Shown here in pieces: positions 1-37,787 of a stretch of DNA of 37,787 nucleotides. The stretch's first letter is position 1, and every line of letters begins with the position of its first letter. The notes below the pieces were generated by a model, which was given only the letters and a program-made list of their open reading frames with translations, did no database searches and had not been told where the DNA came from. Both the position numbers and the translations under genes were made by a program. Source of the DNA: a virus; IMG/VR virus record IMGVR_UViG_3300031951_000520, positions 1 through 37,787 of that record; one strand, written 5' to 3'.

Positions 1-72
1 GCGGAGGGGGTTACCGTACTGCTACTGGATACGCTGTAACTGCCGGATCAGCAATTACTGTCACCATTGGTG
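1..72. repeat. Terminal direct repeat, left copy
   Basis: The first 72 bases are identical to the last 72 (37716-37787). The open reading frame continues in frame over the join (37559 to 653, 270 codons on a 37,715 bp circle). This is the overlap expected of a circular or permuted assembly. It is short for a phage direct terminal repeat and lies inside a gene, so an assembly overlap is the simpler reading. Confidence 0.95.
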
Positions 73-653
73 GTGGCGGTGCTGCAACGGTTGCTGGTAG
101 TGATTCTGTTTTTGGAACCATTACATCCGGCGGCGGAGGCGGAGGAAAAGGTTTGGGCGGCGTTGGAAGCAATGGTCGCGCCACTAATGGAAATGGCGGC
201 GGCGGTTCCGGTGGCTATACCTATTACGTTGGCGTTGGATATCTCGAAACATACAGCGCTGCCGGTGGCGCTGGTGATGGCGCAGGCAAGGCGGGTGGAT
301 CTGGAAACTATGGTTCACCATACGGCGGTGGCGGTGGCGGCGCAGGAGAGGCTGGTAATACTGACGGCCCATCAGAGGGCGGCGATGGCTTGTCGTCGTC
401 TATAACAGGTACCGCAACTTTTTATGCTGGCGGCGGCGGCGGCAACCTTGGCAATAATGGAGACGGAGCCGGCGCTTCCAACACGGGCGGCGGTGGAAAA
501 GTCGATGGCGGGTTTGGGAACAACGGCGTCGTCATCATTCGCTACGCTGACTCGTATCCTGCTGCTACCTCCACAACCGGCTCACCAACCATCACCGTCT
601 CTGGCGGATATAGAATCTACAAGTGGACGGGCAGCGGCTCGATCACGTTCTAA
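1..653 (+). CDS. Glycine-rich adhesin-like tail tip protein (C-terminal part, continues from 37559)
   Basis: This is the C-terminal 216 or so residues of a 269-residue protein whose start is at 37559 on the other side of the circular join. The body is made of Gly-rich runs (GGGGG, GGGG spacers) and ends in a module reading YPAAT, then TTGSP, then IYKWTGSGSITF. The gene at 34668-35627 has the same layout and C-terminus, so the two are paralogues. Such proteins are known as phage glycine-rich domain proteins. In T-even-like phages, Gly-rich adhesins (gp38 type) sit at fibre tips and bind the host through loops between polyglycine helices. A receptor-binding role here is inferred from composition and from lying beside fibre genes. 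The stop is TAA at 651-653, 14 bp before the portal gene. GC is lower than in the portal gene. Confidence 0.8.
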   Translation, partial: GGGYRTATGYAVTAGSAITVTIGGGGAATVAGSDSVFGTITSGGGGGGKGLGGVGSNGRATNGNGGGGSGGYTYYVGVGYLETYSAAGGAGDGAGKAGGSGNYGSPYGGGGGGAGEAGNTDGPSEGGDGLSSSITGTATFYAGGGGGNLGNNGDGAGASNTGGGGKVDGGFGNNGVVIIRYADSYPAATSTTGSPTITVSGGYRIYKWTGSGSITF

Positions 654-667
654 TTTGAGGAAGGAAC

Positions 668-2335
668 ATGGCAGACTCTAGAGCCGCAGAAGTTTTGGAA
701 GGCTATGACCGCCTCAAAGGCGCTCGTGGCACATGGGAGAACCATTGGCAGGAAGTAGCCGAGCGCGTGTGGCCGACGATGGCCGAGATGACGGGCTGGC
801 GCACACCGGGCGAGAAGCGATCTGAAAAGATCTTCGACTCGACTGCGCAACGTGCGCTGCCGCGTTTTGCTGCTGCGATGGATTCGATGCTGACTCCGGC
901 GACCCAGTTGTGGCACGGACTGCAGACTGGCATCCCAGAACTCGATGACGACATCGCTGTGCGTCGCTGGTGCGACACGATCCGCGACATCCTGTTCCGT
1001 CAACGATACGCACCGACTGCCAACTTCGCCTCGCAGGCTTTTGAGTGCTACATGAGTCTCGGCGCTTTCGGTACGTCTGCGATGTTTATCGACGAGATTC
1101 CGGGCGTCACGCTGCGCTATCGAGCGATCCCGTTGTCCGAGCTGGTGATCGATCTCGACCACACCGGCCGCGTCGACACGGTCTATCGTTCGTTCCAGCT
1201 CACTGCTCGACAGGCCGCGCAGGTCCCGAGCTGGCAGGGCAAGGTTCCGCAAGGGATCATGTCGCAGCTCAAGTCGACACCGAACACGATGTTCGAGTTC
1301 GTGCATTGTGTGCGACCGAACCCGGACTACAGACAAGGGATGGCCGGTGGCCAAGGAATGGCCTACATCTCGCGCTACGTCTCGCGTCAGGACAATGCCC
1401 TGCTCGACGAGTCGGGCTTCCGTGTCATGCCGTACGCTGTCGGTCGATACGTTACCGGCCCCCGCGAGATCTACGGCCGCTCACCTGCGATGGAAGCTCT
1501 GGCTGACATCAAGAGCCTGCAGGAGATGGAGAAGACCCTGCTGCGCGTCTCGCATCGTATGGTCGACCCTCCGCTCATCCTGACCGAGGAAGGGGCCTTA
1601 AACGCCTTCTCCGTGCGTCCTAATGCATTGAACTATGGCTACCTCCGAGAGGATGGGACGCCGCTCGTTCAGCCGTTGCAAACTCCGGGCAACATCCCGA
1701 TTGGGATCGAGATGACGGATCAGAAGCGTCGAGCAGTGAACGATTCGTTCCTGATCACGCTGTTCCAGATTCTTGTTGAGAACCCGCGGGTGATGACGGC
1801 GACCGAAGTCTTGCAACGTGCGCAGGAGAAGGGTGCGCTGTTAGGTCCCACGATGGGACGCCAGCAGTCGGAGTTCTTGGGTCCGATCATTGAGCGCGAA
1901 CTCGACTTGCTGCAGGCCAACGGTGCGATACCGGAACCGCCTCCGCAGCTCATGGACTATGTGATGTCTGGCGGCGAGATCCTGCCGAAGTACACCGGGC
2001 CGCTTGCTCGATTGATGAAGTCCGAAGAGGCCGCGGGTCTCTTGCGTACGGTCGAAGCGATGCTGCCGGTCGCTCAGGCTTCTGGCGACATGTCGGTCCT
2101 GCGCCGCATCAATGCCGACGAAGCGGTCAAGATCATCGCAGAGGCCAACGGTGTACCGGCCAAGGCAATGCGCACCGACGAAGAGTTGGCGATTATGGAT
2201 ATGGCAGCACAACAGCAGGCTCAGGCTCAGGCCCTACTGGCCGCGGCTCCGATTGCTGGTCAGGCTGCGGAGCGTTTTGCTAAGGCCGAACAAATCGCGG
2301 CGTCGGCCCCGCGTAGAGCTGTCTTGGGAGTTTGA
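668..2335 (+). CDS. Portal protein (T7 gp8-like head-to-tail connector)
   Basis: The 555-residue protein matches the podovirus head-to-tail connecting protein family, whose members form the dodecameric portal through which DNA enters and leaves the capsid. The N-terminus (GYDRLKGARGTWENHWQEVA) and the following DSTAQRALPRFAAAMDSMLTP stretch are typical. Length is close to T7 gp8 (about 536). The C-terminal 70 residues are Ala/Gln-rich and probably helical, as in portal barrel regions. An AGGAAGGA ribosome-binding site lies just upstream of ATG 668. The gene sits after the adhesin cassette rather than directly after the terminase, which is unusual. Its stop overlaps the next start (TGATG). Confidence 0.93.
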   Translation: MADSRAAEVLEGYDRLKGARGTWENHWQEVAERVWPTMAEMTGWRTPGEKRSEKIFDSTAQRALPRFAAAMDSMLTPATQLWHGLQTGIPELDDDIAVRRWCDTIRDILFRQRYAPTANFASQAFECYMSLGAFGTSAMFIDEIPGVTLRYRAIPLSELVIDLDHTGRVDTVYRSFQLTARQAAQVPSWQGKVPQGIMSQLKSTPNTMFEFVHCVRPNPDYRQGMAGGQGMAYISRYVSRQDNALLDESGFRVMPYAVGRYVTGPREIYGRSPAMEALADIKSLQEMEKTLLRVSHRMVDPPLILTEEGALNAFSVRPNALNYGYLREDGTPLVQPLQTPGNIPIGIEMTDQKRRAVNDSFLITLFQILVENPRVMTATEVLQRAQEKGALLGPTMGRQQSEFLGPIIERELDLLQANGAIPEPPPQLMDYVMSGGEILPKYTGPLARLMKSEEAAGLLRTVEAMLPVAQASGDMSVLRRINADEAVKIIAEANGVPAKAMRTDEELAIMDMAAQQQAQAQALLAAAPIAGQAAERFAKAEQIAASAPRRAVLGV

Positions 2336-2571
2336 TGATGGATGCGCAGATGCTTTTCAACATCTTGGTCGGCTTGTCCGGTTTCATGGGCGGCTGGATC
2401 TTGAATAACATCAGCCGCTCGATTAACCAGCTCGACAAGGATGTGCGCAACATGCCGCACGTCTACGTCACCAAGGCTGACTATCGAGACGACATTCACC
2501 ACATTCGCCGGACGCTGGATGATATTTTCAATCTGATCAACCAGCTTAATACGACCAAAGCGGATAAATAA
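2335..2571 (+). CDS. Small membrane-anchored coiled-coil protein, lysis cassette
   Basis: About 78 residues with one hydrophobic segment near the N-terminus (LFNILVGLSGFMGGWIL) followed by a charged helical region ending in TTKADK. Start options are ATG 2335 (TGATG overlap with the portal stop) or ATG 2338, which is better spaced from GGGAG at 2326-2330. It resembles the next gene in layout: N-terminal membrane helix, acidic/basic coil, KADK end. Position just before holin and endolysin suggests a lysis accessory (holin regulator or inner-membrane spanin-like), but no family is recognised. Function is inference from context. Confidence 0.7.
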   Translation: MMDAQMLFNILVGLSGFMGGWILNNISRSINQLDKDVRNMPHVYVTKADYRDDIHHIRRTLDDIFNLINQLNTTKADK

Positions 2572-2572
2572 A

Positions 2573-2728
2573 ATGGATCTGTTCGAGATCTTCACAAAGG
2601 CATGGCCGGTGGTTCTCGCACTGATTACATTGATTATCGTTTTGTCGAAGTTAGATTTGCGTGTTGCCGTGTTAGAAGAAAAGATGAAAACTCTGTTCGA
2701 CTTACTGAACAAGAAGGCTGATAAGTAA
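2573..2728 (+). CDS. 51-residue single-pass membrane protein, lysis cassette
   Basis: The frame runs from ATG 2573 to TAA 2726-2728 and encodes 51 residues. Residues 11-25 form a hydrophobic helix (WPVVLALITLIIVLS). A heptad-like charged segment follows and ends in LNKKADK. It begins one base after the upstream stop and its own stop overlaps the ATG of the holin gene (TAATG), so the three genes are translationally coupled. The layout and KADK terminus mirror the gene just upstream, which suggests a tandem duplication. An antiholin or small holin role is possible but unproven. Confidence 0.7.
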   Translation: MDLFEIFTKAWPVVLALITLIIVLSKLDLRVAVLEEKMKTLFDLLNKKADK

Positions 2729-3195
2729 TGCTTGAAACCTTACTCGGCGGTGTGTTCGGCGGCGTGTTGCGTCTTGCCCCGGAGGCGCTGAAGTTCTTCG
2801 ACAGGAAGAACGAGCGTGGTCACGAGCTTGCCATGCTCGATGCCGAGATGCGTTTCGCTCAGGTTCGAGGCGAGATCGCAATGCGGCAGACTGAAGCCGA
2901 CATGACGATCCACGAACTCGACGCTATCAGTGAGGCGTTCAAAGAACAGTCTGCTACGGCTCGTGCTGCTGGTAAGTGGGTTGCTGCGATCTCTGCGCTG
3001 GTACGGCCTTTCGTAACCTATTTGTTTGTGCTAGCTTACGCCGCGGTCAAATTGGCTAGTTTTTTGATCGCCCTCGAACAGGGCGGTGAATGGAAGGCAG
3101 TTTTGACGACGATGTGGAACGTAGATGACATGGCAGTTTTGAACATGATTCTTTCGTTCTGGTTTGTCGGTCGAGTGTATGAGCGCACTCGATGA
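2728..3195 (+). CDS. Holin, 3-TM gene-transfer-agent type
   Basis: The 155-residue protein has a charged coiled N-terminal half (residues 20-80, KFFDRKNERGHELAMLDAEM) and hydrophobic segments at about 86-118 and 134-150. This layout fits the family described as holin of 3 TMs found in gene transfer agents and phages. Such holins assemble in the inner membrane and permeabilise it so the endolysin can reach peptidoglycan. The gene overlaps the endolysin start by 17 bp. Assignment rests on topology, sequence flavour and adjacency to a clear lysozyme. Confidence 0.8.
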   Translation: MLETLLGGVFGGVLRLAPEALKFFDRKNERGHELAMLDAEMRFAQVRGEIAMRQTEADMTIHELDAISEAFKEQSATARAAGKWVAAISALVRPFVTYLFVLAYAAVKLASFLIALEQGGEWKAVLTTMWNVDDMAVLNMILSFWFVGRVYERTR

Positions 3196-3634
3196 GGCCA
3201 TAGAACAAGCGGCGATCCTGTGTAAGCACTTCGAGGGGTTCTCTGCTAAACCGTATATCTGTCCTGCTGGTTATCCCACAATCGGGTACGGAACCGTCTA
3301 CAAACCTGACGGAACCAGAGTCACCCTCAATGACCCGATTATCAGCAGGCAGATTGCTACTGAATGGCTGATGCAAGAGCTTGAACACAACTACGCCGCT
3401 GGCGTACTACGCGCATCTCCGGGGCTGGTAGAGCATCCGGGAGCATTCGCCGCGATGATCGACTTCGCCTACAACCTCGGGGTCGGTCGGTATCGTGCTA
3501 GCACACTTCGCAGGCGCGTCGATCAAAAGGATTGGGACGGCGCGAAAGAACAACTCATGCGATGGACTCGTGGCGGCGGGAGAGTGCTGCCGGGTCTGGT
3601 ACGGAGGCGCAAGGCGGAAGCTGCGTTATTCTGA
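3179..3634 (+). CDS. Endolysin, GH24 lysozyme (muramidase)
   Basis: With ATG 3179 the protein is 151 residues. It carries the phage lysozyme signature: catalytic Glu19 in KHFEGF, Cys28 nine residues later and Thr34 in PTIGYG. This is the E-x8-C/D-x5-T triad of the GH24 family (T4 lysozyme uses E11, D20, T26). The enzyme cleaves the N-acetylmuramic acid to N-acetylglucosamine beta-1,4 bond in peptidoglycan. The C-terminal half contains AMIDFAYNLGVG and RRRKAEAALF, typical of the family. There is no clear signal-anchor helix at the N-terminus, so export probably depends on the holin. An upstream TTG (3164) would add five residues; no strong ribosome-binding site favours either start. Confidence 0.93.
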   Translation: MSALDEAIEQAAILCKHFEGFSAKPYICPAGYPTIGYGTVYKPDGTRVTLNDPIISRQIATEWLMQELEHNYAAGVLRASPGLVEHPGAFAAMIDFAYNLGVGRYRASTLRRRVDQKDWDGAKEQLMRWTRGGGRVLPGLVRRRKAEAALF

Positions 3635-3849
3635 TGGCCAAGAAAAAAGTCCCGACTATTCAGATGTATGACGGGGTTTGGTATCGGGTCAAAGGATATA
3701 CCCACACCGAATGCTGCGACTGCGCATTGGTTCACAAGGAACAGTACCGACTCGTTGATGGGCATTTAGAGTGGACTGCGGTGCGAGACGACAAGCGCAC
3801 CGAGGAGCGCCGAAAGGAACTCGGCATCAAGGTAACCAGAAAGAGGTGA
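3634..3849 (+). CDS. Small protein of unknown function with CxxC
   Basis: The 71-residue protein starts at ATG 3634, overlapping the endolysin stop as TGATG; longer upstream extensions in this frame are out-of-frame shadow of the lysozyme. It is basic at both ends (MAKKK and KVTRKR) and has a central TECCDCALVH motif that could bind a metal, plus YRLVDGHLEW. Similar short proteins are common beside phage structural genes, but I recognise no named family. It ends four bases before the GTG of the HTH-phosphoesterase gene. Confidence 0.75.
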   Translation: MAKKKVPTIQMYDGVWYRVKGYTHTECCDCALVHKEQYRLVDGHLEWTAVRDDKRTEERRKELGIKVTRKR

Positions 3850-3853
3850 TGCT

Positions 3854-4918
3854 GTGGTAGCCGCTAAGGCGACTGATGATCAGATCATTGCGACGCTGCA
3901 AAAGTACAAAGGCATTCGTGCCAACGCAGCTTCAGAACTCGGGATAAACGAACGCACCTTATTGCAGCGATTGAATCGCATGAGGAAGCGTGGACACATC
4001 ATCCCTGAATCAACCTATCAGCCGGGCAAGCAAACCCCGAATGAAGAGGCGTTTGAGTTCACTCCGATCCCCGACGACGACATTCCAATCGAGGAGCTAG
4101 TAGAGCAACGCAAACGCAAGTTCCAGCACAAGCGCCTGCACGAAGAATCCTCGAAACTTGTCGAGGTGCGCATAAAGATTCAAGGACCAATCGGTTTGCT
4201 GCACTTCGGAGATCCGCACGTCGATGACGACGGCACGGACATTGAAGCTATCGAACAACACACCGAACTCTGCCGCAAGGTCGAAGGCTTATTCGCCTGC
4301 AACGTAGGCGATACCACGAACAACTGGGTCGGCCGTTTAGCAAGGCTTTACGGCGATCAGGCGACATCCGCATCGCAGGCTTGGCGACTTGCAGAATGGT
4401 TCGTCGGCCGCTGTCGATGGCTGTACATGATCGCTGGCAATCACGATGCGTGGAGCGGCGCAGGCGATCCGCTCAAGTGGATGGCGAAACAGCAGAACTC
4501 GATGTACAAATCGAGCGAGGCTCGAATCGCACTGAAGTTTCCGAACGGCGCAGAGGTGCGCGTGAATGCACGTCACGATCACTCTGGTTCGTCGATCTGG
4601 AATCCGGCCCACGGCCCGATGAAAGCTGCTCTCATGGGAACCCGTGATCACCTGTACGTCGCAGGCCACAAGCACGAGAGCGCATACAGCGTCCTGAAGG
4701 ACCCGATCTCGGGTATCACCATGCATGCGTGTAAGGTGGCCAGCTATAAGATTTTTGATCGATACGCAAAGGAGCGCGGATTCCGCGACAACTCGTTATC
4801 GCCTTGCATGCTGACAACGATCAACCCTGATCTGCCGAACGACCATCCAGATCTAATCAAGGTCTGGTGGGACCCACTGGAAGGCGCTGATTATCTCACT
4901 TGGTTGAGGAGCCGCTGA
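3854..4918 (+). CDS. HTH-domain calcineurin-like metallophosphoesterase
   Basis: The 354-residue protein starts at GTG 3854, seven bases after AGAGG; the nearby ATG at 3849 is out of frame and hits a stop at once. Residues 8-45 form a Fis/NtrC-like helix-turn-helix (ATLQKYKGIRANAASELGIN, then ERTLLQRL). The catalytic part shows the metallophosphoesterase motifs in order: GDPHVD (119-124), GD (152-153), GNHD (195-198), HDH (241-243) and GHKH (271-274), so a two-metal centre looks intact. Family members hydrolyse phosphodiesters or phosphomonoesters in nucleic acids, nucleotides or proteins; the substrate is unknown. The HTH suggests DNA targeting. It lies in the late operon between lysis and head genes, and its stop overlaps the next ATG. 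Confidence 0.9.
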   Translation: MVAAKATDDQIIATLQKYKGIRANAASELGINERTLLQRLNRMRKRGHIIPESTYQPGKQTPNEEAFEFTPIPDDDIPIEELVEQRKRKFQHKRLHEESSKLVEVRIKIQGPIGLLHFGDPHVDDDGTDIEAIEQHTELCRKVEGLFACNVGDTTNNWVGRLARLYGDQATSASQAWRLAEWFVGRCRWLYMIAGNHDAWSGAGDPLKWMAKQQNSMYKSSEARIALKFPNGAEVRVNARHDHSGSSIWNPAHGPMKAALMGTRDHLYVAGHKHESAYSVLKDPISGITMHACKVASYKIFDRYAKERGFRDNSLSPCMLTTINPDLPNDHPDLIKVWWDPLEGADYLTWLRSR

Positions 4919-5229
4919 TGCCGAGCATGATGGCAATAATGCGTTCTCGTGTTGCGAGGGCGGTGTTCAAGTCGAGAGCTTACAAACGCGCACTGCTCGA
5001 CGATAAGACTGGACAGCTATCGGAAAACGGTCGCATCATCATGGCGCACCTGAAGCGATTCAGCCGCTACGGCAAGCCGCCTGTCTACGCAGGCAGTGTT
5101 AGCAAGACAGACATGTTCGAGGTTGGCCGCATGGTCGGTCGCCAAGAAACGGTGCAGCTCATTGTCGAGGCGCTGCACTTGGACGAGAAGACCTTGACCA
5201 ATCTGCAAGAGGAATTCATCGATGAGTGA
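4918..5229 (+). CDS. Bbp19-like small head-operon protein
   Basis: The 103-residue protein starts at ATG 4918 (TGATG overlap). Basic N-terminal helices are followed by GRIIMAHLKRF and a later FEVGRMVGRQETVQLIVEAL segment. This pattern, about 30 residues of helix then (V/I)xxxLxxF then a GRR/GRQ-x-V-x-x-I helix, resembles the Bbp19 family of short proteins encoded just upstream of scaffold and capsid in BPP-1-like podoviruses. A structural or assembly role is likely, but its mechanism is not known to me. It overlaps the scaffold gene by 8 bp. Confidence 0.65.
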   Translation: MPSMMAIMRSRVARAVFKSRAYKRALLDDKTGQLSENGRIIMAHLKRFSRYGKPPVYAGSVSKTDMFEVGRMVGRQETVQLIVEALHLDEKTLTNLQEEFIDE

Positions 5230-6088
5230 CGACAACGGGTCCGTCTCGAACGGGCAACCCGGCGACAGCGCCGGAACGACGGGCGCTCCGTCATGGTTCG
5301 CAATGGAAGGTATGGCCCCCGATCAGGTCGGCCAGCTCGGGGAGATGGTCAAGGCCAAGGGGTGGAAGCATCCCGGTGAGGCTTTGCTGTCTTACCAGAA
5401 CCTCGAAAAGGTGTTCGGCGCTGACAAGGCTGGTCGAACGATTGTGGCTCCGAAGTCAGAGGACGACGTAGAGGGTTGGAATGCCATCTATAACCGCCTA
5501 GGACGGCCGGAGAGCGCAGACAAGTACGAGTTGCCAGTACCGGAAGGGCAGGATCGCTCGTTCGCTGAGGCATTCGCTCCGGTGATGTTCGAGGCAGGTC
5601 TGACCACGAAGCAGGCCAAGGCTCTGGCCGAGAAGTGGAATGAGATGAGCGGATCGCTGATGGAGCAGCAAGAGACCGCATTCCAGCAGCAGGTGGATGC
5701 CGAGTATTCCGCCTTGCAGAAGGAGTGGGGCGTTGCCGCGTCTCAGAACGAGGAGATTGCCCGTAGAGCGGCCATTAAGTTCTCGAAGGAAGCAGGGTTG
5801 GACGCGGATGCGTTCGACGCGATGGAGAGAGCAATTGGCACGGCGAAGTTAATCAAGCTGTTCCACTCGGTCGGATCTTCATTCCAAGAGGGAACCTTTG
5901 TCTCGAACGACGTTCTAAGCGGCGGCAGAATGACCCCCGCTCAGGCCGACGCCAAGATCAAGGCGAAGTTTACCGATCAGGAGTTCATGGCTCGTTACAT
6001 GAACCAAGATCCGAAGATCCGGCAAGGCGCTATCGACGAGATGATGGACCTGCAGCGAATGGCTAACCCGGAACTATTTACAGGCTAG
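5222..6088 (+). CDS. Capsid scaffolding protein
   Basis: A 288-residue acidic, Gln/Glu-rich protein directly upstream of the major capsid gene. The N-terminal 25 residues are flexible (Gly/Ser/Asn). Next comes a segment common to podovirus scaffolds (GRPESADKYELPVPEG), then long helices rich in Ala, Glu and Lys (about 110-200). A C-terminal region reads MTPAQADAKIKAKFTDQEF, often found in phage scaffold and capsid-assembly proteins. It guides procapsid assembly and is then released. Position, composition and motif agree well. No protease domain is seen. The stop at 6086-6088 begins a 263 bp non-coding block. Confidence 0.88.
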   Translation: MSDDNGSVSNGQPGDSAGTTGAPSWFAMEGMAPDQVGQLGEMVKAKGWKHPGEALLSYQNLEKVFGADKAGRTIVAPKSEDDVEGWNAIYNRLGRPESADKYELPVPEGQDRSFAEAFAPVMFEAGLTTKQAKALAEKWNEMSGSLMEQQETAFQQQVDAEYSALQKEWGVAASQNEEIARRAAIKFSKEAGLDADAFDAMERAIGTAKLIKLFHSVGSSFQEGTFVSNDVLSGGRMTPAQADAKIKAKFTDQEFMARYMNQDPKIRQGAIDEMMDLQRMANPELFTG

Positions 6089-6117
6089 TTGCAGGTGTGC
6101 TACGCGCACGTTAGTAT

Positions 6118-6161
6118 GATGACACCATAAAGTTCCTCTGTTGGAAATTCGTGGCGTTATC
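6118..6161 (+). other. Long imperfect RNA hairpin after the scaffold gene
   Basis: GATGACACC (6118-6126) can pair with GGCGTTATC (6153-6161) at 8 of 9 positions, one of them a wobble. An inner AAGTTCC/GGAAATT helix caps it around TCTGTT. It lies between the scaffold stop and the terminator at 6178. It could be an RNase III-type processing site or part of a larger folded leader. A smaller hairpin, GTGTGC-TAC-GCGCAC, lies just upstream near 6095-6109. Confidence 0.5.
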
Positions 6162-6177
6162 TCCTGTAAGTGAAATT

Positions 6178-6205
6178 GGGCCGGGAGAAATCTCGGCCCT
6201 TTTTT
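6178..6205 (+). terminator. Rho-independent terminator between scaffold and capsid genes
   Basis: GGGCCG (6178-6183) pairs with CGGCCC (6194-6199), with an inner AGA/TCT pair, followed directly by six T (6200-6205). This is a strong intrinsic terminator. Being upstream of the capsid gene, it would either reduce readthrough into it or end a transcript before a separate capsid transcript. Confidence 0.85.
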
Positions 6206-6207
6206 CA

Positions 6208-6310
6208 GGATGGGTTAAGCCGTAAGGCCCCCGCAGACTGCTGGATAGACAGCCGCCCGGTGAGAGCGTATCTCGCAAGGATTTTGGCCCCGGTAACGGA
6301 CAAGCCATCC
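6208..6310 (+). ncRNA. Candidate structured RNA element upstream of the capsid gene
   Basis: A closing helix GGATGG (6208-6213)/CCATCC (6305-6310) can enclose four hairpins: GCC-GUAA-GGC (6219-6228), GCUG-GAUAGA-CAGC (6240-6253), GUGAGA-GCGUA-UCUCGC (6260-6276, one wobble) and CCG-GUAA-CGG (6290-6299). Two of the loops are the GNRA tetraloop GUAA. No ORF of convincing composition crosses it. The fold was found by eye, with no energy calculation, so it is a candidate cis-regulatory element or processed ncRNA, not a named family. Confidence 0.5.
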
Positions 6311-6313
6311 GAT

Positions 6314-6345
6314 AAACATTCTTGGTTTTTAATGTTTTAGGAGGG
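6314..6345 (+). promoter_or_regulatory. AT-rich hairpin and strong RBS of the capsid gene
   Basis: AAACATT (6314-6320) can pair with AATGTTT (6331-6337) around a 10-base loop. The hairpin ends immediately before a perfect AGGAGGG (6339-6345), 6-7 bases from ATG 6352. Such a placement keeps the ribosome-binding site open and could protect the mRNA 5' end. It fits a gene needing very high translation. Confidence 0.6.
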
Positions 6346-6351
6346 CTAATC

Positions 6352-7239
6352 ATGGCCGACAATATTGCTAGTGCATATGCCGTACAATACGGCACAAACG
6401 TCAGCATTCTGCTCCAGCAGAAAGGCTCGAAGCTCCGTTCTACGGTGCAGATGGGCAGCTACAAGGGCAAAGCCTCTGAAGTCGTCACGCAGTACGGTGC
6501 TACCGCTGCTCGTGCGGTTTCGACCCGCTACACCCCGATTGTTCCAGTCAACACGCCGAACGCCCGTCGCTGGGTGTTCCCGGAAGACTACGATTGGGCT
6601 GACCTGATCGACAACTTCGACAAGCTCCGTCTCCTCGCTGACCCGCAGTCTGCTTACACGCAGAACGGTCTCTACGCGATGGGCCGTGCGATGGACGATG
6701 TCATCATTGCTGGTATGTTGAACGACAACAAGACCGGCGAGTCTGGTGGCACGACCACCAGCTTCGACACGACCAACCAGCGCGTCGCGGTGAACTACGC
6801 TGCCTCTGGCAACGTGGGCCTCACGGTGGACAAGCTGCGCGAAGCGCGTCGCATCCTGATGGAGAACGAGGTCGATCTCGACGCGGAGCCGGTGTACTGC
6901 GCCATCTCTGCCGAGCAGCACGACGATCTCTTGGGCCAGATGCAGGTTGTTTCGTCTGACTTCAACGGCGACACGCCGGTGTTGAAGGACGGCAAAATCA
7001 TGCAGTTCCTTGGCATCAACTTCATCCACAGTGAGCGGTTGCCGACCTCGTCGACCTACCGTCGCTGCCCGGTGTGGGTGCCTTCTGGCGTTCACCTCGG
7101 CATGTGGAATGACATCATGTCCGACATCACGCAACGTCGCGATCTCTCTTCGCTCCCGTATCAGATCTATCTGATGGGTACCTTCGGTGCTACCCGCACG
7201 GAAGAGAAGAAGGTTGTTGACATTCTCTGCGCGGAATAA
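6352..7239 (+). CDS. Major capsid protein
   Basis: With ATG 6352 (perfect AGGAGG upstream) the protein is 295 residues. It resembles the capsid proteins of BPP-1-like podoviruses: an N-terminal arm (SILLQQKGSKLRSTV), then RRWVFPEDYDWADLIDNFDKL, a central AYTQNGLYAMGRAMDDVIIA helix, and a C-terminal SDITQRRDLSSLPYQIYLMG. These proteins have the HK97 fold and build the icosahedral shell. Codon use is strongly G/C-ending, as expected for the most expressed gene, and flanking terminators isolate it. A 262-residue antisense frame over this gene is a codon-bias shadow. Upstream TTG extensions (6322) read through the ribosome-binding site and are rejected. Confidence 0.92.
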   Translation: MADNIASAYAVQYGTNVSILLQQKGSKLRSTVQMGSYKGKASEVVTQYGATAARAVSTRYTPIVPVNTPNARRWVFPEDYDWADLIDNFDKLRLLADPQSAYTQNGLYAMGRAMDDVIIAGMLNDNKTGESGGTTTSFDTTNQRVAVNYAASGNVGLTVDKLREARRILMENEVDLDAEPVYCAISAEQHDDLLGQMQVVSSDFNGDTPVLKDGKIMQFLGINFIHSERLPTSSTYRRCPVWVPSGVHLGMWNDIMSDITQRRDLSSLPYQIYLMGTFGATRTEEKKVVDILCAE

Positions 7240-7253
7240 GGGAGTAAACGAAA

Positions 7254-7757
7254 ATGGCAGTTGTAGCAGTTAAGTCAACCCTTATCACCAACGCAGACGC
7301 GACCCCGGTCGTTCTCAACAGCCCTCGTGTAGACGGTGGTTTTGAACACATCGAAGTCGCAACTGCGGCGATCACTTCTGGTGACAGCATTGATTCGACT
7401 TATCGTATGTTCCGCGTTCCTTCGAATGCGGTCATGACGGATCTTCGAATCTACTCGCCGGATATCGGCACCACGACGATCTCCGACATTGGCCTGTATC
7501 GCACGGCCAAGGACGGCGGCGCTGTGGTTGATGCTGACTTCTTTGCCTCGGCTCTGTCCCTCAAGGACGGTGCGCTGAACGGCACAGATGTTCTGCACGA
7601 GTCGGCTGTGTTCTCGATTGCGAACAGCGGCAAAGAGTTGTGGGACGCCCTCGGCCTCACCTCTGATCCGTCGGTGTTCTACGATGTGGCTTTCACATTG
7701 ACGGCGGCGGCTGACGCTACCGGCACCGTGAAGCTGATCGGTCGTTACACGGCGTAA
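7254..7757 (+). CDS. Putative capsid decoration or minor head protein
   Basis: A 167-residue protein 14 bp after the capsid gene and before a terminator, so probably co-expressed at high level. It is rich in Thr, Val, Ala and Asp with alternating hydrophobic residues, suggesting an all-beta fold. The middle contains MFRVPSNAVMTDLRIYSPDI and the end VKLIGRYTA. In BPP-1 the gene after the capsid gene encodes the cement protein, so position supports a decoration role. I do not recognise direct sequence identity to that family, and the role is inference. Confidence 0.6.
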   Translation: MAVVAVKSTLITNADATPVVLNSPRVDGGFEHIEVATAAITSGDSIDSTYRMFRVPSNAVMTDLRIYSPDIGTTTISDIGLYRTAKDGGAVVDADFFASALSLKDGALNGTDVLHESAVFSIANSGKELWDALGLTSDPSVFYDVAFTLTAAADATGTVKLIGRYTA

Positions 7758-7763
7758 TGAACT

Positions 7764-7797
7764 GGGGCGGGTCGGAAAACCGGCCTGCCCCTTTCTC
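7764..7797 (+). terminator. Strong terminator after the capsid pair
   Basis: GGGGCGGGTCGG (7764-7775) pairs with CCGGCCTGCCCC (7780-7791) over 12 bp with two wobbles and an AAAA loop, followed by TTTCTCTT. It matches the position of the terminator after gene 10 in T7 and would allow partial readthrough into tail genes. Confidence 0.88.
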
Positions 7798-7810
7798 TTA
7801 GGAGAGAATC

Positions 7811-8005
7811 ATGGCAGATCGTTTTTACGGTATTGATCGCGGTGAGCAAGGCGTTCGCAACGTGACCGAAGGCTCGTCCTCAACGGCGACCACGGACGTT
7901 GAAGTGCGCGTGGATCTTGCTGCGAACATGAGCAAGCAGGAAGTCCTTCTGGCAATCGATGTTCTGAAGGAAGCTATCTTTCAGGATACTTGGCCTCCGG
8001 CTTAA
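7811..8005 (+). CDS. 64-residue protein of unknown function
   Basis: A short protein with GGAGAG upstream of ATG 7811. The N-terminal half is polar and Thr/Ser-rich; the C-terminal half (SKQEVLLAIDVLKEAIFQD) looks helical. It sits between the capsid terminator and the tail adaptor gene. No family recognised; a minor virion or assembly role is possible from position only. Confidence 0.65.
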   Translation: MADRFYGIDRGEQGVRNVTEGSSSTATTDVEVRVDLAANMSKQEVLLAIDVLKEAIFQDTWPPA

Positions 8006-8023
8006 TAGCCTCGGGAGTAGCCC

Positions 8024-8626
8024 GTGGCTAGTAGCGACACCGCGATTGCTAACCTCGCCCTGACGAAAGTCGGGGATCTGAGGATCACGAATCTTACGGA
8101 CAACACAAAACCTGCCCGTGAGATTTTGGCTATTTACGAGATGATGCGCGACAAGTTGCAGCGCACCTATAACTGGCGCTTCTGCGTCAAGCGGGTGCAG
8201 CTTGCGGCTGAGGTCGACACACCTGTCTTTGAGTACGAGAACCAGTACCCGATCCCGTCTGACTGCTTGCGAATCCTGCAAGTCGGCGACTACTACCCGG
8301 CACCGGATCTGTCAGATCTGATCAGCGGCAGTGGCGCGGAGTATCAGCTTGAAGGGAACAAGATTCTCACTTACGACAGTGGTCCTCTTAATCTGCGGTA
8401 CCTTGGCCGCGTTACTGATCCTACCCAGTTTGATCCTGCGTTCGATGATGCGTTCGCGTCGCTTCTTGCGTACAACGTCTGCGAAGCGTTGACGCAATCA
8501 GCCCAGAAAAAGGAATCAGCTTTGCGGGACTATCGACTTGCACTGAGCGATGCCATTCGCTCGAATGCCATTGAAAGCCCACCGGAGTCCCTCGCGGATA
8601 CCACTTGGATTAGCGTGAGGCTCTAA
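8024..8626 (+). CDS. Tail tubular protein A (T7 gp11-like adaptor)
   Basis: A 200-residue protein starting at GTG 8024 after GGGAG. It has the family hallmarks AIANLALTKVGD near the start, an early RDKLQRTYNWRFC helix-strand, the YQYPIPSDCLR-like stretch (NQYPIPSDCLRILQVGDYYP) and a FDDAFASLLAYNVCEALTQS helix. T7 gp11 (196 residues) forms a ring between portal and nozzle. Length, order (before a gp12-like gene) and motifs agree. The stop overlaps the next ATG. Confidence 0.9.
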   Translation: MASSDTAIANLALTKVGDLRITNLTDNTKPAREILAIYEMMRDKLQRTYNWRFCVKRVQLAAEVDTPVFEYENQYPIPSDCLRILQVGDYYPAPDLSDLISGSGAEYQLEGNKILTYDSGPLNLRYLGRVTDPTQFDPAFDDAFASLLAYNVCEALTQSAQKKESALRDYRLALSDAIRSNAIESPPESLADTTWISVRL

Positions 8627-11484
8627 TGCCAAGCGCAAATCCGGCTGTTCTCAATTTCAACGGTGGCGAAGTTGGATCGCTGTTGAGCGGTCGGACGGAT
8701 TACGAAAAGTATCCGTCGACGATGTACCGGATGCGTCGATTCATTCCGACGACGCAAGGCCCAGCCAAGCGTACGCCGGGAACAAAGTACGTCCTGCAAA
8801 CCAAAGACGCCGGAAAGAAAGTCTGGCTGCAACGCTTCGAGTTTGCGTTCGATCAGGCGTATGTACTGGAGTTCGGCGACCAATATGTGCGGTTCTACAC
8901 GGACCGCGGTGTGGTGCTGGAGAACGCACAGGATGTTGTCAACGTAACGAATGCAACGACAGGCGTCCTGACTTACGACGGCACAGACCCATCAAACGGT
9001 GACTGGTTTTACGTCGATGGCATTTTTGGCATGACCGAGCTGAACGGTCGATATGTCAAGGTTGCCAACGTCAATGCCGGTGCAAAAACTTTTGAGCTGA
9101 ACGATCTAAATGATGTGGCGATCAACACCACATCGTACGGCGTGTACAGCGGCAACGGGGATATATCCCGTGTGTATACAATCGCATCGCCTTACTCGAT
9201 TGACGATTTGTTCACGGCCGAGGGAACTCCGGCGCTGTCGATCTCTCAGTCTGGCGACGTGTTGTACATTGGCTGCGAGGGATATCAGCCTCGCACACTG
9301 ACTCGCGCAGGAAACACGAGCTGGTCGTTTGCGGTGTACTCGCCGACCGACGGCCCGTTCCAGCGTGAGCCGATCACCACCAAGAATTTCACGATTGGCG
9401 CATCGACCGGAACCGGCGTGTCGCTGACTTGCACGACTAATGTCTTCGAGTCTGCGCATGTTGGTATGCTGTTCCGGCTTGAGCCGACCAACATCACAAC
9501 CGTGCCGTGGGAAACCAACAAATCGATCACGGCGACAGACCTTCGCAAGTCAAGCGGCAAATACTACGAAGCGCAAAATTCCGCCACCACGGGAACGGTG
9601 CGACCGATCCACGAGGAAGGCACCGAATCCGACGGAGCGGTGACGTGGCTGTATCTGCACCCCGGATATGTGGTCGTCAAGATCGCATCCGTTACCGACG
9701 CGCAGAACGCGACGTGCGACATCATTGGACCGGGCATTGCTCCCGCCGAACTCGTTGCCGGTGACGACTGCCGGTACCGTATCGGTGCGTGGGGTACTGC
9801 AACTGGCGCAGCGTATCCGTACAAGACTGCATTCTGGCGCGGCCGACTGTGGTGGGCTGGCGGTCAAAACATTTATGCGTCGGTGTCTGGCGATTACTCG
9901 TCGATGGCACCGGACACGATGGGTGAGATCCTTGCTGACAATTCTCTGAACCTGACGATTGCGATTGGCAACGTCGACAAGGTTCGATGGTTGAAGGCTG
10001 GCAACGCTTTGCTCGTCGGCACTGGCGGCAGTGAGATCGCGATTCGAGAGGCGATATCGAGTCAGGCGCTCGGCCCTGAAAACGTCAAGTTTGATCTGCA
10101 GTCTGCTGAAGGATCACGCGAGATCGATCCGATCCTGATCGAAGACTCCGCGCTGTTCGTTCGTATCGGCGGTCGTCGCATCATGGAATTGCGATACGAC
10201 ATCCAGACTGAGGCGTATGTCCCGCGTGACATGAACGTGCTGTATCCCGAGATCACCAAGTCTGGGATTGTGAGCATCGCCTACCAAAAGGAGCCGGACG
10301 ATATTGTCTGGTGTGTGTTGAAAGACGGCCGACTGATCGGCATGACCTATGACCGAGAGCAAAATGTATACGGCTGGCACCAGCACCCAATTGGCGGAGA
10401 TGACGCTAAGGTCGAGTCTGTTCAAGTTATTGCTGGCCCAGATGGCGACGTGGACGATGTCTGGATGGTTGTTGCGCGTACTGTCGCCGACGATCTGGAC
10501 AACCTGATTCTGACTGAAGATAGCGACATCATCACGTCAGAAGACGGTGGGCATATCCTGACCGAAGTTACAGGCACATCGACCAAACGGTACATCGAGT
10601 ATTTTGCGCAAAGTCTGGAAGACGGCGACGACATCCAAGCCGCTGTATATCTCGACTCTTCTTTGGAATACGATCCGGCTGTGAACGAGGATTTGACCGT
10701 TGGTGTTGATGGCGATGTCGTCGGTACAACTGACGTATCTTTCACAGTCAGCACGTTCTTCGAGTTGTCAACCGAAGCTTCCGAAATATTGATGACCGAA
10801 GACGGCGACGAGCTTGGCACTGACGAGCCGATCTTTGCTGCAACCGATGTCGGCCGCGAGATCCGATACCGCTACTACGACGAAGACATGGAGACGTGGC
10901 GCACGGCTCGTGGTCTGATCACCAGCTTCGTATCCGAAACTGAAGTTCGTTGCACAATCATCGCTGCGTTCCCGGTTTCTACCGTACCCGGCGGATCGTG
11001 GCGCTTGACGACGACGACGGTGGGCGGCTTGTGGCATCTGGAGAGCGAGACGATCTCGGCTCTGGCTGACGGTGCCGAGGTCAAGGATCTGACCGTTCTG
11101 AACGGATCTGTCACCTTGCCGTTCCCGGCCGCTCGAATCATCGCCGGATTGCCGTATACGTCAACGCTGGCCACGCAGAGGCTCGACTACGGCGCTGCGC
11201 AGGGCACGGCTCAGGCCAAGACAAAACGCATCCATAAGCTTGCTATGCGCTTATACGCGAGTCTGGGCGGCAAGTTCGGTGCTGCGCAAAACAACGTGGA
11301 CCAGATCATTTACCGACGCGGTAACGATCTGCTCGACGAAGTGCCGCCGACGCTGACCGGAGACACGGACACGCTGGCATTCCCCGGCGGGTACGAGACT
11401 GACGGGCGGATATGGATTGTGGCTGACCAACCGCTGCCGCTGACGGTAGTGGCGCTGTATCCAGAATTGGAGACGGCAGGCTGA
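8626..11484 (+). CDS. Tail tubular protein B (T7 gp12-like nozzle)
   Basis: A 952-residue protein beginning LNFNGGEVGSLLSGRTDYEK, then RRFIPTTQGPAKRTPGTKYV, the standard opening of podovirus nozzle proteins. A central WRGRLWWAGGQNIYASVSGD segment and a later SALFVRIGGRRIMELRYD segment are also family traits. It is longer than T7 gp12 (794), with extra beta-rich insertions around residues 620-800 containing repeated acidic phrases (LTEDSD, LMTEDGDEL). It should form the hexameric nozzle below the adaptor ring and carry the fibre or spike. The start overlaps the gp11-like stop by one base (TAATG). Confidence 0.9.
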   Translation: MPSANPAVLNFNGGEVGSLLSGRTDYEKYPSTMYRMRRFIPTTQGPAKRTPGTKYVLQTKDAGKKVWLQRFEFAFDQAYVLEFGDQYVRFYTDRGVVLENAQDVVNVTNATTGVLTYDGTDPSNGDWFYVDGIFGMTELNGRYVKVANVNAGAKTFELNDLNDVAINTTSYGVYSGNGDISRVYTIASPYSIDDLFTAEGTPALSISQSGDVLYIGCEGYQPRTLTRAGNTSWSFAVYSPTDGPFQREPITTKNFTIGASTGTGVSLTCTTNVFESAHVGMLFRLEPTNITTVPWETNKSITATDLRKSSGKYYEAQNSATTGTVRPIHEEGTESDGAVTWLYLHPGYVVVKIASVTDAQNATCDIIGPGIAPAELVAGDDCRYRIGAWGTATGAAYPYKTAFWRGRLWWAGGQNIYASVSGDYSSMAPDTMGEILADNSLNLTIAIGNVDKVRWLKAGNALLVGTGGSEIAIREAISSQALGPENVKFDLQSAEGSREIDPILIEDSALFVRIGGRRIMELRYDIQTEAYVPRDMNVLYPEITKSGIVSIAYQKEPDDIVWCVLKDGRLIGMTYDREQNVYGWHQHPIGGDDAKVESVQVIAGPDGDVDDVWMVVARTVADDLDNLILTEDSDIITSEDGGHILTEVTGTSTKRYIEYFAQSLEDGDDIQAAVYLDSSLEYDPAVNEDLTVGVDGDVVGTTDVSFTVSTFFELSTEASEILMTEDGDELGTDEPIFAATDVGREIRYRYYDEDMETWRTARGLITSFVSETEVRCTIIAAFPVSTVPGGSWRLTTTTVGGLWHLESETISALADGAEVKDLTVLNGSVTLPFPAARIIAGLPYTSTLATQRLDYGAAQGTAQAKTKRIHKLAMRLYASLGGKFGAAQNNVDQIIYRRGNDLLDEVPPTLTGDTDTLAFPGGYETDGRIWIVADQPLPLTVVALYPELETAG

Positions 11485-11486
11485 CG

Positions 11487-11921
11487 ATGTTGAAGGTTGT
11501 GCAGTTTGAACCGAAGCACCTGAAGGAGCTTTCGTTGCAGCCTGCGCAAGCCTACATGAGTCCACAGATTATGAAGCCGGACTACGGCACATCGTTTGTG
11601 GAGGCAGGACCGGCATATACCGGAATCGCCGATGGGCGAGTGGTGGTGTGTGCTGGAGTGTTTGAAATGTGGGCAGGCCGAGGAATGGCATGGGCGCTGA
11701 TCGCGGATAACATCCCGCATCACTTCCTGTCGATCCACCGGGCTGTCAGAAAATTTTTGGTAAATTGTCCGATAAGGAGGATCGAGGCGTACGTTGATGT
11801 CGGGTTCGAGGAGGCTCACCAGTGGGCAGATATTTTGGGATTCACACTGGAAACGCCGCAGCCAATGCGCGGCTTTATGGGCAACCGAGACATGTACATG
11901 TACGCGTTGATCAAGGAGTAA
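11487..11921 (+). CDS. T7 gp13-like internal virion protein (GNAT-like fold)
   Basis: A 144-residue protein two bases after the nozzle gene. LKVVQFEPKHLKELSLQPAQ at the N-terminus, an AYTGIADGRVVVCAGVFEMW core and an RIEAYVDVGFEEAHQWADIL segment match the phage family related to T7 gp13 and to GNAT acyltransferases. T7 gp13 is needed for particle morphogenesis and leaves with the DNA. Whether acyltransferase activity remains cannot be read from sequence. Position ahead of gp14-, gp15- and gp16-like genes supports the call. Confidence 0.8.
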   Translation: MLKVVQFEPKHLKELSLQPAQAYMSPQIMKPDYGTSFVEAGPAYTGIADGRVVVCAGVFEMWAGRGMAWALIADNIPHHFLSIHRAVRKFLVNCPIRRIEAYVDVGFEEAHQWADILGFTLETPQPMRGFMGNRDMYMYALIKE

Positions 11922-11924
11922 GAC

Positions 11925-12416
11925 ATGGCTGATCCAGTTTCAATCGCGATTGCCGCGGCCGCTGCAGCGACCGAGTACGCCAGCGTCGAATCCGAGAAGG
12001 CGACGCTTGAAGGGCAGGCTCGTGTTTCCGAGGCTCGTGGCGCTGTCGCAGAGCGAGAGGCTGGCATGCGCGAAGAGGCGCTCCGTGGCCAGCAGGAGCG
12101 GCAGCTTTCCGAGCTGAGTGCATCCGCTGTGCAGGAGGGTCTCGCAGATTCTGTGACGTTTACGGACGCCTTCCGCCAGTCTGCTGTGAAGGCCGAGCTT
12201 GATGCGCTGATGATGGGATACAGTGGTCAGGCTGCAGGCGCGATGGCGCGGCAAGAGGCGAAACAGATTCGTGCTGCTAAACCGACCGGAGCGCAAAGAT
12301 TGCTTCGAGTCGGCACTGCAGCGTTCATGGGATTCAAGGCTGGCGGCGGAAGCTTCGGCGGTGGCGGCATGAGTGGCGCGAATCCGATGTCTTGGAATTT
12401 GGGCGGCGGTCCTTGA
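11925..12416 (+). CDS. T7 gp14-like ejection protein
   Basis: A 163-residue protein. The N-terminus is an Ala-rich helix (AIAAAAAATEYAS), followed by a long charged helical zone with many Glu/Arg (about 25-90), then a Gly-rich C-terminus (FKAGGGSFGGGGMSGANP). This is the usual look of podovirus internal virion protein B, which in T7 is ejected first and forms a pore in the outer membrane. Sequence identity to gp14 is not obvious by eye; the order between gp13- and gp15-like genes drives the call. Confidence 0.65.
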   Translation: MADPVSIAIAAAAAATEYASVESEKATLEGQARVSEARGAVAEREAGMREEALRGQQERQLSELSASAVQEGLADSVTFTDAFRQSAVKAELDALMMGYSGQAAGAMARQEAKQIRAAKPTGAQRLLRVGTAAFMGFKAGGGSFGGGGMSGANPMSWNLGGGP

Positions 12417-12435
12417 TCGTCACTGAGGAATAGCA

Positions 12436-14211
12436 ATGGCAAAGCTTGAGTTTTACAGACAGCAGGTCGTTCCCAATCTCACGGCTCCGAGCGGGGCAGG
12501 GATTGCTGAGGCTGGCCGTAGCCGCGGTCAGGCGATTCAAGCCGTCAAGCAGCTCACTAGCACTGCTGCAGACATGTTTGCAGAACTGGATGCGATCAAG
12601 GCTGAGGACGCATTCAACAAGATCCGTGAGCAGCAGACGACGTTGATGACCGATCCCGAGCAGGGGTTCATGTCCAAGAAGGCAGGCGATGCTGTGTCTG
12701 CTGACTTCATGCGCAAGTACATGGACGACTTCGATAGAACCATCGAAGAGACATACTCGGGACTTCAGAACCAGCGACAGCGCGATCTGTTCCGTCGACG
12801 CGCAGATGCTGCGAACACGCAGTACCGTTCTGCGCTGCGGAACCACGTTCTGAATGAGACTGAGTCTTACAACAAGCAAGTGTTTGAAGGCACGGTCAAG
12901 AATGAATCTGCTACTGCAGCGGCAAACTACAAGGACCTGCCATCCGTAGGGTTGTCTTTGGAGAATGCGCGAAACAGTGCGATTGCATACGCAAACCGCG
13001 CTGGCTTAAAGGGTGACGCTCAGATCGCGTTCATCAACGGATCAATGGCTGCTGTACATGATGCTGTGCTGTCATCTGCTATCGGCGACAACAACTTTCC
13101 ATACGTCAAGGATTACCTGAAGACGTTCGAGAAAGGTGGATCTCGCGAAGGAGAATTGCCTGCCGCTCGTGTTGCGCAAATCAAGCAACAGATTGAAACA
13201 AGCGATGTTCGCGATCAAAGCTTAAAGCTGTCGATTGATCTTGTAGGAAAGGGGCTTTCTACGAAAGAGCAACGTGCGCAAGTTAAAGACATGTACACGT
13301 CCGGCAAGATCAGCGCAGAAGTTTACGATCAGACGGTTATTCGCATAAACCAAGAAGAGGCTCGTGCTAAAGCGGCCGAGGCTGATTTCAATAACTCCAT
13401 GAGCGGCCAAGCTCAGGAGTGGATATTGACCAATCCCGGCAAGTCTGTTTTGGACATGCCGCCTCGCTTGTATAACTGGGCGAAGTCAAAGGGACAGCTC
13501 GACACGCTGAATCGGTTTGCTGACAACAACGGGCAGGTTCGCGGTAACAGCGCCGAGTTTACTCGGCTGTACGTTATGGGCGCGGATGATCCGACAGCAT
13601 TCATCAAGGAGTTTGACAGCCGAAGCAACGAACTCCAAACCGAGTTATCGAAGACTGAGTACAACTCTTTGCTGACTCGTCGAGGCTCAATCGGCAAGGC
13701 TGACTTGCAAGGACAGCAAGCTTCCAAGGTTGCGGCGTCGACCGTTAAATCATTGCGCAACAACTTGATTGCTGCTGGCTTGGACGTTACCCCGAAAGAA
13801 GGGACCCCGCAGGCGGAGCAGCTTGCGAATTTTGAGGCGCAGTTGATTCAGGCTATCGAGGTCAAGACTCAGGAGGCTGGCCGCGCATTGACGCTGAACG
13901 AGTCTCGCAAGATCGGGCTTGACCTATTGCGAGAAGGTCGACTTATTGATGCTGGCAGCTTCTGGGGTGACAAGGGCGTTCGTCGGTTTGAGGCGACCGA
14001 GGCTGACATTCAACGGTACGGATTCCGATATAATTACGAGGACATCCCGCCTGAAGATCAGAAGCGTCTGTATAGACTTATCCAGACTCGGCCGGATCTT
14101 CGAGAACAACTCGGCATTACATTGACGCCAAACAAGACCATTACCAGTGCTGACTTTGCGCGTGGCATTGAGGTCCTGTATTCAGCCGAGGTCGATGGAG
14201 TGAATTTCTGA
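12436..14211 (+). CDS. T7 gp15-like ejection protein
   Basis: A 591-residue, largely helical and polar protein with many Gln, Asp and Lys residues and no membrane segment. It begins AKLEFYRQQVVPNLTAPSGA, typical of internal virion proteins preceding the gp16-like giant. Phrases such as YADNNFPYVKDYL-like repeats of helix-turn-helix character are spread through residues 150-400. In T7, gp15 and gp16 form the periplasmic tunnel for DNA entry. Position and length (T7 gp15 is 747) support the role. The stop overlaps the next ATG as TGATG. Confidence 0.75.
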   Translation: MAKLEFYRQQVVPNLTAPSGAGIAEAGRSRGQAIQAVKQLTSTAADMFAELDAIKAEDAFNKIREQQTTLMTDPEQGFMSKKAGDAVSADFMRKYMDDFDRTIEETYSGLQNQRQRDLFRRRADAANTQYRSALRNHVLNETESYNKQVFEGTVKNESATAAANYKDLPSVGLSLENARNSAIAYANRAGLKGDAQIAFINGSMAAVHDAVLSSAIGDNNFPYVKDYLKTFEKGGSREGELPAARVAQIKQQIETSDVRDQSLKLSIDLVGKGLSTKEQRAQVKDMYTSGKISAEVYDQTVIRINQEEARAKAAEADFNNSMSGQAQEWILTNPGKSVLDMPPRLYNWAKSKGQLDTLNRFADNNGQVRGNSAEFTRLYVMGADDPTAFIKEFDSRSNELQTELSKTEYNSLLTRRGSIGKADLQGQQASKVAASTVKSLRNNLIAAGLDVTPKEGTPQAEQLANFEAQLIQAIEVKTQEAGRALTLNESRKIGLDLLREGRLIDAGSFWGDKGVRRFEATEADIQRYGFRYNYEDIPPEDQKRLYRLIQTRPDLREQLGITLTPNKTITSADFARGIEVLYSAEVDGVNF

Positions 14212-17200
14212 TGCCGACATTGCAGGAATGGTTGAGCAAGCAAAATGATCAGGCCGTTTCGGAAAAGCTGTTATCAGTCTCCGATGCGAATCCTGATCTA
14301 GCCGCGCAGTCTGTTAAGCAGGCTCGTACAAACAACATTCCTCCGGCGCTGACCCCGTTTGAACCTGATCCCGAGCTGGATCAGCAGGCTCGTTTGAATC
14401 GTACTGCCAGCACAGTGCAGTCGACAAAGACGCTTAAACAATGGCTGAACTCACAGCCCGACGTTGTCGCTGCCTCCGTGCAGGACGATGTTGAAAACAT
14501 GAGCTTGATTGAGAAGGCCGTCAGCATTCCAAGAGCAATTTTATCTGGTGTGCCAAGTATGGTCGGCGGTGGCATTTTTGGAACCGCGGCTCTTGCGTCA
14601 GGTTCGTTACGAACTATTGGCGACTACATCAACAAATCCGGCATTGCGCCTCTAGGCCCGACCGCAACGCTGTTCTCGACTGGCGGCGCAGCAGAGCAAT
14701 TCTTTGCAGAGCAGGCAAAAGCGCAGGAAGGTTTAGCTGAATTTGTTGCTGGTGAGCAAGCGATCAGCGGTCCGATCTCTGGCGGCATTTACAGCGGTTT
14801 TAAGTCTATTGGCCAGCAGTTGCCTGCACTGGCCGCAGGTCTTGCTACTCGCAACCCGACGTATGCATTGAACTTAATGGCAGCGTCGACGACTGGCGCT
14901 GAATACATTAAAGCTCGTGAGCAGTTGGATTATGCGCAGGCCGCTCCGTATGCGGTGCTGCAAGGCTTAATCGAGTACGCGACCGAAAGGCTTCCTGTCT
15001 TTGAACTGTTCAAGGATCTGAAGGTTGACGAGTCTTTCTTGACCATTCTCGGAAAGCAGATCCTGCTAGAGGTTCCCGGCGAACAAGCCGCAACCATCCT
15101 GCAAGACCTGAACGAGTGGGCAAACCTGAACCCTGAAAAGCCGTTCAAGGAGTACCTCGCCGAACGTCCCTCTGCCGCGGTCGAGACTTTGGTTGCAACC
15201 ATTGTCGGCGTCGGCGGAAACGTCGCCGTTACCAAAGGCATCAACTTACTGTTGGAGCGCGATACCTACTCGCAGCAGGCCACCGACACGGCAGACCTGT
15301 TGCGGGAACTCGACACGCTGGCCAAGGCGTCTGTCGTCCGTGAGCGGGACGTGGACACGTTCGAGGGATTCTTGCAGGCAGTCACACAGGATACCCCCGT
15401 AGAATCGCTTTATATCGATTCTCAGACGCTTATGGAGTCTGGCCTTGCCGAGGTATTGGCTGGGCAGTCGCCGACCGTAGCGGCCCAGCTTGAGCAGGCT
15501 AGCGCCGGGACGATGATCCGCATTCCGACCGCCGAGGTCATGGGCCGGTTCAATCAGGAGCTGTCGCCGCTGTTGCCGGAGATGCGCACTGACCCCAACG
15601 GCATGAGCCAGCGTGAGGCTGAGGAATATGTCAGCACTCGAAGCGAGGAGCTGCGCACTCAGGTCGAGACCGTGCTATCGCAGAACGAGGAGGAGTCTTC
15701 CGCTCAGGAGGCGCGTCTAGCCGTTCGAGATACGGTCGCTCAGGAGCTGATGGCTACGGGTCGCGTCACTCAGGATGTGGCCGACAACTATGCTCTGTTG
15801 ACCTCGACCTTCTATCACGTCATGGCCCGTCGCATGGGCATGAATGCCAGCGAGTTGTTCGGGCAAGAGCGACTGCGCATTGCTGGTGTTGGGCGTGGCG
15901 AGTTTGAGCAGGTTGAATTACCGGAAGGGACTTTGCCGGGTGCGCCAGTTGATATCCAAACTGCTGGCCGATTCCCATTTTTGCAAAACGAAGAAGGCGC
16001 AATCGTTGTCCGTGGCGATGCTGCTCAGATTCGCGAGTCACTTCCAAAAGGCATACTTGGTCGCAAGGTTCAGGGCGGTTTGTCTTTTGGCGTAATTGAT
16101 GCGCCGCGTGTTTTGTCTGCACTGCGTGGCGAAAAGCTGACCTATGGCCGAGCCGGTCAGGTTCTTGAAAAGCTTCCCGTAAAAGACGGCAAGTACATTG
16201 GTGCGCCAGAGAAGTACAACACACCTGAGACAATTGAGGATTTGCGCAAGAGACTTCTTGATCTTGCGCTTGAAGGTGAATACGGAAGATTTTGGTACGA
16301 GGAAAGCGGCAGGGCGATTATTGAGTATGTCGGCGGTGACTTAAAGGAAGCTCGAAAGCTTCTTGCGCTGATGTCGATTTATTCTCCGCAAGCAAAGGTT
16401 GATGCAAACTCAACCTTCGCTATTCGTGCGTGGGCGCAATACAAAGCTGGCCAACCGATTCAGGTCAAGACGGGGCCGCAAGACGCCAAGGCCAACGAGG
16501 CCATGCGCGACATTGACGCATTCTGGTCTGGCGAAAAAACCGGAAACTTCATTACCAATCTTCTGCGCGTAGTCGATCCGACATTGCCGCAAGGCGCAAC
16601 GATTGACATGTGGATGATGAGAGCTGCCGAGTACGACACGGATGCTCCTTCAAAAACGCAATATGCGTTTATGGAAAACGAAACCAACCGTATTGCTCGT
16701 GAGCTTGGTTGGGAGCCTCAGCAGGTTCAGGCTGCTATCTGGGTTGCAATGAAGGCCCGGATGGAAAACGCCGATGTTAAAAAGAAAACTGAAGACTCTT
16801 CTGAAAATAATGGCTGGATTCGTTTTGAACGAAACGAAAAGGGCGTCAAGCGCCGAGTTATTATCGATGAGAAAAAGCATCGCGATAACTGGCTAAAGTA
16901 TGCGAACGAACACGTTCCAAACAGGGATGATAAGTTTGCTGCCGGGTTCCATTTCGGCGATGGCATTGCTCGACATGTAGGGCAAGTTTCGTTTGAAGCC
17001 CGTCCCGGCAGAAGCACTGGCGTTTTACCGGGCATCCACGATGCGCCATACGAGCAGCAGCTTGAGTTCCAGCAAGCCATTGATCGAGTCTTCTACGACC
17101 CGATTAGCGGCGCTGATTTAATTGCAAGCTATCTCGGGTTGTTGACTGACAGCGACATCATCGCGCCGGGAGTCTGGCAGGGCGAAGTGTCGCCAAGCTC

Positions 17201-20200
17201 ACAACGCAATATGGTCATGGCCCCGGCGAAGGGGACTGCCGACCGAGTAGATCCAGCGCAAGCAAAACTCCTCAACATTTATGCGGCACTGAAAGGATTG
17301 CTTGCCCGTCAAGAGGGCGTCGGTTGGCATAAACCTTATTATGCAACCACAAAAAAGAATGCCAATGGATTAGACATTGACATTGGCAGGCCGTTGACCA
17401 CGCAAGAAACGGTCGATCTTAGCAATGCCATTGCAGAGTGGATGCTAAAAAACAACAAGGGTGAAGGATGGAATGATTCCTTCGCCTTGATTAGTAGCCC
17501 GAATGGGATCAGACTAGTTAACTTCGGTGTAATTGATAACGCCGAATTGCAAAGCGACATTTTGGCTGTTGCGGAAACTGTGCTGCCTGACGCAGATGCA
17601 CGGATGTTTTCGTCTGACGGCGATATGCCGAGCAACAACTGGAGAGAAAAACCTGATGGGCAAGATTACATTGAAAGGATTCGTGCCGAAGGACGATCCG
17701 ATGTTTTGGACTGGGCCGCAGATGTTCTCGCGCCCAGAGTACAGGCAGTCTTCGAAGACTTTAGCCAGCGATATGGCTGGGGAGATCCCGGCTCAATCAG
17801 CATCGCCCCAAAAGCAAAAGGCAAAGAGTTCTTCCAAGGCGAAGCCCAAGAAGTCCGAGGATCTTTCAGCCCCTCAGAGCTGACGATCCGCCTGACCAAG
17901 GCGCAGGATCTCTCGACGTTCCTGCACGAAAGCGGTCACTTCTACCTGCACATGCTCGTCAATCTGGCCTCGCGGCCGGATGCACCGGCAGATGTGCGCA
18001 AAGATGCCGAAACGATCCTGAAGTGGTTTGGCGTCAAGGCCACGCCAGAAATGAGCCAGTTCGACGTGTGGCTCAATATGTCCACCGACGAGCAGCGCCC
18101 GAGCCACGAGAAGTTTGCCCGTGGGTTCGAGGTGTATCTCGCCGACGGTAAGGCCCCCTCGACTGAGCTGCAGCCGATGTTTGATCGGTTCCGCTCGTGG
18201 CTGACTTCGGTTTATCGGTCCCTGATGGAACGAGCCAAAGCCACCCTCGGCAAGCAAGCCTCTTTCGGACAGGCCATGCAGGCCGAGCTGAACGACGAGG
18301 TCCGTGCTGTATTCGATCGATTACTAGCAACGCAGGAAGAGATCGAAGCTCGGGAAGCCGCCCAGTCTATGGACATGATGTTCAAGACTGAAGCCGAGGC
18401 CCAGAAGTTCGGCATCGACTGGAAAGCGTATCAGGCGCAAGGAGAGGCCGCTACGCAGCAGGCCATCAGTGACCTGACCGCGAAGTCGGTACAGGACATG
18501 AAGTGGCTGGAGAACGCTCGTAGTCGCTTATTGACGAAACTGCAGCGCGAGGAGAAAGAGACTCGCCGCAATGTGCGCTCGATGGTTCGGCCGGAGGTTA
18601 TGTCTCAGCCAATTTACCGGGCATGGGCATATCTGACTGGCCCCCTCACCGACGACCCGAACGCGGAACCGACAAGCCGTTTCGATCCCGAGTATGTCGA
18701 GCAGGTCACGGCCAGCAAGGAAGTGGTCGCCCAGCTTCGCAAACTGCGGATGGTGGCAACGGCTGCCGACATCAAGAAGGGCGTCAGCGGAGAACACCCG
18801 GACGTGGTCGCAGAGACCTTCGGATTCTCCAGCGGTTCGGAATTGATCCGCGCCATTCTGGCATCGCCGACACCGGATGAAGCGATCAGCGCCGAGACTG
18901 ATGCTCGAATGCTGCGCGACTTCTCTGACCTGTCTACGGCGGAAGGTCGCAACAATGCCGCCAATGCCGCGCTGGCAAACGAGGCCCGGACTCGCATGGT
19001 CGAGACGGAGCTTTCTGCACTTGAGCAGGCTATGGCTCCGACCGTAACCGTTGGTGGCCGACGGCAGCGAACCCTGCCGGGTGCTGCAAAAGCATTCGCT
19101 CGGTCCGTGATCAACCGCCTGAAAATTCGCGACGTGCGTGTCAGCCAGTACAGCGGAAGCGCGGCCCGTGCTGCGCGTAACGCCGAACGTGCCATGAAGC
19201 GCGGTCGATTGGCCGAGGCTGCACTTGAGAAGCGCAACCAGTTGGTCAACAACTACGCAACACGTTTTGCTGGCGAAGCTCTCGACAACGTGAAGAGCGG
19301 CCTTGCCTATCTGAAGAAGTTCACGAAGGAAGGCACTCGCAAAAACGTCGATCCAGAATATCTTGATCAGATTGATCGGATACTGGAGCGGTTCGACCTG
19401 CGCAAGAAATCACTGCGCGAGATCGACCGCAGATCCGCCCTTGCTCAGTTCATCGAAAACCAGAAAGAGCTTGGCATCGAGCCGGATCTTCCGGCGCACA
19501 TCGTCAACGAATCTCAGGCGGTCAACTACAAGAACCTGACCGTTGAGGAGTTTGCCGGTCTGGTCGACAGTATCCGTCAGATAGAACACTTCGGCCGACT
19601 GAAGCGCAAGCTGTTACTCGCCAAAGACAAGCGCGAGTTTGATGCGCTGATGAAGGAGATCCGCGAGTCTGTCATCGCGAACGACCGCGGCCGCGTCGCC
19701 GACAATCGTACTCGCACGGATCTCGGCAGCATCATGGCTCGTGCGTTCAAGTCGTTTACTGCTGCGCATCGCAAGATGGCTAGCATTGTGTACGAGATCG
19801 ATGGCTTCAAGGACGGCGGTCCACTGTGGGATGCGCTGGTTCGCACTGCCAACGAGCGCGGAAACTGGGAAGCAGAGAAGCAGGCCGAGCTGACAGCTCG
19901 ACTCGCACAACTGTTGAAGCTGCTGCCGAAAGAACGCGCATTCAGCAAAGGACAATTCTTCCCGCGTATTGGTACTAGTCTGAATCAGGAAGAGCGACTT
20001 GCTGTTGCTTTGAACTGGGGCAACGAAGGCAACCGTCAGCGATTGCTCGATGGCCGCGGCTGGACGACAGAAGGTGTGCAGCAAGTTCTCGACTCTCTTA
20101 CCAAAGAGCAGTGGGATTTTGTGCAGGGCGTGTGGGACACGTTCGAGAGCCTGCGTCCTGACATCGCTCAAGTCGAGCGCAACTTGATGGGCAAGGAGCC

Positions 20201-21656
20201 AGAGTGGATCGAGGCCACGCCGATACAAACCAAGTTCGGAACCTATCGCGGTGGTTACTATCCTGCTGTCTACGATCCGGGCGAGAGTCTGCGCACGGAG
20301 CAGTTGTCTGCTGAGGAAGAGGCCAAGCGCCAGCTCCGAGGTGCGCGTACTGCAGCAACGGTGCGCAGCAACTTCGTGAAGGGCCGCGCTGAAGAAGTCA
20401 AAGGCCGACCGCTTCTGTTGACGATGGATGCGACGTTCAACGGCCTGACCGACGTGGTGCATTACCTTGCCTACAAGGAATGGCTGGTCGATGCCAATCG
20501 AATCCTTCGTGCCGTCGACGGTACGATTCGTGAGCGTTACGGTGCGGAGTTGACCCGGCAGTTACGCACTGCGGTCGAGGCGATTGCTGCGGGTGAGGCG
20601 ACCAATCCTCACGCGCTCGACAAACCGTTGCGTCACATCCGTATCGGCTCGATGGTTGCAGGTCTTGGATTCAATATCGTCAACGCTGTCATGCAGCCGC
20701 TCGGTTTGACGCAGTCGATTGTGCGTATCGGGCCGAAGTACATCGCACAAGGCGTGGCAGAGTTTGCGAAGAATCCGGTCAAGCTCGGCACGACTGTGCT
20801 TGAGAAGTCGAGCTTCATGCGAAATCGCAAACGCACCCAGAACCGTGAGCTGAACGACTTGCGTAATAGTTTGCGCGGCAAGACTGAGTCGCGTCAGTTT
20901 ATCGATGGCGCAATGTTCCTGCCGATGACCGCAATTCAGATGACGGTCGACATCCCGACGTGGTGGGGCGCTTACCAGAAAGCGCAGACCGAAGGGTTTG
21001 ATGAAGACACGTCTGTGCAAATTGCGGATCAGGCTGTGCTGGCATCGCAAGGCGGTGGTCAGATGAAGGACCTTGCTGCAATCCAACGCGGTTCCGAGTT
21101 CGTGAAAATCTTCACGGTGTTCTACGGATACTTCAACACGGCGTACAACCTAGGCGTCGAACGTATTCGCGGAACTAATCCACGAAGTCCTGCGCAGGTT
21201 GCGCGTCTTGCCACTGACTTGCTGTTGATCTACTCGGTACCTGCTGTGCTGGGCATGCTGATCAAAGAAGCATTCAAGATCGGCGACGAAGACGACGACG
21301 AGGAGATTGCGCAGAAGTTGGCTGCGGAACAAGTGTCGTTCCTGTTCGGCACAATGGTTGGAGTTCGCGAAGCTGCCGGTGCTGCACAGATCATGTTCGG
21401 TCTGTCGACCTCTGGCGGTCTCGGATACAGCGGCCCTGCTGGGTTGCGGTTCTTCAACGAACTGAACAAGTTCAGCCAACAGGCAAACCAAGGTGAGCTT
21501 GACCGCGCATTCGTTCGCGCCGGTGTCAACGTGGCAGGTATCGCTCTGCACCTGCCGTCTGCTCAGATCAATAGAACGATTGATGGGGTGATTGCCATGA
21601 GCGAAGGCCGCACCCAGAACCCGGTCGCCCTCGTGGGCGGCGCACCACCCCAGTAA
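14211..21656 (+). CDS. Giant ejection protein (T7 gp16-like position) with HExxH metallopeptidase motif
   Basis: 2481 residues, nearly twice T7 gp16 (1318). The short motif TL-x2-WL-x2-Q occurs at 3-11 and again at 74-82, before a hydrophobic stretch (103-135). Residues about 556-1150 have lower GC and resemble DUF7178-like polyvalent-protein modules (ALMSIYSPQAKVDANS, TIDMWMMRA). HESGH at 1239-1243 with a downstream HEKFARGFE (Glu1307) fits a zinc metallopeptidase of the kind found in phage polyvalent proteins. Long helices with possible coils follow, then hydrophobic segments near 2144 and 2337. No transglycosylase domain is seen at the N-terminus, where T7 gp16 has one. It is probably packed in the head and injected with the DNA. 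Domain calls are from motifs by eye. Confidence 0.82.
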   Translation: MPTLQEWLSKQNDQAVSEKLLSVSDANPDLAAQSVKQARTNNIPPALTPFEPDPELDQQARLNRTASTVQSTKTLKQWLNSQPDVVAASVQDDVENMSLIEKAVSIPRAILSGVPSMVGGGIFGTAALASGSLRTIGDYINKSGIAPLGPTATLFSTGGAAEQFFAEQAKAQEGLAEFVAGEQAISGPISGGIYSGFKSIGQQLPALAAGLATRNPTYALNLMAASTTGAEYIKAREQLDYAQAAPYAVLQGLIEYATERLPVFELFKDLKVDESFLTILGKQILLEVPGEQAATILQDLNEWANLNPEKPFKEYLAERPSAAVETLVATIVGVGGNVAVTKGINLLLERDTYSQQATDTADLLRELDTLAKASVVRERDVDTFEGFLQAVTQDTPVESLYIDSQTLMESGLAEVLAGQSPTVAAQLEQASAGTMIRIPTAEVMGRFNQELSPLLPEMRTDPNGMSQREAEEYVSTRSEELRTQVETVLSQNEEESSAQEARLAVRDTVAQELMATGRVTQDVADNYALLTSTFYHVMARRMGMNASELFGQERLRIAGVGRGEFEQVELPEGTLPGAPVDIQTAGRFPFLQNEEGAIVVRGDAAQIRESLPKGILGRKVQGGLSFGVIDAPRVLSALRGEKLTYGRAGQVLEKLPVKDGKYIGAPEKYNTPETIEDLRKRLLDLALEGEYGRFWYEESGRAIIEYVGGDLKEARKLLALMSIYSPQAKVDANSTFAIRAWAQYKAGQPIQVKTGPQDAKANEAMRDIDAFWSGEKTGNFITNLLRVVDPTLPQGATIDMWMMRAAEYDTDAPSKTQYAFMENETNRIARELGWEPQQVQAAIWVAMKARMENADVKKKTEDSSENNGWIRFERNEKGVKRRVIIDEKKHRDNWLKYANEHVPNRDDKFAAGFHFGDGIARHVGQVSFEARPGRSTGVLPGIHDAPYEQQLEFQQAIDRVFYDPISGADLIASYLGLLTDSDIIAPGVWQGEVSPSSQRNMVMAPAKGTADRVDPAQAKLLNIYAALKGLLARQEGVGWHKPYYATTKKNANGLDIDIGRPLTTQETVDLSNAIAEWMLKNNKGEGWNDSFALISSPNGIRLVNFGVIDNAELQSDILAVAETVLPDADARMFSSDGDMPSNNWREKPDGQDYIERIRAEGRSDVLDWAADVLAPRVQAVFEDFSQRYGWGDPGSISIAPKAKGKEFFQGEAQEVRGSFSPSELTIRLTKAQDLSTFLHESGHFYLHMLVNLASRPDAPADVRKDAETILKWFGVKATPEMSQFDVWLNMSTDEQRPSHEKFARGFEVYLADGKAPSTELQPMFDRFRSWLTSVYRSLMERAKATLGKQASFGQAMQAELNDEVRAVFDRLLATQEEIEAREAAQSMDMMFKTEAEAQKFGIDWKAYQAQGEAATQQAISDLTAKSVQDMKWLENARSRLLTKLQREEKETRRNVRSMVRPEVMSQPIYRAWAYLTGPLTDDPNAEPTSRFDPEYVEQVTASKEVVAQLRKLRMVATAADIKKGVSGEHPDVVAETFGFSSGSELIRAILASPTPDEAISAETDARMLRDFSDLSTAEGRNNAANAALANEARTRMVETELSALEQAMAPTVTVGGRRQRTLPGAAKAFARSVINRLKIRDVRVSQYSGSAARAARNAERAMKRGRLAEAALEKRNQLVNNYATRFAGEALDNVKSGLAYLKKFTKEGTRKNVDPEYLDQIDRILERFDLRKKSLREIDRRSALAQFIENQKELGIEPDLPAHIVNESQAVNYKNLTVEEFAGLVDSIRQIEHFGRLKRKLLLAKDKREFDALMKEIRESVIANDRGRVADNRTRTDLGSIMARAFKSFTAAHRKMASIVYEIDGFKDGGPLWDALVRTANERGNWEAEKQAELTARLAQLLKLLPKERAFSKGQFFPRIGTSLNQEERLAVALNWGNEGNRQRLLDGRGWTTEGVQQVLDSLTKEQWDFVQGVWDTFESLRPDIAQVERNLMGKEPEWIEATPIQTKFGTYRGGYYPAVYDPGESLRTEQLSAEEEAKRQLRGARTAATVRSNFVKGRAEEVKGRPLLLTMDATFNGLTDVVHYLAYKEWLVDANRILRAVDGTIRERYGAELTRQLRTAVEAIAAGEATNPHALDKPLRHIRIGSMVAGLGFNIVNAVMQPLGLTQSIVRIGPKYIAQGVAEFAKNPVKLGTTVLEKSSFMRNRKRTQNRELNDLRNSLRGKTESRQFIDGAMFLPMTAIQMTVDIPTWWGAYQKAQTEGFDEDTSVQIADQAVLASQGGGQMKDLAAIQRGSEFVKIFTVFYGYFNTAYNLGVERIRGTNPRSPAQVARLATDLLLIYSVPAVLGMLIKEAFKIGDEDDDEEIAQKLAAEQVSFLFGTMVGVREAAGAAQIMFGLSTSGGLGYSGPAGLRFFNELNKFSQQANQGELDRAFVRAGVNVAGIALHLPSAQINRTIDGVIAMSEGRTQNPVALVGGAPPQ

Positions 21657-21658
21657 CC

Positions 21659-21664
21659 TATAAT
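21659..21664 (+). promoter_or_regulatory. Possible promoter -10 before the tailspike gene
   Basis: A perfect TATAAT lies in the 34 bp gap upstream of the tailspike gene. No recognisable -35 hexamer occurs 16-18 bases upstream (GC-rich coding sequence) and there is no extended TGn. It may be an activator-dependent or chance site. Confidence 0.25.
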
Positions 21665-21690
21665 GCCGAGGAGGCAGATCGGAGAGTCCC

Positions 21691-23946
21691 ATGACGGTAG
21701 CTAGCACGACGGCGAAAGTTCAATACAGCGGCAACGGCACGACAACTGTCTTTGCTGTTCCCTTTTACTTTCTCGAAAACGGGGATCTGCAGGTCATCCT
21801 GCGATCATCTGCCGGTGTCGAGACTGTGCAGACACTCGGCACCAACTACTCGGTGACGGGTGCAGGCAGCACTGCTGGCGGCACTGTCACGATGACAACG
21901 GCTCCGGCTGCTGGCGTGACGCTGACGATTGTGCGCAACGTCGAGCTGACGCAAGAGACCGACTTCTTGCCGAACGACAGGCTTCCGGCTGAGAGCTTGG
22001 AGCAGACCGTCGACAAGCTGACGATGATCACGCAGCAACTCGATGAGCGTCTCGACCGTGCGCTTGTGGCTCCGGTTACTGACTCTGGAACGCTCGGCAA
22101 CATCCCGAACGCCACGAATCGTGCTGAGAAATATCTTGGCTTCGATGCGTCCGGCAATCCGACTGTCGCCTCCGGCCCTGCAACTCCGTACAACTCTGTC
22201 GACGTGTCGTATGTTCGCGCTGAGACTGGTGCTGTTATCCGCAACGTGCGCGACCGACTGCGCGATCTCGTGAGCGTCAAAGACTTTGGCGCTACGGGTG
22301 ACGGCAGCACGACCGACACGGCATTCGTTCAGGCTGCGATCAATGCGATGACGAGCGGCGGCACGATCTACTTCCCGAAGGGAACGTACAAGTGCGGCGC
22401 TCTCACGGTCGGCAACGCAGGCATCACGCTGTTGCTCGATGCTGGCGCTGTGTTGAGTTTCCCGACGCTTGGCGCTGGCGTTAAAGCAATCACGGTCAAT
22501 GCCAACAACTTCGCAATCGAAGGTGGCAAGCTGCAAGGCCCGGCTGCGTCGGTGTATGTCGCTAACGAGAACGGCATTCAGATGATCGGCACCTCGACTT
22601 CGGTTCGCAAGACTGGCTTGCGTCTGATCGATGTCGAGATCACGCAGTTCGGCGGCCACGGCATTTACGCGCAGTTCGTCGATAACATCGTTCTCGACTC
22701 CTGCAAGATCCACTATTGCGGATACTCGGGCGCGTCGTTCCTGTCTTGCAATCACGGTGTGGCAACCAAGAACCAGTTCTTGAATATCACTCCGGGAACT
22801 TCAAGCAACATGTACGGCATCACGCTGACTCATGACTCGACCGGATATAGCAGCGATCCGAATGCCGGAACCAAGGCGGCTGCGAATCCGTTCTGTTGGG
22901 ATTGGTATGTCGGTTATAACTATGCTGCGTATAACGCATGGGAGCCGATTGACTGTCACGGCGGCTACGAGATCACTATCGACAGCAACAAGGTCTATGC
23001 CAGTTATGGCGGTATCGCTTGCTCGTCGAGCAGCGGTGACGCGGCTGCGTATGCTGGTGCGAATAACGTCATCACGAACAACGTCGTCGATGCGCGTAAT
23101 CCTGATGGCACGGCCTCGGGCTACGAGAACGATAACTACGGCATCAATCTGAATGGCGGTTCAACGCTGAACCACAAGAATGTGGTCTGCAAAGGCAACG
23201 TCATTATCAATCACGGCATCCTTGGGAATACCAACTCTGGTGCGATCCAAGCGGTGTATGTGCAGAATGCTTCGCTCACCGAGAACATTGTGCAGAAGTG
23301 GGGCGGCGCTGCGATTGTGGCAACCGCAAGCTCCTCGATGGTTATCGACAGCAACAACTTCCTTGAGTTAGGTGGTGCTGCTGCTGGCGCTGAAAACGCG
23401 ATCATGATCGAGACGACTTCTGCTCTCGGCAATACGTTCACGATCACAAACAACAATATGCAGGCTAACGGTGGCACGGCAGGATTGGTGGGCGTTCGCG
23501 CTCCGCAGATCACGACGCTGCCGTACTTCGCAGGCAATGACTTTGCTGCTGCAACGTCTGCCGGTTATGTGGTTCCGAATGATTTCTTGACCAGCGATCT
23601 TGCCTCGCCCATCTACCGCGTTACCGTGAATAACGCAGGAGGTGGAGCGGCTGTGAACGTAGACATAGCCGCGCTGTCTCGCTACCAAATCGTTCGGATC
23701 GATGTTACGTCTAGCAACGCAGCGTCTGAAATTTCGAATTTCACGAATGGCGTATACGGTCAAATCCTTCATATCCACTCGCCTAGCTCGACGGCGTTCG
23801 TCTTGAATGCAACTGCCAAGCGGCTCTCCGGTGGCACAGCATTCACGGCCAGTCAGTACGACATCATCACCCTGTTGCAAACTGGTGATACGACTGGCGT
23901 CGGCGGCGTGTACTGGACTGAGATCAGCCGGTCTGTGAACGCCTAA
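21691..23946 (+). CDS. Tailspike: T7-type head-binding domain plus pectate-lyase-like beta-helix
   Basis: 751 residues, GGAGAG six bases before ATG 21691. Residues 1-150 match the T7 tail fibre N-terminal domain (QYSGNGTTTVFAVPFYFLEN, then LPAESLEQTVDKL), which docks on the nozzle. VKDFGATGDGSTTDTAFVQA at about 196 is the start of the pectate_lyase_3/GH28-like right-handed beta-helix, with repeated short strands and Asn/Gly turns to about 640. A C-terminal 110-residue beta domain follows. Such spikes bind and usually depolymerise surface polysaccharide. Catalytic acids cannot be assigned by eye. It is the last plus-strand gene, and its stop overlaps the opposing gene by 23 bp. Confidence 0.9.
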   Translation: MTVASTTAKVQYSGNGTTTVFAVPFYFLENGDLQVILRSSAGVETVQTLGTNYSVTGAGSTAGGTVTMTTAPAAGVTLTIVRNVELTQETDFLPNDRLPAESLEQTVDKLTMITQQLDERLDRALVAPVTDSGTLGNIPNATNRAEKYLGFDASGNPTVASGPATPYNSVDVSYVRAETGAVIRNVRDRLRDLVSVKDFGATGDGSTTDTAFVQAAINAMTSGGTIYFPKGTYKCGALTVGNAGITLLLDAGAVLSFPTLGAGVKAITVNANNFAIEGGKLQGPAASVYVANENGIQMIGTSTSVRKTGLRLIDVEITQFGGHGIYAQFVDNIVLDSCKIHYCGYSGASFLSCNHGVATKNQFLNITPGTSSNMYGITLTHDSTGYSSDPNAGTKAAANPFCWDWYVGYNYAAYNAWEPIDCHGGYEITIDSNKVYASYGGIACSSSSGDAAAYAGANNVITNNVVDARNPDGTASGYENDNYGINLNGGSTLNHKNVVCKGNVIINHGILGNTNSGAIQAVYVQNASLTENIVQKWGGAAIVATASSSMVIDSNNFLELGGAAAGAENAIMIETTSALGNTFTITNNNMQANGGTAGLVGVRAPQITTLPYFAGNDFAAATSAGYVVPNDFLTSDLASPIYRVTVNNAGGGAAVNVDIAALSRYQIVRIDVTSSNAASEISNFTNGVYGQILHIHSPSSTAFVLNATAKRLSGGTAFTASQYDIITLLQTGDTTGVGGVYWTEISRSVNA

Positions 23947-24130
23947 GACGATAGATCTCTGCCTTCATGGCGGTGATCTCGGTGGATAGGATAGCGGCCT
24001 CAGTCCAGAGGCCGCGAATCCTTAGCGTCGCCAGAGCGTCATCGATGCGCAGGTCTTGATCTGACTTGATCCCTCGTCGGTCGAGCTCCGTTCGCCATGC
24101 GCCCGGTGGGCTTTCGTTGTCCACTGTCAT
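23924..24130 (-). CDS. 68-residue helical protein of unknown function
   Basis: Starts at ATG 24130 with GAGG six bases upstream, so it is probably translated on its own even though it overlaps the previous zinc-binding ORF by 92 bp. Sequence is polar then helical: IDDALATLRIRGLWTEAAIL, ending in EIYRLRRSQTG. It is the last gene of the leftward operon and overlaps the tailspike gene tail to tail. No family recognised. Confidence 0.6.
   Translation of the reverse strand: MTVDNESPPGAWRTELDRRGIKSDQDLRIDDALATLRIRGLWTEAAILSTEITAMKAEIYRLRRSQTG
23994..24015. terminator. GC-rich perfect hairpin at the convergent gene ends
   Basis: GCGGCCTC (23994-24001) and GAGGCCGC (24008-24015) form an 8 bp perfect stem with a 6-base loop, 48 bases past the tailspike stop and inside the opposing gene. 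No U-run follows on either strand, so it would be a weak or factor-assisted terminator for rightward late transcripts. Confidence 0.35.
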
Positions 24131-24257
24131 ATTCAACCTCGTCGGTTCCCGGTTCGTAGGTGAAGTGATTGCATTTCCAATCTGCAGGCCACTCGTGGTG
24201 ACGGCAGAAAAGCATTTTCCCATCATGCACTGAATGCCTGCAGCTTCGGCAGTTCAC
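24039..24257 (-). CDS. Small zinc-finger-like protein
   Basis: 72 residues from GTG 24257, overlapping the DUF1364 gene stop as GTGA. The N-terminal 40 residues hold a Cys/His set (CRSCRH, FCRHHEW, WKCNHF) that could bind zinc. The C-terminal 30 residues (PTGRMANGARPTRDQVRSRP) look less natural and lie over the next gene, so the functional part may end near residue 42. Many phages carry such short C-x2-C proteins near recombination genes; role unknown. Confidence 0.65.
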   Translation of the reverse strand: MNCRSCRHSVHDGKMLFCRHHEWPADWKCNHFTYEPGTDEVEYDSGQRKPTGRMANGARPTRDQVRSRPAHR

Positions 24258-24538
24258 GCCTTGCCCTCTTTCACGAGCTGCGCGATTGTCCGTGCCATCC
24301 CTTCGAGATGCGCAAGCCGGACATAGTCTCTGTCGAGATCCGTATGGGATCGTCGGTCGATAGCGTCATGGCATGCCGAGCAGGCCCACGCTCCAATCAG
24401 ATCCGGCGATTTGACCGACATGCCTGACACCCCCGCCAAACGAACGTGCGCAAGCACTACGGTCTCTGAATTGTGGTTGCATACCTCGGGCAGGCGCACC
24501 ATGCAGCCACGCCCACGCGCCTCCTGACGCAGGTTCAC
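24254..24538 (-). CDS. DUF1364 (HNH-like nuclease domain) protein
   Basis: 94 residues from GTG 24538, which overlaps the upstream stop as GTGA. The sequence opens LRQEARGRGCMVRLPEVCN and continues with TVVLAHVR, then PDLIGAWACSACHDAIDRR. This is the DUF1364 pattern, annotated in phages as a nuclease domain protein. Cys12, Cys20, Cys53 and Cys56 could form a zinc site and His31 and His57 an HNH-like centre. It lies with NinB-like and annealing proteins, suggesting a role in recombination or end processing. Activity is not shown by sequence alone. Confidence 0.82.
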   Translation of the reverse strand: MNLRQEARGRGCMVRLPEVCNHNSETVVLAHVRLAGVSGMSVKSPDLIGAWACSACHDAIDRRSHTDLDRDYVRLAHLEGMARTIAQLVKEGKA

Positions 24539-24990
24539 AGGCCCACCAGCGCAGACTGCGGAACGAAGTAGGCTCCGGGCCTGCCGTTCGGGTCGCGCCA
24601 ATATGCCGGGTTCGTACCGGCGTATCCTTCGATCTGACCGCGCACCATGTACTTGCCATTCTTGCCGGTGATCAAAACGTAGCGGCAATCGAGTTTGTCT
24701 TCCTTACGCAGGATCAGACACCCATCGTCGTACTCGGTAGTGCGAACGTGGTACGGGCCGATGTCGGCCTCTTTGTAATTGTTGATCGGCAAACCGGCGT
24801 ACATGTTCAGCGCCTTTGCCAGCGCCATCTCGCCGAGTGCGCCTTCGATATCGATGTTCCAACTGTTGACGACTCCGGTCGTATTGCTGAGGTTGCGCCT
24901 CATGCTATCGATGCGACGAGCAAGACCTACGAGTCCAGCCTGATACATCTCCATCGCAGTCAGATCGACCGGAATATCCTTCCTAGCCAT
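24535..24990 (-). CDS. Degenerate PD-(D/E)XK-like protein, unknown function
   Basis: 151 residues. IEGALGEMALAKAL, then ADIGPYHVRTTEY, then a strand-rich segment and KYMVRGQIEGYAGTNP follow the helix-strand order of small phage restriction-endonuclease-fold proteins. The usual E-x-K of the catalytic strand is replaced by H-V-R, so catalysis may be lost or altered. It overlaps the NinB-like gene by 8 bp and the DUF1364 gene by 4 bp, tying it to the recombination set. The fold assignment is inference from pattern. Confidence 0.6.
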   Translation of the reverse strand: MARKDIPVDLTAMEMYQAGLVGLARRIDSMRRNLSNTTGVVNSWNIDIEGALGEMALAKALNMYAGLPINNYKEADIGPYHVRTTEYDDGCLILRKEDKLDCRYVLITGKNGKYMVRGQIEGYAGTNPAYWRDPNGRPGAYFVPQSALVGL

Positions 24991-25387
24991 ATTGCACCTC
25001 TGGGATGACGATCCCTAATTCAGCACACCGGACTTCGATGTGTTGTAGAAAATCATTGAACTCTTGCTTGGTCAGCTTCGACGACCGCCGCAGTGGTCGA
25101 TGCTTTTTTTTCCCGAAGATCTCGATGACCTCCCAACCGAAGTGATCGCCGAGCCAGAACTCGTGCAGATCCTCCTTCGTGTAGCCGCGCAGGGCCTCGC
25201 CTCCCAGTTCCAAGATCCACGGGTAGATCACTCCAAACAGATACCGGCACTGCTGGTTCGAGCGTCGAGGCTTGAATGCCTTGATCGTTACCTCCCAGCT
25301 CACCTCGGGGTTGAGGTCACGGACCAAGACCGAGATCGCTTTCGCGATCTGGTCTGGCTGTGTTCCTTTGGGAAATATCCGTTGCAT
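24983..25387 (-). CDS. ninB: NinB-like recombination protein
   Basis: 134 residues. The order SWEVTIKAFKPRRSNQQCRY, then FGVIYPWILELGG, then an RRSSKLTKQEFNDFLQHIEV segment and a GIVIPEV end matches the NinB family of lambdoid phages (Orf protein). Lambda NinB/Orf is a DNA-binding recombination mediator that can act with single-stranded DNA and SSB. Here it follows the annealing and SSB-like genes with a TAATG overlap, fitting that role. Similarity is by pattern; sequence identity to lambda NinB is low. Confidence 0.75.
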   Translation of the reverse strand: MQRIFPKGTQPDQIAKAISVLVRDLNPEVSWEVTIKAFKPRRSNQQCRYLFGVIYPWILELGGEALRGYTKEDLHEFWLGDHFGWEVIEIFGKKKHRPLRRSSKLTKQEFNDFLQHIEVRCAELGIVIPEVQYG

Positions 25388-25641
25388 TAGAACGGCGGCA
25401 GGTCATCATCGACAAAGTCTTCGACCGGGATCTGAACCGGCGGCGACTTCTTCGACTGGCCATCCTTCGGCTCGACCGAGAGTGACATGTAGTTCATGCC
25501 TCCCTTGCTCTTCTTGATCCATGCCGAGAGTCGGTACTCGACACCGTCGACGTTGATGTCGCCGCGGTAGTCGGGCCGCTTTTCATTCCCGCCCTTGTCG
25601 TTTTTGAACAAGGCTCCCTTGTTGGTATTGTCGTAGCTCAT
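25387..25641 (-). CDS. Mini single-stranded-DNA-binding-like protein with acidic tip
   Basis: 84 residues: basic, Asn/Lys-rich start (NTNKGALFKNDKGGNEK), a beta-rich middle (DINVDGVEYRLSAWIKKS, then MNYMSLSVEPKD) and a C-terminus reading VEDFVDDDLPPF. The last residues imitate the acidic tip of bacterial SSB (DDDIPF), which recruits repair proteins. It is much shorter than SSB (about 178) but an OB-like strand pattern is possible. It lies between the annealing protein and NinB-like genes, each with a start/stop overlap. Role inferred from tip and context. Confidence 0.65.
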   Translation of the reverse strand: MSYDNTNKGALFKNDKGGNEKRPDYRGDINVDGVEYRLSAWIKKSKGGMNYMSLSVEPKDGQSKKSPPVQIPVEDFVDDDLPPF

Positions 25642-26267
25642 TTGGCCTCCTTCGCCATTTTCAAATACGCCTTAATCGCACTACGCTCTTTCGGCGTCAT
25701 AGCATCAGCGACCGCGATGTACATGTCATGATCGCTGTTGATCTCTTTGTGAACTTCCAGCACCGCTTGCGCGATGACGTTCTCTTCTGCGTCGAGATCG
25801 AACGCGCCGCGGAACCGGCGCACGAACTCGTCTCGAACAGTCTCATCGAATTGCTTACCGAGATCCCCGCGGGGATCAACTGTCAATGGCTCCACATTTC
25901 CCTCCGGGGTGTCTTCACCCGAGTACACATACAAGCCGAGGCCAAACAACGCGATGCACTTCACGAGGCATCGAACAATGGCGGTATTGATCGCGAATGC
26001 GTCCGGGTTCTTGATCGCCTGATTGCGATGATTCATGACCGGCAACACGCAAGTCTTGCTGTGATCCTTGATCGTCACGCGAACCTTCACGAGCGCAGAC
26101 TGGTCAGGCAGGAAACACACCGGCATGCCGTTGTACTCGACCGCCTCCCACGTCGCGCTCGGGTCCAGCTTCAGCACCTCGGACCACGCCCACGCCCAAC
26201 TCAGGTACGAGAGGCCGTTCTTCTTTTCGAGGTGTTCGTTGACGTTTATCTTGAGCAATTCACTCAT
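25638..26267 (-). CDS. DUF1071-type single-strand annealing protein
   Basis: 209 residues. The opening INVNEHLEKKNGLSYLSWAW, then a WAWSEVLKLDPSATWE strand-helix, and the later NHRNQAIKNPDAFAINTAIV, RCLVKCIALFGLGLYVY are the conserved blocks of DUF1071 (Sak3-type) single-strand annealing proteins. These anneal complementary single strands in phage recombination. Its companions are an SSB-like protein and a NinB-like protein; no partner exonuclease of the lambda Exo or RecE type is seen. The start overlaps the upstream stop as ATGA. The C-terminal 70 residues are helical and less conserved. Confidence 0.88.
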   Translation of the reverse strand: MSELLKINVNEHLEKKNGLSYLSWAWAWSEVLKLDPSATWEAVEYNGMPVCFLPDQSALVKVRVTIKDHSKTCVLPVMNHRNQAIKNPDAFAINTAIVRCLVKCIALFGLGLYVYSGEDTPEGNVEPLTVDPRGDLGKQFDETVRDEFVRRFRGAFDLDAEENVIAQAVLEVHKEINSDHDMYIAVADAMTPKERSAIKAYLKMAKEAK

Positions 26268-26437
26268 TGCAAACTCCTGTAGATCTTCTGTAGTTCGTCT
26301 TCAATCGTCGCCTTCAACTCTGCAAGGGCTTGATCGCATCTAGCAATCCGCTCCTCCTCTTCCTGCTGCTGCAGCTCCTGATCCTGCTGCTGCCACCAGC
26401 TCTGATCGTCAACGCCCCAAGGTGCTTCATCGTGCAT
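26264..26437 (-). CDS. 57-residue Gln/Glu-rich coiled protein
   Basis: GAGGAGG lies nine bases before ATG 26437. The protein starts MHDEAPWGVDDQSWWQQQ and then has Gln and Glu runs (DQELQQQEEEE) leading into a charged helix to the end. Its stop overlaps the annealing protein start as ATGA. Unknown family; composition suggests a coiled coil. Confidence 0.65.
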   Translation of the reverse strand: MHDEAPWGVDDQSWWQQQDQELQQQEEEERIARCDQALAELKATIEDELQKIYRSLQ

Positions 26438-26549
26438 GGCTGGCCACCTCCTCAGCTCGTGAGCAACCGCCGTCGCCGCACGGGTCCATCGCCGCGGCTA
26501 GCAGGAACAGAACGATCAGCGCGATAAACTGTGGCCAAGGTGATTTCAT
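26427..26549 (-). CDS. 40-residue membrane peptide
   Basis: ATG 26549 overlaps the upstream stop (ATGA). Residues 8-20 are strongly hydrophobic (FIALIVLFLLAAA), followed by a short Cys-containing tail (DPCGDGGCSR). It could be a single-pass inner-membrane peptide. A lipoprotein box is not convincing. Overlaps the next gene by 11 bp. Function unknown. Confidence 0.55.
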   Translation of the reverse strand: MKSPWPQFIALIVLFLLAAAMDPCGDGGCSRAEEVASHAR

Positions 26550-26731
26550 CGCACTTCACCTGCCATGTTTTGGACGCCTTGAACGTATCCCTCGGACTTG
26601 CCGAGAGCGTAGGCGTATTCGAGCGATCCCTTGATCAGGGCGTTGAGTGACGGGTTGTCAACGAACTGTGAAAGCTCCTTGACGATGTTGTCGAGTTCGC
26701 TCTGGTAAGCGCGAATGTTGTCGTTGTTCAT
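26546..26731 (-). CDS. 61-residue helical protein of unknown function
   Basis: Starts at ATG 26731 (ATGA overlap with the upstream gene), giving 61 residues. Sequence is helical and mildly acidic: NNDNIRAYQSELDNIVKELS followed by a GSLEYAYALGKSEGYVQGV segment. Longer upstream extensions in this frame read through the zinc-ribbon gene and lack sense. No family recognised. Confidence 0.7.
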   Translation of the reverse strand: MNNDNIRAYQSELDNIVKELSQFVDNPSLNALIKGSLEYAYALGKSEGYVQGVQNMAGEVR

Positions 26732-27048
26732 GCGGCCTCCGCAAATTTGGCTTGGGCAAGGGTGACAGCGATACGGAAGAATTTGACCTGATAGCACTCG
26801 TCTTTCTGTTCGGCCAACCACTCGATGCAGGCTTCGAGGCTGTCAGGATCTTGTGTGTACAACTTGACTTCGCAATCGACGCAGGACAGGTCCATCGCAG
26901 GATGAACACCGCACTCGCTGCACATGTGAGCGAAGTTTTCACAGCGGTCGCAGTACATGCCGAACTCTTCGTCGCCGTGATGGTTGAAGCCGTAGCCTTC
27001 GTTGAAGACTTGCATCGATTCGCAGCTATTGCAGTAGTGCTTCTTCAT
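26728..27048 (-). CDS. Zinc-ribbon protein, first gene after the inner early promoter
   Basis: 106 residues with four C-x2-C pairs: Cys6/Cys9, Cys33/Cys36, Cys43/Cys46 and Cys56/Cys59, enough for two zinc ribbons. The C-terminal 45 residues are helical and without cysteines. GGAGAC lies just upstream of ATG 27048. It is the first gene after the operator-containing promoter at 27076-27103, so it is probably expressed early and repressed by the Cro-like protein. No named family. Confidence 0.75.
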   Translation of the reverse strand: MKKHYCNSCESMQVFNEGYGFNHHGDEEFGMYCDRCENFAHMCSECGVHPAMDLSCVDCEVKLYTQDPDSLEACIEWLAEQKDECYQVKFFRIAVTLAQAKFAEAA

Positions 27049-27075
27049 TGTCGTCTCCTGTGTTGTTATGTGTGT

Positions 27076-27103
27076 ATCGTAACGTCGGTTAAGAGAAAGT
27101 CAA
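27076..27103 (-). promoter_or_regulatory. Leftward early promoter PL2 with operator
   Basis: On the minus strand TTGACT (27103-27098) and TACGAT (27081-27076) are 16 bases apart. The operator-like palindrome TTAACCGACGTTAC (27092-27079) fills the spacer and overlaps the -10. The layout and downstream CACAC match the promoter at 27836-27864, so both probably answer to the same repressor. It overlaps the 3' end of the gene at 27089-27439. Confidence 0.65.
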
Positions 27104-27439
27104 CAAAAAGTCGCGACCGGATTGCGTCAGAACCCAGCCTTGGCTCTTGCCATATGGCTCCTTCTCAATCAGGCCAAGCGTGTTTAAGTCGCTGGCGGCC
27201 CATTGGCGCACCTTGGCTGGAACGGATGTCGAAAGATCTCGATCAACAACAATGCCGCGCTCTTGAGCAATGGAAAGAATCTGGAATCGCGCATAAGCCC
27301 ATTGGAAATAATGCACTTGCAAGTCATGGTCGCGTTGAACCATACGAGCGTCGTGGTTGCTCCCCGGCATAAACCAAACAGCTTGGAATAATGGGTTTGA
27401 GATAAGCGTCATGCTTTCCGCGTTGAGCATTGTTTTCAT
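27089..27439 (-). CDS. Unknown protein with winged-helix-like C-terminus
   Basis: 116 residues from ATG 27439, GGAGA upstream. The C-terminal half reads VRQWAASDLNTLGLIEKEPY then WVLTQSGRDFLLTF, which resembles the recognition-helix and wing part of a winged helix domain. The N-terminal half has no recognised motif. It is the second gene in the outer leftward transcript. A DNA-binding role is possible. Its last bases overlap the second leftward promoter. Confidence 0.65.
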   Translation of the reverse strand: MKTMLNAESMTLISNPLFQAVWFMPGSNHDARMVQRDHDLQVHYFQWAYARFQILSIAQERGIVVDRDLSTSVPAKVRQWAASDLNTLGLIEKEPYGKSQGWVLTQSGRDFLLTFS

Positions 27440-27486
27440 TATCGTCTCCAAAGAGAGGCGGGTTGGAAGTCCCCGCCACACATTTC

Positions 27487-27795
27487 TCAAAAATTGTAGT
27501 CGTAGAACTTTTGGGGTTTATCGGCGAGGGCGTAACGATTGCCGTGCGCATCCTTCCAGCCCTTCTTGCCGAGGCGAATGCGCACCGACTTGGCCGACTC
27601 GTCGCTGCTGATAACCCAGCGTTGTTCGCTCTGGTTGACAACCGTGCCGCAAAAACCGCCCGGAACAAAGTCAGGCTTCCATGACTGATCGCGCTCGGCA
27701 TTCATGGCGCGGATCTCAAGAGTCTTGTCACTCACGCGGCGCACGATCTCGAACGGGTTGATGTCGCTGTAGCCGATGTGATTTGCGTAGTTCAT
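27487..27795 (-). CDS. Unknown early protein
   Basis: 102 residues, GGAGAA eight bases upstream of ATG 27795. Opening NYANHIGYSDINPFEIVRRV, then WVISSDESAKSVRIRLGKKG, ending in KFYDYNF. It looks beta-rich. It is the first gene of the leftward operon, directly under the promoter at 27836-27864, so it is probably expressed first after infection. Such positions often hold host-takeover or anti-defence proteins, but nothing in the sequence proves that here. Confidence 0.7.
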   Translation of the reverse strand: MNYANHIGYSDINPFEIVRRVSDKTLEIRAMNAERDQSWKPDFVPGGFCGTVVNQSEQRWVISSDESAKSVRIRLGKKGWKDAHGNRYALADKPQKFYDYNF

Positions 27796-27835
27796 TTTGT
27801 TTCTCCTGTGTCAGCACCATGCCGACCATGTGTGA

Positions 27836-27864
27836 ATCTTAACCGAGGTTAATTAGAAAAGGAA
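27836..27864 (-). promoter_or_regulatory. Leftward early promoter PL1 with operator
   Basis: On the minus strand TTCCTT (27864-27859) and TAAGAT (27841-27836) are 17 bases apart. The perfect 14-base palindrome TTAACCTCGGTTAA (27852-27839) lies between and overlaps the -10. The -35 is weak. The layout matches the promoter at 27076-27103 closely. Confidence 0.6.
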
Positions 27865-27908
27865 CCACCCCACGATACTATGCATTTCGAGCATGTATAT
27901 TTTCGTTG

Positions 27909-27925
27909 GTAACCTAGGTTAAGAT
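27909..27925 (+). promoter_or_regulatory. Rightward promoter PR with operator, upstream of the Cro-like gene
   Basis: GTAACCTAGGTTAA (27909-27922) is the third copy of the operator, identical in its TAACC-N2-GGTTA core to the one at 27839. TAAGAT (27920-27925) overlaps its end as in PL1. No good -35 is seen 17 bases upstream. Transcription would start within a few bases of ATG 27935. Confidence 0.6.
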
Positions 27926-27934
27926 CCGCATCGT

Positions 27935-28180
27935 ATGGACATCAATATCATTCTGTCGGTCTTCCAAGGCCGCAAAAAGGATGTCGCGGATGCGTTCGGG
28001 GTTTCGGCTCCGGCAGTCTCGCGATGGGTTCGCCGCGGTGTTGTTCCACCTTCTCAGGTGATGCGACTGCAGCTCGGCTTTGTAAAGCTTCCAGCAGGCT
28101 TTGACGCTCGTCAGGTACGAAAGATGATGCAGCAGCAGGTCTTGGAGAAGAGACGCCCTAATGGCGCGAGAAGCCGCTAA
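27935..28180 (+). CDS. Cro-like helix-turn-helix repressor
   Basis: 81 residues. KKDVADAFGVSAPAVSRWVR is a classic HTH: helix, turn with Gly, recognition helix with SxxAVSRW. This fits the Cro/YdaS group of small lambdoid regulators. There is no C-terminal LexA/CI-type peptidase domain, so it is not a cleavable repressor. It lies between divergent promoters that carry three similar palindromic operators, and most likely binds them, including its own promoter. No ribosome-binding site is visible before ATG 27935 and the predicted transcript start is almost at the codon, so the mRNA may be leaderless, as with lambda cI from PRM. Confidence 0.85.
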   Translation: MDINIILSVFQGRKKDVADAFGVSAPAVSRWVRRGVVPPSQVMRLQLGFVKLPAGFDARQVRKMMQQQVLEKRRPNGARSR

Positions 28181-28181
28181 A

Positions 28182-28253
28182 ACGACAAACCCCCTGAACG
28201 GGGGCTTGCGTCCTGCAAACTGTGCAGGTAGGCTCTCGGTGGGTAGTGAGAGT
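28182..28253 (-). ncRNA. Candidate OOP-like antisense RNA
   Basis: From the promoter TTGACA-N17-TACCCT on the minus strand (28288-28260), a roughly 70-nt RNA would contain three hairpins: CTCTC/GAGAG, CCTGCA/TGCAGG and CCCCC/GGGGG. The last is followed by TTTGTCGTTTT, a passable terminator. It ends at the 3' end of the Cro-like gene, and its promoter lies between the regulator and the replication gene. That is the position of OOP RNA in lambda (between cII and O). Confidence 0.4.
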
Positions 28254-28259
28254 GGTGTT

Positions 28260-28288
28260 AGGGTAGTCTGGTGTACTACTCCTGTCAA
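28260..28288 (-). promoter_or_regulatory. Candidate promoter of the antisense RNA
   Basis: On the minus strand a perfect TTGACA (28288-28283) is followed after 17 bases by TACCCT (28265-28260). The -10 is poor (three matches to TATAAT). Support comes mainly from the terminator-like hairpin about 70 bases downstream. Confidence 0.4.
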
Positions 28289-28537
28289 ACACTCTTTCTC
28301 CCTCGGCAATTCTGGTCGGGGAAACCACGCGCAGAATCAGCTTAAATCCAGACCGGGGCAGCGGGACTCTGGACGCGCAGCACATTGTGAGGAAGCGCGA
28401 ACCGCAACGGGAAACCGTAAAAGTCGCTCACAGCAGGATGGCTCCGACAGTCATATCTCTGCGTGATTGGGACTAGGCGTTATTCCGTCTCAACCACGCA
28501 GAATTCACCAACAGTCATAACTATTCAGGAGATAGAT

Positions 28538-29083
28538 ATGGACATGAACATACAGGGATTGGATCAGGATGCTTGGGATCGATGGGTTGCCTACCGGAAA
28601 GCGATACGCAAACCGTTGAAGGAAATCTCGCTGCATGCCGCGGCTCTCAAGCTTGCCAAATACGGTGCTGATCAGGCCGAGGTCGTCAACCAATCCATCA
28701 GCAACCAGTGGCAAGGACTCTTCGAGTTACGCAAAGGCAAACTGCAGCCGGGTGAGAAACCCGAAAAGACTGACAAGCAGAAGGCCGCTGACGAGGCTCG
28801 GTTCGAGCATCAGATGAACGACAACATCCGCATGTGGGAAGAGATCGTCGAGACGACTATCGGCCGCTTGCGTCTTGCAGATGCGTATCTTGCAAGACTG
28901 AACATGAACCGCGGCTCGATTGACTATGCCGAGAAGCGCGACTTCCTGAAGCATCACGTCGGCGATCTGATTCGCAAGTCAGAACCGAAGAAGGTTTACG
29001 GAGACATCCACATCGTCGGGCTCGTTCGAGAACTGTTCGGCGATATCGGTGTTCGCAGACTCAAAGAGAGGGCGCTGGCGTGA
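28538..29083 (+). CDS. Replication-loader-like protein (O/DnaT C-terminal-type domain)
   Basis: 181 residues from ATG 28538, AGGAGA six bases upstream. Residues 9-65 (AWDRWVAYRKAIRKPLKEIS, then NQSISNQWQGLFEL) match the domain usually found at the C-terminus of phage O-type and DnaT-like replication proteins, which binds DNA or the host helicase. Here it stands at the N-terminus, without the usual winged-helix origin-binding domain. The remaining 110 residues are helical and unrecognised. It is the only gene here with a replication signature, so it probably recruits the host replisome. The stop overlaps the next GTG. Confidence 0.65.
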   Translation: MDMNIQGLDQDAWDRWVAYRKAIRKPLKEISLHAAALKLAKYGADQAEVVNQSISNQWQGLFELRKGKLQPGEKPEKTDKQKAADEARFEHQMNDNIRMWEEIVETTIGRLRLADAYLARLNMNRGSIDYAEKRDFLKHHVGDLIRKSEPKKVYGDIHIVGLVRELFGDIGVRRLKERALA

Positions 29084-29271
29084 AAATCAATATGCTTCCA
29101 CTACAATTTGAAGGCTGTGATGAAAACGGCGAAGTGATATTTATGGTTTCTTGCATTGGAGACGCCAGCACTATCGAGATCAATGCTTCGATCCACGCAA
29201 AGGATTGGCCGAAAGTATCTGCAAAAATTCAAGAGGCGCTGAACGCCATTCATGCGGATGATTTGGCATGA
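29080..29271 (+). CDS. 63-residue protein of unknown function
   Basis: GTG 29080 overlaps the upstream stop (GTGA). The sequence reads GDENGEVIFMVSCIG-like strands (FEGCDENGEVIFMV) then a C-terminal helix (PKVSAKIQEALNAIHADD), a compact alpha/beta look. GC is somewhat lower than its neighbours. The stop overlaps the next ATG. No family recognised. Confidence 0.65.
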   Translation: MKINMLPLQFEGCDENGEVIFMVSCIGDASTIEINASIHAKDWPKVSAKIQEALNAIHADDLA

Positions 29272-29498
29272 CAAACGACGCTATCAATCCGTTGCACTAC
29301 AAGACCGGCGACATCGAATGCATCGATGCGATTCAAGCGCAGTTATCACCAGCCGAGTGGCGCGGCTACCTTCGAGGCCAGATTGCAAAGTACAACTGGC
29401 GACTTGGTCTAAAAGATTCAGCCGAGCAGGATGCGAATAAGTTATTGTGGTACGCGATGATGCTGGCAGGGAAAGATCCCCGTGATACGAATCGATGA
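29268..29498 (+). CDS. DUF3310 protein
   Basis: 76 residues. NPLHYKTGDIECIDAIQAQL, then SPAEWRGYLRGQIAKYNWRL and a closing LLWYAMML helix are the conserved blocks of DUF3310 (SaV-like) proteins, widespread in phages. The family is sometimes annotated as a nucleotide-kinase-like accessory, but its activity is not established. It overlaps the upstream gene by 4 bp and the next by 17 bp, so it is part of the early rightward operon. Confidence 0.85.
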   Translation: MTNDAINPLHYKTGDIECIDAIQAQLSPAEWRGYLRGQIAKYNWRLGLKDSAEQDANKLLWYAMMLAGKDPRDTNR

Positions 29499-29760
29499 TA
29501 GTGATTCCGACCCGAAGGTCGAGTTTGCAGATCCGTATCGCAGGCTGTGGGCGTCGGTGATCTGGATCGCGGTTCGAGACATGAACAAGAAAGGATCACA
29601 CCGGGCTGCAACGCACTGGATGTTCTCGCACCAAAAGCACGTCGGCAGCGTTCGGTGGATCTGCGACATGCTCGACATCGATTGCAACGCGCTGCAGCAA
29701 TTGGTGACGACACGCGAAGGCCGATCCAAGATTCTGAGGAACCGCAATGATCGAGATTAG
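29482..29760 (+). CDS. 92-residue protein of unknown function
   Basis: Starts at GTG 29482 inside the end of the DUF3310 gene. Acidic start (IRIDDSDSDPKVEF), then RRLWASVIWIAVRDMNKKG, a conserved-looking helical pair, and MLDIDCNALQQLVTTREGRS near the end. Similar proteins occur beside RusA genes in phages, but I cannot name a family. It overlaps the RusA start by 14 bp. Confidence 0.7.
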   Translation: MIRIDDSDSDPKVEFADPYRRLWASVIWIAVRDMNKKGSHRAATHWMFSHQKHVGSVRWICDMLDIDCNALQQLVTTREGRSKILRNRNDRD

Positions 29761-30139
29761 ATTGCCGTGGCCACCGAGCGTGAATCACTATTGGCGCAAC
29801 TACCGCGGCCGCACGGTAGTCTCGCAGGACGGAAGGCTTTACCGACAGACTGTAGCCTATCGGATACTAGAGCAAGGAATACCACGAGAAAACATACGTT
29901 CAAGATTGGCTGTATCGATTGATGCTTACCCGCCTGACAAGCGCAGACGCGATCTCGATAACATCACGAAGGCGTTACTCGACGCGATAGTGGCAGCAGA
30001 TGTGATCGAGGACGACAGTCAAATCGACTCGCTGTCGATACTGCGGCACGATGCCAAGGGCGACGGCGAAGTCATAGTCAGGATCAGCGAATATGGCCCG
30101 GTGCAGAATCTGCGGAGTCGAATACAAGAACCGCTGTAG
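29747..30139 (+). CDS. rusA: RusA Holliday junction resolvase
   Basis: 130 residues, GAGGA upstream of ATG 29747. The opening IEIRLPWPPSVNHYWRNYRG and the catalytic block RRDLDNITKALLDAI, then VIEDDSQID are the RusA signature. Asp69, Asp71 and Asp90 correspond to E. coli RusA Asp70, Asp72 and Asp91, so the metal site appears intact. RusA cleaves four-way DNA junctions symmetrically as a dimer; in phages it resolves branches before packaging. This fits the annealing-protein recombination system on the other strand. Confidence 0.95.
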   Translation: MIEIRLPWPPSVNHYWRNYRGRTVVSQDGRLYRQTVAYRILEQGIPRENIRSRLAVSIDAYPPDKRRRDLDNITKALLDAIVAADVIEDDSQIDSLSILRHDAKGDGEVIVRISEYGPVQNLRSRIQEPL

Positions 30140-30401
30140 AAATTCCAAACGCCACATTTACATACAGGAACATTATGAATTCCGAAAGATTGTCGAGTTT
30201 GTCAATCAAGCCGTTGACGAAGCCCGAAAGAATCAAGGCGCTGTGGGCCAAGGTTCGCAAACTAAATCAAGAGCTAGCAGCAGTTCACCGAGAAATAGTT
30301 CGGGTCGAAAGCGATTTGCCAGAACCCTACGGCTTCGGCGACGATTGGGTACCGCCCTTCTTGCGGAGCGATGGCGATGTATCAGGTCGAGGACGACGTG
30401 A
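30093..30401 (+). CDS. Small zinc-finger ORF, probably frameshifted into the next frame
   Basis: AGGA lies eight bases before ATG 30093, inside the end of rusA. The first 45 residues look real: CRICGVEYKNRCRNSKRH could bind zinc (Cys4, Cys7, Cys15, His20), followed by EFRKIVEFVNQAVDEAR. After that the frame becomes Ser/Arg-rich nonsense, while the +1 frame becomes sensible. Slipping one base at CCC (30223-30225) would join this start to the C-terminus of the ORF at 30175-30408. Either a frameshift or two overlapping genes. Confidence 0.5.
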   Translation: MARCRICGVEYKNRCRNSKRHIYIQEHYEFRKIVEFVNQAVDEARKNQGAVGQGSQTKSRASSSSPRNSSGRKRFARTLRLRRRLGTALLAERWRCIRSRTT

Positions 30402-30408
30402 CAGATGA
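30175..30408 (+). CDS. 77-residue ORF, perhaps the second half of the frameshifted zinc-finger gene
   Basis: ATG 30175 has AGGA five bases upstream. The first 20 residues (NSERLSSLSIKPLTKPERIK) are less natural than what follows: ALWAKVRKLNQELAAVHREI, a strong helix, then ESDLPEPYGFGDDWVPPF. The helix continues smoothly from residue 44 of the overlapping frame at 30093 if one base is skipped. It may also be a free-standing gene. It overlaps the next ORF by 38 bp. Confidence 0.55.
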   Translation: MNSERLSSLSIKPLTKPERIKALWAKVRKLNQELAAVHREIVRVESDLPEPYGFGDDWVPPFLRSDGDVSGRGRRDR

Positions 30409-30571
30409 GGAGCTGGCCGGGATCGATGTAGTGGTGACACTCGCGATCACATGGCATGCAATGAAACAATACGAGAGAGTCCTGCGTCGGATCTCGCGCT
30501 GGAAGGATGACGATGGTCCCTCGAAGTGGGCGCGTGACGTTTTAAAGGAACACGAAACAAGGCTGCAGTGA
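30371..30571 (+). CDS. 66-residue acidic protein of unknown function
   Basis: ATG 30371. The protein starts MAMYQVEDDVTDEELAGIDV and continues as helix (TWHAMKQYERVLRRISRWKD) to the end. The stop overlaps the next ATG as TGATG. No family recognised; composition suggests two helices. Early operon position between RusA and terminase. Confidence 0.65.
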   Translation: MAMYQVEDDVTDEELAGIDVVVTLAITWHAMKQYERVLRRISRWKDDDGPSKWARDVLKEHETRLQ

Positions 30572-30765
30572 TGAACGACGGAATCAGACTTGCGCCCTGC
30601 CCGAGCTGTAATGCGGCAGGCTGGATCTCGGACGGGATGGGTGACTGGATCAGGTGTCCCGACTGCAACCCTCCGCCGCCGAAGGCCGAGGTGCTGGAGT
30701 TCAAGCGAGGCGCTCGGGTACGCAAGCCGCAAGACCCCGTAGACGACCCGACACCAGCAGCATAG
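30571..30765 (+). CDS. Small zinc-ribbon protein
   Basis: 64 residues from ATG 30571. CPSCNAAGWISDG followed by IRCPDCNPPPP gives two C-x2-C pairs about 20 residues apart, a DnaJ-like or rubredoxin-like zinc ribbon. The C-terminus is basic and Pro-rich. Proteins of this type are frequent in phage early operons and often serve as DNA-binding adaptors; function here is unknown. Confidence 0.7.
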   Translation: MNDGIRLAPCPSCNAAGWISDGMGDWIRCPDCNPPPPKAEVLEFKRGARVRKPQDPVDDPTPAA

Positions 30766-30774
30766 AATCGAGAT

Positions 30775-30927
30775 ATGAAACAGGGTCTCTGGGCCAACAT
30801 CCATGCCAAGCGGGAGCGCATCAAGGCCGGTAGCGGCGAGAAGATGCGCCAGCCCGGAAGCAAGGGTGCGCCTACAGCAAAGGCATTCAGGGACAGCGTC
30901 AGGAGCGAACTGAAGCGTGGCCGCTAG
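30775..30927 (+). CDS. 50-residue basic phage protein (KGLWANIHAKRxRI type)
   Basis: ATG 30775 to TAG 30927. The protein (KQGLWANIHAKRERIKAGSG, then EKMRQPGSKGAPTAKAF) matches a very common short phage family with the pattern KGLxANIxAKRxRI, AGSGEKMR, PGSKGAPT. It is strongly basic and usually found near terminase genes. No function is established. It overlaps the next gene by 11 bp. Confidence 0.8.
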   Translation: MKQGLWANIHAKRERIKAGSGEKMRQPGSKGAPTAKAFRDSVRSELKRGR

Positions 30928-31135
30928 GCTGGGCGATACCGGAGACACCGAACTCGACCCCATGCAGCGCACTCGCCAAACCCTCGGGGTGGCCGCGATC
31001 ACAGCACGGGTTCAAGCGATCCGCACTCAACGCACAACCGCCCCGGCAACACCTAGCAGGACGTTAAGTCCGGGCGCACCAGCCGACAGACCGTTCTACG
31101 TCGACCCCGTAAAGGCCGACAGGGAGATCGAATGA
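30917..31135 (+). CDS. 72-residue protein of unknown function
   Basis: Starts at GTG 30917. Mostly polar: TELDPMQRTRQTLGVAAITA, then Thr/Arg/Pro-rich to the end. Overlaps the preceding gene by 11 bp and the following by 4 bp (ATGA), so translational coupling is likely. No domain seen; may be partly disordered. Confidence 0.6.
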   Translation: MAARLGDTGDTELDPMQRTRQTLGVAAITARVQAIRTQRTTAPATPSRTLSPGAPADRPFYVDPVKADREIE

Positions 31136-31428
31136 AGACCCCAGCATGGCAACGGAAAGAAGGACAGAACGCAAAGGGTGGCCTGAATGCTAAAGGACGC
31201 GCTTCCTACAATCGAGAAACTGGCGGAAAGCTTAAAGCTCCGGTTAAGTCTGGCGATAACCCTCGCCGAGCTTCGTTTCTGGCGCGTATGGGTAGCATGC
31301 CGGGTCCGATGGAAAAAGATGGAAAACCGACTCGCCTTGCTCTGGCACTTAGGGCTTGGGGGGCTTCCAGCAAAGCCGACGCCAAAGCGAAAGCCGCGGC
31401 GATCAGCAAACGAAATAAAGGAAAGTGA
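31132..31428 (+). CDS. DUF6321-like small basic protein
   Basis: 98 residues. WQRKEGQNAKGGLNAKGRAS, then NRETGGKLKAPVKSG and RRASFLARMGSMPG match a widespread phage family that I recall as DUF6321. It is Lys/Arg/Gly-rich and probably binds nucleic acid, but no activity is known to me. It sits with the next gene just upstream of the small terminase, as in many marine and freshwater podoviruses. Confidence 0.8.
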   Translation: MKTPAWQRKEGQNAKGGLNAKGRASYNRETGGKLKAPVKSGDNPRRASFLARMGSMPGPMEKDGKPTRLALALRAWGASSKADAKAKAAAISKRNKGK

Positions 31429-31429
31429 C

Positions 31430-31576
31430 ATGCCCTTAATTAAAGGCACCAGTGCTAAGGCTTTTAGCGAAAACGTCCGACGCGAGATCAAGGCAGGAAA
31501 GCCGCAAAAACAAGCAGTTGCGATTGCTTACTCGGTCAAGCGTGAAGCAGCCAAGGCCAAGCGCAAGAAGAAGTGA
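31430..31576 (+). CDS. 48-residue Lys-rich phage protein
   Basis: ATG 31430 to TGA 31576. The sequence PLIKGTSAKAFSENVRREIK then AGKPQKQAVAIAYSVKREA is a familiar short phage protein, usually next to the DUF6321-like gene. The long in-frame extension upstream (from 31187) reads through that gene and is rejected. Basic and helical; function unknown. It ends three bases before the small terminase ATG. Confidence 0.8.
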   Translation: MPLIKGTSAKAFSENVRREIKAGKPQKQAVAIAYSVKREAAKAKRKKK

Positions 31577-31579
31577 TCC

Positions 31580-31984
31580 ATGCCAGCAGGCAGACCCAGC
31601 ACATACAGCGAAGAGCTGACCGCGAAGATCTGTGAGCGCATCGCTCAGGGAGAGTCGCTGCACAAGATCTGTGCTGAGGATGGAATGCCTGCGATGTCGA
31701 GCATCTTCCTGTGGCTGACGAAACATCCAGAATTCTCGGAACGCTACGCACACGCGCGAGAGGCTCAGGCTGAAGCTCACGCAGACCGGATCGTCGAGAT
31801 TGCAGACGACACCGAGATCGACCCGAACCACAAGCGGATCATGGTCGACGCCCGGAAGTGGATTGCTAGCAAGCTCAAACCGAAACGCTACGGCGACAAG
31901 GCTGAGGTCGAACACAAGGGCGAACTCGGGCTGACCGTTGTCGTCAAACGATTCAGCGATGTCGAAGATAGTTCTACCGGCTAA
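31580..31984 (+). CDS. Terminase small subunit
   Basis: 134 residues. PAGRPSTYSEELTAKICERI, then IAQGESLHKICAEDGMPAMS and IFLWLTKHPEFSERYAHARE is the N-terminal DNA-binding region of the terminase small-subunit-like family, an HTH with a conserved Trp. The small subunit recognises the packaging start site and regulates the large subunit. The C-terminal part (KRYGDKAEVEHKGELG) is also typical. It overlaps the large subunit by 26 bp. Confidence 0.9.
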   Translation: MPAGRPSTYSEELTAKICERIAQGESLHKICAEDGMPAMSSIFLWLTKHPEFSERYAHAREAQAEAHADRIVEIADDTEIDPNHKRIMVDARKWIASKLKPKRYGDKAEVEHKGELGLTVVVKRFSDVEDSSTG

Positions 31985-33335
31985 CAACTGGTCCCCTCGC
32001 GACTACCAAGCTCCGGCATGGGCGGCTCTGGAGAAGGGCAAGAAGCGCCTCGCACTGGCTTGGCACCGACGCTCGGGCAAGGACGAACTCGCGCTGCACT
32101 GGGCTGCTACGAGCGCCATGCAGCGACCCGGCTCCTACTGGCACATGCTTCCGCAGGCGAACCAGTCTCGCAAGGCGATCTGGGACGCAGTCAATAGCCA
32201 CACCGGACGCCGACGTATTGACGACGCATTCCCCGAAGAGCTGCGCGAATCGACCCGTGAGCAGGACATGTTCATCCGGTTCAAGAACGGATCGACGTGG
32301 CAGGTCGTCGGCTCGGACAACTACAACAGCCTAGTCGGATCTCCGCCGGTCGGCGTGGTGTTCTCTGAGTACGCCCTCGCAGACCCGAACGCATGGGCAT
32401 TCCTGCGTCCGATCCTTGCTGAGAACGGCGGCTGGGCGATCTTCATCTCGACACCCCGCGGCCGGAACCACTTCGCTCGAATGGTCGAGTACGCGAAGAC
32501 GGACCCGGATTGGTACAGCCAAGTCCTGACAGTCGAGGACACGAAGGCGATCTCGCTCGACACCATCAAGCGCGAAGAGCGAGAGCTGAAGAACGAACGC
32601 GGCGACAAGGAAGCCGAGGCGATCATCCGGCAAGAGTATTACTGCGACTTCAACGCCTCGACGCCGGGTGCCTACTACGGTGAGCTAATCTCGAAGGCAG
32701 AGCGAGACGGACGTATCGGCAACTTCCCGAGCTTGCCGCACCTTCCGGTCGGTACCGCGTGGGACATAGGCGTCGGCGACTCCACGGTGATCTGGTTTTA
32801 TCAGCAGATGGGCAACGGTGCGATCCGCATCATCAACGTGCTGGAGGGATCAGGCGTCGGCTTGGAGTGGTACTCGCGCAAGCTCCTATCGATGGAATAC
32901 GTCTATGCCGACACGATCTGGCCGCACGACGGAGCGGTGCAGGAGTGGGGATCTGGCATGTCCCGTGAGCAGACAGCGCGAGGGTTTGGCCTGAAGCCGC
33001 GCATCTTGCCGCCTGACAGCGTCGACGACGGCATCCACGCAACGAGGCTGATGCTGCCTGTCTGCGAGTTCAACGCCGAGCCTGATCCGTTTCCGGGCGA
33101 GACACCAGCAGACGCAAGGGCGCGTATGACACGAGCCATCGATGCGCTCAGGCAGTACCGACGCGAATACTCCGAGTCGCTCGGTCGGTTCAAGGACAAG
33201 CCACTGCACGATTGGACATCGCACTACGCTGACGCATTCCGGTATCTGGCCAAGGGCAGGAGACCCTTCCGCAATACCGGCGGCCGACAACCCGGTCAGG
33301 CGCAGGCTATAGCAGATTACAAGATGTTCGGCTAG
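31959..33335 (+). CDS. Terminase large subunit
   Basis: 458 residues from ATG 31959. ATPase motifs: deviant Walker A (AWHRRSGKDELAL), Walker B (VGVVFSEYAL with catalytic Glu) and coupling motif (IFISTPRGRNHF). Nuclease: first Asp in TAWDIGVGDSTVIW, further acidic residues near WPHDGAVQEW and the final Asp in TSHYADAFRYL. Together these make the packaging motor that translocates DNA into the procapsid and cuts it. An upstream TTG (31938) would add seven residues. Genes that follow are fibre proteins rather than the portal, which is unusual. Confidence 0.95.
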   Translation: MSKIVLPANNWSPRDYQAPAWAALEKGKKRLALAWHRRSGKDELALHWAATSAMQRPGSYWHMLPQANQSRKAIWDAVNSHTGRRRIDDAFPEELRESTREQDMFIRFKNGSTWQVVGSDNYNSLVGSPPVGVVFSEYALADPNAWAFLRPILAENGGWAIFISTPRGRNHFARMVEYAKTDPDWYSQVLTVEDTKAISLDTIKREERELKNERGDKEAEAIIRQEYYCDFNASTPGAYYGELISKAERDGRIGNFPSLPHLPVGTAWDIGVGDSTVIWFYQQMGNGAIRIINVLEGSGVGLEWYSRKLLSMEYVYADTIWPHDGAVQEWGSGMSREQTARGFGLKPRILPPDSVDDGIHATRLMLPVCEFNAEPDPFPGETPADARARMTRAIDALRQYRREYSESLGRFKDKPLHDWTSHYADAFRYLAKGRRPFRNTGGRQPGQAQAIADYKMFG

Positions 33336-33377
33336 ACTGTCAGGTGGCGACGTGTAACTGACTTTTACGAGGTCGAT

Positions 33378-33575
33378 ATGAGCGGTCTGTTCAAGCCGAA
33401 AGTTCCGAAGATTGAGCCACCTCCTCCGGCACCGACTGTGGATGTCGCGCAGGAGCGCGAAGTCCAGTCCAAGCGCATGGCGCGTAAGAAAGGCCGCATG
33501 TCGACGATGGTGTCGAGTGCTGAGTCGCAGGCTCAGGGCCAGACTGCTAAGACCAAGCTGCTCGGAATGGGCTGA
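33378..33575 (+). CDS. Small basic Pro-rich protein (virion-associated type)
   Basis: 65 residues. It begins SGLFKPKVPKIEPPPPAPTV and continues with ERMARKKGR-like basic residues (SKRMARKKGRMSTMVSS), ending TKLLGMG. Short proteins of this pattern (F-x-P-x-x-P-K then Arg/Lys-rich, with LLG near the end) are common in podovirus late regions. It is expected to be a minor head or assembly protein; evidence is pattern only. The stop overlaps the next ATG. Confidence 0.7.
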   Translation: MSGLFKPKVPKIEPPPPAPTVDVAQEREVQSKRMARKKGRMSTMVSSAESQAQGQTAKTKLLGMG

Positions 33576-34360
33576 TGGCTACCAAGAAGATCTCCCAGCT
33601 CGACTCGCTTGCTCAGATCGATGTCGCGACGGGCGATGTTCTGGCCATCGTCGACACAAGCGCAGGCGAGACCAAGAAGGTCACCTCGCAAGCTCTAGTC
33701 GGTCAGGTCTCGCAGAATCTGGTGCAGACGTGGAACGACGCACCGACGACGTTCACAGCGCAAAAGATCAACGTCACTGACACGGCATCGAACGCTGCCT
33801 CGAAGCTGCAGGACCTGCAGGTCGGGGGCGTCTCGAAATGGACCGTCAAGAAAGACGGAACTCTGACGACCGGCATCGTTCCGATTGGGCGCATCACCGA
33901 AAACGATTACGGCGCGTTCTCGGATATCACCGATCAGACTGCTGTTGCCAATACAGCTACCGGCGTGATCTGGGGAACGACGGACTACTCAAGTGGCATC
34001 TCGGTTGCGTCAAGCACTCAAATCACAGTCACCAAGGCTGGAATCTACAAGTTCGATTTCAACCTGCTGTTGAAGAACACCAACAGCTCTTCGCACATTG
34101 CTAGTTTCTGGCTGCGCAAGAACGGCACAAATGTCACCAACTCCAATACCGATGCAACGGTTCCCGCGCAGGGCGGTGGCATCCCCGGTACTGCTGTTGT
34201 GACTATTGTGTTCACGCTCCAGTTGGCTGCCAGCGACTACCTTGAAGTGATCTGGTCAACGCCGAACGTGGCCGTCACGCTGGATTCAACGGCTGCACAG
34301 ACTTCCCCAACTAGACCGGTTACACCATCGGTCATCGCAAACATCAACCGAATCGCGTAA
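33575..34360 (+). CDS. Tail fibre-like protein A
   Basis: 261 residues. The N-terminal 45 residues (ATKKISQLDSLAQIDVATGD, then VLAIVDTSAGETKKVT) are homologous to the start of the gene at 36547, so they form a shared docking domain. A long beta-rich C-terminal part (from about 110) contains GIYKFDFNLLLKNTNSSSHI and resembles the collagen/TNF-like C-terminal domain of phage fibres. A receptor-binding or fibre-assembly role is likely. It is the first of the adhesin cassette. Confidence 0.75.
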   Translation: MATKKISQLDSLAQIDVATGDVLAIVDTSAGETKKVTSQALVGQVSQNLVQTWNDAPTTFTAQKINVTDTASNAASKLQDLQVGGVSKWTVKKDGTLTTGIVPIGRITENDYGAFSDITDQTAVANTATGVIWGTTDYSSGISVASSTQITVTKAGIYKFDFNLLLKNTNSSSHIASFWLRKNGTNVTNSNTDATVPAQGGGIPGTAVVTIVFTLQLAASDYLEVIWSTPNVAVTLDSTAAQTSPTRPVTPSVIANINRIA

Positions 34361-34372
34361 TCGGAGACCATC

Positions 34373-34660
34373 ATGGCTGTAGGAATTACTCTTCTTTCAA
34401 ACGCAAGCGCGACTGGCAACTGGGTTGCATGGCCGGGTGGTCGCGGTGAGTTTCGTGTCGAGGCGACCTTTGGCGGCGGCACGGTCAAACTGCAATGCAA
34501 AGGCCCGAACGGGACTGCGCAGGATGTCGGCACGGATGTCACGCTGACCGCTGCTGGCGGCGGCATCTTTGAGCTCGGAGCCGGAGAGATCCGCGCAAAC
34601 GTAGCCACGGCGACTGCCGTCTACGCTGTCGCGCTGCGCATCCCATCGCCGACGTACTGA
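34373..34660 (+). CDS. 95-residue beta-rich virion-type protein
   Basis: AVGITLLSNASATGNWVAWP, then GRGEFRVEATFGGGTVKLQC and QDVGTDVTLTAAGGG give a compact all-beta protein, seen in several phages near fibre genes. No catalytic motif. Its function is unknown; it could be a fibre cap or adaptor. It ends one base before an inverted repeat that covers the next start codon. Confidence 0.7.
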   Translation: MAVGITLLSNASATGNWVAWPGGRGEFRVEATFGGGTVKLQCKGPNGTAQDVGTDVTLTAAGGGIFELGAGEIRANVATATAVYAVALRIPSPTY

Positions 34661-34676
34661 GGTTCTCGTGAGAACC
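34661..34676 (+). promoter_or_regulatory. Inverted repeat covering the start codon of the next gene
   Basis: GGTTCTC (34661-34667) and GAGAACC (34670-34676) form a perfect 7 bp palindrome, and the start GTG (34668-34670) lies in its centre. As RNA this would be a stem with a 4-base loop (CGUG), hiding the GTG start. Confidence 0.6.
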
Positions 34677-35627
34677 ATTGGAAGAACATCTCCGAGAGCT
34701 GGGAAACGCTCGACGAATCGATATTCGATGGGCGGCCCCGGTACGCCTGCTGCTACGCCAACAGTTGAATATTTAGTTGTCGCTGGAGGCGGCAGCGGCG
34801 CAAACGGGCATTATTCTATTTACTCGGCCCCAAGTGAACCTGCTACTTATGTAAGTTATTACTTTAGCGGTGGTGGCGGCGCAGGCGGCTACCGTACTGC
34901 GACAGGCCTCGCTGTAACGCCGGGATCGCCGATTACTGTAACCGTTGGCGCAGGTGGCGCCGCAGGAATTGGAGTTTTAGCGCAAGGAAATAACGGATCA
35001 AACTCTGTGTTTGGTTCGATTACCTCTACCGGCGGTGGCCGAGGTGGCGTTAATAACAACGGCCCAAATTCCGGTGGCTCTGGTGGTGGTGGCGGTGCTG
35101 CATTTACATATAGAAATGGCGTTTATGCTGGCGGCGGCTCAACCAGCGGAGCGGCAGGAACTTCTGGGCAGGGATTTGCTGGCGGCGGTGGATCGGCAGA
35201 TCCTATTAATATTGCCTTCGCAGGCGGTGGTGGCGGTGCCGCAGAAATTGGAAATGTTGATCAAAATGGACATGGTGGTGACGGCACAGCGTCGTCTATT
35301 TCTGGGTCATCTGTAAGTTACGGCGGCGGTGGCGGCGGCGGTTGCTACAACACAAATTATGGCGAGGCGGGAACTGGCGGTGGAGGTCGAGGATCAAACT
35401 CGTCTAATTGGGGCGCATCTACTGCAGGCACGGCAAACACTGGCGGCGGCGGTGGCGGCGGAAATCACTCAACAACAGACGGAAAAGCAGGTGGTTCGGG
35501 TGTAGTAATTATTCGTTATCCAGATACTTATCCTGCTGCAACGGCTACCACAGGATCACCGACATACACAGTCGCTGGCGGTTACAACATTTACAAATGG
35601 ACTGGCTCCGGCTCGATTACGTTCTAA
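34668..35627 (+). CDS. Glycine-rich adhesin-like tail tip protein
   Basis: 319 residues from GTG 34668 with GAGG seven bases upstream. After a short basic head (TSPRAGKRSTNRY) and VEYLVVAGGG, the body is a series of Gly runs separated by short variable segments, ending with YPAATATTGSPTYTVAGGYN and IYKWTGSGSITF. The same head and tail frame the gene split over the ends of the window. The repeat pattern suggests polyglycine helices with host-specific loops, as in gp38-type adhesins; that is inference. The GTG sits in a perfect inverted repeat. Confidence 0.75.
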   Translation: MRTIGRTSPRAGKRSTNRYSMGGPGTPAATPTVEYLVVAGGGSGANGHYSIYSAPSEPATYVSYYFSGGGGAGGYRTATGLAVTPGSPITVTVGAGGAAGIGVLAQGNNGSNSVFGSITSTGGGRGGVNNNGPNSGGSGGGGGAAFTYRNGVYAGGGSTSGAAGTSGQGFAGGGGSADPINIAFAGGGGGAAEIGNVDQNGHGGDGTASSISGSSVSYGGGGGGGCYNTNYGEAGTGGGGRGSNSSNWGASTAGTANTGGGGGGGNHSTTDGKAGGSGVVIIRYPDTYPAATATTGSPTYTVAGGYNIYKWTGSGSITF

Positions 35628-35636
35628 GGAATCATC

Positions 35637-35969
35637 ATGGCGCACTTTGCACAACTCGATGAGAACAACGTCGTCACTCAGGTAATCGTCGTTCACAACA
35701 ACGAACTCGTTGATAACGGCGTGGAGCGCGAAGAGCTTGGTGTCGCGTTCTGCCAGTCTCTGTTCGGCGCGAATACGCGCTGGGTGCAGACCAGTTACAA
35801 CAACAAGTTTCGCGGTGTGTACGCTGGTGTTGGCTACACCTACGATCCCGAAAAAGATGAGTTCATTGCCCCTGAGGTTGAATTGCCGCCAGATATTGCT
35901 GCAATGAAGAAATTCCAAGAAGAGCGCATTGGCGTAATTCCGAACAACAACTCGCCGGAGTCGCCGTAA
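35637..35969 (+). CDS. 110-residue conserved phage protein (AHFAQLDENNVV type)
   Basis: The opening AHFAQLDENNVVTQVIVVHN, then VAFCQSLFGANTRWVQTSYN and GVYAGVGYTYDPEKDEF match a family common in marine and freshwater phages, often next to fibre genes. Function is not established. It may be a minor structural or chaperone protein for fibres. It overlaps the next gene as TAATG. Confidence 0.8.
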   Translation: MAHFAQLDENNVVTQVIVVHNNELVDNGVEREELGVAFCQSLFGANTRWVQTSYNNKFRGVYAGVGYTYDPEKDEFIAPEVELPPDIAAMKKFQEERIGVIPNNNSPESP

Positions 35970-36544
35970 TGTTTTTCAACAAAGAGACGAAGCAGGCATT
36001 CGTGTTCCCGCCGAAGAACGGAACCATGTCTACTCGCACGTTTCTTGGTTCTATAGAATGGCATGGCAAACATCCAATTCATGGAACGACAGCGGATTTA
36101 ATAAAAAAATATCCCGCCCTGCTTGAATATAAAATATATGGTTTTTATCGTGATCCGATAAAACGATTTGAAAGTTCAATTTTGTATTTGAAGCAAGTGC
36201 CTATCACCCATCGAGGTGAACTAAAGGATTTGTTGGGATGCACCTCTGTTGAGGACGCACCATACGAGGTATTCGCAAGCGATAAGTTTCTTGAGGCTAT
36301 GCCGGAGTTTTTCAACAAACAGGTCGAATGGTTTGACCATCCGAAGGTGACCGCTCTCGACTTCAACAACCTCGAAGCAGAGTTGCGTCGGATCACGGGC
36401 AACACCACGCAGCCTATGCCGCACAAGAACAAGAACAGCGATTTCGGTCGGAAGGAAATCACACCGGCTGTCGTTGAGTTCGTGAAGAAGCATTACGCCG
36501 AAGATTATGAATTCGCTCGTCGCGTTCTGAAGATTGAGGGCTGA
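35969..36544 (+). CDS. Sulfotransferase-family-like protein
   Basis: 191 residues. FVFPPKNGTMSTRTFL (11-26) resembles the 5'-phosphosulfate-binding loop and FYRDPIKRFESSILYL (59-74) the 3'-phosphate-binding motif (RDP-x-x-R-x-x-S) of sulfotransferases. KKHYAEDYEFA near the end matches the family's C-terminal pattern. These enzymes move sulfate from PAPS to sugars or proteins. In this cassette it may modify fibre or host glycans, but no substrate can be deduced. GC is about 27-42% in the first 240 bases and near 58% after, unlike neighbours. Confidence 0.65.
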   Translation: MFFNKETKQAFVFPPKNGTMSTRTFLGSIEWHGKHPIHGTTADLIKKYPALLEYKIYGFYRDPIKRFESSILYLKQVPITHRGELKDLLGCTSVEDAPYEVFASDKFLEAMPEFFNKQVEWFDHPKVTALDFNNLEAELRRITGNTTQPMPHKNKNSDFGRKEITPAVVEFVKKHYAEDYEFARRVLKIEG

Positions 36545-36546
36545 TC

Positions 36547-37557
36547 ATGGCTGACAAAAAGATTACGCAGTTCACGACGCTGGCATCCAGCGACATCGAT
36601 TCCGCAAACGATGTCCTGCCTATCGTCGATGCAACTGGGCCGACGACTAAGAAGGCGACAGTCGCAGCTCTGGTCGGTGCGCCGATCACCGCGGGATCTG
36701 GCATCACGGTCACCAAGAGCTCAAGCGCAGTCACGATTGCGACCTCTGGCGCTGGCGACGTAGCTGGCCCTGCCTCCTCTGCCGACAACGCGATTGCGCG
36801 ATACGACGGCACGACTGGCAAGCTTCTGCAAAACAGCGGCGTCTATGTCAGCGATGCCAACAAAGTGTCGATTGGTAACGCTACGCCTGTAGCCCTGACC
36901 GGGACGATTACCCCACAAGTGCAGTCGCTTGGAGTAAACATCAGCGAGTCGGCCTACATGACCGCTCGATACTCGGCCAACGCCTCGCAGACGTTTTACT
37001 ACACGGCCAAGTCACGCAACGCGACGGTCGGATCGCACACAGTCCTGCAAGACAACGACGGCCTCGGCGGCATTGCGATGTTCGGCAGCGACGGCACCAC
37101 GTTCGTTGCAGGCGCAGAGATTTATGGTGAGGTGGACGGTACGCCGGGTTCCGGCTCGATGCCCTCTGCTATCGTCTTTCGCGTCAACAGCGTCGAGAAG
37201 TTCCGAGTCGCAAACAGCGGACTGCTGACCGACGACAAGGGCAACATCCGCGCTGTACCGCAGACCGGCGCAGCCAAGACGGGCAGTTACTCGCTGGCGA
37301 CGACCGATGTCGGCACGTTCGTCCATGTCAGCACGGGCGGCTCGGTGACGATTCCCGACGCGACATTTGCTGCTGGCGACATCGTCTCTGTGTTCAACAA
37401 CACTTCGGGCAACATCACGATTACTTGCACGATCACAACTGCCTACATCGCTGGCACGGATTCGGACAAGGCATCTGTCACTCTGGCAACGCGAGGTGTG
37501 GCGACGATTCTGTTTATCAGCGGCACGGTCTGCGTGATCTCGGGGAACGTGACCTGA
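36547..37557 (+). CDS. Tail fibre-like protein B
   Basis: 336 residues. The N-terminal 45 residues (ADKKITQFTTLASSDIDSAN, then LPIVDATGPTTKKATV) are homologous to fibre A, after which comes a trimeric-fibre type region (NAIARYDGTTGKLLQNSGVY). The C-terminal 110 residues (GSYSLATTDVGTFVHVSTGG) are a beta-domain common to phage tail fibres. It should be a second fibre or fibre adaptor feeding into the glycine-rich tip gene that follows, which starts two bases after its stop. Confidence 0.75.
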   Translation: MADKKITQFTTLASSDIDSANDVLPIVDATGPTTKKATVAALVGAPITAGSGITVTKSSSAVTIATSGAGDVAGPASSADNAIARYDGTTGKLLQNSGVYVSDANKVSIGNATPVALTGTITPQVQSLGVNISESAYMTARYSANASQTFYYTAKSRNATVGSHTVLQDNDGLGGIAMFGSDGTTFVAGAEIYGEVDGTPGSGSMPSAIVFRVNSVEKFRVANSGLLTDDKGNIRAVPQTGAAKTGSYSLATTDVGTFVHVSTGGSVTIPDATFAAGDIVSVFNNTSGNITITCTITTAYIAGTDSDKASVTLATRGVATILFISGTVCVISGNVT

Positions 37558-37558
37558 T

Positions 37559-37787
37559 ATGTCTGCATCGTCGATGCTATTGCTGGCTGCGAAAGCGGGA
37601 GCGTCAGTAACGCCTGACGTTGAATACCTCGTTGTCGGCGGCGGTGGCGGCGCTGGAACCAACTATTACCTTTATAGTTATCCGTATGAATATAACTACG
37701 CTGGTTCTGGCGGCGGCGGAGGGGGTTACCGTACTGCTACTGGATACGCTGTAACTGCCGGATCAGCAATTACTGTCACCATTGGTG
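37559..37787 (+). CDS. Glycine-rich adhesin-like tail tip protein (N-terminal part, continues at 1-653)
   Basis: ATG 37559 begins the 269-residue protein whose end is at 653 after circular joining. The head has SASSMLLLAAKAGASVTPDV then EYLVVGGGGGAG, matching the VEYLVVAGGG of the paralogue at 34668. The N-terminal 16 residues are hydrophobic, so a docking helix is possible. The reading frame across the join is exact (810 bases over the 37,715 bp circle). Confidence 0.8.
   Translation, partial: MSASSMLLLAAKAGASVTPDVEYLVVGGGGGAGTNYYLYSYPYEYNYAGSGGGGGGYRTATGYAVTAGSAITVTIG
37716..37787. repeat. Terminal direct repeat, right copy
   Basis: Identical to 1-72. See the left copy for interpretation. 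Confidence 0.95.

Follow-up and report, generated by a model that had tools for sequence, protein, structure and literature searches.

In translational riboswitches and ribosomal-protein leaders, a conserved multi-hairpin domain in the 5' leader of a message shares one strand with a hairpin that covers the Shine-Dalgarno (SD) sequence. Three phage RNAs also invite comparison: the MS2/PP7 coat-protein operator, formed in single-stranded RNA phages by one bulged hairpin that spans the replicase start; the phi29 pRNA, a separate packaging RNA of about 100 nt linked to head genes; and HK022 put, a leader RNA whose hairpins stand close to the 5' end and which acts upstream of terminators in early operons. 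To our knowledge, it has not been established for tailed phages that a dedicated RNA element controls translation of the major capsid gene. HTVC010P-like phages count among the most abundant of all described viruses, and we know of no account of how such phages, which have no obvious late-gene activator, time the production of their capsid protein.

The RNA described here lies in the leader of a capsid gene and resembles the riboswitches and ribosomal-protein leaders in its multi-hairpin domain and in a strand predicted to be shared with an SD-covering hairpin. It differs from them in carrying one internal loop twice over, with the strand order inverted between the copies, in standing before a phage capsid gene, in having no known ligand or binder, and in matching no known class by sequence or structure. 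It appears to work like an SD-sequestering leader and belongs to none of the Rfam classes tested. Like the MS2/PP7 operator it is a structured RNA tied to a coat gene and might be read by a phage protein, but it consists of four hairpins and precedes the capsid gene of a podovirus with a dsDNA genome. It shares with the phi29 pRNA its length and its link to head genes, but it lies within the capsid mRNA, is complementary to the SD and has no Rfam match. With HK022 put it shares the leader position and the hairpins close to the 5' end, but it shows no sign of action upstream of early-operon terminators.

The window, which is the whole stretch analysed (a virus record of 37.8 kb), has a late region of podovirus type. 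It encodes a portal (668-2335), a capsid-assembly/protease-like protein (5222-6088) with a promoter-like site at its stop codon, tail tubular proteins, and a major capsid protein of 295 aa (phrog_3437) on the plus strand at 6352-7239, identified by PHROG (E-value 1e-78) and by tblastn to the HTVC010P capsid. The SD of the capsid gene, GGAGG, is at 6340-6344 on the same strand. A DNA similarity search of the window against phage records gave no match, so a protein search was needed; the nearest cultured capsid relatives are HTVC010P-type Pelagibacter phages, at about 40-43% identity. A giant polyvalent protein of the virion-associated kind, 2481 aa long and containing LPD22 and DUF7178 domains, is encoded in the window at 14211-21656.

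By sequence comparison, the structured RNA at 6211-6310 is real, and the supported fold is four hairpins in a row on the plus strand, P1-P2-P3-P4, with no closing helix. P1 (6211-6233), supported by covariation and the covariance-model match, has an internal loop of UUAA (6215-6218) opposite C (6229) and a GUAA hairpin loop (6222-6225). P2 (6238-6255) follows (U)GAC and has the loop GAUAGA, which is GAAAGA in the family; 98.8% of its helix cells are paired, with compensatory changes in 4 of 4 pairs. P3 (6260-6276) covaries in 6 of 6 pairs and is followed by CAAG. P4 (6279-6310), also supported by covariation, is built of a GGAU/AUCC base, then GGC/GCC, an internal loop of C (6289) opposite ACAA (6300-6303), and CCG-GUAA-CGG with the GUAA loop at 6293-6296; its 3' strand is complementary to the SD. 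The element reaches beyond 6208-6310, in the 5' direction to a stem P0 (6161-6210) and in the 3' direction to P5 and the SD (up to 6347).

IMG/VR was scanned with the capsid protein, giving 80 loci; the same strip was present in every capsid locus that had sequence upstream of the capsid gene, and 38 distinct leaders from the scan were aligned. Covariation, the absence of which would have refuted the RNA according to an earlier note, is strong. In a MAFFT alignment of 19 close relatives, 97.1% of the cells of the P1-P4 fold were paired (0 of 500 shuffles as high), and among 84 diverse distinct sequences the figure was 92.4%, with compensatory changes in 26 of 28 pairs and a covariation score of 0.672 against 0.164 ± 0.008 when shuffled (again 0 of 500 as high). 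Sliding the partners in this alignment gave scores of at most 0.11. The 84-sequence alignment was fitted to the structure and so leans towards the fold, but both the strength of the signal and its recurrence in the MAFFT alignment make an artefact unlikely.

The five-helix fold that the earlier note had paired by hand survives in part. A real structure is present, its two GUAA hairpins are those of P1 and P4, and it does lie in a non-coding strip with several hairpins, between a hairpin with T6 (6178-6205) and the capsid ribosome-binding site (6340). The proposed closing helix, GGATGG/CCATCC, was wrong: it pairs in 70.2% of cells against 69.0% when shuffled in the 19 close relatives (111/500), and its 3' strand, CCAUCC, belongs to the base of P4, where it pairs with 6279-6282. 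P2 was also drawn differently. The GNRA loops are not supported as the key feature, as hairpin-loop sequences vary in the family (UUUG, CUUCG, UAUU and others besides GNRA), whereas the internal loop beneath them stays constant; the conserved signature is the twin RYAA/C internal loop together with UGAC and the (G)GAAAG(A) loop of P2. RNAfold, which had been suggested as a check, gave for 6208-6310 alone a z of -1.24, barely better than shuffled sequence, and its minimum free energy structure misplaces P2, while that of the full leader favours the SD-sequestering state. The case for the RNA is therefore wholly comparative, and single-sequence folding would have missed it. In pelagiphages (L161 at 2363-2469, L166 and L266-L273), a small ORF that begins upstream ends inside the RNA: its last part coincides with P1 and some of P2, and its stop codon falls in the P2 loop (GGAAUAGAC), so that its translation could disturb the fold.

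The same 4x1 internal loop, RYAA/C, recurs in P1 and P4 with its two strands exchanged; in the window it reads UUAA/C and ACAA/C, respectively. Loop nucleotides 3-4 are identical between the two hairpins in 45 of 49 non-redundant RNAs, where 26.4 would be expected and the maximum reached in 2000 permutations was 34. Several lineages have their own pairs, such as ACCC/ACCC (L231), AUCC/AUCC (L223), ACUA/ACUA (L227) and ACAC/ACAC. Because the loops change together between lineages, both appear to be under one constraint, most simply a single partner. An exchange of A-C for a G-U wobble between loop nucleotide 4 and the opposite base, suggested by GUAG/U variants, is not a general rule, the counts in A7 being A/C 126, C/C 28, A/U 7 and G/U 1.

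The RNA forms a family that is not in Rfam 15 and is defined here by two covariance models, R1 and R2. No Rfam 15 model matched the window or five diverse relatives above the gathering threshold, and in E-value mode only terminator-hairpin or chance matches appeared; sub-threshold matches of the sroB/SorY type were merely to the terminator-shaped hairpin. A literature search, incomplete in its coverage, found no paper on this RNA. R1, built from 20 diverse leaders that did not include the window, was applied to 95 loci and in about 60 of these, many of them non-seed, recovered the RNA 30-45 nt 5' of the start of the capsid gene, with E-values down to 1e-24, and found nothing above 15 bits outside a capsid leader. 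The window scored 72.7 bits (E 9e-16) with R1 and 88.2 bits (E 1.1e-16) with R2, the source alignment of which (A3) included the window as a row. It has the characters that mark the family, namely the P1-P4 fold with compensatory changes, the matched internal loops and a position directly 5' of the capsid gene.

The family spans HTVC010P-type podoviruses, cultured pelagiphages and prophages. Matches fall exactly at the capsid leader in HTVC024P, HTVC010P, HTVC034P, HTVC035P, Lederberg and Skadi-4; the E-values for the cultured pelagiphages are 2e-4 to 0.05, in a small search and with scores lowered by low GC, and their P1 reads GUAAG[ACAA]UUC-loop-GAA[C]CUUAC. Prophage matches were found in Pandoraea captiosa, Burkholderia peredens, Cupriavidus necator and Nitrosovibrio sp. 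Nv4 (E 1e-8 to 1e-10). By eye, the twin loops, often as GUAG/U, can be recognised in Vibrio phages VP5, K300 and 1.182.O, in Alteromonas phage ZP6, in MEP301 and in a Methanotrichaceae MAG locus. A search for the module in 50 more distant or low-scoring leaders found it in 31, against 9.2 expected from mononucleotide shuffles, which is weaker evidence than a covariance-model match. Among capsid relatives in E. coli (APEC), Acinetobacter and Alcaligenes phages and in Piluca, the gap before the capsid gene is only 12-14 nt, too short to hold an intergenic leader of this kind, which counts against the switch proposed below.

Two scans of viral contigs by pattern, made independently of the capsid, returned only capsid leaders among the sequences that matched the model, and ten pattern matches without a capsid gene failed to match it. 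Whole genomes gave one good match per prophage, and 299 genomes of one family gave five, all before the capsid gene; no example in a non-capsid context was found in any of these searches. No other capsid family is accompanied by the RNA, which follows this one to capsid identities as low as about 25-32% (VP5 and ZP6, by eye). The idea that this is a regulatory RNA of no named family is thus borne out by the Rfam result, the covariation and the exclusive tie to the capsid leader. Five contigs of the capsid family (L311, L327, L331, L337 and L343) have been assigned to MAGs of archaea (Euryarchaeota, Woesearchaeota, Methanotrichaceae) and Chloroflexi, but they probably come from phages and were placed with the wrong host. 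The locus tags of Pelagibacter phages Baldr and Hodr (L163, OQ414636, and L275, OQ414635) look swapped, the Baldr record carrying EXVC031PHodr tags and the reverse.

In 49 non-redundant leaders, the loop-bearing 3' strand of P4 shows complementarity to the region of the SD and start codon in the same phage. The mean duplex energy is -9.90, compared to -8.25 ± 0.27 with SD regions permuted (0 of 2000 as good). The control strands P1-3', P4-5' and P3 showed no own-SD effect in this test, which argues against base composition as the cause; the loop strand of P1 showed a smaller one (-7.26 vs -6.34). Examples of complementary pairs are AUAAGUCUUUC/GGAGGACUUAU (L241), AUAAGCCUC/GAGGCUUAU (L251) and AACCUCUU/AAGAGGUU (L186), an 8-nt complementarity is kept in L221 at 2364-2501 (GACAAGGC/GCCUUGUC), and the independent distant lineage L343, with GUAG/U loops, has an 11-bp match (GGUAGUUUUCC/GGAGAACUACC). 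The L221 capsid gene apparently starts with UUG where relatives use GUG, and its P4 loop has A where they have C.

The predicted folds consequently alternate between one with P4 formed and one with the SD sequestered. In the latter, predicted for the window and the 49 leaders, a hairpin P5-long (6303-6347, plus strand) pairs the SD with the 3' strand of P4: 6303-6306 with 6344-6347, 6308-6310 with 6340-6342 and 6314-6320 with 6331-6337, the window's own SD pairing being short (4+3 bp around a mismatch). When whole leaders were folded, the SD paired with P4-3' at 0.78 against 0.62 ± 0.02 in chimeras, and was unpaired at 0.14 in own leaders against 0.35-0.38 for other genes of the window. Forcing P4 carried a median cost of 7.5 kcal/mol, so by the energy model the off state lies below the on state, and the latter would need help or folding kinetics. 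Column-wise covariation of the SD pairing in a fixed register was not significant (p 0.24), nor was the permutation test for the GTG-start group alone (p 0.11); the proposed sequestration therefore draws on the energies and a longest-helix test (p 0.001).

Comparison of sequences thus supports the fold, the matched loops, the capsid-only placement, a promoter upstream in many lineages, and the complementarity of P4-3' to the SD. From these and the predicted folds, it is rather probable that the strip is a structured 5' leader of the capsid mRNA that acts as a translational switch for capsid synthesis, and hence that this folded RNA, common to many bacterial viruses, controls when the shell protein is made. 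P4 and P5-long would exclude each other. In one state P1-P4 would be folded, probably kept so by a factor that recognises both copies of the loop, and the SD would be free and capsid would be made, while in the absence of the factor the 3' strand of P4 would cover the SD and translation would be off. A transcript from a host-type promoter could thus be kept waiting until the time, or the level, is right for making capsid, and the candidate triggers are a head protein (the capsid or another), a protein of the host, a small ligand, or simply the kinetics of folding. A possible, though rather unlikely, alternative is autogenous feedback: the twin loops would together be bound by the capsid protein or by a head-assembly protein, which would in this way repress or tune translation of its own message, comparably to the coat operator of RNA phages or the leaders of ribosomal-protein genes. 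The restriction of the RNA to this capsid family fits such an arrangement, as do identical loops that evolve together, as two sites for one partner would; but the conserved fold frees the SD, so that a binder would be expected to activate and not repress, and the capsid, a putative RNA binder, is indistinguishable here from any other.

Upstream, a sigma70-like promoter, TTGCAG-17-TAGTAT, lies at 6088-6116 on the plus strand, at the stop codon of the protease/capsid-assembly gene. It is the top-scoring promoter site of the strip, but with p 0.12 alone it falls under the cut-off of the stricter scan. The pattern TTGCNN-17/18-TAnnAT is kept throughout the window clade, VP5, K300 and ZP6 have near-consensus sigma70 promoters in the corresponding position, and 39% of 67 leaders have an upstream TTGNNN-17-TANNNT site at p ≤ 0.05 against mononucleotide shuffles. 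In many lineages the RNA starts about 0-15 nt past the end of the -10 box; in a large clade the distance from the box to P1 is 8-15 nt, which would make the RNA the 5' end of the transcript there. This position, and the expected abundance of capsid mRNA, would also suit a stable 5' structure that shields the message from decay, with loop conservation secondary. Such a role is improbable, as any hairpin would do, and the covariation of the twin loops and the complementarity to the own SD would be left unexplained.

In the window clade, the long stem P0 (6161-6210, plus strand) stands between the promoter and P1. It consists of a terminator-like hairpin (6178-6199; with its T6, 6178-6205) at the tip of an enclosing helix, UCCUG (6163-6167)/CAGGA (6206-6210), which changes on both sides between lineages (UCCUA/UAGGA, CCUCUG/CAGAGG, UCUCCUGA/UUAGGAGA; own vs permuted duplex test, p 0.0026). 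The RNA on both sides of the T-run would thus be transcribed together, and the apparent terminator is, on this comparison, probably a leader stem. A plain terminator of the upstream operon is disfavoured, since a promoter-like site precedes it and a covarying helix encloses it, although dual use as terminator and leader stem may occur. A put-like action in cis on RNA polymerase, giving antitermination of the late operon, could be imagined for an RNA at the 5' end of a transcript behind a host-type promoter, with terminator-like hairpins at 6178 and 7764. It is very improbable: the RNA always stands before the capsid and never before other first genes, the window's terminator-like hairpin lies upstream of it, inside the covarying helix, and the SD complementarity is left unexplained. 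A self-cleaving ribozyme, or a processed free RNA for head assembly or packaging as in pRNA, both raised in some form by the earlier note, would account for the conserved unpaired nucleotides (UGAC, GAAAG, AA) and the tie to a head gene, but hardly deserves credence, as no Rfam ribozyme or pRNA model matches, there is no separate promoter or terminator except the upstream P0, and complementarity to the downstream SD points to action in cis.

A more far-reaching form of the translational switch may be suggested tentatively, as a reading that we find plausible while doubting it somewhat more than we believe it. The RNA would belong to an undescribed switch class, with the twin loops as a receptor for how far infection has gone, sensed through capsid protein, a different phage factor or a metabolite, and with capsid translation toggled by handing one strand between P4 and the SD; as part of the same tentative reading, the class would have been kept from pelagiphages to Vibrio and Alteromonas podoviruses and betaproteobacterial prophages. 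That the RNA stands only before the capsid gene over such divergence makes capsid timing directly testable with simple reporters, and the twin loop, by mutation of one or both copies, offers a handle for finding the partner. Isolates with prophages that bear the RNA are Pandoraea captiosa LMG 31118, Cupriavidus necator SHC 2-3 and Nitrosovibrio sp. Nv4.

Two further features flank the element. Between the promoter and P0, the window phage and L022 alone have an extra insert (window 6118-6160), which is predicted to form a hairpin of its own (UGAUGACACC...GGCGUUAUC). Downstream, a second strong terminator-like hairpin at 7764-7791, with 12 pairs (GGGGCGGGTCGG...) followed by TTTCTCTTAG, lies 3' of the gene at 7254-7757; given this position, promoter, P0, RNA, capsid gene, next gene and terminator may form one transcription unit.
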